NCBI GenBank assembly: GCA_020160915.1
Contig: JAIUPK010000002.1
Location: forward strand, 496,001-560,000
DNA: 64,000 nucleotides
Source of the DNA: Actinomycetota bacterium
GTDB taxonomy: Bacteria; Actinomycetota; Actinomycetes; Actinomycetales; Microbacteriaceae
Direction: 5' to 3'
Numbering within the stretch: position 1 is the first letter of the stretch; each line of letters opens with the position of its first letter. A program made the translations under genes and the position numbers. The notes beneath the pieces were generated by a model, which made no database searches, was not told the DNA's origin, and was given only the letters and a program-made list of their open reading frames with translations. Positions 1-64,000 of this stretch are shown piece by piece.

Positions 1-1
1 C

Positions 2-763
2 AAGGTGCAGATGGCCGGCTTCGACAGCGCGTTCCGGGCGTACATGCAGTTCTGCCTGCAGGGCAGCGACTGCCCGTTCTCCGGCGCCGTCGACACGGCG
101 CTCGGTCAGGCCCGCACGGTGCTCGAGACTGTGGATGCCCAAGGCCTGGTCAACAGCGACGGCCGCGTTCTCGATTCCGCGACCCTCGGCACCGCCATCG
201 CCCTGAACCTCTACTCCGAGGACTACTGGCCGGACATGACGCAGATGTTCGCCGAGCTGAGCACGGGCGACCCCACCCTCGCCTTCGTGAACGCGGACTA
301 CTACAACTCCCGCAACGCCGACGGCAGCTACTCCAGCAACTCGTTCGAGGTCTACACCGCGGCCACGTGCGTCGACGGCGACTTCGCCGACGACCCTGCC
401 ACCACCCTCGATCGTCTCGCCGAGATCGACGCGGCCGCGCCCATCCTCGGCAAGTTCTTCGCCTACGACGACTTCGCCGTGCTCGACACCGCGTGCTCGA
501 ACTGGCCGGTGCCCCGCGCCGACCTGCCGATGAGCTTCGAGGCGAAGGGCGCGCCCCCGATCCTCGTGATCGGCACCACCAACGACCCGGCGACCCCGTA
601 CGCCTGGGCGCAGGCCCTGGCATCCCAGCTGTCGAGCGGCGTCATGATCACGCACAAGGGCGAGGGCCACACCGTCTACAACCAGGGCGTGACCTGCATC
701 GACGACACCGTCGACGCGTTCTTCCTCGACGGTACGGTGCCGGCCTCCGACCCGATGTGCTGA
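2..763 (+). CDS. Alpha/beta hydrolase, TAP-like C-terminal part (partial)
   Basis: The 5' end lies outside the window. The 253 visible codons match the C-terminal half of the secreted tripeptidyl-aminopeptidase-like hydrolases common in actinobacteria. Visible landmarks are a late Asp in NDPATPY (about residue 194 of the visible part) and the catalytic His in GEGHTVYN (about residue 222), which fit the Asp and His of the triad; the nucleophile Ser must lie upstream. Several Cys residues (CLQGSDC, ATC, TACSNW, VTC) suggest disulfides and hence an exported enzyme. The family cleaves N-terminal peptides or small ester and amide substrates; the substrate cannot be told from this piece. The next gene is convergent. 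Confidence 0.8.
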   Translation, partial: KVQMAGFDSAFRAYMQFCLQGSDCPFSGAVDTALGQARTVLETVDAQGLVNSDGRVLDSATLGTAIALNLYSEDYWPDMTQMFAELSTGDPTLAFVNADYYNSRNADGSYSSNSFEVYTAATCVDGDFADDPATTLDRLAEIDAAAPILGKFFAYDDFAVLDTACSNWPVPRADLPMSFEAKGAPPILVIGTTNDPATPYAWAQALASQLSSGVMITHKGEGHTVYNQGVTCIDDTVDAFFLDGTVPASDPMC

Positions 764-788
764 GGGAGGCGCGCAGCTGCTGAGCCCC

Positions 789-1160
789 TCAGGCCAGTTG
801 GCTGAGACAGACGAAGTTGCCTTCGCTGTCGCGGAACCATGCCGTTCGACTCTCACCGCTGTCGAGCACTCCGTCGACGGTCTTCATACCGGGAAAGTCG
901 TACTCCTCGAACGCCAGCCCGGCATCGCGCAACCTGGCCATGTCGGCGGCAAGATCGTCCGAGATCAGGCACATCTGGGTGTTCTGGGCGGTGCCCGCAT
1001 TGGATGTCTCGTAGAGAGCGAAACGACCCGCCGGGCCTACTCGGTACATGAGCATCCCGTCGAGTGTGCCCTCGGGCTCCATCCCTAGCTTGTCGTGGTA
1101 GAAGCCGCGCGCTCTTTCGAGGTCCTGGGCGGGCAGCACGGTATACAGGTCTTGCAACAT
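789..1160 (-). CDS. VOC (glyoxalase/bleomycin resistance) family protein
   Basis: A 123-residue protein with the pattern of a single vicinal-oxygen-chelate module: a beta strand leading to LERARGFYHDKLGM near residues 13-26, a central strand-rich part, and a closing SRTAWFRDSEGNFVCL strand. Such proteins are small metal-dependent dioxygenases, isomerases, or binding proteins for toxic compounds. Metal ligands cannot be assigned confidently, so the reaction is unknown. It is a single gene, convergent with the hydrolase and divergent from the membrane protein after it; its start codon is ATG at 1160. Confidence 0.75.
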   Translation of the reverse strand: MLQDLYTVLPAQDLERARGFYHDKLGMEPEGTLDGMLMYRVGPAGRFALYETSNAGTAQNTQMCLISDDLAADMARLRDAGLAFEEYDFPGMKTVDGVLDSGESRTAWFRDSEGNFVCLSQLA

Positions 1161-1388
1161 CGTCCGACTCCTTGGGGCCGATGGTGTGGTCCGAGTGTGC
1201 GGGAGGGGAATTCGGCGTCATTGAATCGACGCGGATTCCTCTCCACGGTCGTCGGCGGTGCCGACGCGAGGGTAAGTGGCCCCGACTATACGCCGCTGGC
1301 ACGCACCCGGCTAGTGGTCGCCCGCAGGCTCAGCGCGGCCCCGGCGAGCTTTCCCGATGCCTCCCGACCCGCCCGGTACGGTAGCCCC
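1161..1388. other. Intergenic region between divergent genes
   Basis: 228 bases between the VOC gene and the membrane protein that starts at 1389. It must hold both promoters, but I see no convincing -35/-10 pair, operator or RNA. Open frames crossing it lack conserved features. Confidence 0.4.
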
Positions 1389-1883
1389 ATGGGTTTCAGG
1401 CAGTGGATGCACGATCACTTCGTGACCCCGGATGCCGTGTACGGCCTCATCCTGTACTCCGCGCTCATCGGCGGGGTGTCGGACTCGGACAGCAACTCGG
1501 TCGAGGTTCTGATCATCTCGGCGGTGTCGCTGCTGATCTTCTGGGGCGCTCACGTGTTCGCGAGCACTATCGCCACCCACGGCGTCAAGGACGGCAGGGA
1601 GATCACTCTCGGGCAGGCGACGCTGCGCGCGTTCAGCCACTCCTCGGGCATGCTCTACGCGGCCATCTTGCCGTCGCTGCCCCTGATCGTCGGCGCGTTC
1701 GGCCTTGTGTCCACGGATGACGCGGTGAGCTACTCGCTGCTACTCGCCATGATCGTGCTGGGTGTTCTCGGCTACCAGGCCTTCGCCCAGCGCGGAGCGA
1801 AGATGGGCCGGCGCATCTGGGGTGGCATCGGCACGGCGTTCTTCGGCTTCCTCATGATCGTGCTCAATGTCGCCGTGCACTGA
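1389..1883 (+). CDS. Small integral membrane protein, unknown function
   Basis: 164 residues from the ATG at 1389. The frame stays open upstream to 1095, but the extra residues are not protein-like, so the internal ATG is preferred. Hydrophobic stretches near residues 15-55 (two segments), 92-112, 117-137 and 145-163 point to four or five membrane helices. A short cytoplasmic loop holds charged residues (HGVKDGREIT). I do not recognise a named family. It precedes the DUF6350 gene by 27 bases on the same strand and may be cotranscribed with it. Confidence 0.7.
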   Translation: MGFRQWMHDHFVTPDAVYGLILYSALIGGVSDSDSNSVEVLIISAVSLLIFWGAHVFASTIATHGVKDGREITLGQATLRAFSHSSGMLYAAILPSLPLIVGAFGLVSTDDAVSYSLLLAMIVLGVLGYQAFAQRGAKMGRRIWGGIGTAFFGFLMIVLNVAVH

Positions 1884-1910
1884 ACGCCCAGTGATCGACC
1901 CCGGTAGCCG

Positions 1911-3158
1911 ATGAATCGCCGACTCACCGCCCTGTTCGCCGCGTTCGAGGCGCTGCTCGTGGTGGCCATCGGCGTCGGTATCCCACTCGCACCGCTGACG
2001 GTGCTGTGGGGAGCCCAGTTCGGGTTCGGTGTCGACTGGGGTGCATTCTGGCGGGCATCCGTCGACATCTGGCTCATCGGTCACGGCGTCGACGTGACCG
2101 TCACGCTCGACCCGACCACCGCGGCGGCGCTCGGCTACCCCGGCGCCGGTGACCCGTTCACGATCACGATCGCCGCTCTGGGGCTCGGGATGCTCACCCT
2201 CATGCTCGCCGTGCGGGCCGGTCGACGGGTCGCCGAGACCCGCTACCGGGCCCTCGGCCAGATCGTGGCCCTGGCCACATTCGCGCTGCTGTCGTTCGGC
2301 GTGACGTTCTCGAGTCTGCACCCGCTCGCGCGCCCCTCGCTGGTGCAGGGCACCCTGCTGCCGACGCTGGTGTTCGCGATCGGCTTCGTGATCGGTGTTC
2401 GGCTGACCCGCCGGCACGAGGACGACACCTCGACCGGTCGGATCCGGGACTGGATCGCGGGCTGGTCACCGCGTGCCCGGGCCATCGTCGCCACTGGTCT
2501 TCGTGCGGGCGCAACCGCGGCGGCCGGGGTCGTGCTTGCCGCGTCGCTCGCCACGGCCCTTGCCATAGCGATCTCCTACGCGAAGATCATCACGCTCTAC
2601 GAGAGTCTGCACACCGAGGTCGTCGGCGGCTTTACGTTGACCCTCGGCCAGCTCGCGTTCATCCCCAACGTCGTCATCTGGACGGCGAGCTGGCTGGTCG
2701 GCCCCGGTTTCGCGATCGGCACCGGGTCGAATGTCAGCGCGCTCGGCACCCAGCTCGGTCCCATCCCGGCGATCCCGCTTCTCGGCGCCCTACCGACCGG
2801 CAGCTACGCCTTCGGATTCGTGGGGCTCCTCGTGCCCGTGATCGCGGGCTTCCTCGCGGGGGCGCTCGTCGGTCCCGGCGTGCGTCGACGGCTGGGCGCC
2901 GAAGCCAGCGGCAGCGCGGTACTGCTCACCGGGTTGGCCGCGGGGGTTGTCGGTGGGGTCATCCTCGGGATGCTCGCCTGGGCGTCATCCGGAGCGGTCG
3001 GCCCCGGGCGGCTCGCCCACGTCGGGCCCGACCCCTGGGCGGTGGGCGGATTCGCGGCGCTCGAGTTCGCGCTCGCGACGACCATCGGTCTCGCGGCGAG
3101 CCTGCGCCGCGCCCGTGCGACCCAGCCCACGCCGGGCGCGACCACGACCCGACGATAG
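1911..3158 (+). CDS. DUF6350 (PerM-like) integral membrane protein
   Basis: 415 residues with about nine or ten hydrophobic helices spread along the length, few large loops, and a basic C-terminal tail. It resembles the actinobacterial DUF6350 family, often labelled cell-division protein PerM, which typically sits directly upstream of purN as it does here (10 bases away). In mycobacteria PerM is linked to cell division and persistence under stress; that role is known only for the family and is not shown by this sequence. The spacing suggests one transcript with purN-purH. Confidence 0.7.
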   Translation: MNRRLTALFAAFEALLVVAIGVGIPLAPLTVLWGAQFGFGVDWGAFWRASVDIWLIGHGVDVTVTLDPTTAAALGYPGAGDPFTITIAALGLGMLTLMLAVRAGRRVAETRYRALGQIVALATFALLSFGVTFSSLHPLARPSLVQGTLLPTLVFAIGFVIGVRLTRRHEDDTSTGRIRDWIAGWSPRARAIVATGLRAGATAAAGVVLAASLATALAIAISYAKIITLYESLHTEVVGGFTLTLGQLAFIPNVVIWTASWLVGPGFAIGTGSNVSALGTQLGPIPAIPLLGALPTGSYAFGFVGLLVPVIAGFLAGALVGPGVRRRLGAEASGSAVLLTGLAAGVVGGVILGMLAWASSGAVGPGRLAHVGPDPWAVGGFAALEFALATTIGLAASLRRARATQPTPGATTTRR

Positions 3159-3167
3159 GCTGTCGGG

Positions 3168-3752
3168 GTGCTGTCACTCGTGGTGCTGATCTCGGGGGGC
3201 GGGTCCAACCTCCGGGCCCTGCTCGAAGCCTCGGAGGACGCCGAGTTCCCCGCCCGCGTCGTCGCCGTCGGAGCCGATCGACCGGCCGACGGGTTCGAGC
3301 ACGCCGAACACTTCGGGGTCCCCACCTTCTCGGTCGCGCTGTCGGCCTTCGACGATCGTGACGCCTGGGGCGATGCGCTGCTCGAGCAGGTGCGCGTCTG
3401 GCAGCCCGACCTCGTGGTGCTCAGCGGATTCATGAAGCTTCTTCCGCCGCGAGTGGTCGCGGCGCTCGCGCCCAACCTGATCAACACGCATCCGGCCTAC
3501 CTGCCCGAATTCCCGGGCGCTCACGCGGTGCGTGACGCGATCGCCGCCGGGGTGACCGAGACCGGCGCGAGTGTGATCGTCGTCGATAACGGCGTTGACA
3601 GCGGGCCGATCATCGCCCAGGAGCGCATCCCCGTGCTGCCCGGCGACACCGAGACTGAATTGCACGAGCGCATCAAGCCCGTCGAACGCCGCCTGCTCGT
3701 GCAGGCGATCCTCGACATCGCCAATGGCCACATCGACCTGAAGGAGCTCTAA
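3168..3752 (+). CDS. purN: Phosphoribosylglycinamide formyltransferase
   Basis: 194 residues, normal length for PurN, which transfers the formyl group of 10-formyl-THF to GAR in step 3 of purine synthesis. The N-terminal ISGGGSNL (8-15) binds the phosphate of GAR. The catalytic residues are all present: Asn106 and His108 in INTHP, and Asp144 in DNGVDSGPI. The start is GTG at 3168. The stop TAA abuts the GTG of purH with no gap, so translation is probably coupled. Confidence 0.95.
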
Positions 3753-5384
3753 GTGTCAGGCCCGAGTCACGACCCGTCCGACTACCGCGAGCGCGATGCG
3801 ATTCCGATCCGTCGCGCCCTCGTCTCCGTGAGCGACAAGACCGGACTGGTCGAACTGGCCACCGCGCTCGCCGCAGCGGGCGTCGAGATCGTGTCGACCG
3901 GGTCGACGGCGAAGACGATCCGGGATGCCGCGATCCCCGTCACCGAGGTGGCCGAGGTCACCGGCTTCCCCGAGTCCCTCGACGGCCGCGTGCGCACGCT
4001 GCATCCGGCGATCCACGCGGGCCTCCTCGCTGACCTGCGACTCGCCTCGCACGAGTCCGAACTCGCCGAGCTCGGCATTGCGCCCTTCGAGCTCGTGGTG
4101 TCGAACCTGTACCCGTTCGTCGAGACCGTGGCATCCGGTGCCGCTGTGAACGACGTGATCGAGCAGATCGACATCGGTGGACCGGCGCTGGTGCGCGCCT
4201 CAGCCAAGAACCACGCGAATGTTGCGATCGTGACATCCCCGTCTTCGTACCCGCAGGTGCTCAAGGCGCTGACCCTCGGCGGCACGACCCTCGCGCAGCG
4301 TCAGCGTCTGGCGGGGGAGGCGTTCGCGCACACGGCGGCGTACGACACCGCGGTGGCGGCGTACTTCGCGGCCAGCGTCGGCATCAAGCCGCCGGTGGTC
4401 GAGCCCCCGGTCGCTGAGGCACTCGAAGCGACCTTCCCCCAGACCCTCACCTACGAGGTCGAGCTCTCAACCGGCCTGCGCTACGGCGAGAACTCCCACC
4501 AGCAAGCGGCGCTCTACGTCGAGCCCGCCGGCCGCGGCATCGCCCAGGCCACCCAGCTGCAGGGCAAGGAGATGTCGTACAACAACTACGTCGACGCCGA
4601 TGCCGCCCTGCGCGCCGCGTACGACTTCGACGAACCCGCGGTGGCGATCATCAAGCACGCCAACCCCTGCGGCATCGCGGTGGCGCGCGGCACGGGCGAT
4701 CCGATCGCCTCGGCGCACGCCCGCGCGCACGCGTGCGACCCGGTCTCCGCCTACGGCGGCGTCATTGCGGCCAACCGCACCCTCACACTCGAGGCCGCGG
4801 AGTCGATCAAGGACATCTTCACCGAGGTGATCGTCGCGCCCGCATTCGAGCCGGCAGCGCTCGAGCTACTCGCATCGAAGAAGAACCTGCGGCTGCTGCA
4901 ACTGCCCGCGGGCTACGGTCGCTCCGACACCGAGTTCCGCCAGATCTCGGGCGGTGCGCTCGTGCAGACCCCCGACACCTACGTCGACTTCAGCTCGGAT
5001 GCCTGGACTCTCGTCGCGGGACCGGAAGCCGACGACGCCACCCGCGCCGACCTCGAGTTCGCGTGGCGGGCGGTGCGCGCCGTGAAGTCGAACGCGATCC
5101 TGCTGGCGAAGGACGGAGCATCCGTCGGGGTGGGTATGGGCCAGGTCAACCGCGTCGACTCGTGCGGCCTCGCTGTCTCGCGGGCGGCCGACCGCGCGAT
5201 CGGATCGGTCGCGGCGAGCGACGCATTCTTCCCGTTCGCCGACGGGCTGGAGATCCTGCTCGAGGCGGGCGTGCGCGCGATCGTGCAGCCCGGCGGTTCG
5301 ATCCGCGACGAGGAGGTCATCGCCGCCGCGCAGGATGCGGGCGCCACGATGTACTTCACGGGCGAGCGGCACTTCTTCCACTGA
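3753..5384 (+). CDS. purH: Bifunctional AICAR transformylase/IMP cyclohydrolase
   Basis: 543 residues, close to the usual 520-530. The N-terminal third is the MGS-like IMP cyclohydrolase domain ([12 protein letters not shown], then TLHPAIHAG). The rest is AICAR transformylase, with [23 protein letters not shown] (His of the Lys-His-Ala-Asn active site) and the closing [10 protein letters not shown]. Together they carry out the last two steps to IMP. The start is GTG at 3753, immediately after the purN stop. The enzyme uses 10-formyl-THF, the same pool served by glyA, folD and purU elsewhere in the window. Confidence 0.96.
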
Positions 5385-5390
5385 CGTCGG

Positions 5391-5428
5391 CCGGGTCTCG
5401 ACAGGCTCGACCACCGGGTCTCGACTAG
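5391..5428. repeat. Palindromic repeat, family B, downstream of purH
   Basis: GGGTCTCGACAGGCTCGACC followed by a second partial copy, CGGGTCTCGACTA. The core TCGACAGGCTCGA pairs with the inverse form TCGAGCCTGTCGA found at 51406, 53749 and 55010. It starts 6 bases after the purH stop and could serve as a transcription end or mRNA-stabilising hairpin. Confidence 0.65.
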
Positions 5429-5534
5429 CGGTCGCCTTGCCATGCCCGAACACGAGGCATAGTCTGTAAGGCTGCCCGGGCGGCCCACCGGCACCCGCGC
5501 AGCTCCCCACAGCCCTGCGACCCAGGAATTCACC

Positions 5535-7337
5535 ATGTCTGCACCAACTGCCGAACCCGGCCGCGCTGAAACCGTCGGAACCTTCGCGGCAATCCGACGG
5601 CTCTACCCGTACGCGAAACCGGCCATGCCGCGCATCTACCTCGGGATGGTGTCGGCCATGCTCGCCGGGCTCGTGGCGCTGCTGATTCCGCAGGTGCTCA
5701 AGTCCCTCGTCGACGGACCACTGCAGTCGGGCGACCAGGCGCAGATCTGGCCGGCGTTCCTCGTGGTGCTCGGGCTGGGCATCCTCGAGGCGATCATGAT
5801 CGCGCTCCGTCGGTTCTGGGTGCTGACCCCGGGAACCCACATCGAGGCGCGGATGCGCAACGCGCTCTACATGAAGCTCCAGACCCTGCCGGTGAGCTTC
5901 CACGATCGCTGGCCCAGCGGGCAGCTGCTGTCGCGAGCCGTGAGCGACCTGAACCTGATCCGCCGCTGGATCTCGTTCGGACTCGTGCTGCTGGTCGTCA
6001 ACGTGCTGACGATCCTCGTGGGCTTCGCCTTCCTCGTGAACATCTCGTGGATCCTCGGTGTGCTGTTCATCGTGTGCTCGATCCCGCTCTGGATCTACGG
6101 TTACCTGTTCGAGAAGCGCTACTCGATCGTCGCCCGCCGCAGTCAGGATCAGGCCGGAGACCTCGCGACGACCGTCGAGGAGTCGGTTCACGGCATCCGG
6201 GTGCTGAAGGCGTTCGGGCGCGGCAAGCACGCGCTCGAGAACTTCGCCACCCAGGCGGAGGAACTGCGCGGCACCGAGATCGAGAAGGCCAAGGCGATCG
6301 CCGGCATCTGGCTGTGGCTGCTGCTCGTGCCCGACGTGACCTTCGCTCTTGCCCTGCTCGGCGGGGTGTGGCTGACCGCGACGGGGCAGATCACCGCGGG
6401 TGACCTCGTGGCGTTCTTCGCCACCGCGACGGTGCTGCGATTCCCGGTGGAGTCGATCGGCTTCCTGCTGTCGATGACCTTCGACACGCGCACGGCCGCC
6501 GACCGCTTCTTCGAAGTGATGGATGCGCCGAACACGATCGTCGACCCGGAGCATCCGAAGACCATCGAGCACCCCGAGGGGCGCTTGGTGTTCTCCGACG
6601 TGCACTTCCGCTACCCGGACTCGCCCGAGCGCGTGCCCGACCTGGTCAACGGTGTCTCGCTCGCGATCGAGCCCGGCGAGACCATGGCACTGGTCGGGCT
6701 CACCGGCTCGGGCAAGTCGACGCTGACGGCCCTCACGACGCGCCTCTACGACATCGACAGCGGGTCGATCGCCGTCGACGGCGTCGACATCCGCGATCTC
6801 ACTCTCGGCGAACTGCGCACGCACATCGCGATGGCCTTCGAAGACGCGACGCTGTTCTCGGCAACCGTGCGCGACAACGTGCTCCTCGGTCGACCGGATG
6901 CCACGGAAGCCGATCTGGCGGAGGCCCTCGACATCGCGCAGGCCGCCTTCGTGCACGAGCTGCCCGACGGCCTGGACACCGCAGTGGGGGAGGAGGGCCT
7001 CAGCCTCAGCGGCGGACAGCGCCAGCGGCTCGCCCTCGCCCGGGCGGTGGCCGCGAAGCCCTCGATACTTGTGCTCGACGACCCGCTCTCGGCGCTCGAC
7101 GTCGACACCGAGGCCCTCGTCGAGGCCGCGCTTCGCAGGGTGCTCGCCAGCACCACAGCGCTCATCGTTGCGCACCGCCCATCGACGGTGATGCTCGCCG
7201 ACCGTGTCGCCCTGCTGGAGGACGGCCGGGTCACCGCCGTCGGCGCCCACTCCGAGTTGCTCGCGTCGAGCGAGCACTACCGATTCGTCATCTCGTCGCT
7301 GGAGGACGAGCAGCGCAGGGAAAGGGCTCAGGCATGA
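5535..7337 (+). CDS. ABC exporter half-transporter, first of a pair
   Basis: 600 residues in the layout of a fused membrane/ATPase exporter: six-helix transmembrane domain (about 30-320), then a nucleotide-binding domain with Walker [10 protein letters not shown] (about 385-393), signature [14 protein letters not shown], Walker B ILVLDDP and the H-loop IVAHRPST. The Walker B has Asp-Pro (DDP) where a catalytic Glu is usual, which marks this as the degenerate-site subunit of a heterodimer. It overlaps its partner by 4 bases (ATGA). The substrate is unknown; the family exports drugs, lipids or peptides. The start is the ATG at 5535. Confidence 0.9.
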
Positions 7338-9139
7338 GCGTATCCGGTGTCGGTGGCGAGGAGCGCACCGACTACAGCAAGGCCGAGAGCCGGCAGATCC
7401 GGCAGCGGTCGTTGCGGCTGCTCGGCTCGCTCGTGCTGCCGGTGCGGGCCCGCGTCATCCTGACCATGGTCGTCGTCGTCGTGTCGACGGCGGCGCAGGT
7501 GGCCGGTCCCCTGTTCATCGCGTACGGCATCGATACGGGGCTGCCCGCGCTGCTGAACCAGAACTGGATGCCACTCGCCGGCGCCGTCACGGCCTACCTC
7601 GCGGCGGGCATCCTCGGGGCGGCCCTCATCGCCTGGTACACGGTGCTGACGGCTCGCATCAGCCAGGCGATCCTGTTCGACCTGCGCAAGCGCGTGTTCC
7701 TGCACACCCAGCGGTTGTCGCTCGAGTTCCACGAGAGCTACACCTCGGGTCGCATCATCGCGCGGCAGACCAGCGACCTCGACGCGATCCGGGAGCTGCT
7801 CGACTCGGGTATCAACCAGCTGGTGCAGGGCCTTCTCTACATGGTGTTCATCGCGATCGCCATGTTCACCCTCGATGGCCTGAGCGGACTCATCCTGGTG
7901 GCCTCGCTCGTTCCGCTTCTGCTGCTCACCCGGTGGTTCCAGGTGCGCTCGCAGCGGTTCTTCCGCACCACGCGTACGGCTTCGGCGACGCTCATCGTGA
8001 AGTTCGTCGAGACGATGACGGGCATCCGCGCGGTCAAGGCGTTCCGTACCGAGGAGAGCAACCGCACGGTGTTCGGCAGCCTCGTGGAGACCTACCGGCG
8101 CACCAATCAGCGCGTCATCCAGCTCTTCGGCGTCTTCGACCCCGGGCTCGTGCTCATCGGCAACGTGACGCTCGCCGTGATCCTGCTCGTGGGCGGACTT
8201 CGCGTCGCGACCGGCGGCATCGCCATCGGCGTGCTGCTCGCGGCGCTGCTCTACGCGCGCCAGTTCTTCGCGCCCGCGCAGGAGATGGCGATGTTCTACA
8301 ACTCCTATCAGTCGGCGGCGGCCGCCCTGGAGAAGATCTCGGGAGTGCTCGAGGAACAGCCGAGTGTGCCCGACCCCACCAAGCCCGTCGACCTGCTGAA
8401 GGCGCAGGGTCGGGTGACCTTCGATGCCGTGACCTTCTCCTACAAAGACGACCGGGTCGTGCTGCCGAACCTCGAGCTCGAGATTCCGGCCGGCCAGACG
8501 ATCGCCCTGGTCGGCACCACGGGGGCGGGCAAGTCGACTCTCGCCAAGCTGATCTCGCGTTTCTACGACCCGACCGAGGGGGCGGTGCGCCTCGACGGCG
8601 TCGACCTGCGCAGCCTGCACCCCAAAGACCTCCGCCGCGCGATCGTGATGGTCACCCAGGAGGCATACCTGTTCTCCGGCACGGTCGCCGACAACATCGC
8701 CCTCGGCAAACCGGATGCCACGCGCACCGAGATCATCGCGGCCGCCAAGGCCGTGGGCGCTCACGAGTTCATCGAGTCACTGCCTGCCGGGTACGACACC
8801 GATGTGAACAAGCGCGGCGGACGGGTCAGCGCCGGCCAGCGTCAGCTCCTGTCGTTTGCGCGCGCATTCATCGCCGACCCGGTGGTGCTGATCCTCGACG
8901 AGGCGACCGCATCGCTCGACATCCCCAGCGAGCGCCTGGTGCAGGAGGGGCTGCAGACCCTCCTCGCCGATCGCACGGCCGTGATCATCGCGCACCGCCT
9001 GTCGACTGTGGCGATTGCCGACCGGGTGCTCGTGATGGAGCACGGCCAGATCGTCGAGGACGGAACGCCACGCGAACTCATCGCCGGCACGGGCCGGTTC
9101 GCGCAACTGCATGCGGCGTGGCGGGATTCGCTGGTGTAG
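7334..9139 (+). CDS. ABC exporter half-transporter, second of a pair
   Basis: 601 residues, again six membrane helices followed by an ATPase domain. Walker A is GTTGAGKST near residue 396 and Walker B is [12 protein letters not shown], with the catalytic Glu that its partner lacks. The signature is the altered [15 protein letters not shown], with RVSAGQ instead of LSGGQ, as in many heterodimeric exporters. The H-loop IIAHRLST is intact. The two subunits therefore supply one canonical and one degenerate ATP site between them. The gene overlaps the preceding stop by 4 bases, so it is translationally coupled. Confidence 0.9.
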
Positions 9140-9148
9140 AAAGGCGAC

Positions 9149-9604
9149 ATGGCAACCATCACCCCGTTCCTCTGGCTCAACCACCCCATTGACGAGGTGA
9201 TTGCCTACTACTCGTCGGTCTTCGACGGGGTGCACGTCGACGACGAGCAGCGGATGCCTGACGGCTCGCTGCTCACGGCGACCATCACGCTCGCCGGTCA
9301 GCGCGTCGGCTTGCTGAGCGGTGGGCAGGAACCCCCGTCGGAGGCGTTCTCGCTCATGGTGTCGGTGGAGACCCAGGACGAGGTCGACCACTACTGGAAC
9401 GCGCTCACCGCGGACGGCGGCGAGGAGTCCCAGTGCGGCTGGCTGAAGGACAAGTACGGCATCTCCTGGCAGATCATCCCCACCGCGCTGGGCCGTCTGC
9501 TCGGTGACCCAGACAGTGCGCGGGCCGGCCGAGCAATGCAGGCGATGTTCGCCATGCGCAGGATCGTCATCGCCGACCTGGAGGCTGCCGCTGCCGCGGG
9601 TTGA
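9149..9604 (+). CDS. PhnB-like VOC protein
   Basis: 151 residues opening with ITPFLWLNHPIDEVIAYYSS, the hallmark of the PhnB / 3-dmu-9 group of VOC proteins, and holding the late DKYGISWQIIP motif at about residues 107-117. Family members are structurally defined but mostly lack a known substrate. The gene follows the exporter by 9 bases and may be its last cistron. The final six codons are GCT/GCC/GCG Ala repeats plus Gly, and its TGA stop lies inside the GTTGAGTAG arm of the palindromic repeat that follows. Confidence 0.8.
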   Translation: MATITPFLWLNHPIDEVIAYYSSVFDGVHVDDEQRMPDGSLLTATITLAGQRVGLLSGGQEPPSEAFSLMVSVETQDEVDHYWNALTADGGEESQCGWLKDKYGISWQIIPTALGRLLGDPDSARAGRAMQAMFAMRRIVIADLEAAAAAG

Positions 9605-9673
9605 GTAGCCGCGAAGCGGCGTATCGAAACCGCGCCCCGTGGATTTCGATACGCACTTCGCGCTACTCAATCA
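9600..9673. repeat. Palindromic repeat, family A, between convergent genes
   Basis: The left end reads GTTGAGTAGCCGCG...CGTATCGAAAC and the right end is its inverse, TTTCGATACG...GCTACTCAATC, so the element can fold into a long hairpin with an inner CCGCGAAGCGG stem. It fills the whole gap between two convergent genes and contains the stop codons of both (TGA at 9602-9604 on plus; TCA at 9671-9673, TGA on minus). It probably acts as a bidirectional terminator. Confidence 0.75.
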
Positions 9674-9991
9674 GCGAGCGGGGTCGTACCGCGCCACCAC
9701 GAGGTCGACGCGGTGCACCCCGTCGCGGCTCCACTTCAGCGGGGTTCCCTCCGCCCGGAAGTACTCCAGCGCCCGGGCCTCATGATCGATCGCCGGATGC
9801 CCGCTCGAGCGCACCACGCGCCACCAGGGCACATCCGAGCCGTAGTGCGACATGACCTGCCCCACCGCGCGGGCGGCCCGGGATCCGAGGGCTGCCGCGA
9901 CATCCCCGTAGGTCATCACGCGACCGGGCGGGATCGAGGCGACGACGTCGAGAACTCGACTGATGAAGTCGGCGCCGGGCTGCTGGGACAC
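9671..9991 (-). CDS. Alkyltransferase-like (ATL) DNA-binding protein
   Basis: 106 residues matching the C-terminal DNA-binding domain of O6-alkylguanine-DNA alkyltransferase: PPGRVMTYGDVAAALG (21-36) with the helix-turn-helix, and the Arg-finger region RAARAVGQVM. The active-site PCHRV is replaced by PWWRV (55-59), so Trp56 stands where the acceptor Cys would be. Known ATL proteins bind O6-alkylguanine without repairing it and hand it to nucleotide excision repair. The GTG start overlaps the upstream acetyltransferase stop by one base, so both are read as one unit. Confidence 0.85.
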   Translation of the reverse strand: MSQQPGADFISRVLDVVASIPPGRVMTYGDVAAALGSRAARAVGQVMSHYGSDVPWWRVVRSSGHPAIDHEARALEYFRAEGTPLKWSRDGVHRVDLVVARYDPAR

Positions 9992-10443
9992 TACAGCTCG
10001 AGCGCGCCGATGTTCTCGCCGTACTGGGTCTGACCGACGATCGTGAAGCCCACCCGAAGGAAGAACTCCTCAGGGCCCTCCTCGCCGGGCTCCCACAGCG
10101 CGGTCAACCGACCGAACCCGCGGCTCTTGGCCTCCTCAGCCAGTGCCAGCACGGCAAACTTGCCGACACCGGTGCCCTGAGACGGCCCGGCAACTGTCAC
10201 CCGCCAGACGCAACTGCGAAATTCCTCCTGCACCGCGTCCGGATCGAAGTTGCCGCGGATGAACCCCACCACCGTGTCCCCGTCGAGCACGACGCGCGGC
10301 CACGACGTCGCCGGATTGAGGAAGCTGTCGGCGATCGCATAACTGGGTGGCGTGACGAACTGCTCCTGACCTCGCCGCAGAGTGAGGTTGTTGGCGGCCA
10401 CAATGGTCTTCGCGCTCAGCTCTTCAAGCCTCAGTTCGCCCAT
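9991..10443 (-). CDS. GNAT family N-acetyltransferase
   Basis: 150 residues. The acetyl-CoA pyrophosphate-binding loop is visible as VAGPSQGTGVGKFAVLALAE, close to the family Q/R-x-x-G-x-G/A pattern, with a preceding strand WRVTVA and a late FFLRVGFTIVGQT motif typical of the GNAT C-terminal strands. The substrate cannot be inferred. The ATG at 10443 is used; its stop codon overlaps the GTG of the ATL gene. It is divergent from icd across 107 bases. Confidence 0.8.
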   Translation of the reverse strand: MGELRLEELSAKTIVAANNLTLRRGQEQFVTPPSYAIADSFLNPATSWPRVVLDGDTVVGFIRGNFDPDAVQEEFRSCVWRVTVAGPSQGTGVGKFAVLALAEEAKSRGFGRLTALWEPGEEGPEEFFLRVGFTIVGQTQYGENIGALEL

Positions 10444-10481
10444 GGAGACAGGCTAACCCGCACGCCTGACGGGCGCGAAGA

Positions 10482-10499
10482 TATCTTGATATCAAGATA
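10482..10499. promoter_or_regulatory. Perfect 18-bp palindrome upstream of icd
   Basis: TATCTTGATATCAAGATA is self-complementary over all 18 bases, stands out in a GC-rich background, and sits in the intergenic space between the divergent GNAT gene and icd, 51 bases before the icd start. It has the symmetry of a dimeric repressor site. It contains TTGATA, which could also serve as a -35 element. The regulator is not known to me. Confidence 0.6.
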
Positions 10500-10550
10500 C
10501 TTCTCCGAGCGGGTATGCTGTTCCACGGTCACCCACTGAAGGAGCATCGC

Positions 10551-11765
10551 TTGTCCAAGATCCATGTAGAAGGCACCGTTGTCGAACTCGACGGCGACGA
10601 GATGACACGCATCATCTGGCAGAAGATCAAGGACACCCTGATCCACCCGTACCTCGACATCAAGCTCGAGTACTACGACCTCGGGATCGAACACCGGGAC
10701 GAGACCAACGACCAGGTCACGATCGACGCGGCCCACGCCATCCAGAAGCACGGTGTCGGCGTCAAGTGTGCGACCATCACGCCCGACGAGGCCCGCGTCG
10801 AGGAGTTCGGCCTCAAGCAGATGTGGAAGAGCCCGAACGGCACGATCCGCAACATCCTCGGCGGCGTGATCTTCCGGGAACCGATCATCATCTCCAACAT
10901 CCCGCGGCTCGTGCCCGGATGGAACAAGCCGATCATCATCGGCCGCCACGCCTTCGGTGACCAGTACAAGGCCACCGACTTCCGCTTCGCGGGCAAGGGC
11001 AAGCTCACCGTCGAGTTCACCCCGGATGACGGCTCCGAGCCGCTCAAGTTCGAGGTCTACCACTCCCCGGGCGATGGTGTCGCGCAGGTGCAGTACAACC
11101 TCGACGAGTCGATCCGCGACTTCGCTCGCGCCTCGCTCAACTACGGCCTCGCCCGCAACTACCCGGTGTACCTCTCGACGAAGAACACGATCCTCAAGGC
11201 CTACGACGGCCGGTTCAAGGACATCTTCGAGGAGATCTTCGAGACCGAGTTCAAGGCCAAGTTCGAGGCGGCCGGCCTCACCTACGAGCACCGCCTCATC
11301 GACGACATGGTCGCCTCGGCCATGAAGTGGGAGGGCGGTTACGTCTGGGCCTGCAAGAACTACGACGGCGACGTGCAGTCCGACACCGTGGCCCAGGGCT
11401 TCGGATCACTCGGCCTCATGACCTCCGTGCTCGCGACTCCCGACGGCAAGGTCGTCGAGGCGGAGGCCGCGCACGGCACCGTGACGCGCCACTACCGCCA
11501 GCACCAGGCCGGCAAGCCCACGTCGACCAACCCGATCGCCTCGATCTACGCCTGGACCCGGGGTCTCGCGCACCGCGCCAAGCTCGACAACAACCCCGAG
11601 CTCGCGACCTTCGCCGAGACCCTTGAGGATGTCGTCATCAAGTCGGTCGAGGCCGGTCACATGACCAAGGACCTTGCGCTGCTTGTCGGGCCCGACCAGA
11701 AGTGGGAGACCACCGAGGAGTTCCTCGACACCCTCGACAAGAACCTCGCCGCCCGCCTCGGCTAG
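10551..11765 (+). CDS. icd: NADP-dependent isocitrate dehydrogenase
   Basis: 404 residues starting at TTG 10551 (protein [20 protein letters not shown]). A strong ribosome site GAAGGAG lies 6 bases upstream; the in-frame ATG at 10515 has none and would add a non-conserved leader. The enzyme is the homodimeric eukaryote-like type found in actinobacteria and oxidises isocitrate to 2-oxoglutarate in the TCA cycle. Recognisable blocks are [19 protein letters not shown] (substrate Ser/Asn), the metal-binding Asp in LIDDMVA, and [12 protein letters not shown] (NADP binding). Its stop overlaps the convergent YdeI gene by 3 bases at CTAG. Confidence 0.95.
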
Positions 11766-12346
11766 GTGCGCTGGGGGTAGATCGTCTCGCCCCTCGCGAG
11801 CATTGCAACGTCGCTCTCGATGCGGTTCGCCCGGGTCTTCGGGCTGGTGACCGACATCAGGCGGAACAGGATCGCCCAGCGGTTCTGCGCCGTCAGGGTG
11901 TCGAATCGAGCGGATGCCGCGGGGTTGGCGTCGAGCGCGGCGCGCAGGTCATCGGGCACCGGCGCATCCTTCTGGCGGTAGGCGGCATCCCACCGGCCAT
12001 CGGCCTTGGCGCGCTCGACCTCGGCGACGCCGCCCTCACGCATCCGGCCCTCGGCGGTCAAGCGCTCGATGTGGTCGCGATTGCGCTGCGACCACGGGCT
12101 GCGGGAGCGGCGCGGGGTGAACGCCTGAAGCGTGTAGTGCTCGTCGAAGCGCCCGACCTGGCCGTCGATCCAGCCGTGACACAGTGCGACGTCGAGTGCC
12201 TCGTCGTAGGTGATGCCGGGCTCGGAGGAGAGCCTCTTGCGCAATTGCAGCCGCACGCCGGCGGGGTCACCGACCTCAAGGATCCAGCGCTCCCAGTCGT
12301 CGGCGCTCGTGAAGTGCAGGATCGGCTTCTCGGCGAACGAGGTCAT
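11762..12346 (-). CDS. YdeI/OmpD-associated family protein
   Basis: 194 residues. It carries the signature of the YdeI (bacteriocin-protection, OmpD-associated) group: SADDWERWI near the N-terminus, [19 protein letters not shown] (about 44-62), then [17 protein letters not shown]. Family members are common in soil actinobacteria and are not enzymatically characterised. The ATG at 12346 gives the usual family length. It is convergent with icd and shares the CTAG end; no terminator separates the two. Confidence 0.8.
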
Positions 12347-12372
12347 GCCACAAGGCTAGAACCCGCCTACGA

Positions 12373-12406
12373 CGAAGGACCCGGGAGTCGTCTCCCGGGT
12401 CCTTCG
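12373..12406. terminator. Strong hairpin, probable hsp20 terminator
   Basis: A perfect 15-bp stem (CGAAGGACCCGGGAG) with a 4-base TCGT loop. It lies just past the hsp20 stop on the minus strand and 27 bases before the ydeI start. There is no clear U-run, as usual for high-GC actinobacteria. It would stop hsp20 transcription from entering ydeI. Confidence 0.75.
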
Positions 12407-12416
12407 TGGCGTGAGG

Positions 12417-12845
12417 CTACTTCTCGACGGCCACCGGCTCGACTGCCGAACTTGCCGTCACTGCGACCTTGCGCGGCTTGGCCTTCTCGCTCACGGGAAT
12501 CATGACCGAGAGCACGCCGTTGTCGTAGGTCGCGCTGATCTGATCCGTAGCGATGCCGTCACCGAGGTTGAGCTGCCGCAGGAACGAGCCGCTGGGCCGC
12601 TCGTGCGCCAGCCACTTCACACCGTCCTGGCTGCGGGGGGTGCGCTCAGCCCGGATGGTGAGCAGCTGACCGTCCACATCGACGTCGACGGAACCGGGGT
12701 CGATTCCCGGGAGGTCGGCGTTGAGGATGTAGTGGTCGCCATCGCGGTAGAGATCGATCGGCATCAGTCGCGGGCCCTGGCGCGCGTCCAGGAGGTTCGC
12801 GGCGACGCGATCCAGCTCACGGAATGGGTCGAAGAGTACTGCCAT
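12417..12845 (-). CDS. hsp20: Hsp20/alpha-crystallin small heat-shock protein
   Basis: 142 residues from the ATG at 12845, preceded by AAGGAGTTGACACCA. The protein opens MAVLFDPFRELDRVAA, has an alpha-crystallin domain at about 35-128 (YILNADLPGIDPGSV, then the strand AERTPRSQDGVKWLAHERPSG..FLRQ and YDNGVLSVMIPV), and a short tail. It is an ATP-independent holdase that keeps unfolding proteins soluble. The frame stays open far upstream, but that part is antisense to the ATPase gene. Its promoter carries both a CIRCE and a HAIR element, and a hairpin terminator follows. Confidence 0.93.
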   Translation of the reverse strand: MAVLFDPFRELDRVAANLLDARQGPRLMPIDLYRDGDHYILNADLPGIDPGSVDVDVDGQLLTIRAERTPRSQDGVKWLAHERPSGSFLRQLNLGDGIATDQISATYDNGVLSVMIPVSEKAKPRKVAVTASSAVEPVAVEK

Positions 12846-12894
12846 TGGTGTCAACTCCTTCACGTCGTGCCGTCGGGATGACGGCTTGCGAAAG

Positions 12895-12913
12895 TTGAGT
12901 CGATGGGACTCAA
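12895..12913. promoter_or_regulatory. HAIR element (HspR operator)
   Basis: TTGAGT-N7-ACTCAA, matching the HspR-associated inverted repeat CTTGAGT-N7-ACTCAAG in both half-sites except the outermost base. It sits downstream of the hsp20 -10 box, where a bound repressor would block transcription. Confidence 0.8.
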
Positions 12914-12921
12914 CTAATGCA

Positions 12922-12951
12922 ATATTAGCACTCTCAACCGGAGAGTGCCAA
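12922..12951 (-). promoter_or_regulatory. hsp20 promoter (-35 TTGGCA, -10 TAATAT)
   Basis: On the minus strand TTGGCA (12951-12946) and TAATAT (12927-12922) are separated by 18 bases, a good housekeeping-sigma promoter. The CIRCE element lies within it and the HAIR element just downstream. Confidence 0.75.
12925..12951. promoter_or_regulatory. CIRCE element (HrcA operator)
   Basis: TTAGCACTC-N9-GAGTGCCAA against the consensus TTAGCACTC-N9-GAGTGCTAA: 17 of 18 conserved positions. It overlaps the -35 to -10 region of hsp20, so HrcA binding would exclude RNA polymerase. Confidence 0.88.
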
Positions 12952-13019
12952 GACCTATTCCCGGCAGCTAAGGTGCCCCTTGCTAGCCTTTCGCCCCGCA
13001 CAGGACTACCTATGGGAAT

Positions 13020-14930
13020 ATGCTCCTGCGCCGATACCCCCTCGTGGTCGCGGCCGTCGCCGTCGGCCTGGTCGGGCTCGTTCTCCTGCTCACGCCGGCC
13101 TCCTGGCTGGTCGGGTGGATCCTCTCGATCTTCGCGCTGGTCGTCGCAGCACGCGAAGGGTTCACGATGGTGCGCCGCCTGCTCAAGGGCGAGGTCGGGC
13201 TCGATGTGCTGGCCGTCACGGCCATCGTCAGCACCGTTGTCGTGGGCGAGTACTGGGCGAGCCTGATCATCGTGCTCATGCTGGCCGGCGGCGAAGCCCT
13301 CGAGGACTACGCGGCCGGGCGTGCCGAGCGCGACCTCAAGGCGCTGCTGGACCGCGTGCCGCAGCTCGCTCACCGCTACGCCGCCGACGGCTCGATCGAG
13401 GACATTCCGATCGACCAGGTGGCCCTCGGCGACCGGCTGCTCGTGAAGCCTGCGGAGATCGTACCCGTCGACTGCGAACTGCTGAGCCCCGCGACATCCC
13501 TCGACGAATCGTCTCTGACGGGCGAGAGCATGCCTGTCGACAAGGTGCAGGGGGATGCCCTGCTCAGCGGTTCCGTGAACGGTCCGGCGGCCGTCGACGT
13601 GAGTGTGACGGCGCTCGCCAAAGACAGCCAGTACCAGCGGATCATCGAGCTGGTGCGCGAGGCATCCGCATCGAAGTCGCCGATGGTGCGTCTCGCCGAC
13701 CGGTATGCCCTGCCGTTCACGGCCGTGGCCTTCGTGATCGCGGGGATCGCGTGGGCGGTCTCGGGCAATCCGATCCGCTTCGCCGAGGTGCTGGTCGTGG
13801 CGACCCCGTGCCCACTGCTGCTCGCGGCACCGGTGGCGTTCATGGCGGGCATGAGCCGCGCCGCCAAGAGCGGAATCGTCATGAAGGGCTCGAAGTCGCT
13901 CGAGCAGCTCGCCCGCGCTCGCACCATAGCCTTCGACAAGACGGGCACCCTCACGCACGGGATGCCCGCCGTGGTCGCGGTGCTCCCGGTCGCTCCGATG
14001 ACCGAGTCGACCCTGCTGGGGCTCGTCGCGTCGGCCGAGCGCTATTCGTCCCACGTGCTCGCTCAGTCGTTGCAGGATGCAGCGAGCGACCGCGGAATCG
14101 CGCTGCAGGAGGCCGTCGACGCACATGAGGTGGCGACCCATGGCATCGAGGCGACGATCGGCGGCCAGCGGGTCATCGTGGGCAAGCCCGCCTTCGTCGC
14201 CGAGCGGGTCAGCGGGCTGGTGCGGCACGATGGCGCGAGCGGCGAGGCCGCCGTGTATGTGGGGGTGGGCGACGCGTTCGCCGGGGTCATCGTGCTGCGC
14301 GACGAGGTGCGGCCCGAGTCGGCCGAGACGCTCGCCCGACTCAACCGCCTCGGCATCACGAACACGATGCTGATCACGGGCGACGTCGAGCAGACGGCGC
14401 GACCCATCGCCGACGGCCTCGGCATCACCCAGATGCACGCCGAGTGCCTCCCCGAAGACAAGGTCAACCTCGTTCACGACGCCACACCCCGGCCCGTGAT
14501 CATGGTCGGCGACGGTGTCAACGACGCACCGGTGCTCGCGGCGGCCGACGTGGGCATCGCCCTCGGAGCTCGCGGATCGACGGCGGCCAGCGAGTCAGCA
14601 GACGTCGTCATTCTCGTGGATGACCTGAGCCGAGTCGCCGACGCGGTGGCGATCGGTCACCGCACCGTGAACATCGCCCTTCAGAGCATCTGGTTCGGCA
14701 TCGCGATCAGCGTGGCGCTCATGGTTGTCGCGGCGTTCGGGTTCATCCCCGCCGTGCTGGGCGCGGCGCTGCAGGAGGTCGTCGACCTCATCACGATTCT
14801 CGGGGCCCTGCGGGCGCTCAGCGGCGGTCGGGGAGAGGCTCGCATGGCCCGGGCGATCAGTAACCCGAGAAGTAGTCCGAGTGCACCCGCTTCGCTCCCT
14901 GCGAACGCAGCGCGCGACGGAGATCGTTGA
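13020..14930 (+). CDS. Heavy-metal-type (P1B-like) P-type ATPase
   Basis: 636 residues with no N-terminal metal-binding domain. Order of features: membrane helices from residue 6; actuator loop with SLTGES; the intramembrane metal site TPCPLLLAAP (Thr262-Pro263-Cys264-Pro265) instead of CPC; phosphorylation site FDKTGTLT (Asp306); hinge GDGVNDAP (about 497); two final helices. Where most P1B pumps have Ser-x-His-Pro, this one has SSHVLAQS, lacking the Pro. The pump hydrolyses ATP to export a metal ion, but the TPCP site means the ion cannot be named. It is divergent from hsp20 and its last 74 bases overlap the convergent reductase gene. Confidence 0.9.
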   Translation: MLLRRYPLVVAAVAVGLVGLVLLLTPASWLVGWILSIFALVVAAREGFTMVRRLLKGEVGLDVLAVTAIVSTVVVGEYWASLIIVLMLAGGEALEDYAAGRAERDLKALLDRVPQLAHRYAADGSIEDIPIDQVALGDRLLVKPAEIVPVDCELLSPATSLDESSLTGESMPVDKVQGDALLSGSVNGPAAVDVSVTALAKDSQYQRIIELVREASASKSPMVRLADRYALPFTAVAFVIAGIAWAVSGNPIRFAEVLVVATPCPLLLAAPVAFMAGMSRAAKSGIVMKGSKSLEQLARARTIAFDKTGTLTHGMPAVVAVLPVAPMTESTLLGLVASAERYSSHVLAQSLQDAASDRGIALQEAVDAHEVATHGIEATIGGQRVIVGKPAFVAERVSGLVRHDGASGEAAVYVGVGDAFAGVIVLRDEVRPESAETLARLNRLGITNTMLITGDVEQTARPIADGLGITQMHAECLPEDKVNLVHDATPRPVIMVGDGVNDAPVLAAADVGIALGARGSTAASESADVVILVDDLSRVADAVAIGHRTVNIALQSIWFGIAISVALMVVAAFGFIPAVLGAALQEVVDLITILGALRALSGGRGEARMARAISNPRSSPSAPASLPANAARDGDR

Positions 14931-16383
14931 CGAGTGCAGGGGGACCGGAGACGAACGCCCGGCGCTTTCCGGCATCCGGAACCGCTGAGGCGACACGCTC
15001 GCCGGTGACGCGACCAGCCCCCGCGTACTCCCACCCGGGCGGCAGGGTCGCGGGCGCTTCGGGCGCGTAGAGCACGACGCGAGCGCCCGACTTGGCGAGC
15101 AGGTCGCCGTAGGGCAGCGGGCCGGGGGAGCTCGTCGAGTACAGCACCACGACGTCGCGCTTCTCCCCGCGCTCGGTCGCGTGCGCGAGCTGGCTGGCGA
15201 ACGGGGTGATGCCGATGCCGCCGGCCACGAGCAGCAGTGGCTCGGTGACATCCGTCGGAAGTGCGAAGTCGCCGCCGACGCCGGTGCCCGTCACTGCGGC
15301 GCCGGGCTCCAGGTCGAGCAGCGCCTGCTTGAAACTCGACGACTTCGACGGTGTCGTGATCGCGAAGGTGATCGGTGCGTCGACTGCGGGCGCCGACGAG
15401 ATGCTGAAGTACCGGCGACTGCCGCGGAAGTCCGCCTTGCGGTGGGGGATCGTCAGCTCCATGTACTGGCCGGGCACGAATCGCACCGGTCGGTGCGGCT
15501 GGAACGACAGCTCCCACGTCGTGGGCCCGAGCTGGGTCTTGCCGAGATACGTCAGCCGGATGCCGCGGCGCTGGCCGAACGCGAAGCCGATCAGATTGCC
15601 TACCAGCAGTGCCAACTGCGGGGTGCGGGATATCGGGCCGAACGAGAACGGCACGCTGAACAGCAGCGCGACCACGACCGCTTCGACGATCTGCTGCCAG
15701 CGGCGGGGCGGCAGCGTGAGCGGCTCGCTGAACATGAAGCCCGCGAAGAACAGCACCGGTGATGACAGGAACACGTACTGCAGCGCCGACAGTGCGGTCT
15801 CGCCGACGGTGAGGAAGTAGAGCACAGTGCCCACCGTGGTGAGCGCGACGAAGATGGCCGCGATCGTGAGCCGCTGGGTGCGATACAGCACCAGGAAGGC
15901 TCCGATCACCACGGGGATCAGGTAGGTCGAGCTGCCGAGCCACCACACGGCGAATCCGAAGCCGAGGAACCCGGTGTACGCGATGAGCGCCACCACGAAG
16001 ACGCCCACGGCAGCGGGGTTGAGCACGTGACGGCCGCGCACCGCGATCAGGTACTTCGAGATGTTCGCTATCAGGCCCGCGATGGCGATGCCGACGAGTC
16101 CCAGCGGATCGAGCGTCGGCGCCATGATGAAGAAGATCAGGAGCGCTGTGATCATCGCCGAGTCCAGATGCGGCTTGACCCGCATGATCCTGGCGATCAG
16201 CACGCTGGTGCTGCAGGTCGCGACGATCGAGACGGCCGCGGATGCCAGCAGGGCCAGCGGCGAGTAGGTGCCGATGCCGAACAGCGACAACACAAGCGCG
16301 ACGACTCCGATGCCGGCGAGTGCGACGATCACGAGCTTGTACATCGTCACGATGCCTGTGACCCGATCCAACCACTGCTTCAT
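14857..16383 (-). CDS. NqrB/RnfD-like membrane domain fused to ferredoxin reductase-type domain
   Basis: 508 residues. Residues about 15-270 form eight or so membrane helices of the NqrB/RnfD kind (GRHVLNPAAVGVFVVAL is characteristic). From about 280 follows a soluble FAD/NAD(P)H oxidoreductase: FAD-binding RYFSISSAP, then GGIGITPFASQLAHA and a closing FVSGPPALVNDLRRAL. It would pass electrons from NAD(P)H through FAD to membrane-bound flavin. It is the last gene of an operon with an FMN-binding lipoprotein and ApbE, which attaches FMN covalently; its ATG overlaps the apbE stop by 4 bases. The electron acceptor is unknown. Confidence 0.85.
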   Translation of the reverse strand: MKQWLDRVTGIVTMYKLVIVALAGIGVVALVLSLFGIGTYSPLALLASAAVSIVATCSTSVLIARIMRVKPHLDSAMITALLIFFIMAPTLDPLGLVGIAIAGLIANISKYLIAVRGRHVLNPAAVGVFVVALIAYTGFLGFGFAVWWLGSSTYLIPVVIGAFLVLYRTQRLTIAAIFVALTTVGTVLYFLTVGETALSALQYVFLSSPVLFFAGFMFSEPLTLPPRRWQQIVEAVVVALLFSVPFSFGPISRTPQLALLVGNLIGFAFGQRRGIRLTYLGKTQLGPTTWELSFQPHRPVRFVPGQYMELTIPHRKADFRGSRRYFSISSAPAVDAPITFAITTPSKSSSFKQALLDLEPGAAVTGTGVGGDFALPTDVTEPLLLVAGGIGITPFASQLAHATERGEKRDVVVLYSTSSPGPLPYGDLLAKSGARVVLYAPEAPATLPPGWEYAGAGRVTGERVASAVPDAGKRRAFVSGPPALVNDLRRALRSQGAKRVHSDYFSGY

Positions 16384-17246
16384 GTGAACAGCTCCCCGTC
16401 GAGGTGTGGCGAGAACTCGACCCGACCGGTCGAGAACACTCTCGCGAAGGTGAAATCGTATCGCTCATTCAGGCGTGCCGGGTCGGCGAAGAACAGTGCC
16501 GTCGACAGCCCGTCGGCGAGCATGGCTGTGGCTGCGATCGCCCACGTCGCGATGACCGAGCTCGTGGGAAGCCCCGTTGTCGCGTCGATCACGTGGTGCA
16601 GCCCGGCTCCCCACGCGCGCCGGTTGGTCGCCGACGAGCAGATCGCCTGGTTGTGCACGTTCGCGATGCCGATCGCCTTCGTCGCATCCAGCGGATGCTC
16701 GAGCCCCACCCTGATCGGCTCGGGACCCACCTGCCGGATGTCACCGCTGCCGTCGACGATCAGATCGGTGTGCCCGGCACCGACCAGCAGCTCGGTCACG
16801 ATATCGACGAGCAGACCCTTGCCAGCCGCACCGACGTCGAGCAGCACGGGTCTCACGGTCGTGAGAGTCGAGCCGTCCCACGCGATGGTGTCCTCCCACG
16901 CGGGCGGGGGCGCGGGTGGTCCGCTCGGGCGCAGTGAGTAGGCGCGGTCGTAGCCGAGCGCCTCGAGGGCGCGGCCGACGAGGGGGCTGACCGCGGCATC
17001 CGTCGCCTCGTACAGGCCCCGGTAGAGGCTGAGAAGCTCGTCGGCCTCGTCGGGGAGTCGGTAGCTGCCGGGTGTGCGCGCGATGCGCGAGACCAGGGAG
17101 TCGTCGCGGAAGCGCGACCATGCTCGATCGAAGGTCTCGATGCGCGCCGCGATCGCTGCCCGAAGGTCAGTCGAGATGGGCTCGGCCGTGTCGATCTGCC
17201 AGCCGGTGCCGATGGCCTCGAAAGTGAGGCTATGCGGCCGCGTCAG
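16380..17246 (-). CDS. apbE: ApbE-type FAD:protein FMN transferase, apparent CTG start
   Basis: ApbE moves FMN from FAD onto a Thr of target proteins outside the membrane. Conserved parts visible are FEAIGTGWQI near the N-terminus, SRFRDDSLVSRI, DVGAAGKGLLVDIV, VDGSGDI and HHVIDATTG. The conserved frame runs up into the preceding gene but has no ATG, GTG or TTG before the GTG at 16856, which would remove the N-terminal third. CTG at 17246 has GAGGAG 7 bases upstream and gives 288 residues, normal for the family; it would overlap the upstream gene by 17 bases. There is no recognisable signal peptide. The 3' end overlaps the next gene by 4 bases. The alternative is a sequencing or frameshift problem at the N-terminus. 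Confidence 0.8.
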   Translation of the reverse strand: MTRPHSLTFEAIGTGWQIDTAEPISTDLRAAIAARIETFDRAWSRFRDDSLVSRIARTPGSYRLPDEADELLSLYRGLYEATDAAVSPLVGRALEALGYDRAYSLRPSGPPAPPPAWEDTIAWDGSTLTTVRPVLLDVGAAGKGLLVDIVTELLVGAGHTDLIVDGSGDIRQVGPEPIRVGLEHPLDATKAIGIANVHNQAICSSATNRRAWGAGLHHVIDATTGLPTSSVIATWAIAATAMLADGLSTALFFADPARLNERYDFTFARVFSTGRVEFSPHLDGELFT

Positions 17247-17691
17247 CCTTGATCTCCTCGACTGCCTTGTTGAATCCGCCGCTGGTCAGGGACGACCCGC
17301 CGACCTTGTCGACCTTGATCGTGTCGATGTCCTTGCCGACGACAACATCGGAGATGCCCGCGATGAACTCGCCCTGGTGCTGCTTGGCCTGGGGGTCGGT
17401 GGCATTGCTCACGACCTCGACAGCGGTGATGACGTCGCCCTTCAGGGTGATCGTCACATCGACGCTTTCGGTGCCGCTCGGTGCCTGGTAGCTGCCCTCG
17501 GCGGTGTACGTGCCGTCGGTGTAGACAGCGCTGGTGTCGGCGGTGCCGCTGCCAGAGGTGCCGCTGTCGCTCGTGCCGGCGCCGGCATCGGTTCCCGCGT
17601 CTTCCGCCGCGGAACAGCCCGCGAGTGCGCCCGTGATGGCCAGCCCCGCGAGGACGGCGATGGATACCTTGCTGGGGGGTGCTGCGAGCAT
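17230..17691 (-). CDS. FMN-binding domain lipoprotein
   Basis: 153 residues from the ATG at 17691 with AGGAG 5 bases before it; the longer upstream frame is not used. A signal sequence ends in a lipobox (LAGC, Cys about residue 24), then a Ser/Thr/Gly/Asp-rich linker (about 28-55), then an FMN-binding domain with DGTYTAEGSYQ and the flavinylation-type motif GGSSLTSGGFN. By family knowledge ApbE, encoded next, would attach FMN to a Thr there. It is therefore a membrane-anchored, externally located flavoprotein electron carrier for the same system as the fused reductase. Confidence 0.87.
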   Translation of the reverse strand: MLAAPPSKVSIAVLAGLAITGALAGCSAAEDAGTDAGAGTSDSGTSGSGTADTSAVYTDGTYTAEGSYQAPSGTESVDVTITLKGDVITAVEVVSNATDPQAKQHQGEFIAGISDVVVGKDIDTIKVDKVGGSSLTSGGFNKAVEEIKADAAA

Positions 17692-17849
17692 GGTTTCTCC
17701 TGTCGGTGACGTGTCACCAGCATGCCGCATGGTGCGTGCGGGCGCTGAACGCATCGTGGGAGATCGCAGGGAATTCCCAGCACGACGTCTGAACGCAGGG
17801 ACTCGCTCGAATGTAACAACACGGTAAACAGTGGACGAAGGACTTGCGA

Positions 17850-17879
17850 TTAGTTTGTTCGTAAGGTGTACTAACAAAC
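17850..17879. promoter_or_regulatory. Candidate ROK repressor operator at the ROK gene start
   Basis: Two interleaved inverted repeats: GTTTGTT-N13-AACAAAC (17853-17859 with 17873-17879) and TTAGT-N15-ACTAA (17850-17854 with 17870-17874). They touch the ATG of the ROK regulator at 17880. There is no ribosome site in this stretch, so the message may be leaderless. Autoregulation is inferred. Confidence 0.55.
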
Positions 17880-19013
17880 ATGACGACGGGGTTCAGCACG
17901 GGTCGCGCACTGCGCCCGACGACGAAAGTGCTGCCGGAGCACGCGCGCGGACACAACCGCTCGCTCGTGCTGCAGACGCTGTACCGCGCGGGTCAGCAGT
18001 CCCGTGCTGACATCGCCCGCGAGACCGGGCTGACCCGGGTCACGGTCTCCGACCTCGTGGCCGAACTCATCGTCGAGGGCCTCATCATCGAGACGGGCCA
18101 GCGCGAGGACGTGCGCCCCGGCAAGCCAGCGACCCTGCTCGACCTCAACCGTGGCGCCTTCCAGATCATCGGCATCGACCTCAGCGAGTACGCCACCTTC
18201 CGCGGGGCCGTGCTCGATCTTGACGGCCAGATCCTGCACCGTGCAGAACTCCCGCTCGCCGGGGCAACCGGGGCGGATGCAACGGCCCTCGTCACCGCGC
18301 TCGCCGCCACTCTCGTGGCCGCCGCCACCCTGCCGGTGCTCGGCATGGGGGTGGGATCACCCGGTGTCGTCGATCTCGCTGGCGTCGTGCTGAGCGCCCC
18401 CAACCTCGGCTGGGTGGACGAGCCCCTGCAGCAGGCGATGTCGGCGCGATTCGGCGTTCCCGTCGTCGTCGCCAACGACGCCAACGTCGCGGCCCTCGCC
18501 GAGCACAGCTTCGGCGGCGCAGACAGCGACATGATGCTCATCAAGGTCGGCCACGGCGTCGGCGCCGGCCTGCTCCTCGACGGAACCCCGCTGTTCGGCA
18601 GCAGGTTCGCCGCGGGCGAGATCGGCCACGTCGTCGTCGGCACCGACGGCGGAGCCGAGTGCGTGTGTGGCAAGCACGGCTGCCTCGAAACCTGGCTCGC
18701 CGTGCCCCGGCTCGAGAAGGCGATCGCCGCCGCGCCTGACGAGCGCACGAGCATCCTGCAGCAGGCCGGGCAGCGTCTCGGCATCGCGCTTGCTCCCGTG
18801 GTCGGCGCACTCAACCTCGCCGAAGTGGTCCTCAGCGGACCCACCTCACTACTTGATGGCCCCCTGGCTCAGGCGACCATCGACACGCTCCGCAACCGCA
18901 CGATGGCCGAATTCCACGGCGATCTGACGTTACGGATGACCACGCTCGGGGAGGACATCGTCATGCGCGGCGCTGCCGTCATGGTGCTCTCCGCGCAACT
19001 CGGGGTCTCCTGA
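17880..19013 (+). CDS. ROK family (NagC/XylR-like) transcriptional regulator
   Basis: 377 residues: an N-terminal winged helix (about 20-75; SRADIARETGLTRVTVSDLV) followed by a ROK kinase-like sugar-sensing domain with DLSEYATFRG, VVANDANVAALAE, and the zinc motif CVCGKHGCLE near residue 260. It probably represses the adjacent sugar-uptake and amino-sugar genes until a phosphorylated or free sugar binds. It heads a run of same-strand genes ending with nagB. The ATG at 17880 has no Shine-Dalgarno sequence and overlaps its own candidate operator. Confidence 0.9.
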   Translation: MTTGFSTGRALRPTTKVLPEHARGHNRSLVLQTLYRAGQQSRADIARETGLTRVTVSDLVAELIVEGLIIETGQREDVRPGKPATLLDLNRGAFQIIGIDLSEYATFRGAVLDLDGQILHRAELPLAGATGADATALVTALAATLVAAATLPVLGMGVGSPGVVDLAGVVLSAPNLGWVDEPLQQAMSARFGVPVVVANDANVAALAEHSFGGADSDMMLIKVGHGVGAGLLLDGTPLFGSRFAAGEIGHVVVGTDGGAECVCGKHGCLETWLAVPRLEKAIAAAPDERTSILQQAGQRLGIALAPVVGALNLAEVVLSGPTSLLDGPLAQATIDTLRNRTMAEFHGDLTLRMTTLGEDIVMRGAAVMVLSAQLGVS

Positions 19014-19081
19014 CCCTTTCACCCCTGCACCAGCGGAGTTCCCACCCGGGCACCCCGCAGCCCCCAACAAAGGAAAGACAC

Positions 19082-20371
19082 ATGATGAAGCGAAAGCTCG
19101 GACTGGTTGCAGCTGCAACCGCCGCACTCGTCGTTCTCGCCGGGTGCTCCGCTACACCCCCGGCTGACGAGGGTGGCAAGGACATCACCCTCTGGGTCAT
19201 GGGAGGTGACACCCCGGATGCCCTGCGCGACTACCTTAAGACAGAGTACGCAAGTGCAACCGGGGGCACCCTTACCATCGAGCAGCAGGACTGGTCGGAT
19301 GCCCTTTCGAAGCTGACCACCGCGCTACCCGATCCCGAGAATACTCCGGACGTGGTGGAGATCGGCAACACGTGGTCGCCCACGTTCACGAGCGTCGGCG
19401 CCTTCTCCGACATCACCGATCTCGTTCCCGAGCTCGGCGGTGACAAGCTGCTGCCCTCGTTCGTCGAGATCGGCAAGGTGGACGGCGCCAACTACGCACT
19501 GCCCTACTACTTCGGTTCGCGCTACATGTTCTACCGCAAGGACGTCTGGGCCGCGGCTGGCCTTGAGGTTCCCACCACGCTGAGCGAGTTCAGCGCAGCG
19601 GCGGCGAAGCTCAAGACCGACACCCAGTCCGGCTTCTACATCGGTGGCGAGGACTGGCGCAACGGCATCTCGTGGATCTTCGCCAACGGCGGCGACCTGG
19701 CCAAGAAGGACGGCGACACGTGGAAGTCCACGCTCTCCGACCCGAAGACGATCGCGGGTCTCGAGCAGCTTCAGGCCCTCTACGCGGATGCCTCGCTCGC
19801 CCCGGTCACCGAGGCGGACAGCACCCCGTGGGTGAACATCAACAACAACGCAGCAACGGGCGCGCCCGAGGCCGCGACGATCATCGCACCCGGATGGGCG
19901 CACTGGTCGATCGGTGACCTCGCTCCGGACCCGAAGGATGACACCAAGACCATCGCCACCTGGAACGACAACGTGTTCGGCACGTTCGTTCTGCCCGGCG
20001 TCGATGGTGGTGCCGCTCCGGTCTTCGCCGGCGGATCCAACATCGCCATCTCGGCCGCCAGCAAGAACCAGTCGGCGTCGCGTGAGCTGATGAAGATCAT
20101 CTTCAGCGCCGACTACCAGAAGATGCTCGGCCAGAACGGCCTCGGCCCGGCCAACCTGGACTACGCCGACTCGCTCGGTGACGACCAGTTCGCCAAGGCA
20201 CTGGTTGCCTCGGCAGCCGACTCGAAGCTGACCCCCGCCGCTCCCGGCTGGGCTGCAGTCGAGGGTTCGGGCCTGCTCGAGGAGTTCTTCGGCAAGGTCA
20301 ACGGCGGTGGCGACATCAAGGCGCTCGCCGCTGAGTACGACACCAAGATCGACGCACTGATCAACGGTTAG
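19082..20371 (+). CDS. Sugar ABC transporter substrate-binding lipoprotein
   Basis: 429 residues. The signal peptide ends in the lipobox VLAGCS (Cys about residue 22). The body is of the extracellular solute-binding family 1 type (DITLWVMGGDTPDALRDY, TPDVVEIGNTWSPTF, GSRYMFYRKDVWAAAGLE). It captures a sugar outside the membrane and delivers it to the two permeases that follow. Given nagA, nagB and the ROK genes, the ligand is probably an amino sugar or its oligomer, though this is context only. AAAGGA lies upstream of the start; ATG at 19085 is an equally possible start. Confidence 0.9.
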   Translation: MMKRKLGLVAAATAALVVLAGCSATPPADEGGKDITLWVMGGDTPDALRDYLKTEYASATGGTLTIEQQDWSDALSKLTTALPDPENTPDVVEIGNTWSPTFTSVGAFSDITDLVPELGGDKLLPSFVEIGKVDGANYALPYYFGSRYMFYRKDVWAAAGLEVPTTLSEFSAAAAKLKTDTQSGFYIGGEDWRNGISWIFANGGDLAKKDGDTWKSTLSDPKTIAGLEQLQALYADASLAPVTEADSTPWVNINNNAATGAPEAATIIAPGWAHWSIGDLAPDPKDDTKTIATWNDNVFGTFVLPGVDGGAAPVFAGGSNIAISAASKNQSASRELMKIIFSADYQKMLGQNGLGPANLDYADSLGDDQFAKALVASAADSKLTPAAPGWAAVEGSGLLEEFFGKVNGGGDIKALAAEYDTKIDALING

Positions 20372-20380
20372 CACTACCGC

Positions 20381-20513
20381 TGGTTGAGTAGGCCCGAAGG
20401 GCCGTATCGAAACAGCAACGCTGGTTGAGTAGACCCGCAGGGTCGTATCGAAACCCTGCTGCCAGGCCGAGGTTTCGATACGCGGGGGCTTGCGCCCCCG
20501 CTACTCAACCAGC
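20381..20513. repeat. Cluster of three family A palindromic repeats
   Basis: Two direct units at 20381-20413 and 20422-20454 and one inverted unit at 20471-20513. Each reads GGTTGAGTAG, then a variable short stem-loop (GGCCCGAAGGGCC, GACCCGCAGGGTC, or the inverted CGGGGGCTTGCGCCCCCG), then CGTATCGAAAC. The cluster lies between the binding-protein and permease genes of one operon, a usual place for hairpins that stabilise the upstream mRNA and lower permease expression. Confidence 0.8.
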
Positions 20514-20560
20514 GTCACCCACCCCCTCACGCTCACTCACCCCCGGAAGGAGGATCCCCC

Positions 20561-21466
20561 ATGTCCACGATCGCCCCGCGCCGCGGCATCCGCGCCCCGT
20601 ATGTGCTCATCGTTCCCGCCGTCGTGATCCTCCTCGCCGGCATGGGCTACCCGCTGATCTGGCAGTTCGTCACCTCGATGCAGGAGTACGGGCTCGCCCA
20701 GCAGTTCGGCAAGCCGGCCCCCTTCGTCGGGTTCGACAACTTCGTCACCCTGGCCACCGACCCGGTGCTCTGGACCGTCGTCGCCCGCTCACTCGCGTTC
20801 TGCGTGCTGACGGCGGCCGTCACGCTCGCGGTGGGAACCCTGCTCGCACTTCTCATGACGGTCGTCACGAAGACGGCCAGGCTCATCCTGCAGATCGCCC
20901 TCCTGCTGGCATGGTCGATGCCGGTCGTCGCCGCCATGACCGTCTGGATCTGGCTCTTCGACCGCCGACGCGGTGTCGTCAACTATCTGCTCGACATGAT
21001 CCCCGGTGTCGAGATGAATCGCTTCGACTGGCTGTCGACGCCCCTGACCTTCTTCGCCGTGGCGAGCATCATCGTCATCTGGATGAGCGTGCCCTTCGTC
21101 GCCTTCTCCATCTACGCCGGGCTCACCCAGGTCTCCGACGAGGTGCTCGAGGCCGCCCAACTCGACGGCGCGACGGGCTTCCAGAGGTTCCGGCACATCA
21201 TCGCCCCGCTGATCCGCCCCGTCATCGCGATCGTGCTGCTGCTGCAGCTGATCTGGGATCTGCGCGTCTTCACCCAGATCACGATGCTCCAGGATGCCGG
21301 CTCGAAGTCGGGCGACTACGACCTGCTGGGCACCTACATCTACAAGCTCGGCACGAGCTCGCAGGACTTCGGCATGGCGTCGGCCGTCTCGATTCTCGTG
21401 CTCGCCATCACGATCGCGCTGAGCTGGTTCTACATTCGCAGCCTGCTCAAGGAGGACGAGGCATGA
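20561..21466 (+). CDS. Sugar ABC transporter permease (MalF-like)
   Basis: 301 residues, six hydrophobic helices, and the cytoplasmic EAA-type loop EAAQLDGATGFQRFRHIIAP, which contacts the ATPase. A ribosome site GGAAGGAGG lies before the ATG at 20561. The stop overlaps the next permease by 4 bases. No ATP-binding gene is present in the locus, so it presumably relies on a shared sugar-importer ATPase such as MsiK encoded elsewhere. Confidence 0.92.
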   Translation: MSTIAPRRGIRAPYVLIVPAVVILLAGMGYPLIWQFVTSMQEYGLAQQFGKPAPFVGFDNFVTLATDPVLWTVVARSLAFCVLTAAVTLAVGTLLALLMTVVTKTARLILQIALLLAWSMPVVAAMTVWIWLFDRRRGVVNYLLDMIPGVEMNRFDWLSTPLTFFAVASIIVIWMSVPFVAFSIYAGLTQVSDEVLEAAQLDGATGFQRFRHIIAPLIRPVIAIVLLLQLIWDLRVFTQITMLQDAGSKSGDYDLLGTYIYKLGTSSQDFGMASAVSILVLAITIALSWFYIRSLLKEDEA

Positions 21467-22299
21467 CCGCCCGCACCCGCCGCGGCCTGTTCTCGGCGCT
21501 CGCCATCATCGTCGCGCTGGCCTGGGTCTTCCCCGTGTACTGGATGGTCAACTCGGCCTTCCTGCCCAACATCATCCTGCAGTCGTTCATCCCCACCTTC
21601 TTCCCGGTGAAGGCGACCCTGAGCAACTTCACCGGCGCACTCGCCGACGGCAGCTTCTTCAGCGCCCTCGGCATGAGCGTGGCCATCACTCTGACTGTCG
21701 TCGTGTTCTGCCTGCTCTTCGCCTTCCTCGCCGCCATCGCGATCAGCCGCTTCCGGTTCCGCGGTCGGCGCAGCTTCGTGATCGCCGTGCTGATCGTGCA
21801 GATGCTCCCCGCCGAGGGGCTCTTCATCGCCCAGTACAAGATGGTCGCGAGCGTCGGGCTGCTCGACAGCGTGCTCGGCGTCAGCGTGATCTACATCGCC
21901 GCCGTCGTGCCCTTCACGATCTGGATGCTCCGCGGCTTCGTCGCAGGCATCCCCGCCGACCTCGAGGAGGCCGCGATGGTCGACGGCTTGAGCCGGTTCG
22001 GGGCCTTCATGCGCATCACGTTCCCGCTGTTGGCTCCTGGCCTCGTCGCATCCGGGGTTTACGCGTTCCTGCAGGCGTGGAACGAGTTCACCGTCGCCCT
22101 CGTGCTGCTGCCGTCCGAGGCGGCGCAGACCCTGCCGCTGTGGTTGCGCGGGTTCGTGCAGGCGAGCGCCACTCGTGAGACCGACTGGGGGCAGGTGATG
22201 GCGGCATCCACGCTGGTCGCCGTGCCCGTGATCATCTTCTTCCTCATCGTGCAGGGCCGACTCACGTCGGGCCTCGTCGCCGGGGCGGTGAAGGGATGA
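21463..22299 (+). CDS. Sugar ABC transporter permease (MalG-like)
   Basis: 278 residues from the ATG at 21463, which overlaps the preceding stop (ATGA). The frame is open far upstream but that part is out-of-frame read-through of the first permease. It has six helices and the EAA-type loop EEAAMVDGLSRFGAFMRITF about two-thirds along. It forms the translocation pore together with the first permease. The final codons overlap the ROK kinase gene by 4 bases. Confidence 0.92.
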   Translation: MTARTRRGLFSALAIIVALAWVFPVYWMVNSAFLPNIILQSFIPTFFPVKATLSNFTGALADGSFFSALGMSVAITLTVVVFCLLFAFLAAIAISRFRFRGRRSFVIAVLIVQMLPAEGLFIAQYKMVASVGLLDSVLGVSVIYIAAVVPFTIWMLRGFVAGIPADLEEAAMVDGLSRFGAFMRITFPLLAPGLVASGVYAFLQAWNEFTVALVLLPSEAAQTLPLWLRGFVQASATRETDWGQVMAASTLVAVPVIIFFLIVQGRLTSGLVAGAVKG

Positions 22300-23231
22300 C
22301 CGGGTTCGCGCCGCTGAGGGTCGGAATCGACATCGGCGGCACCAAGACCGATGCCGTGGCCATCCACGCCGATGGCCGGATCGCGCAGCAGCTGCGCCTG
22401 CCCACCGGCTTCGGCCCCGCCGCTGTGCTCGAGACCGCGGTCACCGCCGTCACACAACTGGCCGCGCTGTGCGAGACGACCATCGAGGGGTTCACGTCCA
22501 TCGGCATCGGCATCCCCGGTGCCGTCGACAACGGAACCGGTCGGGTGACTCACGCGGTCAACCTCGGACTCGACGGACTCGACCTGGGTGCTGAGCTGTC
22601 GGCGCGACTGGGCCGCCCGGTGCGCATCGAGAACGACGTCAACGCCGCGGCGATCGGCGCGTTCCACCTGCTCGAGAAGGATCCGTCGCACTCGATGGCC
22701 TACCTCAACCTCGGCACGGGACTCGCGGCGGGCCTCGTGCTCGGCGGCGAACTGTGGCGCGGATCGCGGGGAACCGCGGGCGAGATCGGGCACATCCCGG
22801 TCGATCCGAACGGTCCGGAGTGCCCGTGCGGCCAGCGCGGCTGCCTGGAGATGGTCGCGAGCGGATCGGCGATCGCCCGCCAGTGGCCCACCGACGATGC
22901 CCGACCGGCGCGTGCCCTGTTCGCGGCGGCGGCATCCGGAGACCCCCGGGCGATGGAGGTCAAGCGGCGGTTCGTCGAGAACGTGGCCGCTGCCGTGCGG
23001 GTGCTCGTGCTCACGGTGGACGTCGATAGCGTCGTCATCGGCGGCGGGCTGTCGTCGCTCGGCAGGTCGCTGCTCCACGACATCGTCGTAGTGCTCGAGG
23101 GCTGGGAGCACGACTCGCCGTTCCTTGCGTCGATCGAACTGAGCCGTCGGATGCAGCTGGTGCCCGCAGACTTCCCGGCGGCCGCCGTCGGTGCCGCCCT
23201 CGTCGGCGTCGCACCCGAACGGGTCGGCTGA
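22296..23231 (+). CDS. ROK family sugar kinase
   Basis: 311 residues with the ROK kinase pattern: ATP-binding DIGGTKTDAVAI (about 9-20), sugar-binding ENDVNAAAIGAF, LGTGLAAGLVLGGELWRG, and the zinc-binding CPCGQRGCLE near residue 180. It phosphorylates a hexose at C6; next to nagB and nagA the best guess is N-acetylglucosamine or glucosamine. It has no DNA-binding domain, unlike the ROK regulator upstream. It is linked by a 4-base overlap to the permease and by a 1-base gap to nagB. Confidence 0.88.
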   Translation: MTGFAPLRVGIDIGGTKTDAVAIHADGRIAQQLRLPTGFGPAAVLETAVTAVTQLAALCETTIEGFTSIGIGIPGAVDNGTGRVTHAVNLGLDGLDLGAELSARLGRPVRIENDVNAAAIGAFHLLEKDPSHSMAYLNLGTGLAAGLVLGGELWRGSRGTAGEIGHIPVDPNGPECPCGQRGCLEMVASGSAIARQWPTDDARPARALFAAAASGDPRAMEVKRRFVENVAAAVRVLVLTVDVDSVVIGGGLSSLGRSLLHDIVVVLEGWEHDSPFLASIELSRRMQLVPADFPAAAVGAALVGVAPERVG

Positions 23232-23232
23232 C

Positions 23233-24003
23233 GTGGCCGAAGTCGTCATCGTCGAGTCGGCCGATGCCGCGGGCGAGCTGGCCGCGGACGCCATCGAGCA
23301 CCTCGTGCGCTCCCGGCCCGACGCCGTGCTCGGGCTGGCGACCGGATCCACGCCACTCACCACTTGGCGCGCGCTCGCCGGTCGGGGTCTCGACCTGTCG
23401 CGGGTGCGGGGCTTCGCGCTCGACGAGTACGTGGGTCTGCCGGCCGGGCATCCCGAGAGCTATCGCTCGGTCATCACCCGCGAGGTCGTCGAGCCCCTCG
23501 GCCTCACGCCGGAGCGCGTGCGAGTGCCGGGCGACGACGGACCGATCGAGACGGCGGGCGAGCGCTACGAGCGGGCCATCGATGACGCCGGCGGCGTCGA
23601 CCTGCAGGTGCTCGGAATCGGTCGCACCGGGCACATCGGCTTCAACGAGCCGGGCTCGTCGTTCGCGTCGCTCACCCGGGTCAAGACGCTCACCCAGCAG
23701 ACCAGGATCGACAACGCGCGCTTCTTCGACTCGGTCGAGGATGTGCCCATGCACTGCATCACGCAGGGTCTCGGCACGATCCTTGGGGCGCGCCACCTCG
23801 TGCTCCTCGCCTTCGGCGAGGCCAAGGCTGCCGCCGTCGTTGGCGCCGTGGAGGGTGCGGTGACGTCATCGCTTCCGGGCTCGGCGATCCAGCTGCACCG
23901 GCAGGTCACCGTGATCGTGGATGAGGCCGCGGCATCCGGTCTCGCTCATGCCGACTACTACCGCTACGCGTGGGCGAACCGGCTGGAGTGGGAGCGGCTC
24001 TAG
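23233..24003 (+). CDS. nagB: Glucosamine-6-phosphate deaminase
   Basis: 256 residues from GTG at 23233, one base after the kinase stop; the longer frame would overlap the kinase gene with no gain. Conserved blocks are LGLATGSTPL, the active-site FALDEYVGL, IGRTGHIGFNEPGS and the His in MHCITQGLGTIL. It converts glucosamine-6-phosphate to fructose-6-phosphate and ammonia, linking amino sugars to glycolysis. Its stop codon overlaps that of the convergent SGNH gene at CTAG. Confidence 0.94.
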   Translation: MAEVVIVESADAAGELAADAIEHLVRSRPDAVLGLATGSTPLTTWRALAGRGLDLSRVRGFALDEYVGLPAGHPESYRSVITREVVEPLGLTPERVRVPGDDGPIETAGERYERAIDDAGGVDLQVLGIGRTGHIGFNEPGSSFASLTRVKTLTQQTRIDNARFFDSVEDVPMHCITQGLGTILGARHLVLLAFGEAKAAAVVGAVEGAVTSSLPGSAIQLHRQVTVIVDEAAASGLAHADYYRYAWANRLEWERL

Positions 24004-25127
24004 CCCTCCGACCGCCGCGAGCGGCGCGCGAGCGCCACGCCGGCCGCGAGCAGAGCCGCCGCGAGCACCCCGAGCGGCAGCAGGAGGTCGGGCCCGCCGG
24101 TATCGGCGAGCGCAGGTCGGGCGCGATCGGCCTCGATCGCGGCGATGATCGTGGAGGCGAAGAAGTCGACGCCCTCGGTGTTGGGGTGCAGTGCCCCGCG
24201 CACCAGGTAGATCCCGGGCAGCGGGGTCGGCTCGCCGTCCTGGGCGTCGGTCGTGAGGGTGATGCCGAAGATGTGCGGGTCGTCCGCGCACACCGAGTGC
24301 AGCGCCGACGCGGCCCAGGTCGGCAGGTAGGTGAACCCCTGGGTGGTGGCGGCCGCCTGGATGCGGGCGTCGAGCTCCTTCTCGATGTAGTGCAGGTAGA
24401 GCGTGTCGGTCTGCGTGTAGGGGAACGAGTTCACCGGGAAGGGCGGGTTGCCGTCGCCGATCGCCGTGGTGAAGCACCCGGGCGGTTCGGGCTGACGGAT
24501 GTTCGCGGCATCCGGTGCGATCGTCGGATACCCGATCACGTACACGGTCGCATTGGGGGCCTTCGCCGCGATCAGCGCGAACGTCTCGGCGAGGGCGGGC
24601 GCGACCGTCGAGTCGAGTAGGTCGATGAGCTGGTCGACGCCGGGCGAGGGGTTGTAGTGATCCTTGCAGTTGTCGAGCGACGGGTCGCCGGCGATGGGCC
24701 CGTTCGCCGTGAGGGCGACGCAGTAGCCCGCGATCGACGCGAAGCCGAGGTCGTTGCCGCCGATCGTCACAGTGACGATGTCGGTGGATGCCGACAGCGC
24801 GTCAGACTGCACCGGTGCCGTTCCCGAGCCGGTCACCTGCGGAGTGTCCCGGATGTTCGCGGTCACCGCTCCGGCGCACGACCGGTCGTCGAGGTCCAGA
24901 CCGAGCGCGGTTGCGACCAGGTGCGGGTAGTCGACTTCAGCCTGATAGCAGCCGGTCGCGGGCGATGTCGGACTCAGCGGCAGGAGACCGTAGCCGGCCG
25001 AGTACGAGTCGCCCAGCGCGACGTACTCGAGGCCCGCGGTGGTCGAGGAGGTCGCCGCGGCGGCCGTCGTGCTCGGGGCCAGCAGGGCAAGCCCGACGAG
25101 GATCACGGCACCGGGAATCAGTCTCAT
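24000..25127 (-). CDS. Secreted SGNH/GDSL hydrolase with LAxTG-type wall anchor
   Basis: 375 residues. Signal peptide about 1-25; catalytic block I GDSYSAG (Ser41), block III GGND, and a late block V with Asp/His. The C-terminus has LADTG (340-344), a hydrophobic helix and an Arg-rich tail (ARRSRR), the plan of a sortase-anchored protein. LAxTG is the motif known for class E sortases of high-GC Gram-positives. Such esterases remove acyl groups from lipids or polysaccharides. Sitting between nagB and nagA, it might deacylate a wall or chitin-derived substrate; that is conjecture. Confidence 0.85.
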   Translation of the reverse strand: MRLIPGAVILVGLALLAPSTTAAAATSSTTAGLEYVALGDSYSAGYGLLPLSPTSPATGCYQAEVDYPHLVATALGLDLDDRSCAGAVTANIRDTPQVTGSGTAPVQSDALSASTDIVTVTIGGNDLGFASIAGYCVALTANGPIAGDPSLDNCKDHYNPSPGVDQLIDLLDSTVAPALAETFALIAAKAPNATVYVIGYPTIAPDAANIRQPEPPGCFTTAIGDGNPPFPVNSFPYTQTDTLYLHYIEKELDARIQAAATTQGFTYLPTWAASALHSVCADDPHIFGITLTTDAQDGEPTPLPGIYLVRGALHPNTEGVDFFASTIIAAIEADRARPALADTGGPDLLLPLGVLAAALLAAGVALARRSRRSEG

Positions 25128-25168
25128 GGCTCAGAGAATAGTGGTCCGAGGTGTTGCACAATCGACCC

Positions 25169-26314
25169 TCAGGACAGTGCCTTCCCGTCAGCCCACACGT
25201 GCTGAACGCGCCATTCATGGTCGAGCAGCACGGCGTCGGCGGCGAAGCCGGGGGCGAGCAGGCCGTGCCGGTGGTCGAGGCCGAGGGCGTGCGCGGGGGT
25301 GAGGGTGAGCGCAGTCACCGCGTCGCGCGGCGAGAGGCCGGCGCGGGTGATCGCGAGCCGCAGGGCGCGGTCCTGGGTGAGGGTCGAGCCGGCGAGGGTG
25401 TGAGTTCCACGCAGCACCGCGAGACCGTCGCGCACGGTGACGGTGAGGCTGCCCAGCGCATAGTCGCCGTCGCCCGAACCGGCGGCCGCCATGGCGTCGG
25501 TGACGAGAGCCACGCGGCCCGGGGCTGCGGTGAAGGCGAGGGCTGCGACATCCGGATGCACGTGCTCGCCGTCGAGGATCAGCTCGATCGTCACCCGCTC
25601 GTCTTCGAACGCCGCGACCACCGGCCCCGGCTGGCGGTGGTGGATGCCCGGCATCGCGTTGAAGGCGTGGGTGACGAGCCGCGCGCCCCGATCGAATGCC
25701 GCCCGGGTCATCTCGAAGTCGGCCTCCGTATGACCGACCGCAACGAGGACCCCGGCCTCGACAAGCACGTCGATCGCCTCGAACGCTCCGGGCAGTTCGG
25801 GGGCGAGGGTGATCTGGCGCAGGGTGCCGCGGGCCGCACCGATGAGCCGTTCGACCTCGTAGGGCGCGGGTTCGAGCAGGTGGTCGAGGTTGTGGGCGCC
25901 GCGGCGGGCCGGCGCCAGGAACGGGCCCTCGAGGTGCGAGCCGAGCACGAGTGGGTCGACCTCGGCGAGGTCGGCGATGCCGGCGAGCGATTCGCAGAGC
26001 TCGTCGATGGGGTTGGCGACGAGCGAGATGACCGACCGGGTGGTGCCGTGGGCGCGGTGCACCGCGAGCGCCGCGGCAATGGCCGCCGGCCCATCGTCGA
26101 ACGAGTGGCCGCTGCCGCCGTGGCCGTGCAGGTCGAGGAAGCCGGGTACGAGCCAGGCGCCGGAAGCATCGACGATTTCGGTCTCGACGCGCTCGACCAC
26201 CGGCGGGGAGCCGTGACCGGTCGCGACGATCGAGTCACCCTCGCAGAGCATCCAGAAGCTGTCGACTTCGCCGTGGGCGTCGAGTTTGCGGGCCCCGTGG
26301 ATGAGAAGGCTCAT
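25169..26314 (-). CDS. nagA: N-acetylglucosamine-6-phosphate deacetylase
   Basis: 381 residues, an amidohydrolase barrel. LVPGFLDLHGHGGSGH (about 52-67) is the metal-binding region, followed by LGSHLEGPFL with the key Glu, VGHTEADF, VTHAFNAMPG and VTDAMAAAGSGDG with the catalytic Asp. It releases acetate from GlcNAc-6-P, giving the substrate of NagB encoded on the facing strand. Ten bases separate it from purU upstream on the same strand, so the two may share a transcript. Confidence 0.94.
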   Translation of the reverse strand: MSLLIHGARKLDAHGEVDSFWMLCEGDSIVATGHGSPPVVERVETEIVDASGAWLVPGFLDLHGHGGSGHSFDDGPAAIAAALAVHRAHGTTRSVISLVANPIDELCESLAGIADLAEVDPLVLGSHLEGPFLAPARRGAHNLDHLLEPAPYEVERLIGAARGTLRQITLAPELPGAFEAIDVLVEAGVLVAVGHTEADFEMTRAAFDRGARLVTHAFNAMPGIHHRQPGPVVAAFEDERVTIELILDGEHVHPDVAALAFTAAPGRVALVTDAMAAAGSGDGDYALGSLTVTVRDGLAVLRGTHTLAGSTLTQDRALRLAITRAGLSPRDAVTALTLTPAHALGLDHRHGLLAPGFAADAVLLDHEWRVQHVWADGKALS

Positions 26315-26324
26315 GGTCGCAGGC

Positions 26325-27188
26325 TCATTTGAAGATGATCGTTCTCGCGCCGTCGAGCAGCACGCGATGCTCGGCGAACCACTTGACGGCCTGGGTGAGG
26401 GTGCGGCTCTCCTCGTCCTGGCCGATGGCGACGAGTTCGGCGGGGGTGCGCGAGTGGTCGACGCGCACGACGTTCTGCTCGATGATCGGTCCCTCGTCGA
26501 GGTCGCTCGTGACGAAGTGGGCCGTGGCGCCGATCAGCTTGACGCCGCGGGCGTGGGCCTGGCGGTAGGGGTTGGCCCCCTTGAAGCCGGGCAGGAACGA
26601 GTGATGGATGTTGATGACCCGACCGCTGAGTGCTGCGCACAGCTCGGGCGAGAGGATCTGCATGTAGCGCGCGAGCACGACCAGCTCGATGGCGTGCTGC
26701 TCGACGACCTCGAGCACGCGATCCTCGAATGAGAGCTTCTGGCCTGCGCTGGTGACCGGGTGCGACTCGAAGGGCACGTCGTAGAACTCGGCGAGTCCAC
26801 CGAGGTCGGGGTGGTTGCTCATCACCAGCGGCAGGTCGACGGTGAGCTGACCGGCCCGCTGACGGTACAGCAGGTCGTTGAGGCAGTGCCCCGCCGTGGA
26901 CACGAGCACGAGCGTGCGCAGGGGGCGGCCGACGACGTCGAGTTGCCACTCCATGTCGTAGCGCTCGGTCACCGGCGCGAGGGCCGCCTCGAAGCGGTCG
27001 CGGGATGCTGCGGACTCCACCTGCAGCCGCATGAAGAAGCGGCCGGTGTCGTCGCTGGAGAACTGCTGCGACTCGGTGATGTTGCCGGATGCCTCGACGA
27101 TCGCACCGGAGATGGCGTGCACGATTCCGGGTCTGTCCTCGCACACGAGGGTGAGGATCCAGTGGGTCGTGGCGGCGGCGTCGGTCAC
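26325..27188 (-). CDS. purU: Formyltetrahydrofolate deformylase
   Basis: 287 residues: an N-terminal ACT domain (WILTLVCEDRPGIVHAISGA) followed by a formyl-transferase-fold catalytic domain with NIHHSFLPGFKGANPY (Asn and His of the active site) and GATAHFVTSDLDEGPI (the Asp). It hydrolyses 10-formyl-THF to THF and formate, balancing one-carbon pools. The ACT domain suggests allosteric control by an amino acid or methionine/glycine ratio, as in E. coli PurU. It is divergent from the NCS1 operon. Confidence 0.94.
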   Translation of the reverse strand: MTDAAATTHWILTLVCEDRPGIVHAISGAIVEASGNITESQQFSSDDTGRFFMRLQVESAASRDRFEAALAPVTERYDMEWQLDVVGRPLRTLVLVSTAGHCLNDLLYRQRAGQLTVDLPLVMSNHPDLGGLAEFYDVPFESHPVTSAGQKLSFEDRVLEVVEQHAIELVVLARYMQILSPELCAALSGRVINIHHSFLPGFKGANPYRQAHARGVKLIGATAHFVTSDLDEGPIIEQNVVRVDHSRTPAELVAIGQDEESRTLTQAVKWFAEHRVLLDGARTIIFK

Positions 27189-27204
27189 GGTTCAAGGGTA
27201 GTTG

Positions 27205-27234
27205 TTGACGCGGGCCCGACCGCGCCACTAACGT
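27205..27234 (+). promoter_or_regulatory. Promoter of the NCS1 operon
   Basis: TTGACG (27205-27210) and TAACGT (27229-27234) with an 18-base spacer, 72 bases before the permease start. Confidence 0.55.
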
Positions 27235-27242
27235 GTGCTCAG

Positions 27243-27259
27243 CAGACTGAACAGGTCTG
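27243..27259. promoter_or_regulatory. Candidate operator of the NCS1 operon
   Basis: Inverted repeat CAGAC-N7-GTCTG just downstream of the proposed -10 box, inside a direct repeat of CTGAACAGGT (two copies 12 bases apart). A plausible site for the GntR regulator encoded as the third gene of this operon; not verified. Confidence 0.45.
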
Positions 27260-27305
27260 AACAGGTGCAGGCCGTTGGCGGCCCCACGTCAGGAGGATCC
27301 TCAGA

Positions 27306-28778
27306 GTGAGTACGACCACCAAGAACGACGCGGGCACCTCGGCCCTCAGCGTCGAGACCAACGGAATCAACACCATCACCGAAGCGGAACGCAAAGGCAA
27401 GCCGCGCGACCTCTTCTGGCCCTGGGCGGCGGCTAACGTCTCCGTCTTCGGAATCGCCTACGGCTCGTACCTCCTCGGCTTCGGCGTCTCCTTCTGGCAG
27501 GCGACCGTCATCGGTCTCGTGGGCATCGTCGTGTCCTTCTTCTTCGTCGGCGTCATCGCGCTCGCCGGCAAGCGAGGCTCGGCTCCCACGCTGGTGCTCA
27601 GTCGCTCGATCTTCGGCGTCAACGGCGGTCGCGTGCCGTCGATCCTCTCGTGGGTGCTGACGGTCGGCTGGGAGACGGTGCTCGTGTCGCTGGCGACCCT
27701 CGCCACCGCGACAGTGTTCACGGCCCTCGGCTGGAACGGCGGACCGGTCACCCAGGTCGTCGCCCTCATCGTCGTGGCTGCGCTCGTCATCGCGGCCGGG
27801 GTCATGGGCTTCGACCTGATCCTCAAGCTCCAGTTCTGGATCACCATCGTCACGGTCGTGCTCACCATCGGCTACATCGTGATCACAGTTGCTCAGGGTC
27901 ACATCGACCTCGCCGCCGTCGCAGCACTGCCCGCGGGTGACGTGCCTGCCGTAATCGGCGGCTTCGTCTTCATGATGACCGGATTCGGCCTCGGCTGGGT
28001 CAACGCCGCAGCGGACTACTCGCGCTACCTGCCCCGCAACGCCAGCAGCAAGGGCGTCGTCGGGTGGACGACCTTCGGCGCCTCGGTTGCCCCGGTCATC
28101 CTGCTGATCTTCGGTCTGCTGCTGGCCGGATCGTCGGCCGAGCTGCGCGACGCTCTCGGCGCCGACCCGATCGGTGCGCTGTCGACCCTCCTACCGATCT
28201 GGTTCCTGCTGCCCTTCGCTCTCGTCGCGATCCTCGGCCTCGTCGGCGGTGCTGTGCTCGATATCTACTCCTCAGGACTCTCGCTGTTGACCGCGGGCAT
28301 CAAGGTGCCCCGTCCGGTCGCCGCAGGAATCGACGGCGTGATCATGGTGCTCGGCGCGATCTACGTGGTGTTCATCGCCCAGGACTTCTTCTTCCCGTTC
28401 CAGGGCTTCCTGATCACGCTCGGTGTGCCGATCGCGGCCTGGGCCGGCATCTTCCTGGCCGACACGATCATCCGCAAGAAGGGCTACGCCGAGAAGGAGC
28501 TCTACACCGCCACCGGTCGCTACGGCAGCTGGCGCTGGCTGCCCATCGCACTTCTGGTGATCGGAAGCGTCGTCGGCTGGGGCTTCGTGACCAACACCTA
28601 CGCCGACTGGCTGGCATGGCAGGGCTACTTCATGGATGCCATCGGCGGCAAGGAGGGCGCCTGGGCGTTCGCCAACCTCGGCGTGCTGTTCTCGCTGCTG
28701 ATCGGCTTCCTGGGCTACCTCGCCTTCGGCCGCGCCGCGGTGAAAAAGCAGGAATCCACTCCGCTCGACAACGACTAG
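27306..28778 (+). CDS. NCS1-family nucleobase/cation symporter (purine-cytosine permease type)
   Basis: 490 residues with about twelve hydrophobic helices and the NCS1 landmarks: charged N-terminus, an early FWPWAAANVSVFGIAYGSYL helix, GFDLILKLQFWI, and GLGWVNAAADYSRYLP (around helix 6), typical of cytosine and purine permeases. The start is GTG 27306 behind AGGAGG. NCS1 carriers take up cytosine, purines, allantoin, hydantoins, thiamine or nicotinamide riboside-like compounds with H+ or Na+. It is followed after 10 bases by an amidohydrolase, which suggests the imported base or its product is hydrolysed. Confidence 0.9.
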   Translation: MSTTTKNDAGTSALSVETNGINTITEAERKGKPRDLFWPWAAANVSVFGIAYGSYLLGFGVSFWQATVIGLVGIVVSFFFVGVIALAGKRGSAPTLVLSRSIFGVNGGRVPSILSWVLTVGWETVLVSLATLATATVFTALGWNGGPVTQVVALIVVAALVIAAGVMGFDLILKLQFWITIVTVVLTIGYIVITVAQGHIDLAAVAALPAGDVPAVIGGFVFMMTGFGLGWVNAAADYSRYLPRNASSKGVVGWTTFGASVAPVILLIFGLLLAGSSAELRDALGADPIGALSTLLPIWFLLPFALVAILGLVGGAVLDIYSSGLSLLTAGIKVPRPVAAGIDGVIMVLGAIYVVFIAQDFFFPFQGFLITLGVPIAAWAGIFLADTIIRKKGYAEKELYTATGRYGSWRWLPIALLVIGSVVGWGFVTNTYADWLAWQGYFMDAIGGKEGAWAFANLGVLFSLLIGFLGYLAFGRAAVKKQESTPLDND

Positions 28779-28788
28779 CAGGGCCGCC

Positions 28789-29340
28789 ATGTCAGACAAC
28801 GCCTGGCTCGTCGTCATCGACATGCAGGTCATCTTCGGTGAGCCCGGGAGTGCGTGGTGCACCCCGGGCTACCCGGAGGTCGAGAAGCAGATCGCGCGGT
28901 TGGCACCCGAGTTCGGTGACCGGGTGGTGTTCACGCGGTTCATCGCGCCGGAGCATCCGCAGGGCGCCTGGGTGCCCTACTACGAGCTCTGGGAGTTCGC
29001 GCTCGTGCCGCCGACCGATCGCCTGTACGACCTGACGCCGACGTTCCGGCAGCCGCAGCACCCGGTCGTCAGCCGCACGACCTTCGGCAAATGGGATGAC
29101 GAGATGGCGGGCATCCTCGGGCCGGATGCGACGATGGTGCTCACCGGGGTCTCCACCGACTGCTGCGTGATCTCGACCGCACTGGCCGCCGCCGATGCGG
29201 GCGTCGCCGTGCGGGTCGTCTCCGACGCCTGTGCCGGCATCAGCGAGAACGACCACCAGCGCGCGCTCGACGCGATGGCGCTGTACGCCCCGCTCATCGA
29301 GATCACGTCGGTCGAGGCCGTGCTGGAGTCGTTGCGCTGA
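28789..29340 (+). CDS. Isochorismatase-family cysteine hydrolase
   Basis: 183 residues, the length of nicotinamidase and isochorismatase-like enzymes. The catalytic triad is complete: Asp11 in VVIDMQ, Lys101 in TTFGKWDD, and Cys126 in STDCCVIS with the cis-peptide preceding it. Family members hydrolyse C-N bonds (nicotinamide, N-carbamoylsarcosine, ureidoacrylate) or isochorismate. In this operon a nitrogen heterocycle amide is more likely than isochorismate. The stop/start junction with the next gene carries a 14-base tandem duplication. Confidence 0.85.
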   Translation: MSDNAWLVVIDMQVIFGEPGSAWCTPGYPEVEKQIARLAPEFGDRVVFTRFIAPEHPQGAWVPYYELWEFALVPPTDRLYDLTPTFRQPQHPVVSRTTFGKWDDEMAGILGPDATMVLTGVSTDCCVISTALAAADAGVAVRVVSDACAGISENDHQRALDAMALYAPLIEITSVEAVLESLR

Positions 29341-29357
29341 TGGTGCTGCGCTGATGG
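29333..29357. repeat. Tandem duplication at the hydrolase/GntR junction
   Basis: TGCGCTGATGG occurs at 29333-29343 and again at 29347-29357, period 14. Each copy contains TGATGG, i.e. an overlapping stop and start. The first holds the stop of the hydrolase and the second the ATG used by the GntR gene. Confidence 0.7.
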
Positions 29358-30067
29358 TCTCGGGCCCCCGGTTGAAGCACGAGGAGATTGCGGCCGTGCT
29401 GGCGCGCGAGATCCGCGCGGGCGAACTGCCGACCGGCGACCAGTTGCCCGGCGAGACGGCGCTGGCCGAGAGGTTCTCCGTGAGTCGCAACACCGTCCGC
29501 GCTGCGTTGAGCGAGCTGGGCCGGGCCGGACTCATCTCGACCCGCTCGGGCAAGGGGTCGTATGTCACTTTCGACGGACGCCCCCTCAACGTGCGGCTGG
29601 GCTGGGCCCGCGCCCTGCAGGAGCAGGGTGTCGACGCGACAGTCACGGTGCTCGCGCTCGAGCGGATCGAGGACCCTGCCCTCGCCGCGGAGCTCGGCCT
29701 TGAGAGCCCGCACTTCCTGCGCCTCGACCGGCTGCGCACCATCGGCGCGGGTGCGGTCTCGCGGGAGTCGTCGCGCATCCCGGTCAGCGACGCCGTGCTG
29801 GAGGCGGTGACCGTCGAATCGGCGGCCGGTTCGCTGACCGCCGTCTTCCGATCTGCTGGCCTGGTGGCGGCCACCGGCGAGCAGTGGGTGGAGGTACGAC
29901 CTCTGGGCGCCGAGAACGCCGAGCTGCTCGGCCACCAGCCGCTGGACCTGTTCCTCTGGTCGCGATGCGTCACCCGTACGTCGGCGGGCGACGTGGTCGA
30001 GTGCGTCGAGAGCTTCCTCGACCCCGCGCACTTCCGGCTGCACTTCGAGTTCGACTCCGAGTCGTGA
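29354..30067 (+). CDS. GntR family transcriptional regulator (HutC type)
   Basis: 237 residues from ATG 29354. An N-terminal winged helix (about 8-70; PGETALAERFSVSRNTVRAALSELG is split across helices two and three) is followed by a UTRA-like ligand domain from about 80 on (FLRLDRLRTIGAG, then a closing FDPAHFRLHFEF-like strand). HutC-type regulators respond to small metabolites of the pathway they control. It lies inside the operon, between the hydrolase and the glycohydrolase homologue, and overlaps the latter by 4 bases (GTGA). Confidence 0.88.
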   Translation: MVSGPRLKHEEIAAVLAREIRAGELPTGDQLPGETALAERFSVSRNTVRAALSELGRAGLISTRSGKGSYVTFDGRPLNVRLGWARALQEQGVDATVTVLALERIEDPALAAELGLESPHFLRLDRLRTIGAGAVSRESSRIPVSDAVLEAVTVESAAGSLTAVFRSAGLVAATGEQWVEVRPLGAENAELLGHQPLDLFLWSRCVTRTSAGDVVECVESFLDPAHFRLHFEFDSES

Positions 30068-31065
30068 GCGAGCACGACCGCGCGCTCGCCGCGCTCACCG
30101 GACTCGCCATCGGCGACGCGCTCGGCATGCCCACGCAGCTGATGTCGCGCGAGCAGGTCGCCGCCCGCTATGGATCGATCACGACCTTCCTGCCCGCGGC
30201 CGACGACCACCCCCTCGCCGCCGGGATGCCCGCCGCCTCCATCACCGACGACACCGAACAGGCGCTCCTCACCGCCCGCCTCATCATCGAGGGGCACGGC
30301 CACGTCGAGCCCGCCACCTTCGCGCGCGAGCTCGTCGCCTGGGAGGACGGCATGCGAGCGAAGGGCTCGCTCGACCTGCTCGGGCCGTCGACCAAGCGCG
30401 CCGTCGACGCGGTGCTCGCCGGCGAGTCGCTCGAGGAGGCGGGTCGATACGGCACCACCAACGGTGCGGCCATGCGGGTCACCCCTGTGGGACTCGCGCG
30501 CAGCACCCGCGATCTGCCAGCACTTGTCGACCTCGTGGTCGAGGTCAGTCTCGTCAGCCACAACACCGGCATCGCGCTCGCCGGCGCGGCCGCGGTTGCC
30601 GCTGCCGTGAGCGCGGGCATCGACGGGGTCGACCCGATCCCCGCCGCGATCGAGGCGGCCGAACTCGCCGCCACCCGCGGGCACTGGGTGGCCGGCGGCG
30701 ACGTCGGGCGGCGCATCCTCTGGGCTCGCACCCTGGCCGACCCCACGAACGTCGAGCGCAGCCTCGACGACATCTACCGGCTCGTCGGCACGAGCCTGGC
30801 CACGCAGGAGTCAGTGCCGGCGGCGTTCGCGCTGCTCGCCCTCTTCCCGGGTGACCCGTGGGCCGCGGTCTGCGCCGCCGCCACGCTCGGCGGCGACAGC
30901 GACACCATCGGCGCCATTGCCGGAGCGATCGGCGGAGCCGTTCACGGCTCGTGGCCGACCGACGCCGTCGAGACCGTGCTCGCCGCGAACGACCTCGACC
31001 TGCTGCCGGTCGTTTACGGCCTGCTGGAGCTGCGGGCTCCTGGACCTGCGGTGATGCCGGCGTGA
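30064..31065 (+). CDS. ADP-ribosylglycohydrolase family protein
   Basis: 333 residues from GTG 30064. All metal-binding clusters of the DraG/ARH fold are present: GDALGMP (Asp18), TDDTE (Asp62, Asp63, Thr64) and GGDSDTIG (Asp278, Asp280), which hold a pair of Mg ions next to the glycosidic bond. Known family members remove ADP-ribose from proteins or split ADP-ribose-like N-glycosides. With a nucleobase permease, an amidohydrolase and a sugar kinase in the same operon, it is likelier to cleave a small nucleoside-like N-riboside than to edit proteins. The 3' end overlaps the kinase gene by 4 bases. Confidence 0.87.
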   Translation: MSEHDRALAALTGLAIGDALGMPTQLMSREQVAARYGSITTFLPAADDHPLAAGMPAASITDDTEQALLTARLIIEGHGHVEPATFARELVAWEDGMRAKGSLDLLGPSTKRAVDAVLAGESLEEAGRYGTTNGAAMRVTPVGLARSTRDLPALVDLVVEVSLVSHNTGIALAGAAAVAAAVSAGIDGVDPIPAAIEAAELAATRGHWVAGGDVGRRILWARTLADPTNVERSLDDIYRLVGTSLATQESVPAAFALLALFPGDPWAAVCAAATLGGDSDTIGAIAGAIGGAVHGSWPTDAVETVLAANDLDLLPVVYGLLELRAPGPAVMPA

Positions 31066-31961
31066 CGCTGATCAGCGTCGGCAACGTCATCGTCGATCTC
31101 ACGATCGACGTTCCCGCCCTGCCAGAGCGCGGCGGCGACGTGCTCGGCCGTGCGACGGGAACGACCCCCGGCGGCAGCTTCAACACCATGGTCGCCGCCA
31201 CCCGTCAGGGCTTGCCGACCGCCTACGGGGGAGCGCACGGCACCGGGCCATTCGGCGACAGGGTGCGTGCGGCGCTCGCCGCCGAAGGCATCGGGGTGCT
31301 TCAGCATCCGACGCCCGACACCGACACGGGATACGACATCGCACTGACCGAGAGCGACGGCGAGCGCACCTTCGTGACGGTGTTCGGCGCCGAGGCGAGC
31401 CTGACGGCCGACGCGCTGGCGGGCATCCGCTTGGCCGAGGGCGACCTGGTGCACGTGTCCGGGTACGGGCTGCTGGAGTCCACCAACGGGCGGGCGATCG
31501 CGGGATGGCTGGGGTCGGTTGGCTCGGACCACGTGGTGCTCGTCGATCCGGGGCCGCTGGTCGGCGACATCCACCCCGCCGTCTGGGCCGTCGCGCAGGC
31601 GCGGGCCACCTGGGTCAGCTGCAACCTGCGCGAGGCGCGACTGATGACAGGTGAATCCGAGCCCGCGGCGGCGGCCGAAGCGCTCGCGGCCCGCGGCGAT
31701 GTCATCGTGCGCCTCGGTGCCGACGGCTGCCTGGTCGGCGTGCGCGGGGCCCTTACGCACGTGCCCGGCTTCCCTGTGACTGCCATCGACACCAACGGTG
31801 CCGGGGATGCCCACGCCGGCGCCTTCCTCGCCGCCCTCGCCAGGGGTGCCGATCCGCTCGCCGCCGCCCGGGCAGCCAACGCCTGCGCGGCCATCGCCGT
31901 CACCCGCCGCGGCCCGGCCACCGCACCCACGCTCGGGGAACTCGCGCAGCTTCTGGATTAG
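31062..31961 (+). CDS. PfkB family carbohydrate kinase
   Basis: 299 residues from GTG 31062. It opens LISVGNVIVDLTIDVP, has the Gly-rich substrate motif PGGSFNTMVAATRQG, and the ATP-binding and catalytic DTNGAGDAHAGAF with base Asp249. PfkB kinases act on ribose, pseudouridine, adenosine, fructose and related sugars. Placed after an N-glycosidase homologue, ribose or a riboside is the best guess. This is the last gene of the five-gene operon; a gap of 75 bases follows. Confidence 0.87.
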   Translation: MTLISVGNVIVDLTIDVPALPERGGDVLGRATGTTPGGSFNTMVAATRQGLPTAYGGAHGTGPFGDRVRAALAAEGIGVLQHPTPDTDTGYDIALTESDGERTFVTVFGAEASLTADALAGIRLAEGDLVHVSGYGLLESTNGRAIAGWLGSVGSDHVVLVDPGPLVGDIHPAVWAVAQARATWVSCNLREARLMTGESEPAAAAEALAARGDVIVRLGADGCLVGVRGALTHVPGFPVTAIDTNGAGDAHAGAFLAALARGADPLAAARAANACAAIAVTRRGPATAPTLGELAQLLD

Positions 31962-32036
31962 GCTGGTAAGCGTTGGCGCCGACCCGCGTCATCCCGCAGG
32001 CGGCGAACGCCAACCCCCACCGAACGGATCGTCCTC

Positions 32037-33230
32037 ATGGACGCGAAGAACACCACTTTCCCCTGGGTCGGAATCTTCACCCTCGCAGCCCTCATCTTCA
32101 CCTCGGTGACGATCGAGTTCCTACCGACCGGCCTGCTGCCGGAGATCGCCACGGAGCTCGGCGTCTCGCAGTCCCAGGTCGGCATCCTCGTGTCGGTGTT
32201 CGCGGGCACGGTCGTGCTGAGCGCAGCACCGTTGGCGACGCTGACTCGCCGGTTCCCGCGCAAGACCCTCGTGATCGTCGTGCTGCTCGTGTTCGTGGTC
32301 TCCAGCGTGCTGACCGGTCTCGCGCCCAACTACCCGCTGCTCGTGGCCGCGCGGGTGCTCGGCGGACTCGCTCACGGCCTGTTCTGGGCGGTCGTCGGGG
32401 CGTACTCGGCGCATCTGGTGCCGAAGAAGTTCCTCGGCCGGGCCGTGGCGATCACCGCGGGCGGCGGAACCGCTGCGTTCGTGCTCGGCGTTCCCCTGGG
32501 CACGGCGATCGGTCACGCGTTCGGGTGGCGCTCATCCTTTCTCGTCATGGCGTGCGTGATTCTCGTGCTCGTCGTCGTCGCCGCGCGCATCCTGCCGCCC
32601 GTGCAGCACCTCGAGCCGCTGGTGACCGGCGAGATCCCCCTGCCGTTGCGCAAGGACAAGACGATCCCCGGCATCATCCTGATCTGCCTGACCGTCGTGC
32701 TGCTGATGACGGCGCACAACCTCTTCTACACGTACATCGCCCCGTTCCTCCTGGGGCCGGTCGGGGTGCCATCGGCGTCGGTTGCTCTCGTGCTGTTCCT
32801 CTACGGCAGCGCGGCGGTCATCGGCCTCGTGTTCGCCGGCGCCCTCAGCGACCGGTTCCCCCGGGCGGCCCTTGCCGGCTCGCTCCTGGTGATCGCGCTG
32901 TCGGTGCTCGTGATCGGCCTGTTCGCGGGCACGCCGTGGATCGTCTTCCCCGCCCTCGTCATCTGGAGCATCGGCTTCGGCATGGCGCCACCGGTGCTTC
33001 AGGCGCGCATGCTGCACACTGCGTCGCGGCGCATGCGCGACATCGCGTCGGCCTACCTCACGACATCGTTCAACATCGGCATCGGTGTCGGCGCGCTCAT
33101 CGGCGCCGTGATCCTGGATGCCGTGGGGGTGGGCGTGCTGCCCTACGTCACCGCCGGTGTGACCCTTCTCGCGGTCGTCGTGTTCCTCGCGGGAGACGTA
33201 CGGCTGCGGCGCCGGGCGGCAGCGAAGTAG
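32037..33230 (+). CDS. MFS transporter (arabinose efflux/AraJ-like)
   Basis: 397 residues with twelve predicted helices in two sixes. The first half has FTSVTIEFLPTGLLPEIA and GILVSVFAGTVV, features of the AraJ/CynX-like drug and sugar efflux group, and the conserved loop TRRFPRKTLV; the second has GALSDRFPRAALAG. It is a proton-driven exporter, substrate unknown. It is convergent with the hexosaminidase; only two bases separate their stops. A possible 6-bp inverted repeat TTGGCG...CGCCAA lies in its upstream gap. Confidence 0.87.
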   Translation: MDAKNTTFPWVGIFTLAALIFTSVTIEFLPTGLLPEIATELGVSQSQVGILVSVFAGTVVLSAAPLATLTRRFPRKTLVIVVLLVFVVSSVLTGLAPNYPLLVAARVLGGLAHGLFWAVVGAYSAHLVPKKFLGRAVAITAGGGTAAFVLGVPLGTAIGHAFGWRSSFLVMACVILVLVVVAARILPPVQHLEPLVTGEIPLPLRKDKTIPGIILICLTVVLLMTAHNLFYTYIAPFLLGPVGVPSASVALVLFLYGSAAVIGLVFAGALSDRFPRAALAGSLLVIALSVLVIGLFAGTPWIVFPALVIWSIGFGMAPPVLQARMLHTASRRMRDIASAYLTTSFNIGIGVGALIGAVILDAVGVGVLPYVTAGVTLLAVVVFLAGDVRLRRRAAAK

Positions 33231-33232
33231 CG

Positions 33233-34657
33233 CTACCCGTCGAGCGGCCGGTGACGGATGCCCGCAGCATCCCACACCGCTTCGATCGAGCCGAGGCGGC
33301 CCGCGAAGTCGGCGAACGACTGCCGCGCGCCGCGAGGGGACCACGCGATCTCGGCCACCGCCGCCATCCGCGGGAACGCGAGGTACTCGGCGTCACCGAT
33401 CGAGCGCACCGTCTCGGTCCACAGCGGGGCCTCGACGCCGAGCAGTTGCTCCTCGCCGATGCCGGGCACGATGTCGGCCGGGTCCCAGTCATAGGCCTGC
33501 TCGAGGCTCGTCGGACCGTTCGCCCAGACCAGCCCCAGCGCTGCGTCGGGTTCGTACGCAATGTCGAGGTAGGCGACATCGGCGGGCGACATGATCACGC
33601 GTCCGCCCTGCTCGACGAAGCTCAGGGTGTGTTCGGCGGCACCCTCCTGCGGGGTGGTGAAACTCCAGTACTGGCCGATGGTTCCTGCTGGGAGGTCGCG
33701 GCTGCGGCCCATCTCGTGCCAGCCGATCAGGGTGCGGCCGTGCGCCGCGGCAATTGCTGTCGCCCTGGCGATGAAGGTAAGGAAGTCCTCGTCGGTCGTC
33801 GACAGTGACTCGTCCCCGCCGAGGTGCAGATAGGGGCCGGGCGTCAGGCCGACGACCTCGCGCACGACATCCTCGATGAAGTCGTAGGTGCTCTCGCTGC
33901 GGATCGCCAGGCTCGAGAACCCCACCTCGATGCCCTCGTACGGCTCGGCAGGCGAGTCGCCGAGCTCGGGGTAGGCGACGATCGCCGCATTGGTGTGCCC
34001 CGGCATGTCGATCTCGGGCACGATCGTGATGAACCGGGATGCCGCGTACGCGACGATCTCGCGGTACTCGTCCTGCGTGTAGAAGAGCGGCGCGTCGAAG
34101 CCGCCGCTGCCACCGCCGCTGCCACGCCCGCCACCCCCGCCGCCGACCTGCGTCGTCGCACCCTTCGCGGTGAGCTCGGGACGACTGAGGATCTCCAGCC
34201 GCCAACCCTGGTCGTCAGTGAGGTGCAGGTGCAGGTGGTTGAACTTCAGCAGCGCGATGTCGTCGATATACCGCTTCACGTCGGCGACCCCGAAGAAGTG
34301 GCGGGCCACGTCGAGCATCGCGCCCCGGTAGGAGAACCGCGGGTGATCCTCGATGCTCACGCACGGCACCGGCCCGTTGGCGGCCAGCTGGCGCAGCGTC
34401 TGCACTCCCGCGAAGAGGCCGGCGGTGGCATCCGCTGCGAGCCGGATGCCCGCCGGCGCGACCTCGAGGGTGTACCCACCGGGTGCCGCACCGCTGCCGA
34501 GCTCGAGCCGCACGTCGCCGCCGGACTCGACGACCGCAAGGCCGAGCGTCTCGCTCAGGTACTCGGCGAGCGGCCCGCTCACGGTCGCGCCGGCGAGGGT
34601 GAATGTGCCGTCGCCGGGTACGACGCTCACGGGGGCGGGGACGATTGCGATGCTCAT
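33233..34657 (-). CDS. Beta-N-acetylhexosaminidase, GH20
   Basis: 474 residues from the ATG at 34657, which has AGGAGT upstream; ten more in-frame codons exist but look non-coding. The N-terminal GH20b domain (about 1-110) precedes a barrel that starts RGAMLDVARHFFG. The catalytic Asp-Glu pair is Asp282-Glu283 in HLGGDES. A Gly/Ser run (about 172-187) interrupts the region after LTAKGATTQ. There is no signal peptide, so the enzyme seems cytoplasmic and would split imported chitobiose-like disaccharides, matching the nag locus 7 kb away. An inverted repeat just upstream may be a ROK operator. Confidence 0.92.
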   Translation of the reverse strand: MSIAIVPAPVSVVPGDGTFTLAGATVSGPLAEYLSETLGLAVVESGGDVRLELGSGAAPGGYTLEVAPAGIRLAADATAGLFAGVQTLRQLAANGPVPCVSIEDHPRFSYRGAMLDVARHFFGVADVKRYIDDIALLKFNHLHLHLTDDQGWRLEILSRPELTAKGATTQVGGGGGGRGSGGGSGGFDAPLFYTQDEYREIVAYAASRFITIVPEIDMPGHTNAAIVAYPELGDSPAEPYEGIEVGFSSLAIRSESTYDFIEDVVREVVGLTPGPYLHLGGDESLSTTDEDFLTFIARATAIAAAHGRTLIGWHEMGRSRDLPAGTIGQYWSFTTPQEGAAEHTLSFVEQGGRVIMSPADVAYLDIAYEPDAALGLVWANGPTSLEQAYDWDPADIVPGIGEEQLLGVEAPLWTETVRSIGDAEYLAFPRMAAVAEIAWSPRGARQSFADFAGRLGSIEAVWDAAGIRHRPLDG

Positions 34658-34694
34658 GTCACTCCTGCGGGACGGTCCGCCGGGCACACAGCCC

Positions 34695-34721
34695 GAGTTA
34701 GTCAGGACTCCTAACTAACTC
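34695..34721. promoter_or_regulatory. Inverted repeat, candidate ROK operator for the hexosaminidase
   Basis: GAGTTAGT-N11-ACTAACTC, 38 bases upstream of the GH20 start. It shares the TTAGT...ACTAA core with the repeat at the ROK regulator gene (17850), suggesting joint control of amino-sugar use. The spacer lengths differ (N15 there), so the link is tentative. Confidence 0.5.
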
Positions 34722-34748
34722 GCCCTATTCTGCCAGACCCCCGCCCCG

Positions 34749-34846
34749 TGTTCATAACTCCTGCAATTCCTCGCCGGGTTGCAAGGTAGCCCCGGGAATC
34801 CGGGCCAGCCGCCGACGGAGACGGAATTCTGCAGGAGTTATGAACA
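34749..34846. repeat. Long inverted repeat with perfect 17-bp ends
   Basis: TGTTCATAACTCCTGCA at 34749-34765 and its exact complement at 34830-34846, with a 64-base interior that includes further self-complementary bits (AATTCC near the left end, GGAATT near the right). No open frame lies inside. It might be a small mobile repeat, a terminator pair, or a structured RNA between the divergent GH20 and glyA transcripts. Confidence 0.7.
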
Positions 34847-34863
34847 TCGCGGCGGCTAGACTG

Positions 34864-34966
34864 AACCCGTCGCAACTGGCGCTGAGATGGGCAACCATCG
34901 GGGAGCGACAGCCCGCTGGTTGGTCCCGCGGGCACACGATTGGGCCGTACGCCTGGGCTCACCGGA
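34864..34966 (+). ncRNA. ZTP (pfl motif) riboswitch upstream of glyA
   Basis: The 5' half reads GTCGCAACTGGCG (34869-34881), then a TGGGCAACCATCGGGGAGCGA block (split at 34888-34907), matching the conserved ACUGGCG and ACCA-C-GGGGAGC parts of the pfl motif. After a variable linker the 3' half gives CGCCTGGGC (34950-34958), the CCGCCUGGGCA element that pairs back as a pseudoknot. The RNA senses ZTP/ZMP, a signal of short 10-formyl-THF supply, and turns on folate and purine genes. It ends about 40 bases before glyA, itself a classic target. Confidence 0.88.
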
Positions 34967-35006
34967 TACCGTTAGTCATATCCGTTCGAGTGTCGAGGAG
35001 CTGCCC

Positions 35007-36293
35007 GTGTCATCCGTCTTCAATTCCCCGTTGGCCGAAGTCGATCCCGAGATCGCCGCCGTTCTGGAGCAGGAGCTCGACCGCCAGCGCGGCACGCTCG
35101 AGATGATCGCGAGCGAGAACTTCGTTCCCCGCGCGGTGCTCGAGGCGCAGGGCTCCGTGCTCACCAACAAGTACGCCGAGGGCTACCCGGGCCGCCGCTA
35201 CTACGGGGGATGCGAGTTCGTCGACGTCGCCGAGACCCTCGCGATCAGCCGCGCCAAGAGCCTGTTCGGCGCCGCCTACGCGAACGTGCAGCCGCACTCC
35301 GGTGCCTCGGCCAACGCCGCGGTGCTCTCCGCGATCGCGACCCCCGGCGATCGCATCCTGGGCCTCGCCCTCGACCAGGGCGGTCACCTCACCCACGGCA
35401 TGCACCTCAATTTCTCGGGCAAGCTCTACGAGGCCCACGCCTACGGCGTCGACACCACGACCCACCTCATCGACATGGATGCCGTGCGCGAGACGGCTCT
35501 CGAGGTGAAGCCGCACGTGCTGATCGCCGGCTGGAGCGCCTACCCCCGCCAGCTCGACTTCGCCGCGTTCCGCGCGATCGCCGATGAGGTCGGCGCCAAA
35601 CTGTGGGTCGACATGGCGCACTTCGCTGGCCTCGTCGCCGCCGGCCTGCACCCGAGCCCGGTTCCCTTCGCGGATGTCACCAGCTCCACAGTGCACAAGA
35701 CGATCGGTGGTCCGCGCTCGGGCTTCATCCTCACCAACGACCTCGAGACCCAGAAGAAGCTCAACTCGAACGTCTTCCCCGGACAGCAGGGCGGACCGCT
35801 CATGCACGTGATCGCCGCCAAGGCGACCGCGTTCAAGCTCGCCGCCGAGCCCGAGTTCAAGGAACGCCAGGAGCGCACGGTGCGCGGCGCGAAGATCCTC
35901 GCCGAGCGGCTCACTGCTGCCGACGCGAAGTCCGCGGGCATCGACGTGCTCACCGGCGGCACTGACGTACACCTGGTGCTCGTCGACCTGCGCAACTCCG
36001 CGATCCACGGGCAGGACGCCGAAGACATCCTGCACTCGGTGGGCATCACCGTGAACCGCAACTCGGTGCCCAACGACCCGCGCCCGCCGATGACCCCGTC
36101 GGGTGTGCGCATCGGCACCCCGGCGCTCGCCACCCGCGGCTTCGGCGACACCGAATTCACGGAAGTCGCCGACATCATCGCCAACGCCCTGATGCCCAGC
36201 CCGGATGTCGAGGCCCTCCGCGCCCGCGTACTCAAGCTGACCGACGGCTACCCGCTGTACCAGGGTCTGACGTCGCCGGGTTCGTGGGCGTAG
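35007..36293 (+). CDS. glyA: Serine hydroxymethyltransferase
   Basis: 428 residues from GTG 35007 with GAGGAG 7 bases before it. An in-frame GTG-initiated extension from 34887 would run through the riboswitch and is rejected. Typical blocks are [47 protein letters not shown], and the PLP lysine in [12 protein letters not shown] (Lys231). It converts serine and THF to glycine and 5,10-methylene-THF, the main one-carbon entry point. It is followed by folD, so the pair makes 10-formyl-THF for PurN and PurH. Confidence 0.97.
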
Positions 36294-36303
36294 CGCATGC
36301 GCG

Positions 36304-36366
36304 GGTCGAGCCCGTCGAGACCTCTCCTGGAGTGACTCGCGGGTGAGACCTCGACGAGCTCGATCC
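36304..36366. repeat. Family B palindromic repeat between glyA and folD
   Basis: GGTCGAGCCCGTCGAGACC (36304-36322) and, after 19 bases, the inverse form GAGACCTCGACGAGCTCGATCC (36345-36366). Together they can fold into one hairpin that starts 11 bases after the glyA stop. It may attenuate read-through from glyA into folD. Confidence 0.65.
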
Positions 36367-36386
36367 GCCTGACGGAAGGAATTGAC

Positions 36387-37274
36387 ATGACCGCGATCAC
36401 CCTCGACGGCGTCGCCACAGCGACCGCCGTCAAGAACGAGCTCGCGGCGCGCATCGCCGCCCTCAAGGCGAGCGGCGTCGTGCCCGGGCTCGGCACGCTG
36501 CTCGTGGGGGAGGACCCCGGGTCCCTCTCGTACGTGGCGGGCAAGCACCGCGACTGCGCGGAGGTGGGCATCGAGTCGATCCGCGTGGATCTGCCGGCCG
36601 CGGCATCCGAGGACGACATCATGGCCGCGATCATCGCCCTCAACACGAACCCCGCGGTGACCGGCTACATCATCCAGCTACCGCTGCCGGCGGGAATCGA
36701 CGAGAACGCGATGCTCGAGCTGATGGATCCGGACAAGGACGCCGACGGCCTGCACCCCACCAACCTCGGTCGCCTCGTGCTCGGGGTGGGGGGCGAGATC
36801 GACTCGCCGCTGCCCTGCACCCCCGCGGGCATCGTGGAGATGCTGCAGGGCTACGACGTGCCGATCTCGGGCCGCCACGTCGTGGTCGTCGGACGCGGCC
36901 TGACGGTCGGGCGCCCGCTGGGGCTGCTGCTGACCCGCAAGGGTCTGGATGCCACGGTCACCCTCACCCACTCGCGCACCCAGGACCTCGAGAGCTACGT
37001 GCGGCGCGCCGACATCCTCGTCGCGGCGGTGGGTGTGCCGGGGCTCATCCAGACCGAGTGGGTCAAGCCGGGAGCTGCGGTGCTCGATGTGGGCATCACC
37101 CGCGTCATGAACTCCGAGACAGGAAAGGCCCGGCTGGTCGGCGATGTCGACCCCCGAGTCGCGGATGTCGCGGGCCACCTGTCACCCGTACCCGGCGGCG
37201 TCGGGCCCATGACTCGAGCCATGCTGCTCAAGAACGTCGTCGACGCGGCGGAGCGACTGGTCGCCTCCCGTTAA
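36387..37274 (+). CDS. folD: Methylenetetrahydrofolate dehydrogenase/cyclohydrolase
   Basis: 295 residues, normal for bifunctional FolD, which oxidises 5,10-methylene-THF to methenyl-THF and hydrolyses it to 10-formyl-THF using NADP. Motifs are [20 protein letters not shown] with the catalytic Lys nearby (GKHRDC), [18 protein letters not shown], the NADP loop [16 protein letters not shown], and [14 protein letters not shown]. The start is ATG with GGAAGGAAT before it. It belongs to the glyA transcript and so falls under the ZTP riboswitch, unless the repeat upstream isolates it. Confidence 0.96.
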
Positions 37275-37298
37275 CCTCGGTCGACTAGGTTCGTTCAC

Positions 37299-38612
37299 AT
37301 GAAGCTGTCGGTGATCGGATGCGGCTACCTGGGTGCCGTCCACGCGGCCAGCATGGCCCAGCTCGGCCACGAGGTGGTCGGCGTCGACACCGATCCAGAC
37401 AAGATCGCCCTGCTGTCCGCCGGTCGTGCCCCCTTCTTCGAGCCCGGCCTCGACGACCTGCTGGCGTCGCTGCAGGATTCGGGCCGCCTGCGCTTCACGA
37501 CCGACATCTCGGAGATCGTCGGCGCCACCGCTCACTTCGTGGCGGTGGGCACCCCCCAGCGCCGCGGTGAGAACGCGGCCGATCTCACCTATGTGGATGG
37601 CGCGATCGAGGCGCTGCTGCCGTACCTGTCGCCGGGCGACGTCGTGGTGGGCAAGTCCACGGTTCCCGTGGGGACCGCCGAGCGGCTCGCCCACCGAATC
37701 CAGGAGGTCGCGCTGGGCGCCCACCTCGCCTGGAACCCCGAGTTTCTGCGCGAGGGCTTCGCGGTCGCCGACACTCTCACCCCCGATCGCATCGTGTACG
37801 GCGTCGCCGCCGGTGAATCAGGCGAACGTGCGACCGCGGTGCTCGGCGAGGTCTACGAGTCGATGCTGGCTGCCAATACACCCCTGATCGTGACCGACTA
37901 CGCCACGGCCGAGCTGGTGAAGGTCGCGGCCAACGCGTTCCTGGCAACGAAGATCTCGTTCATCAATGCGATGGCGGAGATTGCCGAAGCAACCGGCGCC
38001 GACGTCACCCAGCTGGCCGACGCGATCGGGCACGACGCGCGCATCGGGCGGCGGTTCCTCAACGCCGGTGTCGGGTTCGGCGGCGGCTGCCTGCCCAAGG
38101 ACATCCGCGCCTTCACCGCCCGCGCCGAGGAACTCGGCCGCGGCGAGTCCATCGCCTTCCTCAAGGAGGTCGACGCGATCAACCTCCGACGCCGGCAGCG
38201 CGTGGTCGACCTCGTCGTGGACGCCCTCGGTGGCGAGCCGAACGACAAGCGGGTCGCGGTGCTGGGGCTGGCCTTCAAGCCCGACTCCGATGACGTACGC
38301 GATTCCCCCGCGGTGGATGTCGCGATCCAGCTGCGTGGGCTGGGTGCGAAGGTCTCCGCCACCGACCCGCAGGCGATCCCCACCGCGCGTCGCCTCCACC
38401 CGCAGCTGAAGTACAAGTCCGATGTGTCCGAGGCGCTCGCCGGGGCCGAAGTCGTGGTGCTGGTCACCGAATGGCGCGAGTACCGTGAGCTGGACCCCGT
38501 CGCGGTGGGGGAGCTCGTGGCATCCAAGGTCATCATCGACGGGCGCAACTGCCTCGACGCCGCAGCCTGGCGCGCGGCCGGGTGGACCTACATCGGCATG
38601 GGCCGGCCGTGA
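37299..38612 (+). CDS. ugd: UDP-glucose 6-dehydrogenase
   Basis: 437 residues: an N-terminal NAD domain (VIGCGYLGAVHAASMAQLGH), the central dimer helix, and a C-terminal UDP-binding domain. The catalytic region is FGGGCLPKDIRAF, with Cys about residue 264 and the Lys shortly after. VGKSTVPVGTA and NPEFLREGFAV are further family marks. It oxidises UDP-glucose to UDP-glucuronate for cell-surface polysaccharides. The C-terminal IGMGRP and its stop codon are the first unit of a tandem repeat. Confidence 0.93.
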   Translation: MKLSVIGCGYLGAVHAASMAQLGHEVVGVDTDPDKIALLSAGRAPFFEPGLDDLLASLQDSGRLRFTTDISEIVGATAHFVAVGTPQRRGENAADLTYVDGAIEALLPYLSPGDVVVGKSTVPVGTAERLAHRIQEVALGAHLAWNPEFLREGFAVADTLTPDRIVYGVAAGESGERATAVLGEVYESMLAANTPLIVTDYATAELVKVAANAFLATKISFINAMAEIAEATGADVTQLADAIGHDARIGRRFLNAGVGFGGGCLPKDIRAFTARAEELGRGESIAFLKEVDAINLRRRQRVVDLVVDALGGEPNDKRVAVLGLAFKPDSDDVRDSPAVDVAIQLRGLGAKVSATDPQAIPTARRLHPQLKYKSDVSEALAGAEVVVLVTEWREYRELDPVAVGELVASKVIIDGRNCLDAAAWRAAGWTYIGMGRP

Positions 38613-38666
38613 CCGCGCCCGGCATGGGCCGGCCGTGACCGCACCCCGCCACTGGGCCGGCCGTGG
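38595..38666. repeat. Tandem duplication over the ugd stop codon
   Basis: A 26-base unit beginning GGCATGGGCCGGCCGTGACC at 38595-38620 is repeated at 38621-38646 with two changes, and a third partial copy (TGGGCCGGCCGTGG) ends at 38666. The first unit encodes the last residues and TGA of ugd. Confidence 0.75.
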
Positions 38667-38675
38667 TTGGAGTGC

Positions 38676-39878
38676 TCAGTAGTCCTCGAAGAGGATCGTA
38701 CCGACCTGGAGGGCGAGCTGACGCAGTGCTCCCGCCTCGGCGGCTGAGAAGTCGCGCGGCACCGTGTCGACCACCGAGAGCACGGCGACCCGGTGGCCGT
38801 CCGGCGACTCCACCGGGTGCGCCGCGTAGAAGCGCAGGTGGGGCGGCCCGGTCACCTCGGGCAGGCCTCTGAGCCGCGGGTGGTCGGTCAGGTCGGGGAT
38901 CACGATGCCGCCCCGGTACTCGAGTGCATCGGTGCTGAAGGTCTCACCTCGTGGACGGCTCGACACCGCCTCGGTCGTCGTGCCAAGCATGTGCACCTCG
39001 TCGCGGTCGACGAAGAACAGGTCCGCGCTGCGCAGATGGAGCACCTCCTTCACGGTCTGCAGGAGTTGGGCCAACCGCGCATCATCGGCGCGAGCGTGCG
39101 ACCTCAGATACTCCAGAGCACGAGCGCGAGCCTCCTCGTCGACCGGATGACGCAGTCGGGCGGGGCTGGTCTCGAGTAGCGTCGCGAGCGTCGGGGCGAT
39201 CACGCGCGCGCTCCGTTCGTACACGGTGAGCTTGTTGGCATCCAGCAGTGTCGAATTCTCCATCTCGGGCACCATCCCGGAGTCGACAAAACGCACCCGT
39301 GTGCGTTCCCCGATCACCGCCCGAGACGCCTCGTTGAGAGCTCGGGCCCGTGAAGTTCCCAGTCGCGCCATGCCAGGGGTGAACGGCACGGGCAATCGCT
39401 CCTCCGCCCCCACGACGACGACGGCAGGGCTCACCTCACGGCCGGCGGAGATGTGATCGAGCAGAGAGGTCAGCTGTCGCGTCCACATCTCCACCGGCAT
39501 CAACTCCATCGCCTCTCGAAGGCCAATGGTCAACACGATCGCGTCGTAGCGCGAGATTGCGGCCTGAGTCAGGCGTTGTTGAATGGCGGGCAGCGACAGG
39601 CCCGGATCACCCGAGATCTCGACATCCACACCACGCCCGGTGAGCGATGCGGTCGCCCGCGCGAGATGCCCGCCCAGCCCGAGTTCGTGGCTCACCACAC
39701 CCCAGCTCGCGGCACCTGCGCGCCCGATGAGCAGAACACGGTCGGGGTCGTGGCCGGCCCCGCGGGCGACGGTTCCCTCGAACGGCGGATGCGGCAGTCG
39801 CCGCCAGGAGTGGCTCGACAGTCGCGCGAACAGCTCGAGGTGAATCACCCCGAGCCGGTGCTCGATCCTGCCGATCAT
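38676..39878 (-). CDS. SGNH-hydrolase-like domain fused to a GAF domain
   Basis: 400 residues. The N-terminal half (about 45-225) has SGNH-type strands and turns (RVLLIGRAGAASWGV where GDSL is expected, then VLTIGLREAMELM and VVVVGAEERL), with the Ser nucleophile motif not in standard form. The C-terminal part (about 240-400) is a GAF domain: DLFFVDRDEVHML, IVIPDLTDHPRLRGL, RFYAAHPVESPDG. A GAF domain binds a small ligand or responds to redox or light. No membrane helix or DNA-binding domain is seen. It may be a sensor of unknown role; the hydrolase half may be inactive. Confidence 0.7.
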   Translation of the reverse strand: MIGRIEHRLGVIHLELFARLSSHSWRRLPHPPFEGTVARGAGHDPDRVLLIGRAGAASWGVVSHELGLGGHLARATASLTGRGVDVEISGDPGLSLPAIQQRLTQAAISRYDAIVLTIGLREAMELMPVEMWTRQLTSLLDHISAGREVSPAVVVVGAEERLPVPFTPGMARLGTSRARALNEASRAVIGERTRVRFVDSGMVPEMENSTLLDANKLTVYERSARVIAPTLATLLETSPARLRHPVDEEARARALEYLRSHARADDARLAQLLQTVKEVLHLRSADLFFVDRDEVHMLGTTTEAVSSRPRGETFSTDALEYRGGIVIPDLTDHPRLRGLPEVTGPPHLRFYAAHPVESPDGHRVAVLSVVDTVPRDFSAAEAGALRQLALQVGTILFEDY

Positions 39879-39920
39879 GAATGCTCCTCGCGACTGAGCG
39901 TCAGGATACTCCGGGAGGTG

Positions 39921-41078
39921 TCAGTCCCGCGCCGCCCCATTCGAGGCCGTCACCGTGAACATCGTCGGCTGCCCGAAGCCGTGTTCGGCGAATGCGCCGT
40001 CGATGGCGACCTGGATGCGCGAGATCCCGTCCGAGGGAACGAGCGCGATCGCCGCCCCGCCGAACCCGCCGCCGGTCATCCGTGCTCCGATGGCTCCGTT
40101 GGCCTGCGCGGTTTCGACGGCGAGGTCGAGCTCAGGCACGCTGATCTCGAAGTCGTCGCGCATGGAGATGTGCGAGGCATCCAGCAGCTCGCCGATCGCG
40201 AGGGGGCCGTTGGTGCGCAAGCGGTCGACGGTGTCGAGCACGCGCTGGTTCTCGGTGACGACGTGCCGCACTCGGCGGAAGGTCTCATCATCGAGCAGGG
40301 TGCGGGCTCGGGGCAGGTCGTCGACCGTCAGGTCGCGCAGCGAGGCGACTTCGAGCGCCTTCGCACCCGCCTCGCAGGATGCCCGCCGCGACGCATACCC
40401 GCCGGTGGCATGCGAGTGCTTCACCCCGGTATCGATGACCAGCACCTCGAGGCCGGCCTCGGCGAACCCGAGCCGCACGAGGTGGGACTCGAGACTGCGG
40501 CAGTCCAGGAACACCGCGTGGTCCTCGCGCCCGAGAAGGGCCGCTGACTGGTCCATGATGCCGGTGGGAGCGCCGACCGCCTTGTTCTCGGCGAGCTGGC
40601 CCACCTTGGCAAGGGTCGGCCGGTCGAAACCCAGCTGCCAGACGTCGTTGAGTGCGAGCGCGACGGCGCTCTCGATCGCCGCCGACGACGACAGGCCGGC
40701 ACCCACCGGCACTGTCGACTCGATGAACAGGTTCACGCCGGGAACGGCCGCCAGGTCAGCACCGTGCTGGCCCAGAGCCCACGCCACGCCCAGCGGGTAG
40801 GCGGCCCAGCCGCGCAGGCGGTCTGGCGCCAGATCGGCGATCGCGATCTCGGCGACCTCGTCGGCGTAGGCGCTCGCGACGCCGATCCGGCCGTCGTCAC
40901 GCGGTCCGAGGGCCACGATCGTGCGGCGGTTGATGGCGAACGGCAGCACGAAGCCGAGGTTGTAGTCGGTGTGTTCGCCGATGAGGTTGACTCGCCCGGG
41001 AGCCGACCAGATGCCCGAGGGCGCCGAGCCGTAGGCCTCCTCGAAGCCCGCGACCACGTCCTGTCTGATGTCGCTCAT
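39921..41078 (-). CDS. galK: Galactokinase
   Basis: 385 residues from the ATG at 41078, overlapping the galT stop by 4 bases. GHMP-kinase landmarks: substrate motif GRVNLIGEHTDYN near residue 30, ATP loop VPVGAGLSSSAAIESAVA (about 115-135), catalytic Asp region GIMDQSAALLG, and the C-terminal MTGGGFGGAAIALV. It phosphorylates galactose at C1 for the Leloir pathway. The open frame continues upstream but there it is antisense to galT. Confidence 0.95.
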   Translation of the reverse strand: MSDIRQDVVAGFEEAYGSAPSGIWSAPGRVNLIGEHTDYNLGFVLPFAINRRTIVALGPRDDGRIGVASAYADEVAEIAIADLAPDRLRGWAAYPLGVAWALGQHGADLAAVPGVNLFIESTVPVGAGLSSSAAIESAVALALNDVWQLGFDRPTLAKVGQLAENKAVGAPTGIMDQSAALLGREDHAVFLDCRSLESHLVRLGFAEAGLEVLVIDTGVKHSHATGGYASRRASCEAGAKALEVASLRDLTVDDLPRARTLLDDETFRRVRHVVTENQRVLDTVDRLRTNGPLAIGELLDASHISMRDDFEISVPELDLAVETAQANGAIGARMTGGGFGGAAIALVPSDGISRIQVAIDGAFAEHGFGQPTMFTVTASNGAARD

Positions 41079-42163
41079 ACTCGCGCGATTGCCTCTCTGA
41101 TGAATGCCGCTGCCTGCTCCGGCGGGATGTCGCCGATCCAGGCGCCCATCGCGGCCTCCGAGCCGGCGAGGTACTTGAGTTTCGATTCTGCCCGACGCGG
41201 GCTGGTCACCTGCAGCATGAGCCGGATGTCGCGGCGCGAGACACTCACCGGCGCCTGGTGCCAGGCCGCGATGTACGGCGTCGGGGTGTCGTAGAGCGCG
41301 TCGATGCCGCGCAGCAGCCGCAGGTAGAGCACGGCGAGCTCGTCGCGCTCGGCCTCGCTCGTGGCCGCGAAGTCGGGGATGTGACGGTGCGGCAGCATGT
41401 GCACCTCGATGGGCCAGCGTGCGGCGAATGGCACGTAGGCGGTCCAGTGCTCGCCGCTGAGCACGACGCGCTCCGACGCCAGCTCGAACGACAGGATGTC
41501 CTGGAAGAACTCGGGACCGTGCATGCCGATCGACTCGATGAGGCGTTGAGTGCGCGGCGTCACGTAGGGGTAGCTGTAGATCTGGCCGTGCGGGTGGTGC
41601 AGGGTCACGCCGATCGCCTCGCCGCGATTCTCGAACGGGAACACCTGGGCGATTCCCGGCAGCGAGCTGAGGAACTCGGTGCGGTCGGCCCAGGCCTCGA
41701 TCACGGTGCGCGCGCGGGTGATTGTCTGCGAGCCGAACGATCCCTCGTGCTCGGGGCTGAAGCAGACGACCTCGCAGCGGCCGAACGACGGGGCGGTGCG
41801 CCCGAGGCCGACGCCGGTGAGATCGACGTGGCCGAGTTCGGGTCCGAACGACGGGGAGCGGTTCTCGAACACGGCGACGTCGTAGTTGCTGGGCACCTCC
41901 GAGGGGTTGCTCGGGGTCGCGGGTGCGAGCGGGTCCTGGTCGGCGGGCGGCAGGAAGACCCGGTTCTGACGGGATGCCGCGATCGAGATCCACTCGCCGG
42001 TCAGCGGATCCTGGCGCATCGTGGCCGTCGCGGGGCGGGGATCGAGGGCCCGGGCATCAATGGCACGCTCCCGCGGGAGTGTCGAGCCCGGGTCGTCGTA
42101 GTAGATCAGCTGCCTGCCGTCGGCAAGGGTCGTCTCGATCTTGGTCACACCTGCGGTCAGCAC
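41075..42163 (-). CDS. galT: Galactose-1-phosphate uridylyltransferase
   Basis: About 362 residues. The active-site HHPHGQIYSYP lies about 200 residues in, with FENRGEAIGVT just before it and HMLPHRHIPDF after; the RQDPLTGEWISIAASRQNR opening is typical. It exchanges UMP between UDP-glucose and galactose-1-phosphate. Start options are GTG at 42163 and GTG at 42148, neither with a clear ribosome site; the first is given. It is the first gene of galT-galK and divergent from the DeoR regulator 53 bases away, whose candidate operator fills the gap. Confidence 0.9.
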   Translation of the reverse strand: MLTAGVTKIETTLADGRQLIYYDDPGSTLPRERAIDARALDPRPATATMRQDPLTGEWISIAASRQNRVFLPPADQDPLAPATPSNPSEVPSNYDVAVFENRSPSFGPELGHVDLTGVGLGRTAPSFGRCEVVCFSPEHEGSFGSQTITRARTVIEAWADRTEFLSSLPGIAQVFPFENRGEAIGVTLHHPHGQIYSYPYVTPRTQRLIESIGMHGPEFFQDILSFELASERVVLSGEHWTAYVPFAARWPIEVHMLPHRHIPDFAATSEAERDELAVLYLRLLRGIDALYDTPTPYIAAWHQAPVSVSRRDIRLMLQVTSPRRAESKLKYLAGSEAAMGAWIGDIPPEQAAAFIREAIARV

Positions 42164-42176
42164 AGTGATTACGATA

Positions 42177-42214
42177 TCGAAAGGAAAGGTTACGAATGCG
42201 GAAGAATTCGAAAG
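42177..42214. promoter_or_regulatory. Direct repeats in the galT/deoR intergenic region
   Basis: TCGAAAG at 42177-42183 and 42208-42214, 31 bases apart (about three helical turns), next to the palindrome CGATATCG. AT-rich direct repeats of this kind are common DeoR-family operators. It would control galTK and deoR-galM together. Confidence 0.5.
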
Positions 42215-42215
42215 C

Positions 42216-43004
42216 ATGACCGAGGCCCGTCGGCAGGAGCTCGCGCGCCTGGTCGACTCACGTGGATTCATTCGGGTGACCGATGCTGCCGACGAGTTGG
42301 GCGTCAGTGACGTGACAATCCGCGGCGACCTCAGCGAGCTTGAGCGCCGCGGCCTGCTCACGCGTGTGCACGGCGGCGCCATGCCGGTCACCGAGCTGCG
42401 GGAGTCGAGCCTCGAGGTCGGCCTCGATCGGGATGCCGCCGCCAAGGCCGCCATCGGCCGGGAGGCCGCCGCGATGGTGGCCAGTGGCAGCAGCATCTAC
42501 GTGGACGCCGGCAGTACGGCGATGGCCCTAGCCCTCGCGCTAGTCGACCGGCGCGACCTGCACGACGTGGTCGTCGTCACGAGCGGGCTGACGATCGCGC
42601 TCGCCCTTGAGCCCGCGGTGCCCCGGTTCGACGTGATCGTCACGGGCGGCACGTTGCGGCCGCTCCAGCATTCGCTGGTGAATCCGTTTGCGGCACCGAT
42701 GCTCGATGCGCTGCGACTGGACCTCGCCTTTGTGGGCTGCAACGGCATCCACCCGCTGGAGGGCGTCACGAACCTCAACCTGCCCGACGCCGAGATCAAG
42801 ACCCGGGTGATCGGGCGCTCGAAGCGCACGGTCGTGATCGCGGATGCCACGAAGCTGGGCCGCGCCGACCTCGCCCTCATCGCACCCCTCGCCGCCGTCG
42901 ACACGCTCGTCACCGCCGGCGACTCACCGCACGCCGGCGAGCACGCCGCCGAACTCGCCGCGACCGGACTGTCGATCGTGCGCGCCGATAGGCTGGAGCG
43001 ATGA
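42216..43004 (+). CDS. DeoR/GlpR family transcriptional regulator
   Basis: 262 residues from ATG 42216. The DeoR winged helix is at about 3-58 (RQELARLVDSRGFIRVTDAA, then DVTIRGDLSELERRGLL). The sugar-phosphate-binding C-terminal domain includes IYVDAGSTAMALALAL, VIVTGGTLR, FVGCNGIHPLEGVT and the Lys-containing TVVIADATKLGR. It probably represses the divergent galTK and its own operon until a galactose-pathway sugar phosphate accumulates. It overlaps galM by 4 bases. Confidence 0.9.
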   Translation: MTEARRQELARLVDSRGFIRVTDAADELGVSDVTIRGDLSELERRGLLTRVHGGAMPVTELRESSLEVGLDRDAAAKAAIGREAAAMVASGSSIYVDAGSTAMALALALVDRRDLHDVVVVTSGLTIALALEPAVPRFDVIVTGGTLRPLQHSLVNPFAAPMLDALRLDLAFVGCNGIHPLEGVTNLNLPDAEIKTRVIGRSKRTVVIADATKLGRADLALIAPLAAVDTLVTAGDSPHAGEHAAELAATGLSIVRADRLER

Positions 43005-43960
43005 ACGCGACCACCACCGCGACCGACGCCGGTTCCGGCACACCACCCACCGGTACCTCTCCCACCGGCCAGCAGCATGTCCTCACCCGCGGGTCGTCCC
43101 GTGCCGTCATCGTGGAGGTCGCGGCCGGCCTGCGCGAGTTCACGATCGACGGTGTCAACCTCACGCAGCCTTACGGCGAGTTCGACACCCCGCCGTTCGG
43201 GTGCGGCATCGTGCTGGTTCCGTGGCCCAACCGCATCGAGGACGGAGTGTGGACCCTCGAGGGCCACTCGCAGCAGCTCGACCTCACCGAGCCCGCGCGT
43301 CACAATGCCATCCACGGTCTGCTGCGCTTCGCCCCCTACACCGTGGTCGAACGCGCCGAGGCGGGCGTGACCCTCGCCGCGACAGTCTTCCCGCAGCATG
43401 GCTACCCGTTCCAGCTCGACACGACCGTGCGCTACGAACTCGTCGAGGACGGCCTGTCCGTGACCCACACCGCGACCAACCGCTCGGCGCACCGTGCTCC
43501 CGTCGCGTTCGGCACGCATCCGTTCCTCACCATCGGCGACGTGGACCCTTCGGACCTCGTGCTGACTGTGCACGCCGACACCCACGTCGAGGTGGATGAC
43601 CGCCTCAACCCGACCGCCATCGTCGGGGTCGAGGGCACCGACTACGACCTGCGCGCTGGACGGCGGCTGGGCGACCTGCACCTCGATGACGGGTGGGGGG
43701 GCGTGAAAACGGTGGATGGTGCATCCGCTTCTCTCACCGCGCCCGACGGCCGCGAAGTGCGGCTGCTTCAGGACGAGAACCACTCGTGGATCCAGGTGTT
43801 CACGACCCGTGACTTCCCGACGCCGGACGGCCACACGCTCGCCGTCGCGATCGAGCCCATGACCGCTCCGGTCAACGCGTTCAACTCCGGTCTGGACGTG
43901 CACTGGCTCGACCCGGGCGACACCTGGACGGTTGCCTGGGGCATCCAGTACGTGCGATGA
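43001..43960 (+). CDS. galM: Aldose 1-epimerase family protein
   Basis: 319 residues. It carries the GalM-fold marks: VPWPNRIEDGVWTLEGH, the catalytic His in HNAIHGLLRFAPY (about residue 100), the second His in VAFGTHPFLTIG, and a closing VAIEPMTAPVNAFNSG with the catalytic Glu. It interconverts alpha and beta anomers of galactose or a similar sugar ahead of galactokinase. The membership of the gal locus supports galactose. It is linked by 4-base overlaps to both deoR and the next gene. Confidence 0.88.
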   Translation: MNATTTATDAGSGTPPTGTSPTGQQHVLTRGSSRAVIVEVAAGLREFTIDGVNLTQPYGEFDTPPFGCGIVLVPWPNRIEDGVWTLEGHSQQLDLTEPARHNAIHGLLRFAPYTVVERAEAGVTLAATVFPQHGYPFQLDTTVRYELVEDGLSVTHTATNRSAHRAPVAFGTHPFLTIGDVDPSDLVLTVHADTHVEVDDRLNPTAIVGVEGTDYDLRAGRRLGDLHLDDGWGGVKTVDGASASLTAPDGREVRLLQDENHSWIQVFTTRDFPTPDGHTLAVAIEPMTAPVNAFNSGLDVHWLDPGDTWTVAWGIQYVR

Positions 43961-45054
43961 GCGACGCTGCCGAGGAGCGCCAGCCAACTCAGCGCCAGCC
44001 GACGAAGCGCCAGATTCGCCGCTGGAGGCAGTACCTCGCCGATGAGCGTGCCGAGGCGGCCGTGTACCGCGATCTCGCGTCGCGCCGCAAGGGTGAGGAG
44101 CGCGAAATCCTGCTGGCACTCGCCGAGGCGGAGGGTCGGCACGAGCAGCACTGGCTCGACCTGCTGGGTGACGACGTGGGTGCTCCGCGACGCGGAGACC
44201 TGCGCACGCGCTTGCTCGGCTTCCTCGCGCGCCGGTTCGGTTCGGTGTTCGTGCTGGCGCTCGCGCAGCGCGCCGAGACACGGTCGCCCTACGACGATGA
44301 CGCGGATGCGACGGATGCGATGGCCGCCGACGAGCGGATTCACGGCGAGGTCGTGCGGGGGCTCGCCATCCGCGGCCGGATGCGCATCTCGGGAACGTTC
44401 CGGGCGGCCGTGTTCGGCGCCAACGACGGACTGGTCTCCAATCTCGCCCTCGTGTTGGGCATCGGAGCGACCGGGGTCAGCACCGCGACGGTGCTGTTCA
44501 CGGGACTCGCCGGTTTGCTCGCGGGCGCCCTGTCGATGGGGGCGGGCGAGTACGTCTCGGTACGCTCGCAGCGCGAGCTCATCGATGCGGCACGACCCGA
44601 CCCGGCATCACATTCGGTTCTGCCCGACCTGGATGTGGATGCCAACGAGCTCGCGCTGGTCTACCGCGCCCGCGGCATGACGCAGGCGGCCGCCGAGGCA
44701 CGCGCGACTGAGGTGCTGGACTCGCTCCACCTCACGCCGGAACTCACCGCGGCCGACCCCGAGGAGACGACCGATACCATCGGCACGGCGTGGGGGGCGG
44801 CGATCTCCAGTTTCTGCTTCTTCGCGTCGGGCGCGCTGATTCCGGTACTGCCGTACCTGTTCGGCGCGACCGGTGTCACCGCAATCGTGATCGCGTCGGT
44901 GCTGGTGGGTCTCGCCCTGCTGGCGACCGGGGCCGTCGTCGGGTTGCTGTCGGGGGCATCGCCTCTCAAGCGTGCCCTGCGCCAGCTGGCGATCGGGTTC
45001 GGAGCCGCGGCCGTCACCTACCTGCTCGGCCTCTGGTTCGGTGCGACGCTGTGA
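43957..45054 (+). CDS. Ferritin-like domain fused to VIT1/CCC1 transporter
   Basis: 365 residues. The N-terminal third (about 20-135) is a rubrerythrin-like four-helix bundle with metal-ligand pairs EAEGRHEQH and ADERIHGE. From about 150 follows a VIT1/CCC1 membrane domain with five helices (FGANDGLVSNLALVLG, MGAGEYVSVRSQRE). This matches membrane-bound ferritins (MbfA-like), which move Fe(II) or Mn(II) across the membrane after sensing or oxidising it. The gene overlaps galM by 4 bases although no link with galactose is known. Confidence 0.9.
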   Translation: MSDAAEERQPTQRQPTKRQIRRWRQYLADERAEAAVYRDLASRRKGEEREILLALAEAEGRHEQHWLDLLGDDVGAPRRGDLRTRLLGFLARRFGSVFVLALAQRAETRSPYDDDADATDAMAADERIHGEVVRGLAIRGRMRISGTFRAAVFGANDGLVSNLALVLGIGATGVSTATVLFTGLAGLLAGALSMGAGEYVSVRSQRELIDAARPDPASHSVLPDLDVDANELALVYRARGMTQAAAEARATEVLDSLHLTPELTAADPEETTDTIGTAWGAAISSFCFFASGALIPVLPYLFGATGVTAIVIASVLVGLALLATGAVVGLLSGASPLKRALRQLAIGFGAAAVTYLLGLWFGATL

Positions 45055-45174
45055 CCGAGGAAGCCCTGTGGGCGAGCGACGCTGTGACCGAGCTGCACCT
45101 CGGTGAGCGAGGAGCCTTGTGGCCGAGCGAACCCTGACCGAGCGAACCCTGACCGAGCAAGCCCTGTGACCGAG
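45047..45174. repeat. Degenerate tandem repeats leading into a start codon
   Basis: The stretch is built of imperfect copies of an ACCGAG-containing unit. The clearest are two identical 15-base units CGAACCCTGACCGAG (45128-45142, 45143-45157) and a 17-base variant CAAGCCCTGTGACCGAG (45158-45174). Earlier diverged copies GACGCTGTGACCGAG sit at 45047 and 45077. The two extra bases in the last unit create the GTG start of the next gene. Confidence 0.75.
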
Positions 45175-45660
45175 CGAATCAGCGCCGAATTGGCCCGCGC
45201 TCTGCGGGACTCGGGACTGGTCTGGCGTCCTGCCGCGGGCGATGCCTTCGTGATCGATCGGGTCGAGGCCGATGATGAGGTCTTCATCCTCAGCGACATG
45301 ACGGTCGAGGCACACCACTTTCCCACCGGCACCGAGCTCGGCTTCAACGGCACCACGGAATGGGCGCTCGACTCGGTGCCTCTTGAGGACGCACTCTGGC
45401 TGCCCCAGGAGCACCAGCTGCGGGAGCTGCTCGGGGTGGCTTTCGTGTCGCTGACTGCGGGGGCGACTGTGCGGGCGGCTGCGGGACCGACTGCTGGGCA
45501 TACTGCTGGGTCGGCCGCTGAGCCCGCCGCGGGGCCGAGTGGTGGGCCGACCGTCACTGCGATGATCGACGGCACGTCGAGCACCTTCGAAGCGGATGCC
45601 ACGGCCAACGCCTACGCGCGCGCCCTTCTCGCGCTGCTCGGCTCGCTCGCCGCCGAGTAG
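45166..45660 (+). CDS. Conserved actinobacterial hypothetical protein
   Basis: 164 residues from GTG 45166 (VTERISAELARALRDSGLVW); a longer in-frame start at 45103 would only translate the tandem repeats. The N-terminal part has ILSDMTVEAHHFPTG, LGFNGTTEWALDSV and LWLPQEHQLRELLG, a pattern I know from small actinobacterial proteins sometimes labelled CpaE-like without functional proof. An Ala/Gly/Pro/Ser-rich insert (about 103-127) splits this from a final segment ending LLGSLAAE. Both the start and the stop regions of the gene are embedded in tandem repeats, so its ends look recently remodelled. Confidence 0.65.
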   Translation: MTERISAELARALRDSGLVWRPAAGDAFVIDRVEADDEVFILSDMTVEAHHFPTGTELGFNGTTEWALDSVPLEDALWLPQEHQLRELLGVAFVSLTAGATVRAAAGPTAGHTAGSAAEPAAGPSGGPTVTAMIDGTSSTFEADATANAYARALLALLGSLAAE

Positions 45661-45696
45661 CGCGCAGGGTCGCGCCGCCGAGTAGCGCGCCGGGTC
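45647..45696. repeat. 25-base tandem duplication over a stop codon
   Basis: Two 25-base units (45647-45671 and 45672-45696) identical at 23 positions, each containing CGCCGCCGAGTAGCGCGC. The first holds the TAG of the upstream gene. More diverged GGGTAGCGCG-type copies follow to about 45725. Confidence 0.7.
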
Positions 45697-45750
45697 GCGT
45701 CGTTGGGTCGTCGGGTAGCGCGGCGCCCACTCGACCCGCTAACCCCGACA

Positions 45751-47094
45751 CTATTCGGCCGGCAGCAGCTCGCGCAGCAGTGGACTCTTCGTGGGCAGCG
45801 GTCTGAGCCGCTGGACGGGGTCTTCGGTGACGGGTGGCTTCAGCCAGTATCGGTCGTGTTCGCGGAGGATCTTCCACTTGTTGTTGTGCAGGAGCATGTG
45901 GTGATGTTGGCAAAGCAGAACACCGTCTCGGACGTCGGTCTTGCCGCCGTGTCTCCAATCGGTGATGTGGTGCACTTCGCAAGCGGAAGGCGGCTTGGTG
46001 CAGTGGAGGAAGAGGCACCCGCCGTCTCGGACGGAAATCACTACACGTTGGGCGGAGACGAAGAGCCGCTCGGTGCGGCCGAGGTCGAGAATCTGTCCTT
46101 TGCGGTCGAACTTGATACCGATGAATCCGGTGTCGCAGAGGTGTCGATCAACGGTCTCGCGGGAAACCGGGTGGGAGTCACCCTCGAGGTAGCCATGACC
46201 GCCAGGCTCGCGAAGGCTGGTTTCGGTCACGATGACTCGCACAGCGGGTCGGTTGGTGCCGAACAGGGTACCGGGGTCAACGTCGACGGCTAAACGGACC
46301 ATCTCGGTGAGCGCATCTGCGAGGAGTTGGTCGTCGGTGCGGGTATCCGTGAGGACGGCCTCGTCGGGCGCCGTGGCATCCACGAATCTGACGGCACGGC
46401 GGGGCGCCATGATCGCATCCAACGCGGTGAACAGGTGGAGACCGGCTTCGGGGTCGAGCAGGAACGCGCCCTGGTACATGCCGTCGTCGCGCACCCAGCG
46501 CTTGAGGTAGCGCAGGTCGCGACGCTGTCGCTCCCGCCGAGCGATGCCGGCCTCGTCGATGCGGTCACGTGCGGATCGGGCTTCACGCCGCAACTCATCG
46601 ATTGACAGTTGCGGCGAGCGCGACAGCAACCGCTGGCACTCCGCGAGCAGTTCCTCGGCCGGTGCCGTCTCGGCGACGGGAGTGAGTCCGCGGCGGATCG
46701 CATCCGTCGCGGCTACCGACACCAGCCCCGCCGATAGTGCCTGCGCGAGGGCGCCCTCCCACATCGTGCTCGGCGGATCTGCCAGCAACGCGCCGGCCGA
46801 GATCAGTTGACTCGCCTCACTCGCGGTGACCGGCGACAGACTCTGGAGCAACCCGGTGGCACTTCCGAAGCCCTTGCGCTGAGCCAACCCGGCATACCCG
46901 TCATCCCGTGTGGAGCGGCCGGCGATCTCCCCGGCAAGGTGGGCGGCGATCGTGTCAGCGTGGCGGCGGTGGTCGGTGAGCAGCGTGTGAGCGGCCAGCA
47001 ATGCATCGTCACTGAGTGCCCCGAGAGTCGCGGCATCCAGACCGAGGGCAACGACCGCAGCGGCGGTTGTGGCGAATGATCCGGTCAACGACAT
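45751..47094 (-). CDS. DUF222 (13E12-type) HNH endonuclease
   Basis: 447 residues. The long helical DUF222 part spans about 10-330; the HNH nuclease follows at about 375-425 with CEVHHITDWRHGG and LLCQHHHMLLHNNKW, carrying the His-Asn-His metal site. These proteins are multi-copy in many actinobacteria, especially Microbacteriaceae. Their biological role is not settled; some views link them to DNA repair or mobile sequences. The ATG at 47094 is 18 bases past a LexA-like box, suggesting DNA-damage induction. There is no repeat or integration scar around it. Confidence 0.9.
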   Translation of the reverse strand: MSLTGSFATTAAAVVALGLDAATLGALSDDALLAAHTLLTDHRRHADTIAAHLAGEIAGRSTRDDGYAGLAQRKGFGSATGLLQSLSPVTASEASQLISAGALLADPPSTMWEGALAQALSAGLVSVAATDAIRRGLTPVAETAPAEELLAECQRLLSRSPQLSIDELRREARSARDRIDEAGIARRERQRRDLRYLKRWVRDDGMYQGAFLLDPEAGLHLFTALDAIMAPRRAVRFVDATAPDEAVLTDTRTDDQLLADALTEMVRLAVDVDPGTLFGTNRPAVRVIVTETSLREPGGHGYLEGDSHPVSRETVDRHLCDTGFIGIKFDRKGQILDLGRTERLFVSAQRVVISVRDGGCLFLHCTKPPSACEVHHITDWRHGGKTDVRDGVLLCQHHHMLLHNNKWKILREHDRYWLKPPVTEDPVQRLRPLPTKSPLLRELLPAE

Positions 47095-47111
47095 GCACTC
47101 ATTCTCTCACA

Positions 47112-47129
47112 TTCGAAGATATATTCGAA
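47112..47129. promoter_or_regulatory. LexA-like box upstream of the HNH gene
   Basis: TTCGAAGATATATTCGAA: two TCGAA/TTCGA half-sites with the spacing of the actinobacterial SOS box TCGAAC-N4-GTTCGA, but with G for C and A for G at the inner positions. It lies 18-35 bases upstream of the minus-strand ATG. A longer direct repeat ATTCGAAGATA also covers it. Confidence 0.55.
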
Positions 47130-47312
47130 GATAATGCCCGGAAAATCAACAACTTTCTGAAATCCAGGGTGTGGAGGAGAAGAGGAGCGTGTGCGGGATG
47201 CGGCTGTGCGGGTGGCGGGCAAGGGGGCTTGCGCGGGAGTCGGCTGTGCCAGCGGGGTAGCAGGAGATGGGCTCATGCGGATTCCAGGGGCGGGTGGAGG
47301 GGAAGAAGCCCC
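47130..47312. other. Intergenic region, nothing recognised
   Basis: G-rich on the plus strand, with several GGGG and GCGGG runs. I see no gene, hairpin terminator or known RNA in it. It lies between the HNH gene promoter and the 3' end of the SHOCT protein gene. Confidence 0.4.
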
Positions 47313-48014
47313 CTAACCCCCCAGAATCATCTTCTTGCCGGACTCGAACTCCGCGTCGGTGAGCGTGCCGTTGGTGCGCAGCGCCTGCAGACGCTCGAGC
47401 TTGCTGACGACGTCATCCGAGCCGGACGCCGACCCGGACACCGAGCCGGACACCGAGCCGGAAGCCGAGCCGGACACCGAGCCGAGCCCCGGCACCACCG
47501 TGAACGGCGTCGCGCCGCCACCAGCCTGCGCGGCACCCGCGATGAGCGCATCGATGTCGATGCCGAACGCGGCGAGCTTCGCCTTCGCTTCGGGCGTGAT
47601 GTGGCTGGGGTCGCCGATGATCTGCACGGTATCTCCCAGCATGCCCCCGCTCACGAGTTTGGCGAGCGCGTCAGGCTCCCCGCGCAGTGCGGCGGCGACG
47701 CCCTCCGCCGACGTCTTCGCGACGTCGTTGCGCCTGGGAACCTGGTTCCACAAAATTGCGTAGTGCCGTGGGTCGTTCGGGTCGACCGAGACCGGCAGGA
47801 TGCCGCCGACCGTCGGCCACTTCGCGACATTGATCGCACCCGTGAACTCGACAGCCGTCGGGGTGAGGCCTGGCGCGTTGATGACGAGGTGCAGCGAGCA
47901 CTTCTGGAACACCCCGGTGCCGGTGGCGACGGACGCGGAGACCACCTGCGCCGTGCCCTCGACCCCGCCCGCGATGGGGGCGTTGACCGGCCTGAACATG
48001 TCCATGAATCCCAT
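47313..48014 (-). CDS. SHOCT-domain protein with Ser/Gly repeat linker
   Basis: 233 residues from the ATG at 48014 (MGFMDMFRPVNAPIAGG) with AAGGAG upstream. The N-terminal 110 residues form a beta-rich domain of unknown function (VSASVATGTGVFQKCSLHLV, then VSVDPNDPRHYAILWNQV). A linker of SGSVSGSASGS repeats at about 180-200 precedes a C-terminal SHOCT motif (SKLERLQALRTNGTLTDAEF), a short oligomerisation helix pair. The repeats come from a 12-base tandem unit GAGCCGGACACC. No membrane segment is visible; the role is unknown. Confidence 0.75.
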   Translation of the reverse strand: MGFMDMFRPVNAPIAGGVEGTAQVVSASVATGTGVFQKCSLHLVINAPGLTPTAVEFTGAINVAKWPTVGGILPVSVDPNDPRHYAILWNQVPRRNDVAKTSAEGVAAALRGEPDALAKLVSGGMLGDTVQIIGDPSHITPEAKAKLAAFGIDIDALIAGAAQAGGGATPFTVVPGLGSVSGSASGSVSGSVSGSASGSDDVVSKLERLQALRTNGTLTDAEFESGKKMILGG

Positions 48015-48178
48015 GCGACGCTCCTTTCGGTTGCCTCGAAGACTACCCGTGACGGATGCCCGTGCAGAGGCCTCACGAAGCCAGAGCACCGAGCACGAAC
48101 CCTTACAAACCGCAGACGATCTCCCGATCGCCGCTGTTCGCCCTGACGCGACCGCGCGCGCGAACCTATCCTTCAGTT

Positions 48179-48898
48179 GTGACTTCTCCCGACCCCCTCA
48201 CCGAGCGCAACGGCGTACTCCTCGACCGCCGTGTGCTGGTGGTTGAGGACGACCCCACGGTGCGCGAGGTTGCGGTGAGCTACCTGGAGGCCGCGGGATT
48301 CATCGTGGGGCAGGCAACGGATGGCTTCGCGGCGCTGGAGGCCGTCGCATCCGGAGGTCACGACCTGATCGTGCTCGACCGGATGCTGCCCGGGATCGAT
48401 GGCGCCGAGGTGTGTCGACGCATCAGGGCGACCACAGCGGTGCCCATCATCATGCTGACCGCGCTGGGCTCGACGGAGGATCGCATCACCGGGCTCGAGG
48501 CCGGCGCTGACGACTACCTCACGAAGCCCTTCTCGCCTCGGGAGCTCGTGCTGCGGGTGCAGTCGATCCTGCGGCGCAGCGTGACCGACCTCACGCCGGA
48601 GGCGGCGTTCGAGCTGGGCGGGTTCGTGCTCGACCCGTCGGCTCGGGTGGTGTCCAAGAACGGGCAGGTGCTCACCCTCTCGGCGCGCGAGTTCGATCTG
48701 TTCGCGTTCCTGCTCAAGCATCCGAGTCAGGCGTTCAGCCGCGAGCAGCTGCTGAAGTCGGTCTGGCACTGGGACTTCGGCGACCTCTCCACCGTGACGG
48801 TCACCGTGCGTCGGGTGCGCGAGAAGATCGAGGATGACCCGACCAACCCCACGATCCTGGAGACCGTGTGGGGCGTGGGCTACCGCCTGACCATCTGA
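48179..48898 (+). CDS. OmpR-family response regulator
   Basis: 239 residues from GTG 48179; the long upstream in-frame extension is not conserved. The receiver domain has the acidic pair in VVEDDPTVRE, phospho-acceptor Asp67 in VLDRMLPG, the Thr in IIMLTALG and Lys in DDYLTKPFSP. A winged-helix DNA-binding domain follows (LSAREFDLFAFLLKHPSQAF, then VTVTVRRVREKIEDD and VWGVGYRL). It is paired with the histidine kinase 7 bases downstream. The signal and target genes are unknown; CcdA and a thioredoxin lie beyond the kinase, convergently. Confidence 0.93.
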   Translation: MTSPDPLTERNGVLLDRRVLVVEDDPTVREVAVSYLEAAGFIVGQATDGFAALEAVASGGHDLIVLDRMLPGIDGAEVCRRIRATTAVPIIMLTALGSTEDRITGLEAGADDYLTKPFSPRELVLRVQSILRRSVTDLTPEAAFELGGFVLDPSARVVSKNGQVLTLSAREFDLFAFLLKHPSQAFSREQLLKSVWHWDFGDLSTVTVTVRRVREKIEDDPTNPTILETVWGVGYRLTI

Positions 48899-48905
48899 GG
48901 ATCTG

Positions 48906-50054
48906 ATGCTCTCGCTCGTCGACCTGGCGACCATCGTCGCGATCGCCCTGGCCTGCGCACTCGCCGTCGGTGGGCTGGGCCTGGTGGTGCTGCGTCTGGC
49001 GCGCGGCGCGTCGATGCGCCTTCAGCTCTTCGTGGTCGTGGTCTCGGCGATCCTCTCGGTGACGCTCGGCATGATTGCGGCGTCCGGCGCGATGTACATC
49101 TCCGGCCACGACCTCGTGGTGATGTTCTCAGTGACGGCGGCATCCGCGCTGGTCTCCATCGGCATGGCGCTGGTGCTGGGCCGCGCGTTCACCCGCAACA
49201 GCAACCGGCTCAGGATGCTCGCCCGCGCGCTCGGCGACGGTGAACGACTCGACGCTCAACCCCGCCGCACCGACACCACCGAGTTCGCTGGGCTCGCCGC
49301 CGAGCTTGCCGCGACCAGCGAGCGGCTGGCTCAGGCCCGGGACGAGGTGGCGGCGATGGATGCGAGCCGCCGGCAGTTGGTGGCCTGGATCTCGCACGAC
49401 CTTCGCACGCCCCTGGCGGGGCTGCGCGCCATGGCGGAGGCGCTCGAGGACGACCTTGCCGCCGACCCGCAGCGGTTCCACCGGCAGATGCGCTCCCAGG
49501 TCGATCACCTTTCAGCGATGGTCGACGACCTGTTCGAGCTGTCCAAGATCACGTCGGGCACGCTCGTGCTCGACCTGGAACCCCTGTCGCTCTACGACCT
49601 GGCCAGCGACGCGGTGGCTGAGCTGGGCACACTGGCGCGCTCCCGCGATCTCACCCTGCTGGCTCCCGAGGGCGGCGACCTGATGGTGGTCGGCGATCAC
49701 CGCGAACTCGCGCGCGTGGTGGGCAACCTGCTCATGAACGCGATCCAGCATTCGCCGTCGGGCGGTGTCATCTCCGTCGTCACCTCCGCCGCCTCGGACG
49801 GCGACGTCGTGCTGAGCGTGCAGGACTCGGGCGGCGGCATCCCGGAGGAGGATCTGGCCAGGATCTTCGAGCCGGGCTGGCGCGCTACCTCGGCTCGCAC
49901 TCCCGAACAGGAGTGGGGACGCTCACCCGGCGCGGGCCTCGGGCTGGCGATCGTGCGGGGCATCGTTGAGGCTCACGGCGGCAGTGTCGCCGTCGCCCCT
50001 GTGGAGGGCGGATGTCGCTTCGATGTGCGACTGCCCGGCCACGAGCCGGCCTAA
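48906..50054 (+). CDS. Sensor histidine kinase
   Basis: 382 residues. Two or three N-terminal helices (about 5-95) with only short loops outside suggest sensing at or in the membrane. A HAMP-like segment (about 96-150) leads to the H-box SHDLRTPLAGL with phospho-acceptor His164. The ATPase domain has the N-box NLLMNAIQHSPSGG, G1 VQDSGGGIPEEDL and G2 GAGLGLAIVRGIVEAHGG. It phosphorylates the response regulator encoded just upstream. Confidence 0.92.
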   Translation: MLSLVDLATIVAIALACALAVGGLGLVVLRLARGASMRLQLFVVVVSAILSVTLGMIAASGAMYISGHDLVVMFSVTAASALVSIGMALVLGRAFTRNSNRLRMLARALGDGERLDAQPRRTDTTEFAGLAAELAATSERLAQARDEVAAMDASRRQLVAWISHDLRTPLAGLRAMAEALEDDLAADPQRFHRQMRSQVDHLSAMVDDLFELSKITSGTLVLDLEPLSLYDLASDAVAELGTLARSRDLTLLAPEGGDLMVVGDHRELARVVGNLLMNAIQHSPSGGVISVVTSAASDGDVVLSVQDSGGGIPEEDLARIFEPGWRATSARTPEQEWGRSPGAGLGLAIVRGIVEAHGGSVAVAPVEGGCRFDVRLPGHEPA

Positions 50055-50072
50055 GCCCGGCGCACCGCGTAC

Positions 50073-50822
50073 CTAGCCGGTGATCCCTTCCTCGAACTGC
50101 TGGATCGGGTCGTACCAGCCCTGCTCCAGCACGAACGCCTGGAACTGCTTGTCGAGCCCGAGGATGACGGCGAGCCCGACGATCACGAGCAGGATCCCCA
50201 CGACGCGGCGGAACCACCCGCTCGGCGACGACAGCCACCCGAGCTTGCGAGCGAAGGCTTGGCCGAGGAACGCGACCAGCAGCAGCGCGATCGCGAGTCC
50301 GAGCGCGTAGACGACGATGTACAGCAGCCCCTCGCCGAACGACACCGGCAGCACCGTCGCGAGGATGAGCGCGTAGGTGGGCGAGCAGCTGCTGAACGTC
50401 GGCCCGAGCGCCGCCCCGAGCAGGATGTCGCCGCCGACGCCGCCGCGTCGGTACGAGCGATCCAGCGCGGCGTTGGCGCGGTTCTGCAGCCCGGTGGCCG
50501 TCATCACCCGCTCCCAGATCACCGGGAAGAGCAGTGTGAGCCCGAAGATCACGACGATGCCGCCCGCGATCAGTTGCCAGACGAACTGCGGCACACCGAG
50601 CAGCGCCGTGGTCGCCTTCAGCAGCAGCGTGAAGATCACGACCGAGGCGGCGAGGCTGGTCGCGATGATCACGGGCCTGAACCACTGCCGCTCGGCGACG
50701 CGGGTGTCGGCATCCGTTCTCACGATCGAACCGCCGACGATCACGGGAAGCAGCGGGAGCACGCAGGGCGCGGCGACGGTGAGGATGCCCGCGACGAACG
50801 AGAGCAGGAGCAGGGCGGGCAT
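50073..50822 (-). CDS. CcdA/DsbD-like cytochrome c biogenesis membrane protein
   Basis: 249 residues with six to seven hydrophobic helices. The first helix carries the conserved AAPCVLPLLPVIVGG (about 16-30) with the functional Cys, and GPTFSSCSPTYALIL near the middle carries the second. These two Cys residues relay reducing power from cytoplasmic thioredoxin to the outside. It lies 6 bases after the thioredoxin-like gene, which probably supplies its extracytoplasmic partner. Confidence 0.87.
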   Translation of the reverse strand: MPALLLLSFVAGILTVAAPCVLPLLPVIVGGSIVRTDADTRVAERQWFRPVIIATSLAASVVIFTLLLKATTALLGVPQFVWQLIAGGIVVIFGLTLLFPVIWERVMTATGLQNRANAALDRSYRRGGVGGDILLGAALGPTFSSCSPTYALILATVLPVSFGEGLLYIVVYALGLAIALLLVAFLGQAFARKLGWLSSPSGWFRRVVGILLVIVGLAVILGLDKQFQAFVLEQGWYDPIQQFEEGITG

Positions 50823-50828
50823 CGGCGG

Positions 50829-51326
50829 CTAGAGCATCGCGTCGACGACGGCCTGCAGGTGGGGGTCGTCGTACGCGACGTAGGTCTGAAGCCCCGCGCC
50901 CGAGGAGTCGACCTCGACGAAGGTGGTCTGCAGGGTCACCCCGTACTGCTGGCGCAGATCCTGGTGGCTGTCATAGTCGACCTTGATGATCGTGACCCCT
51001 GCGGGCACGCCCTCACTCAGGATGTCTGCTTCGACCGACCGGCACTGCGGGCACCACGGTGCGTGGAAGAACAGCAGGGCGCGACCCTCGGCGTCGGCGA
51101 TCGCCGTGGGGCTGTAGTCGACGTAGACACCGGATGCCGCGGCATCCGTCTCAGCAGCGGCGTCGGTCGGCGAGGCGGAGGGTGCCGGCGCCCCTGCGGG
51201 CGGGTTGCTGCTGTTGGAGCTCTGGGCCGTCGGACTCGCGGCGGGCCGCGTCGCGGCGTAGGCGCCCACGGCGCCGCCGATGAGCACCACGAGGGCAAGA
51301 ACGACGATGATCACACGCTTGTTCAT
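50829..51326 (-). CDS. Membrane-anchored thioredoxin-like protein
   Basis: 165 residues from the ATG at 51326; further upstream the frame runs into the repeat region. One N-terminal helix (5-25) anchors or exports it, a Pro/Ala/Ser/Thr linker follows (about 28-64), and the thioredoxin domain has the active site FFHAPWCPQC (Cys92, Cys95) and the cis-Pro-equivalent region VTLQTTFVEVD, where Thr-Thr stands in for the usual Pro. It would exchange disulfides outside the cell using electrons from the adjacent CcdA protein. Confidence 0.87.
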   Translation of the reverse strand: MNKRVIIVVLALVVLIGGAVGAYAATRPAASPTAQSSNSSNPPAGAPAPSASPTDAAAETDAAASGVYVDYSPTAIADAEGRALLFFHAPWCPQCRSVEADILSEGVPAGVTIIKVDYDSHQDLRQQYGVTLQTTFVEVDSSGAGLQTYVAYDDPHLQAVVDAML

Positions 51327-51405
51327 GGCCTCAGACTGCCACGGCGTTGAGGGCTGACGACCCCCGATGCCGCTGATGTCATGGGTTTGTAAGGTGATGC
51401 CCGCC

Positions 51406-51506
51406 GGTGATCGAGCCTGCCGAGATCGCGGGTGGGAGCCGAGCTCGACGAGCTCGATCACCGGATCTCGACGGGCTCGATCACCGATCTCGACGAGCTT
51501 GATCAG
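51406..51506. repeat. Cluster of four family B palindromic units
   Basis: One unit GGTGATCGAGCCTGCCGAGATC at 51406-51427, then three in the inverse sense at 51441-51462, 51463-51485 and 51487-51506, the last three joined head to tail. Strong secondary structure is expected. The TCA at 51503-51505 inside the last unit is the TGA stop of the iclR gene. Confidence 0.75.
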
Positions 51507-52276
51507 CGGTCAGCCAGCCGCCGCGACACCCTGTGCGCGTGCTCGAGCAGCAGCCGCCCCAGCTCGGCACGACGCTCGGCTCCGAACCGCGACTCGACCC
51601 CGGTGAGGCTGAGCGCCCACGCGGGCTGGCCCGCGGCATCGAAGATGGCGGCGCCCATGCCGAAGCTGCCCTCGACGACGAGTCCCGGGTTGACCGCGTA
51701 CCCGGTCGCGCGGGTGGCCGCGATGCGGTCCCGCAGTGGTTCGGGGGCGTGGGATGGACCGTAGCGCGCCACGAGGTCGGTGCCAGCGAGATAGCGGTCG
51801 ACCGTGGCATCCGGGAGCATCGACAGGACGACGAGTCCCGCCGACGCGACACCGAGCGGGAACCGCACCCCTTCGGCGAGCACGAACGAGCGGATCGGGA
51901 AGCTCCCCTCCTCCCGCAGCAGGCACACGGTCTCGTCGCCGCGCCGCGCGGACAGGAAGGCGCTCTCCCCGGTCTCAGCCGCGAGTGCTCGCACGCTGTC
52001 CCTCGCCAGCGGCGAGATGTCGTAGCGCTCGGCAGCCACGGCGCCCATCAGGTAGAGCTCGGGGCCGAGCATCCAGCGGCCGGTCGCGCCGTCGTGGTCG
52101 ACGAAACCGTCGGCGGCAAGCGACGACAGCAGCCTGTGCACGGTCGGGCGCGACAGCCCGATGCGCGTGGCCAGCGCTGTCGTGCCCACCCCGTCGGGCA
52201 TGGCGGCGCTCACCGCGCGCAGGATCGCTGCGACGCGACCGACGACCTGCGCTCCCTCGACAGACTTCATGTCCAT
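51503..52276 (-). CDS. IclR family transcriptional regulator
   Basis: 257 residues from ATG 52276 (an alternative ATG is at 52270). The N-terminal winged helix is at about 10-65 (GTTALATRIGLSRPTVHRLL) and the IclR effector domain follows (TGESAFLSARRGDETVCLLR, LGVASAGLVVLSML, GYAVNPGLVVEGSFGMGAAI). It is divergent from the CoA-transferase operon. A 15-base palindrome overlaps its own start and another copy lies before scoA, so it likely controls itself and the operon, with a pathway acid as effector. Confidence 0.9.
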   Translation of the reverse strand: MDMKSVEGAQVVGRVAAILRAVSAAMPDGVGTTALATRIGLSRPTVHRLLSSLAADGFVDHDGATGRWMLGPELYLMGAVAAERYDISPLARDSVRALAAETGESAFLSARRGDETVCLLREEGSFPIRSFVLAEGVRFPLGVASAGLVVLSMLPDATVDRYLAGTDLVARYGPSHAPEPLRDRIAATRATGYAVNPGLVVEGSFGMGAAIFDAAGQPAWALSLTGVESRFGAERRAELGRLLLEHAHRVSRRLADR

Positions 52277-52285
52277 ATTGTGGAC
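52271..52285. promoter_or_regulatory. IclR-type operator at the regulator gene
   Basis: GTCCATATTGTGGAC: GTCCA-N5-TGGAC inverted repeat at the iclR start codon. The same arms and spacing recur at 52382. Confidence 0.7.
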
Positions 52286-52381
52286 GATGGATGCGCCCGT
52301 TGGCCACACTCCGACCAGCAAGCCGCAGGAACTTGACCCGCACGCCGCCGCGAACGTAACGTCGAAACCGGACCGCGCCCG

Positions 52382-52396
52382 GTCCATCATGTGGAC
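52382..52396. promoter_or_regulatory. IclR-type operator at the CoA-transferase operon
   Basis: GTCCATCATGTGGAC, 14 bases upstream of the scoA start. Its arms GTCCA and TGGAC match the site at 52271 exactly; the N5 spacers TATTG and TCATG differ. Confidence 0.7.
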
Positions 52397-52410
52397 ACGA
52401 AGGAGTGCCG

Positions 52411-53118
52411 ATGGCATCCAAGCTCTGGCCGAGCGCTGCGGAAGCGCTCCAGGACGTCGCACGGGACGGCATGACCGTGGCCGTCGGCGGGTTCGGGCTC
52501 AGCGGCATCCCGATCAATCTGATCACCGCCCTGCGCGACACGGGCGTGCGCAACCTCACCGTCGTCTCCAACAACATGGGCGTGGACGGCAAGGCCCTCG
52601 GCCTGCTGCTCGAGAACCGACAGGTGATCAAGGTGCTGTCGAGCTACGTCGGCGAGAACAAGCTGTTCGCCGAGCAGTACCTCTCCGGCGAGCTCGACGT
52701 CGAGTTCGTTCCGCAGGGCACTCTGGCCGAGCGGCTGCGTGCGGGCGGCGCGGGAATCCCGGCGTTCTACACGCCGACCGGCGTCGGCACTCCGGTCGCG
52801 GAGGGCAAGCAGGAGCAGACCTTCGACGGCGTGCGGGCGATCCTCGAGCGGGGCATCGTCGCCGACCTGTCGCTCGTGCGAGCCCATCGAGCGGATGCCG
52901 CGGGCAACCTGATCTACCGCCGCACCGCACGCAACTTCAATCCGCTCGTGGCCACCGCGGGCCGGGTCACGGTCGTCGAGGCCGAGAGCATCATCGACGG
53001 CTACTTCGATCCCGACGAGGTCATGACACCGGGCATCTACGTGCAGCGGCTCGTGCCGGCGCACGACACCACTAAGCACATCGAGAACCGCACCGTGCGT
53101 GCGCGCGAAGGAGCGTAA
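52411..53118 (+). CDS. scoA: 3-oxoacid CoA-transferase subunit A
   Basis: 235 residues from ATG 52411, which has AAGGAG 5 bases before it; the in-frame GTG at 52405 overlaps that site. The fold marks are [15 protein letters not shown] (about 22-36), [26 protein letters not shown] and [20 protein letters not shown]. With subunit B it moves CoA from succinyl-CoA to a 3-oxo acid, acetoacetate or 3-oxoadipate. The thiolase downstream would split the product. Which substrate applies is not decidable here, so pcaI is an equal alternative name. Confidence 0.88.
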
Positions 53119-53120
53119 CC

Positions 53121-53819
53121 ATGTGGACTCGTGAGGAGATGGCCGCGATCGCCGCGGCAGAACTCGAAGACGGCCAGTACGTGAACCTCGGCATCGGCAT
53201 CCCGACTCTCGTCGCCAACTACCTGCCCGAGGGCGTGAGCGTGACACTGCAGAGCGAGAACGGCCTGCTCGGCATGGGTCCGTTCCCGTGGGAGGGCGAG
53301 GAAGACGCCGACCTCATCAACGCGGGCAAGCAGACGGTGACGATCCTGCCGGGCGGTTCGATCTTCGACTCGGCGACCTCGTTCGGGATGATCCGTGGCG
53401 GCCACGTCGCGACCGCCATCTTGGGTGCGCTGCAGGTCTCCGCGAAGGGCGATCTCGCCAACTGGACCATTCCCGGAAAGCTCGTCAAGGGCATGGGCGG
53501 TGCCATGGACCTCGTCGCGGGCACCCCCTACGTGATCGTCATCACCGAGCACGTCGCCAAGGACGGCACCCCCAAGATCGTCGCCGAGTGCGACCTGCCG
53601 CTGACGGGCGTCGGCGTCGTCGATCGCATCATCAGCGACCGCGCCGTGTTCGACGTGACCCCCGACGGCCTCGTGCTGCGCTCGATCGCCCCGGGGGAGA
53701 CCGTGGAGGAGCTGCGCACGCTGACCGGTGCGCCGTTCGCCGTCGACCCGGTGATCGAGCCCAACCCAGTGATCGAGCCTGTCGAGATCGAGCCCGCCGA
53801 GCCCGAGCCCCACGCATGA
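53121..53819 (+). CDS. scoB: 3-oxoacid CoA-transferase subunit B
   Basis: 232 residues, 2 bases after scoA. The catalytic Glu46 lies in the SENGLLG motif, which forms the CoA thioester. [18 protein letters not shown] and [20 protein letters not shown] are typical for subunit B. The end is unusual: residues 211-232 ([20 protein letters not shown] and the final HA) are encoded by a family B palindromic repeat and have no counterpart in the family, whose members end near residue 210-215. The stop overlaps the thiolase ATG by 4 bases. pcaJ is the alternative name. Confidence 0.88.
53749..53795. repeat. Family B repeat within the scoB coding sequence
   Basis: GGTGATCGAGCCCAACCCAG then TGATCGAGCCTGTCGAGATC, two head-to-tail copies of the family B arm. 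They are read in frame as a Pro/Glu/Ile/Val tail of the CoA-transferase. Confidence 0.75.
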
Positions 53820-55003
53820 GCGCCGTCATCGCCGGCTACGCCCGCACCCCCTTCGTCAAGTTCACCGGCGCGTTCGCGTCGATCCCCGCGACGGCCCTCG
53901 GCGCTCACGCCATCACTGCGGCGCTTGCTCGCGCCGGGGTCGCCGCGGAGGACGTGCAGTATGTCGTCGCCGGCCAGGTGCTGCAGGGTGGCGCGGGCCA
54001 GAACCCCGCGCGCCAGTCGGCCGTCGGTGCGGGAATCCCGCTGACCGTTCCCGCCATGACCCTCAACGCAGTCTGCCTCTCGGGCACCGAGGCGGTCGCC
54101 TGGGCGGCCCGCCTCATCGACTCGGGCGATGTCGACATCGCCGTCGCGGTCGGCCAGGAGTCGATGTCACTCGCGCCGCACGTGTGGAGTGCCCGCGCCG
54201 GCCAGCGCTACGGGTCGATCGAGCTGCTCGACACGGTCGCGCACGATGGCCTTCGGGACGCGTTCGAGCGGCGGTCCATGGGGGAGTCGACGGAGGACGG
54301 TAATGGGGAGTTGGCCTTGAGCCGGGACGTGCAGGATGCGTTTGCGGCGGCGTCGCATGGGCGCGCCGCGGCATCCGCCGACTATCTGGCCGAGGAGATC
54401 GCGCCGTACACAATCGCCGGCAAGCGCGGCGACACCGTCGTGAGCGTGGATGACGGCGTGCGCGCCGACACGACCGTGGAGGGACTGGCCGGGTTGCGTC
54501 CGGCGTTCACGATCTCGACGGGCTCGATCACCGCGGGCACCATCACTGCCGGCAACTCGTCGCAGATCACCGACGGGGCGGCGGCACTCGTGCTCATGAG
54601 CGCCGCCGCGGCGGCGGCTCGCGGCATCACGGGGCTTGCGACGGTCGAGGCTCACGCCCTCGTCGCCGGACCGGATGTGCGCCTGCACGCCCAGCCCGCC
54701 AACGCGATCCTCGCGGCGCTCGCCAAGACCGACGTCACCGCCGCCGACCTCGCGGTCGTGGAGATCAACGAGGCCTTCGCGTCTGTCGGCGTGCATTCGA
54801 CCGAGCTTCTGGGCGTGGATGCCGCGATCGTCAACCGCAACGGCGGCGCGATCGCTCTCGGCCACCCGATCGGCGCATCCGGAGCTCGTATCGTCGGGCA
54901 CCTCGCCCGGCAACTGCACGACCTCGGGCCCGGCACGCTGGGCGCGGCGGGCATCTGCGGCGGCGGCGGCCAGGGCTCGGCGATCGTGCTGCGCGGCCTC
55001 TAG
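53816..55003 (+). CDS. Acetyl-CoA acetyltransferase (thiolase)
   Basis: 395 residues from ATG 53816. The nucleophile is Cys87 in LNAVCLSG; the other active-site residues are His350 in [11 protein letters not shown] and Cys381 in GICGGGGQG. It cleaves acetoacetyl-CoA or 3-oxoadipyl-CoA to acetyl-CoA units, or runs in reverse. Where homologues have RPAF then a short loop to TAGNSS, this protein carries about eight extra residues (232-239, TISTGSIT) encoded by a family B repeat. The loop probably tolerates it since the domain is otherwise complete. It ends the scoAB-thiolase operon. Confidence 0.9.
54511..54532. repeat. Family B repeat within the thiolase coding sequence
   Basis: GATCTCGACGGGCTCGATCACC, identical to the intergenic copy in 51464-51485. 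It is translated in frame as part of an extra loop. Confidence 0.75.
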
Positions 55004-55009
55004 CCGGCC

Positions 55010-55100
55010 GGTGATCGAGCGCGCCCGGTGATCGAGCCCGCTCGGTGATCGAGCCTGTCGAGATCCACCCCGCTCGGTGATCGAGCCTGTCGAGATCACC
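55010..55100. repeat. Cluster of family B units between thiolase and GIY-YIG genes
   Basis: Four GGTGATCGAGC units in direct orientation; the last two are full-length (CGGTGATCGAGCCTGTCGAGATC), the first two truncated. The final GATCA supplies the stop codon (TCA, TGA on minus) of the convergent gene at 55096. Confidence 0.75.
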
Positions 55101-55656
55101 CCCGCAGCGCCACCGCGCGGCTCACCCAGCGGTGGTACTGGTCCCACGGGTCATCCACTCGCAGCTCCGCGACGTGGGCGAGCAGCTCGTCGTTCACCCG
55201 GAACCACTCGCTGCCCGGGATGCGCTGCCCCGAGAACTGCGCGTGGCGTCGTTGCTCGAGCCGCCGGTCGCCGCGCTCGAAGGCCAGCAGCTCCTCGTAG
55301 GGCAGGGCCGCGAGCCGACCGCGGGGGTTGCCGCTCGTGCCGATCTTGATGCGGTCGCGCCAGCGCAGGTAGTAGACGACGTCGACGCGGGCGGGCTCGG
55401 TCTCACCGTCGGGCAGCTCGCCGACCCGCCACTCGCAGATGGCGCAGATCCAGCCGGTGGGGTAGCGGATGCCCGTGCGCGACCCGCACGCCAGGCACGG
55501 CGACGGCAGCAGGTCGGTCACCCCGACGTCGCGCACGATCCAGTCGTGGGCGACCAGCAGGTGCTGGGTGCACAATGAGATCGGCGCACCGTCGGCGACG
55601 GCCGCGCGGCACCGGCCGCCGTCGTGGTCGCGAGCCGTGCATTCGCGAACTGCCAT
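55096..55656 (-). CDS. T5orf172/MUG113-type GIY-YIG nuclease-like protein
   Basis: 186 residues from the ATG at 55656. The first half contains a Cys/His set (ECTARDHDGGRC, CTQH, CLACGSRTG, WICAICEW) that probably forms one or two zinc sites. The second half has VVYYLRWRDRIKIGTSGNPR, the T5orf172 variant of the GIY-YIG nuclease core (YYL...KIG), then GRLAAL and a His/Arg region up to PGSEWFRV with the Glu. Family members cleave DNA; the substrate here is unknown. It stands alone, convergent to the thiolase operon, and its stop lies inside a palindromic repeat. Confidence 0.8.
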   Translation of the reverse strand: MAVRECTARDHDGGRCRAAVADGAPISLCTQHLLVAHDWIVRDVGVTDLLPSPCLACGSRTGIRYPTGWICAICEWRVGELPDGETEPARVDVVYYLRWRDRIKIGTSGNPRGRLAALPYEELLAFERGDRRLEQRRHAQFSGQRIPGSEWFRVNDELLAHVAELRVDDPWDQYHRWVSRAVALRG

Positions 55657-55723
55657 GCCAGCCACGGTACGCGCCGCCGCCGACGCGGGACTATTCTGCG
55701 AGGCCGAAGCGTTGTGGTTTCTC

Positions 55724-56005
55724 GTGACCAACGAGACCGCGACCCAGTCTGCCGAGACAGTGGATGCCACCCCCGCATCCACCCCGAACCCTCCGTCGAT
55801 CCACACCCGCGCGATCATCACGTGGCTCGCGATCTTCCCGCTGGTCTCGATCGGCATGCTGGTGCTCGGCCCGATCACGGATCACTGGTTCCCGGTGCTG
55901 CGGGCGCTGGTACTGACGGCGCTCGTTGTTCCGCTCGCGGTGTACGTGGTGGTGCCTCAGCTCATGCGCGCGCACGGCACCATCAGTCGTCGGCGTCGGC
56001 GCTGA
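55724..56005 (+). CDS. Small two-helix membrane protein, paralogue of the 61.9 kb gene
   Basis: 93 residues from GTG 55724; an upstream frame is antisense to the GIY-YIG gene. After a Thr/Ala/Pro-rich start come PPSIHTRAIITWLAIFPLV and VLRALVLTALVVPLAVYVVV, two helices, then an Arg-rich tail. The core is nearly the same as in the protein at 61910-62155. The family is a short uncharacterised actinobacterial one. Its 3' end overlaps the convergent DUF4389 gene by 23 bases. Confidence 0.7.
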   Translation: MTNETATQSAETVDATPASTPNPPSIHTRAIITWLAIFPLVSIGMLVLGPITDHWFPVLRALVLTALVVPLAVYVVVPQLMRAHGTISRRRRR

Positions 56006-56663
56006 CCGGCTCGCCCGACCCCGCATCAAGCCGGAACGGCGGGTACTCGTCGCGCATGAGCGCGACGTAGACGATCACCCGCAGCATCCACCGGTTCAGC
56101 CCCATGATGAAGTCGAACAGGCTGCGCGGGTAGGTGCCGGTGATCAGCACGAACACTCCCGCGATCACGACGAGCAGGTTGAGGATCGAGTACCCGGAGG
56201 CGATGCTGCCCGGAGTCGCCGCGCTCCACGGGTACACCAGCAGGTCGGCGACGATGAGCCCGACGATGACCAGGTGCGGCACGGCGAGCAGCCACTTCAC
56301 CAGCACGAGTCCGCGCGAGAGCCGCTCGGGGTACTCGACCTCGATCTCGGCGGGGTAGTCGGCGCGACCGAGCGTGAACGGCGGGTACCGGTCGGTGCCG
56401 AGCGCGGCATACACGTAGAAGCCCACCCGCCAGTGCCAGCGAAGCACGCCGGTGGTGAAGTTCCACAGCGTTCGTGGGTACCGACCGGTGAACAGGATGG
56501 CGATTCCCGCTATGAGGGTTACAACTATCACCGCGGCCCACAGCGCGGCCAGGGCGACGAAGTGCGGGATCGCGAGGAACATCTTCACCAGCCAGAGCCA
56601 GCGGGAGGGGTGCTCGTCGAGCTCGCCGGTGACGCGCACGGGCGAGTGGGGGAGGGTGGTCAT
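55983..56663 (-). CDS. DUF4389 membrane protein
   Basis: 226 residues made of two similar halves, each with a pair of helices and the pattern F/ITGRYPRTLWNFTTGVLRWHWRV or TGTYPRSLFDFIMGLNRWMLRV, then YPPF. This internal duplication defines DUF4389. Four membrane helices are expected. Function is unknown. It is last in a run of minus-strand genes that begins with the LAL regulator at 61.9 kb; a 34-base gap separates it from the oxidoreductase gene. Confidence 0.83.
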   Translation of the reverse strand: MTTLPHSPVRVTGELDEHPSRWLWLVKMFLAIPHFVALAALWAAVIVVTLIAGIAILFTGRYPRTLWNFTTGVLRWHWRVGFYVYAALGTDRYPPFTLGRADYPAEIEVEYPERLSRGLVLVKWLLAVPHLVIVGLIVADLLVYPWSAATPGSIASGYSILNLLVVIAGVFVLITGTYPRSLFDFIMGLNRWMLRVIVYVALMRDEYPPFRLDAGSGEPVSADADD

Positions 56664-56697
56664 GGTGGTTCCTGTCTGTTGGGTGGGTGGGAAGTGT

Positions 56698-57669
56698 TCA
56701 GGCGAGCGTCAGGATGACGCTGCCCGCCTTGTGGCCGGCGTCGACGTAGCGGTGCGCGTCGACGATGTCGGCCAACGGGTAGGTGCGGTCGATCACCGGG
56801 CGGATCACGCCCGAGCCGGCCAGGCGCGAGAGCGCGGCCATCGATTCGGGGGTGTAGGGCACCGAAGCGACCGAGACGACCTTGCCGCTCGCGCGACTCT
56901 GGCGCGCAGCACCGAAGAGTCCCTTGCGGTCGCTGACGACCAGCAGCAGGGCTCCACCCGGTCGAACGGATGCCGCCGCCCGCTCGAAAGGCGCATTACC
57001 GACGCAGTCCACGATCACGTCGTAGAGCTCACCGTTCGCGGCGAAGTCGGACACCGCGTAGTCGATGACCTCGTCGGCGCCGAGGCCGAGCACGAGGTCG
57101 CGGTGGGCGGCGCTGGTGACGGCCGTGACGTGGGCGCCGCGGTGTTTGGCGAGCTGCACGGCGGCGCTGCCGACGGCGCCGGAGGCTCCGTTCACCAGCA
57201 CCCGGTTGCCCGGACCCGTGCACACTCGGTTGAGGAACGCGAGGGCGGTGATGCCGCCGAAGACCACGCTGACCGCGTCGGCGAAGCCGAGGTTCGCGGG
57301 CTTCGCAGCGATGCCACCGTTCTGGGAGATCAGCGCGTACTCGGCGTGACCGCCGAAGCGGGCTCCGAGCATCGCGATGACCTCGTCCCCGGGGCGGAAG
57401 CGGGTGACACGCGAGCCGACGGCCTCGACGATGCCCGCGGCATCCATGCCGAGCACGGGTCGCCGGGGTCGGAGGAAGCCGATGGAGAAGCCGGCGAGCA
57501 GGCGAAGTCCCTTCGGGATCTCGCCGCTGCGGGTACGGTGGTCGGCAGCGCTGACGGTGCTCGCGTGCACCCGGATGAGCACCTCGTCGGGGCCGGGGGT
57601 CGGGATGGCGACATCCTCGACCTGCACGACCTCGGGAGCGCCGAAGCGGCGGTAGACGGCGGCCCTCAC
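56698..57669 (-). CDS. Zinc-independent MDR oxidoreductase (quinone oxidoreductase-like)
   Basis: 323 residues from GTG 57669, overlapping the upstream gene by 4 bases. The fold is that of medium-chain dehydrogenases: N-terminal VRAAVYRRFGAPEVVQVEDV, the GMDAAGIVEAVGSRVTRFRPGDEV strand-turn region, and the NADPH loop VNGASGAVGSAAVQLAKHRGA (about 145-165). Zinc ligands are lacking, so it is closer to quinone oxidoreductases and enoyl reductases. The substrate is unknown. It belongs to the putative LAL-regulated operon. Confidence 0.87.
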   Translation of the reverse strand: MRAAVYRRFGAPEVVQVEDVAIPTPGPDEVLIRVHASTVSAADHRTRSGEIPKGLRLLAGFSIGFLRPRRPVLGMDAAGIVEAVGSRVTRFRPGDEVIAMLGARFGGHAEYALISQNGGIAAKPANLGFADAVSVVFGGITALAFLNRVCTGPGNRVLVNGASGAVGSAAVQLAKHRGAHVTAVTSAAHRDLVLGLGADEVIDYAVSDFAANGELYDVIVDCVGNAPFERAAASVRPGGALLLVVSDRKGLFGAARQSRASGKVVSVASVPYTPESMAALSRLAGSGVIRPVIDRTYPLADIVDAHRYVDAGHKAGSVILTLA

Positions 57670-58337
57670 GATGCGCTCCGCACGGTGCGGCGCGTGGAGC
57701 GGCGGCGGATGACCAGCTCGGCGATGGCCAGGTTGATGACCCACGCGGCGCCCATGAACACGGCCCGCGAGGTCTCCTCGTACTTGCCGAAGATCACCGT
57801 CTGCGGGATGAGCACGATGGCCTGAGTGCCGGCGGCGACCGCGAGGGCGTAGGCCCGCGTCATCCAGGCGCCGTGGCTGATGAAGTCGCGGCGGATGATC
57901 GATCGCACCCCGAGCGCGATGAACGCCAGCATCAGGCTCGCGAAGATCACGCGGAGGGCGCTGAGGGCCACGCCGTCGGCCGGGGCGTGCTCGGAGATCA
58001 CGGCCATCCAGATGCCGGACAGGGCGACGGCCGCCCCGGCGGGAACGAGCACTCGGCCCGCGAGGCGGTGCCAGCGGTTGCCGCGACGCAGCCCCGGCAC
58101 GAACTGGAACGCGCCCAGGATGCTGAACAGGGTCGCGCCCACGATGTGCACGATGACGGGGATCGGTGAGGTGACGAAGCGGGCGTTGTCTGCCGTGATG
58201 GCGGGAGCGCCCGACAGCTCGGTCACGCGGGCGGCGCCGGCGACGATGGGGATGAGCGTCAGCAGGATGAGGCCGACGGGCACGAGCCAGCCGGCTCGCG
58301 ATGCCTGCCGGGTGGGGCGGGCGATGGTCGTGGTCAT
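57666..58337 (-). CDS. DUF2306 membrane protein
   Basis: 223 residues from the ATG at 58337. Six or so helices, the conserved HIVGATLFSILGAFQF and HRLAGRVLVPAGAAVALSG, with His residues that may bind heme in this family (the latter is not proven), and RDFISHGAWMTRAYALA near the end. Function unknown. It overlaps its neighbours on both sides by 4 bases and so is a fixed part of the operon. Confidence 0.85.
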   Translation of the reverse strand: MTTTIARPTRQASRAGWLVPVGLILLTLIPIVAGAARVTELSGAPAITADNARFVTSPIPVIVHIVGATLFSILGAFQFVPGLRRGNRWHRLAGRVLVPAGAAVALSGIWMAVISEHAPADGVALSALRVIFASLMLAFIALGVRSIIRRDFISHGAWMTRAYALAVAAGTQAIVLIPQTVIFGKYEETSRAVFMGAAWVINLAIAELVIRRRSTRRTVRSAS

Positions 58338-58600
58338 GGTTCTTCTCCTTCGTTTTGGTTGAGTGGTGTAGCGGTGAGTTGTGTGACGGAGACCAAGGTC
58401 AGGCCCAGGTTTCCGATGCGTCTGAGTAGTCCGTGGAGGGCAGCCTGATCGCTGATGCGGCCGGTGAGGATGGTCTGGTCGTCGCTGACGGTCAGCGCGA
58501 ATCCCTCGAACCAGTCGCTCCATTGGGCGTCAAGCTGCCCCCTGATGCGGATCTCGTACCGGTCGTTGTCGGCCGGTCCGGTGGTGCGTGGTGCGGTCAT
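58334..58600 (-). CDS. Small conserved protein, unknown function
   Basis: 88 residues. The core reads YEIRIRGQLDAQWSDWFEGF, then TGRISDQAALHGLLRRIGNLGLTLVSV, a pattern that recurs in many short actinobacterial proteins often next to LuxR-type regulators or oxidoreductases. It is predicted to be a soluble two-layer alpha/beta protein. It sits 4 bases after the DUF4386 gene and overlaps the DUF2306 gene by 4 bases. Confidence 0.75.
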   Translation of the reverse strand: MTAPRTTGPADNDRYEIRIRGQLDAQWSDWFEGFALTVSDDQTILTGRISDQAALHGLLRRIGNLGLTLVSVTQLTATPLNQNEGEEP

Positions 58601-58604
58601 CGGA

Positions 58605-59249
58605 CTAGTTGGCGGCGGTCTTCCGCTGGTCCATCCAGAGCGACAGGCCGAGCCAGATGATGCCGAGACCCATGGGGATCGCCGCCATGCGCTCGAGCGC
58701 GTGGGGCAGGAGGGCGCCGGCGACGGGCGTGATCACGGCTGCGACGATGAGCAGGATGCCCGCACCGCGCGAGAGCACGCGTGCCCGGATGATCGACACA
58801 CCGAACAGCAGCGCGCCACCGACATAGAGCACGGCACCGACCTGCGGCAGCGCGGCGAGCGGGCCGAGGTCGTTGACTGCGGGGTAGCGGCCGAAGAGGC
58901 CGACGATGTCGACGGCGAGCTGCGGGGCGTCGACGGCGATCAGCGGAGCGATGAAGGCCTCCGCGAAGTTGAACGCGGCCTGGAGGATGAAGAAGAACCC
59001 GAACATCGCGTAGGCGATGAGGCCGAGCACGCGGAATTCGCGCACCTGGCGCAGGTAGATCCCGGCGAGGCCGATCATCACGAGCACCGCCTCGGCGAAG
59101 CTCAGCACGTGCACGATGGTCCACATCGGGGTCGTGAGCGACTCGACGACATCGGCGGGGTGGATGAACTGGATGACGATGTAGATCAGGCCCGCGAGCA
59201 TGGCCGCGAGTGCGGCGACCTTGGTGAGGGCGGTGGGGGTGATGCGCAT
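58605..59249 (-). CDS. DUF4386 membrane protein
   Basis: 214 residues with five to six helices (LIYIVIQFIHPADVVESL, VLGLIAYAMFGFFFILQAAF and others). First gene of the run DUF4386-small protein-DUF2306-MDR oxidoreductase. The ATG at 59249 has AAGGAGT upstream. A cluster of GTGGTGA half-sites lies 62-103 bases before the start, probably the binding region of the LAL activator encoded immediately upstream. Confidence 0.82.
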   Translation of the reverse strand: MRITPTALTKVAALAAMLAGLIYIVIQFIHPADVVESLTTPMWTIVHVLSFAEAVLVMIGLAGIYLRQVREFRVLGLIAYAMFGFFFILQAAFNFAEAFIAPLIAVDAPQLAVDIVGLFGRYPAVNDLGPLAALPQVGAVLYVGGALLFGVSIIRARVLSRGAGILLIVAAVITPVAGALLPHALERMAAIPMGLGIIWLGLSLWMDQRKTAAN

Positions 59250-59310
59250 GACTGGACTCCTTCGACAGGTCCAGACGGGGTGCCGGGACGTGCCGAATCT
59301 ACGGAGCGCC

Positions 59311-59352
59311 GTGGTGACCGGGCATCACCACATGTGGTGACCCGGGTGGTGA
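59311..59352. promoter_or_regulatory. Cluster of four GTGGTGA half-sites upstream of the DUF4386 operon
   Basis: GTGGTGA at 59311-59317, 59334-59340 and 59346-59352, and its complement TCACCAC at 59325-59331. The middle pair forms a perfect 16-base palindrome TCACCACATGTGGTGA (59325-59340). The cluster lies between the LAL regulator's stop and the operon it is thought to control. Part of it could also act as a terminator hairpin. Confidence 0.6.
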
Positions 59353-59353
59353 T

Positions 59354-61864
59354 CTAGAGCAGGTTGAGCTCGCGGCCGCGACGCACAGCGGCCGGTCGGC
59401 TGTTGACCTCGAGCTTGTCGAAGATGTGCTTGGTGTGGGTGCGCATGGTGTTGAGCGAGACGTACAGCTGGCGCGCGATCTCGGGGCCAGACAGCTCCGT
59501 TGCCAGCAGCCTCAGTACGTCGAGCTCGCGTTCGCTGAGCAGCTCCGGTGTCGCTGTGGCGACCCGGCCCGCGGTTCCGACCCGCTCTGCGGTGCCGACC
59601 CGGCCCGCGGATGACGCGCCCCCCAGCAACTCGCGGATCTCAGTAACCCGTGCCGCACGCCCCCCGGCCTCCGCCGCGGCGAGCAGTCGCCCGAGCAGCT
59701 CGTTGGCCTCGTCAGTGCGACCCTGCGCCAGCAGCAGCCGCGCCAGCGTGATCTGGCCGTACTCGCCGAGGTAGGTCGGCTCGTCGTCGCCCGTCAGCCC
59801 TAACTCGCCGATCGCGGCGGCCGCCTCCTCGAGGCGGCCCTGCTCGATCAGGATGCGTGAGCGCATCGCACCGATCGGTCGGGCATCGGGGAAGAACCCG
59901 CGCCGGTAGTGACGCTGCGCCGACGCGAGCAGGTCGAGCGCAGCATCCGGGTCGCCTTCGGCTTCGCGCAGCCGGGCCATCGAGACGAACCAGCGGAACC
60001 GGTGCTCGGGGGAGAAGGCGTGGTCGCCCAGAGCCTCTGCCGTGGCCAGGTGATCGCGGGCGGACTCCAGCTCGTGAGCTTCGATGAGCAGCTCGGCGAG
60101 ACCCGAGTGCAGGTCGGCAACCGGAGGCTCGCCGCGGCCGTCGGCGAGCCCCTCGTCGGTGGCGATTCGCAGCGCGTCCTCGTAGGCACGGATAGCCTCC
60201 GGCAGACGCCCCAGAGGTAGGAGCATGTCGGCGACGACCGTGGCGGTGCTCAGCGCGTCGGTGAGGTTGCCCGCCAGTCGCAGGTTCGTGGCCGACTCCC
60301 CGAAGGCCCGCACCCCCGCCTCGAGGTCGCCGCGCGCCGCGGCGGCGAGCCCCAGCATGCCGGCGGCCGCACCCCGCCCGAGGTGGTCGTCGGGTGCGGC
60401 CAGATCGCTGGCGCGCTGGGCGTTGGTCTGCACGCCCGCGAGGTCACCACTGGCCTGCGCGACAGCTGCCCGGTAGAGCGACATGGTCACCGGCAGCGAT
60501 CGAAGCTCCTCACCGTCGCCAGAGTCGTGGTCGCCGCTGGCGAGCAGCCGCTCTGCGGTGACGAGCCATGGTTCGACGCCGTCGAGCTCGCCGCGAAGAA
60601 TGTGCGCCCACGCGGAGAAGACGCTCAGCACGGGCATGCGCCCGACGGTCTCCTCGGGCAGCTGGGCGAGCCAGCGCAGCAGCTGGGCATCCTGCCGGCT
60701 CTTGCGCACCCCGGGAATCGCCGCCTCGATCAGACGGGCCGCCCGCGGGTAGTCGGATGCGGCGAGCGCATGGCCCACCGCCTCGTCGGGGGCGTCGTTG
60801 TGCTCCAGCCATTCGCTGGCCCGCACGTGCAGTGCTGCCTCGTACTCGGGACCGTGCGCGAGAAGGCGTGACTGCAGCACGTCGGCGAACAGGTGGTGAT
60901 AGCGGTACCACTGTCGGCGGTCATCGAGGGGCACGACGAACAGGTTGGCGCGATCGAGGGCCTCGAGCATCTCGGCGCCGCCCTTCTGCCCGGTGACGGC
61001 GTCACAGAGCGGGCCCGACAGCCGGTCGAGGATCGAGGTCTGACAGAGGAACTCCCGCACGTCATGCGACGCACGATGCAGCACCTCCTCGATGAGGTAG
61101 TCGATCACGAACCGGTTGCTGCCCGCGAAGTCGGCGATGAAGGCAGGGATGTCGCTCTGCTCGCGCATCGACAGCGCTGCCAGTTGCAGCCCCGCAATCC
61201 AACCCTCTGTGCGGGTCTCGAGGGCTGTGACATCCTCCGGCGAGAGGGTGAGGCCCATGGCCTGGTTGAGGAAGGAGGCCGCCTCCTCGGGGGTGAATCT
61301 GAGGTCTGCGGCACGCAGTTCGGTGAGCTCACCCCGGGTGCGAAGGCGGGCGAGCGGAAGCAGCGGGTCCGAGCGGCTCGCGAGCGTGAGCCGCAGCTGC
61401 GGGGGCACGTTGTCGATGAGGAAGGCGAGGGCGTCGCCGATCGCGGCATCCTCGATCAGGTGGAAGTCATCGAGCACGAGGATGACGCGACCCGACCCCT
61501 CGGCGATCTGGTTGATCAGCGTGGCCAGGGTCTCTTCGATCGGCTGCTGCGGGTCGAAGTCGCCGACGCTGACGCCCGCTCGCTGGAGTGCGGCGAAGAG
61601 GTAGGTGAAGAAGCGCGCCGGCTCGTTGTCGTTCTCGTCGAGGGAGAGCCAGGCGACCCGCACGTCGGGATCGCGGCGGGTCGCCTCGGAGAGCCATTCG
61701 CTCACGAGCGTGGTCTTGCCGAAGCCCGCGGGCGCCGAGACGAGGCTCAGGCGACCGCCCGATTCGAGGCCGTTCTGCAGCCTCTTCACCAGTCGCGGAC
61801 GGCCGACGGCCTCGGGGCGCGACGGCGGCACGAAGAGCTTTGTTGCCAGGACCGGCATCGCCAT
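59354..61864 (-). CDS. LAL-type (MalT-like) LuxR family transcriptional activator
   Basis: 836 residues, the usual size for large ATP-binding LuxR regulators. The STAND-type ATPase begins with VSAPAGFGKTTL (Walker A, Lys50) and VILVLDDFHLIED (Walker B, about residue 128). A winged helix and a long TPR-like repeat region (about 400-760) follow. The C-terminal 65 residues form the LuxR helix-turn-helix (LSERELDVLRLLATELSGPE, then SLNTMRTHTKHIFDKLEVNS). It presumably activates the adjacent operon on binding an unknown inducer and ATP. A short VGTAGRV/VGTAERV repeat lies just before the HTH. Confidence 0.92.
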   Translation of the reverse strand: MAMPVLATKLFVPPSRPEAVGRPRLVKRLQNGLESGGRLSLVSAPAGFGKTTLVSEWLSEATRRDPDVRVAWLSLDENDNEPARFFTYLFAALQRAGVSVGDFDPQQPIEETLATLINQIAEGSGRVILVLDDFHLIEDAAIGDALAFLIDNVPPQLRLTLASRSDPLLPLARLRTRGELTELRAADLRFTPEEAASFLNQAMGLTLSPEDVTALETRTEGWIAGLQLAALSMREQSDIPAFIADFAGSNRFVIDYLIEEVLHRASHDVREFLCQTSILDRLSGPLCDAVTGQKGGAEMLEALDRANLFVVPLDDRRQWYRYHHLFADVLQSRLLAHGPEYEAALHVRASEWLEHNDAPDEAVGHALAASDYPRAARLIEAAIPGVRKSRQDAQLLRWLAQLPEETVGRMPVLSVFSAWAHILRGELDGVEPWLVTAERLLASGDHDSGDGEELRSLPVTMSLYRAAVAQASGDLAGVQTNAQRASDLAAPDDHLGRGAAAGMLGLAAAARGDLEAGVRAFGESATNLRLAGNLTDALSTATVVADMLLPLGRLPEAIRAYEDALRIATDEGLADGRGEPPVADLHSGLAELLIEAHELESARDHLATAEALGDHAFSPEHRFRWFVSMARLREAEGDPDAALDLLASAQRHYRRGFFPDARPIGAMRSRILIEQGRLEEAAAAIGELGLTGDDEPTYLGEYGQITLARLLLAQGRTDEANELLGRLLAAAEAGGRAARVTEIRELLGGASSAGRVGTAERVGTAGRVATATPELLSERELDVLRLLATELSGPEIARQLYVSLNTMRTHTKHIFDKLEVNSRPAAVRRGRELNLL

Positions 61865-61909
61865 GTGCTCATCCTAGGGATCGCGGGGCTGGCGGCCGGC
61901 CGCGCGCCG

Positions 61910-62155
61910 TCAGCGGCGAGCGGCGCGGATCGCTCCGTAGATACGCATGAGCTGCGGCACGACGAGGTACACAGCCACCGGCACAACGACCACGGTGAGC
62001 ACGAGGGCACGGAGCACGGGATTCCAGTCCGTGGCGAAGGGCGCGATGGCGAAGAATCCGAGGGTCACCAGCGGGAAGATCGCGATCCAGGTGATCACGG
62101 CGCGCACGTGGATCGACGGCGGGCGAGGGGTTGAGGGGGTGGGGGAGGTGGACAT
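61910..62155 (-). CDS. Small two-helix membrane protein, paralogue of the 55.7 kb gene
   Basis: 81 residues: a Pro/Ser/Thr start, PPSIHVRAVITWIAIFPLV, VLRALVLTVVVVPVAVYLVV, and an Arg-rich end. The two copies in this window share most residues across both helices. AAAGGAACCACC precedes the ATG, a leader much like that of the DUF4389 gene. It lies 40 bases after the flavoprotein gene and may share its transcript. Function unknown. Confidence 0.72.
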   Translation of the reverse strand: MSTSPTPSTPRPPSIHVRAVITWIAIFPLVTLGFFAIAPFATDWNPVLRALVLTVVVVPVAVYLVVPQLMRIYGAIRAARR

Positions 62156-62194
62156 GGTGGTTCCTTTCGTTGGGGGTGGGACTGGAGCATCCAG

Positions 62195-63133
62195 TCAGGG
62201 GTGTCGAGCCGCGACTGCGGCATCGAGGTCGTGAGCGAGCAGCCATCCGCTGATGGCGATCGCGCTGGCGCTGCCCGCACCGGCGGCGGTGATCACCTGC
62301 GCGGTGGGGGTGACGACGTTGCCCGCGGCCCAGACGCCCGGGATGCTCGTCTCCCCAGTCGCGGAGGTGGTGACGAGTGCGGTCTCGGGGTCGATCGCGC
62401 AGCCGAGCTCGTGCAGCACGTCGTCGTTCGGTCGGGGGCGCGGAGCCACGAAGACTGACTCGCAGGGCAGCACCGTGCCGTCTGAGAGGGCAACGCCGCT
62501 CAGCGAGCCGGCGGCACCCACGAGATGGGACACCGCGGCATCCGTGACTGAGACGCCGATCGCCGCCAGGCGGTCGCGATCGGTCGAGGCCAGCGGGATG
62601 CCGTTGCTCACGAACTGCACCCGGTCGCTGTGCCGGCGCAGCAGGCCGGCCTGCCGCAGTGACACGGCCGGGCTCGCGCCGCCGATCACCACGATCGACT
62701 GGTCGCGCACCTCGTAGCCGTGGCAGTAGGGGCAGTGGTGAACTGAGCCGCCCCACCGGTCGCGGAGCCCGGGGATGTGCGGCAGTTCGTCGGTGAGGCC
62801 CGTGGCGACCAGCAGCGCGCGGGCGGTAGCAGTATCGCCGGAGTCCAGGGTGGCCACAAACGTGCCGCTGGCGTCGCGGTGAATCCCCGCCACCCGCGCG
62901 GACCGGATGACGCCGCCGTAGCCGAGCACCTCGGTGCGGCCGGTCGCCAGGAGCTCGGCGGGGGGCATCCCGTCGCGGGAGAGGAAGCCGTGCATCTCGG
63001 TCGCGGGGGCATTGCGGGGTTCACCGGCGTCGATGACCAAGGTGCGCCACCGCGCACGCGAGAGCACGAGGGCCGCGCTGAGGCCGGCGGCCCCGCCGCC
63101 GATGATGATCACGTCGTGGTCGGTGTTGGTCAT
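62195..63133 (-). CDS. Thioredoxin-reductase-like FAD/NAD(P) oxidoreductase
   Basis: 312 residues. FAD-binding IIIGGGAAGLSAALVLSRA at the N-terminus, a redox CPYC (Cys134, Cys137) in HHCPYCHGYE, the NAD(P) loop VIGGASPAV, and the second FAD motif PGVWAAGNVVTP. The plan matches thioredoxin reductase and its relatives, but the substrate protein is unknown. No thioredoxin gene is adjacent; the window's thioredoxin-like protein is extracytoplasmic. It is divergent from an XRE-cupin regulator across 77 bases. Confidence 0.88.
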   Translation of the reverse strand: MTNTDHDVIIIGGGAAGLSAALVLSRARWRTLVIDAGEPRNAPATEMHGFLSRDGMPPAELLATGRTEVLGYGGVIRSARVAGIHRDASGTFVATLDSGDTATARALLVATGLTDELPHIPGLRDRWGGSVHHCPYCHGYEVRDQSIVVIGGASPAVSLRQAGLLRRHSDRVQFVSNGIPLASTDRDRLAAIGVSVTDAAVSHLVGAAGSLSGVALSDGTVLPCESVFVAPRPRPNDDVLHELGCAIDPETALVTTSATGETSIPGVWAAGNVVTPTAQVITAAGAGSASAIAISGWLLAHDLDAAVAARHP

Positions 63134-63143
63134 GGCCCCATGG

Positions 63144-63190
63144 TTCCACGGGGCGTTTCAGAACCGGGAGAACTGTTGCCGAAACTGGAA
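63144..63190. promoter_or_regulatory. Nested inverted repeat between the flavoprotein and XRE genes
   Basis: Arms GTTTC (63155-63159) and GAAAC (63181-63185), with outer TTCCA (63144-63148) and TGGAA (63186-63190). The symmetry is imperfect because the outer arms are spaced differently on each side. A possible site for the XRE regulator; weak evidence. Confidence 0.35.
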
Positions 63191-63210
63191 CGTCGTGCTT
63201 GCATGGGCGG

Positions 63211-63798
63211 ATGAGCACCTCCCAGCGCATCGACACCGAGCTCGGCCAGATCGCCCCCCGCCTGCGTCAGGCGCGCCAGAAGAAGGACGTGACTCTGGAG
63301 GAGCTCTCCAAGTCGACGGGGATCTCCAAGAGCACGCTGTCACGGCTGGAGTCCGGTCAGCGCAAGCCGAGCCTCGAGCTGTTGCTGCCGATAGTCGCCG
63401 CCCTGGCGGTGTCGCTCGACGACATCGTCACCTCGCCGCGCATCGAGGATCCCCGGGTGCAGCAGAAGTCGACCCGGGCCGACGGCCGCATCCTCACACC
63501 CCTGTCGCAGCAGCACGGCGAACCGCAGGCGTTCAAGATCACCATCCCGGCGACCGACCGCGAACCCGCGCTGCGCACTCACGGTGGATACGAATGGATC
63601 TACGTGCTGTCCGGTCGGCTGCGACTCGTGCTGGGCGAGCACGACATCGTGATGGGGGCGGGGGAGGCTGCCGAGTTCGACACGAAGAACCCGCACTGGT
63701 TCGGTGCGTCGGGCGCGGGCCCGGTGGAGATCCTGAGCATGTTCGGCAAGCAGGGGGAGCGCATCCATCTACGGGCTCGGTCGAAGGGGGCCGCGTGA
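63211..63798 (+). CDS. XRE family regulator with cupin domain
   Basis: 195 residues from ATG 63211. An XRE helix-turn-helix (about 10-68; VTLEELSKSTGISKSTLSRL) precedes a cupin domain (about 110-190) with RTHGGYEWIYVLSGRLRLVL and a His-containing NPHWFGASG. The cupin likely binds a small ligand. By position it may control the divergent flavoprotein gene. Its stop overlaps the next gene's GTG by 4 bases. Confidence 0.9.
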   Translation: MSTSQRIDTELGQIAPRLRQARQKKDVTLEELSKSTGISKSTLSRLESGQRKPSLELLLPIVAALAVSLDDIVTSPRIEDPRVQQKSTRADGRILTPLSQQHGEPQAFKITIPATDREPALRTHGGYEWIYVLSGRLRLVLGEHDIVMGAGEAAEFDTKNPHWFGASGAGPVEILSMFGKQGERIHLRARSKGAA

Positions 63799-64000
63799 CG
63801 CACAAGCTCACCCTCGACCAGGCCCGCCGCATCGCCGTGGGCGCGCAGCTGCTCGACGCGAATCGTCCCGGCGATGTGGTCGGCGTCGCCGAGCAACTCG
63901 GCGCGATCAAGATCGACCCGACCGCGACGATCGCGCCCGCCGAGAACACCATCCTCTGGTCTCGCATCGGTGCGACCTACGAGCCCTCGCAGCTCACGAA
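63795..64000 (+). CDS. AlkZ/YcaQ-like winged-helix DNA glycosylase (partial)
   Basis: Only the first 68 codons are inside the window. The start GTG 63795 overlaps the XRE stop. LTLDQARRIAVGAQLLD and LGAIKIDPTATIAPAENTIL are typical of the HTH_42 family that includes AlkZ/YcaQ, which unhook DNA interstrand crosslinks or remove alkylated bases. The catalytic QxQ/QxD region would lie downstream. The family match is good but functional subgroup cannot be decided. Confidence 0.75.
   Translation, partial: MTHKLTLDQARRIAVGAQLLDANRPGDVVGVAEQLGAIKIDPTATIAPAENTILWSRIGATYEPSQLT

Follow-up and report, generated by a model that had tools for sequence, protein, structure and literature searches.

Gene sets of Escherichia coli provide the closest described counterparts of the locus analysed here. 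In psuT-psuK-psuG a carrier, a PfkB-family kinase and a glycosidase are likewise encoded together, but the glycosidase gene is psuG and not one for an ARH-fold enzyme; PsuK and PsuG make up the pseudouridine pathway, in which the kinase acts before the glycosidase. The yegTUV genes, with yegW (ggaR), unite a carrier, an ARH-fold glycohydrolase (ARH), a PfkB kinase and a GntR/UTRA-type regulator, and yegU is present in 5372 of 5426 complete E. coli genomes. One report (PMC10819704) describes GgaR as the repressor of yegTUV and proposes that ADP-glucose inactivates it.

The window, by which we mean the whole 64,000-nucleotide stretch of Microbacteriaceae DNA that was analysed, holds the same kind of set: adjacent ARH and PfkB genes, accompanied by a carrier and a GntR/UTRA regulator. 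The statement of the original prediction that a described pathway with this exact set is not known therefore has to be modified, in view of yegTUV-yegW; of an ARH plus PfkB riboside pathway we found no description in the openly licensed literature. There are differences from the E. coli set, which has a NupG-type permease as its carrier, a divergent regulator gene, a flap Glu where the window enzyme has Gln, and no counterpart of the isochorismatase-fold cysteine hydrolase (ISO) of the window.

Gene layout and upstream elements

Five genes running in one direction had been predicted, and all five were confirmed on the plus strand at 27306-31961 by Pfam profile search, every match being above its cut-off. 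They are given here with the two elements that lie upstream:

27205-27234, plus strand: promoter-like TTGACG - 18 nt - TAACGT, found by eye; weak
27248-27266, plus strand: candidate GntR operator, a 10-bp direct repeat, TGAACAGGTCTGAACAGGT, from site search and locus comparison
27306-28778, plus strand: NCS1 permease, NCS1a type; PF02133 (Transp_cyt_pur), 124 bits against a cut-off of 23.5; GTG start; AGGAGG at 27291-27296
28789-29340, plus strand: ISO, isochorismatase-fold cysteine hydrolase; PF00857, 93.5 bits; triad D11-K101-C126 (alignments)
29354-30067, plus strand: GntR/UTRA regulator; PF00392, 67 bits, and PF07702, 43 bits
30064-31065, plus strand: ARH-fold glycohydrolase; PF03747 (ADP_ribosyl_GH), 200.6 bits; 4-bp overlap with the GntR gene
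31062-31961, plus strand: PfkB kinase; PF00294, 160 bits; 4-bp overlap with the ARH gene; GAGD at 246-249

Against TIGR00800 the permease scored 74 bits, under the cut-off of that profile. Long open frames had raised the idea of a fused permease-hydrolase, which we dropped because in the fetched loci each protein was matched in a separate open frame. Three junctions had been described as overlapping or coupled; two are indeed 4-bp overlaps, and the other two are merely close, with gaps of 10 and 13 nt. The Asp-Lys-Cys triad of the hydrolase, the metal clusters of ARH (GDALG, TDDT at 61-64, and D278/D280/T281) and the GAGD motif of the kinase were all found as predicted. The window ARH is the sole PF03747 match in the whole genome.

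At up to three mismatches, the operator candidate is matched in the window at this site alone, with 0.01 matches expected; a degenerate form, searched through the whole genome at up to two mismatches, gave one match, and so did a backwards control. The candidate operator is present in 10 of the 12 fetched NCS1a loci that have GntR and in 0 of 40 that do not, in a comparison where the sequences of the two GntR-positive misses (L007, L039) break off within the permease gene or at its start, and part of the 40 GntR-less loci come without upstream sequence. We consider the promoter-like element weak because a consensus scan of 27150-32040 returned zero promoter-like sites; similar TTGAC(A/G) ... 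TAxxxT arrangements stand upstream of the permease in several relatives.

Carriers, nicotinate neighbours and the favoured reading

The adjacency of ARH and PfkB is more than chance: it recurs in Microbacteriaceae, Streptomyces, Kutzneria, Micromonospora, Pseudomonas, Paraburkholderia, rhizobia, Paracoccus, Plesiomonas, Pantoea, E. coli and Lactiplantibacillus. The genome collection search retained the best 80 of 557 relatives; when 229 genomes of the class that includes G590 were searched, G590 itself was the sole genome to give a match at E<=1e-20. The 167-locus set, from which the window copies (L001, L002, L144) were dropped, is not one of independent genomes, since it holds some places twice with longer flanks and many close kin. 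The carriers that accompany ARH-PfkB are of NCS1 type, NupG-type nucleoside permeases (MFS) or PotD-type ABC systems, and ARH is further partnered by BMP-type ABC systems, ECF modules and PTS. The GntR-ARH-NCS1-PfkB loci of Pseudomonas and Paraburkholderia share with the window an NCS1 carrier, PfkB, GntR and the flap Gln (Pseudomonas ARH is 51-55% identical), but their carrier is of NCS1b type, their gene order is different, and ISO is absent from all 74 loci assigned to this type, a number that counts repeats and close kin.

A link to nicotin(amid)e, another element of the original prediction, is supported at the level of comparison by neighbourhoods in Pantoea, Lactiplantibacillus and Rhizobium. 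In Pantoea, nicX-C-D-E-F adjoin permease-ARH-PfkB-GntR, and nicD lies 5.1-5.6 kb from the yegU kin in 9 of 15 plasmids, the other 6 being without nicD among the matches listed. On two plasmids of L. plantarum, NUDIX (nrtR)-pncB-pncA-like genes stand ahead of ARH-NCS1-PfkB, with about 300 bp between pncA and ARH; the pnc genes are missing from one of the three plasmids opened, and a repeat search of the Lactiplantibacillus plasmid gave no convincing common regulatory site, the repeat at ARH being located at its start codon. The Rhizobium nic region contains kin of ISO, its ABC system belongs to the same subfamily as the one adjoining ARH-PfkB in other alphaproteobacteria, and it has a GH106-like protein in common with an ISO-ARH locus. 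Among six alphaproteobacterial ISO loci opened, nic-type genes are present in L119 and L212 only, with none in L120, L121, L181 or L182; the ARH genes of the Pseudomonas loci have no recognised nic or pnc gene close by, weak or generic matches aside. The records considered were the best 30 of 239 for ISO and the best 40 of 173 for nicD. The ISO-nicD comparison used 13 of the 30 ISO rows, picked mostly since the record was also in the nicD list, so that its figure of 10 of 12 carries a selection bias.

We tentatively favour a GntR-controlled operon for the uptake and cleavage of an N-riboside, with nicotinamide riboside and nicotinic acid riboside as the likeliest candidates. GntR would act as repressor until its UTRA domain binds a ligand; NCS1a would bring in the riboside, ISO would take the amide group off the riboside or its base, and ARH, as a binuclear-metal enzyme, would cut the ribose-nitrogen bond. 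PfkB would phosphorylate either the ribose once it is released or the still intact riboside, and the sugar would enter metabolism as ribose 5-phosphate. The pyridine product may pass to NAD salvage or excretion in the window host, and to nicotinate breakdown in Pantoea and Rhizobium. At the level of sequence comparison, this agrees with the earlier outline, in which a nucleoside-like compound is taken up, its N-ribosyl bond is split and the sugar is phosphorylated.

A pyridine riboside is favoured by the several carrier types found with ARH-PfkB, by the nic and pnc neighbours, by the co-occurrence of ARH and ISO, and by conservation of the candidate operator with GntR. Counting against it are the few lineages that supply the nic links, the loci opened that show no nic or pnc genes, the spacing of about 300 bp between pncA and ARH, the divergence of ISO from a canonical nicotinamidase, and NCS1a-ISO without ARH in 18 genomes. 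Natural nicotinamide riboside, moreover, is beta. ARH1 and ARH3, by contrast, prefer alpha linkages, as described in PMC7050489. The comparison gives the whole yegU family a named, cheap-to-test substrate class and a predicted operator, and would allow those ARH enzymes that are usually annotated as ADP-ribosylation erasers a function on small molecules.

Reaction order, hydrolase and alternative readings

Ribose may be released before phosphorylation, as originally proposed, or after it: two PTS-ARH loci (Enterococcus, Listeria) have no PfkB in the stretch opened and would fit phosphorylation first. In a variant of the favoured reading that we regard as somewhat unlikely, PfkB would phosphorylate the riboside and ARH would then cleave the 5'-phosphate, by analogy with PsuK-PsuG. 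The PTS-ARH pairs look as if the PTS phosphorylates, but in the tree their ARHs lie far off, and their substrate may be a different one. The window PfkB keeps Asp16 and Asn46 of E. coli RbsK but not Asn14 or Lys43, all four of which we take to be ribose-binding residues. The two losses would suit a kinase that acts first, but PsuK keeps the Asn, so that these residues do not tell a ribokinase from a riboside kinase. Against this order, ribokinase is the best NCBIfam match of PfkB (109.4 bits, below the cut-off of 299.65). A point for it is that the ADP-ribosyl groups bound by characterised ARHs bear a 5'-phosphate, according to PMC7050489.

That the operon salvages some other nucleoside (purine, pyrimidine or modified), with the nicotinate neighbours being coincidental, seems to us rather unlikely. 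The carriers are in general nucleoside- or nucleobase-like and few lineages show nicotinate links, both of which would agree with such a substrate; yet nicotinate genes are linked in all three of the genera named above, for ARH as well as for ISO, and the ABC system and GH106-like protein are common to the nicotinate-linked loci.

The hydrolase resembles PncA in its isochorismatase fold and D-K-C triad, but differs in lacking the DxH...H metal motif of nicotinamidase: in the alignment TRFIAP... takes that place, where ISO has a conserved stretch, RF..P..W..YY..W. Because this metal site is absent and another PncA-like gene is present elsewhere in the genome, we rejected a plain nicotinamidase, and with it the proposal that ISO deamidates the base as such an enzyme. 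A more speculative and quite doubtful extension would make ISO a metal-free amidase on the N-ribosylated pyridine, where a metal to grip the ring nitrogen would serve no purpose, ribose being attached to that atom. NCS1a would then carry nicotinamide riboside and NCS1b the acid form, and ARH with PfkB would form a nucleosidase-kinase pair. Vitamin B3 ribosides would thus have a second route, built on ARH, which E. coli yegTUV would represent with a different carrier. If so, the ARH fold would gain a small-molecule catabolic role.

The operon is a joining of two separable modules, GntR-ARH-PfkB and NCS1a-ISO. Across 199 family genomes, ARH and ISO are both present in 23 (at one place in 18, at separate places in 5), ARH alone in 7 and ISO alone in 18; this in part refutes the original prediction, which relied on the five genes being kept together in relatives. 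A single unbreakable five-gene pathway was rejected, as NCS1a-ISO and ARH-PfkB occur apart. The NCS1a-ISO module must have a use of its own, given its presence without ARH in 18 of the 199. The ISO-containing set is mainly from Microbacteriaceae, with loci from Propionibacteriaceae, Streptomyces and Kutzneria; a tree test of NCS1a with ISO gave 2 independent pairs only.

It is improbable, in our view, that two unrelated modules merely share one promoter, NCS1a-ISO serving a non-riboside amide or ureide (nitrogen) and ARH-PfkB a riboside that enters otherwise. NCS1a does accompany ISO in 23 of 29 loci outside ARH operons, and ISO kin are paired with distant NCS1 (L205, L206), an amino-acid ABC (L119) or a PotD-type ABC (L182). 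On the other side, genomes with ARH have ISO more often than expected, also at separate loci (ISO in 23 of 30 ARH genomes versus 18 of 169 others, kinship uncorrected), and in L042 the ISO and ARH genes overlap while no NCS1 or PfkB was recognised.

ARH belongs to the same fold family as DraG, ARH1 and ARH3 and in alignment keeps their binuclear-metal ligands (TDD, DxDT; T61, D62, D63, D278, D280, T281). It differs from them in that a carrier and a kinase adjoin it, that Asp97 of DraG, which lies near the first metal according to PMC7050489, is replaced by Pro108, that the flap Glu is Gln, and that the Glu of the DraG ExxA aligns, by eye, with Arg. These motifs speak against a DraG-type enzyme, and on them and the neighbouring genes we rejected protein de-ADP-ribosylation as the main reading. 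Removal of ADP-ribose from protein, or action on ADP-ribose or ADP-glucose, is suggested by the family name and fold and, for ADP-glucose, by the regulation of yegTUV through GgaR (PMC10819704), but is very improbable, as none of the five genes was recognised as encoding an ADP-ribosyltransferase, a carrier and a kinase accompany ARH, the ExxA Glu is matched by Arg, and both the Asp97-to-Pro and the flap Glu-to-Gln replacements are found in 41 of 41 rows of a reduced alignment spanning the NCS1a/ISO and NCS1b groups.

The five-gene operon and its enzymes

The original prediction was right about the five genes, and both they and their motifs are confirmed; we name the hydrolase ISO, the glycohydrolase ARH and this permease type NCS1a.

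27306-31961, + strand: five-gene operon of NCS1 permease, isochorismatase-fold hydrolase (ISO), GntR/UTRA regulator, ARH-fold glycohydrolase and PfkB kinase
26325-27188, opposite strand: purU, upstream of the operon (named by eye)
32037-33230: MFS-like gene, downstream of the operon (named by eye)

Successive junctions measure +10 nt and +13 nt, followed by two 4-bp overlaps. The source genome (2.93 Mb, 8 contigs) contains one match to PF03747, the ARH family, and four to PF00857. By eye, the flanks at 23191-27188 and 33233-36293 resemble nagB, nagA, purU, hexosaminidase and glyA; purU- and glyA-like neighbours appear again at NCS1a-ISO loci of relatives (L183, L190, L191 and L202 among others), so the place of the operon is syntenic with or without ARH. 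The closest known set is E. coli yegT-yegU-yegV plus yegW, which likewise comprises carrier, ARH, PfkB and GntR-type regulator (yegU is present in 5372 of 5426 complete E. coli genomes). The operon is a variant of a kind already known but uncharacterised, and the variant itself is new. PMC10819704 describes yegTUV as repressed by YegW (GgaR), proposes ADP-glucose as effector, and calls the functions of yegT, yegU and yegV unknown.

ARH was compared using the DraG residue roles given in PMC7050489, which also describes an alpha preference for ARH1 and ARH3 and a need for both ribose hydroxyls. The window ARH keeps the metal ligands, and Pro replaces DraG Asp97. In an alignment from which rows of 240 residues or fewer were dropped, Gln stands in place of the flap Glu in every one of the 41 rows that make up the NCS1a/ISO and NCS1b groups, as well as in 3/3 PotD-type rows; Glu is kept in 11/11 YegU/Lactobacillus-type rows and 11/17 clostridial-group rows (NCS1b, c and d are other permease types at related loci). 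ISO has the triad D11-K101-C126, but other residues replace the nicotinamidase motif DxH...H, which is kept in a separate gene of the source genome that scores 101 bits to E. coli PncA. We infer that ISO, if acting on an N-ribosylated pyridine, would need no metal gripping the ring nitrogen. For PfkB, the four aligned family members share an SGY motif absent from RbsK and PsuK; Asn14 and Lys43 of RbsK, residues of ribose binding, are not kept.

Two modules and a candidate operator

Among 167 fetched ARH loci, which contain repeats and close kin, NCS1a occurs at 28. ISO accompanies it at 27 of these, and at the remaining one (L122) a different isochorismatase-fold gene lies tail to tail. Because ISO is found at none of the 82 fetched ARH loci with NCS1b, c or d, and a further 29 ISO loci include 23 where NCS1a scores at least 500 bits (the NCS1 at L205 and L206 is a distant one; none was recognised at L196, L201, L207 and L208), NCS1a-ISO is an independent module of carrier plus hydrolase, and GntR-ARH-PfkB is a second one. 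In an ARH tree of 87 rows built by a quick method, Kutzneria (NCS1a, ISO) is sister to Micromonospora (NCS1b, no ISO) with 99% SH-aLRT, and a single clade of NCS1a rows is rejected (p-AU 1.2e-5). Joint change of NCS1a and ISO is supported by only two independent pairs, which puts significance out of reach.

Comparison of the DNA ahead of permease genes revealed a direct repeat, which we read as a candidate operator of the operon's GntR regulator.

27248-27266: direct repeat TGAACAGGTCTGAACAGGT
Ahead of this repeat: promoter-like TTGACG-18-TAACGT (by eye; a consensus promoter scan of the operon region returned no promoter)

At up to 3 mismatches, the repeat matches only itself in the window (0.01 expected); a degenerate form, with 2 mismatches allowed, matches nothing else in the genome, but a backwards control likewise gives one match. 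Of the 12 fetched NCS1a loci with a recognised GntR, 10 carry the repeat ahead of the permease, among them L188, where ARH-PfkB is missing; the two misses are sequences that end before the repeat region. None of 40 NCS1a loci without a recognised GntR has it there, part of these also lacking upstream sequence. At GntR loci with NCS1b, 4 of 74 have a match at 2 mismatches. At L188:6589-9599 the candidate operator, NCS1a, ISO and GntR are kept; its genome (G139) belongs to genus group g77, in which two other genomes have all five genes together. In E. coli, Pantoea and Vibrio we observed, by eye, GGTATT direct repeats about 10-12 bp apart ahead of yegT-type genes; they differ from the window element in sequence but are built alike, so they are perhaps the GgaR/YegW site.

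L118:6740-6800: GGTATT direct repeats ahead of a yegT-type gene (by eye)
L149:6630-6680: the same
L152:6530-6560: the same

Distribution and carriers

Among 199 drawn family genomes, ARH (E<=1e-60) is present in 30, the window's included, and ISO (at least 190 bits) in 41; 23 have both (in 18 the two share one place; in five, G055, G065, G087, G125 and G150, they lie apart). ARH but no ISO at that score is found in seven, ISO but no ARH in 18, and neither in 151 (odds ratio 27.6 by Fisher's test, p 2.6e-13, uncorrected for kinship). NCS1b adjoins ARH in five of the seven ARH-only genomes, the other two having no recognised carrier there, and the three other drawn genomes of the source genus have neither gene. 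Across the phylum sample, 10 of 396 genomes (window's included) pass E<=1e-30 for ARH. Elsewhere, Pseudomonas accounts for many of the 80 best relatives, whose loci there have GntR, ARH, NCS1b and PfkB.

Carriers beside ARH relatives comprise NCS1, NupG-type permeases, PotD-type ABC, BMP-type ABC (L123), ECF (L157, L158, L162) and PTS (L148, L180, with no PfkB in the stretch opened); some family ARH-PfkB pairs (L129-L134) have no adjacent carrier. YegT itself scores 655 bits, above cut-off, against the NCBIfam nucleoside permease model. That ARH is paired with nucleoside- or vitamin-type carriers speaks for a riboside that is small and imported, and the originally predicted riboside uptake, cleavage and phosphorylation is well supported by comparison. 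The PTS-ARH loci hint that phosphorylation might precede cleavage. In L148:3137-6978 (Enterococcus raffinosus) and L180:3141-6984 (Listeria) the order is PRD regulator, beta-glucoside-type PTS, ARH, with no PfkB annotated nearby. The three Bacillota ECF loci have a complete module (S component, ATPase, CbiQ-type T) and GntR beside ARH, with PfkB also at L157. ARH-PfkB accompanied by a DhnA-type aldolase-like gene and a zinc dehydrogenase-like gene (the latter by eye), at L171:409-7836, L172:5688-9505 and L174:6540-11601, is perhaps another sugar route.

Nicotinate genes near relatives

The best-supported specific substrate reading, somewhat short of probable on these comparisons, is that the operon would import and cleave nicotinamide or nicotinate riboside. 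Genes, motifs, modules, neighbourhoods and the conservation of the candidate operator are observed; all reactions, the substrate, repression and the sequence of steps are inferred from them. In Pantoea, permease-ARH-PfkB-GntR is adjoined by nicX, C, D, E, F-like genes and an MFS carrier; nicD lies 5.1-5.6 kb off in 9 of 15 ARH-bearing plasmids (8 P. dispersa and At-9b) and was not found in the other six. Two L. plantarum plasmids have the order NUDIX (matching best, at 49 bits and thus below cut-off, a model for an ADP-ribose-responsive repressor), pncB (above its cut-off at 683 bits), PncA-like (51 bits, below cut-off, metal motif present), ARH, NCS1, PfkB, with about 300 bp between pncA and ARH; a third plasmid opened is without pnc genes.

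ISO kin show similar links. In Rhizobium, nicD is among the listed rows for 12 of 13 ISO-kin places compared (10 at 15.5 kb, 2 at 59-64 kb); 10 in 12 is a biased rate, as the places compared were chosen mostly for their record standing in the nicD list. The Rhizobium plasmid locus L212 contains nicX, F, E, D, C and nicA/B-like genes, glycosidases, a PotD-type ABC and ISO kin; nicC, D, E, F and X are named from 43-77% identity to the Pantoea set plus record annotation and nicB from Mo-binding and cytochrome c domains, NCBIfam models having named none. Its ABC is of the same subfamily as that beside ARH-PfkB: the binding protein shares 42-46% identity with its counterparts in Mesorhizobium, Rhizobium TH2 and Paracoccus, and the three remaining subunits, for which the comparison covered Rhizobium TH2 alone, share 50-57%. 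Identity between the L212 ISO kin and the window ISO is 31%, but they have an RF..P..W..YY..W-like stretch in common (by eye). At L042 (a Bacillota MAG), ISO overlaps ARH on one side and a gene of 922 residues on the other. Over 921 aa the product of the 922-residue gene shares 41% identity with the protein encoded next to nicB in L212, and both match GH106 only below cut-off. Paracoccaceae La6 has nicA/B-like genes near ISO kin; against the link, the opened loci L120, L121, L181 and L182 show no nic genes. Singly no proof, these links jointly favour glycosides of pyridines, and ribosides in particular. Within L212:10978-23598, the nic region beside ABC-ISO, the glycosidase-like genes are GH106-like, GH37/MGH1-like and GH3, and they perhaps serve plant glycosides of nicotinate.
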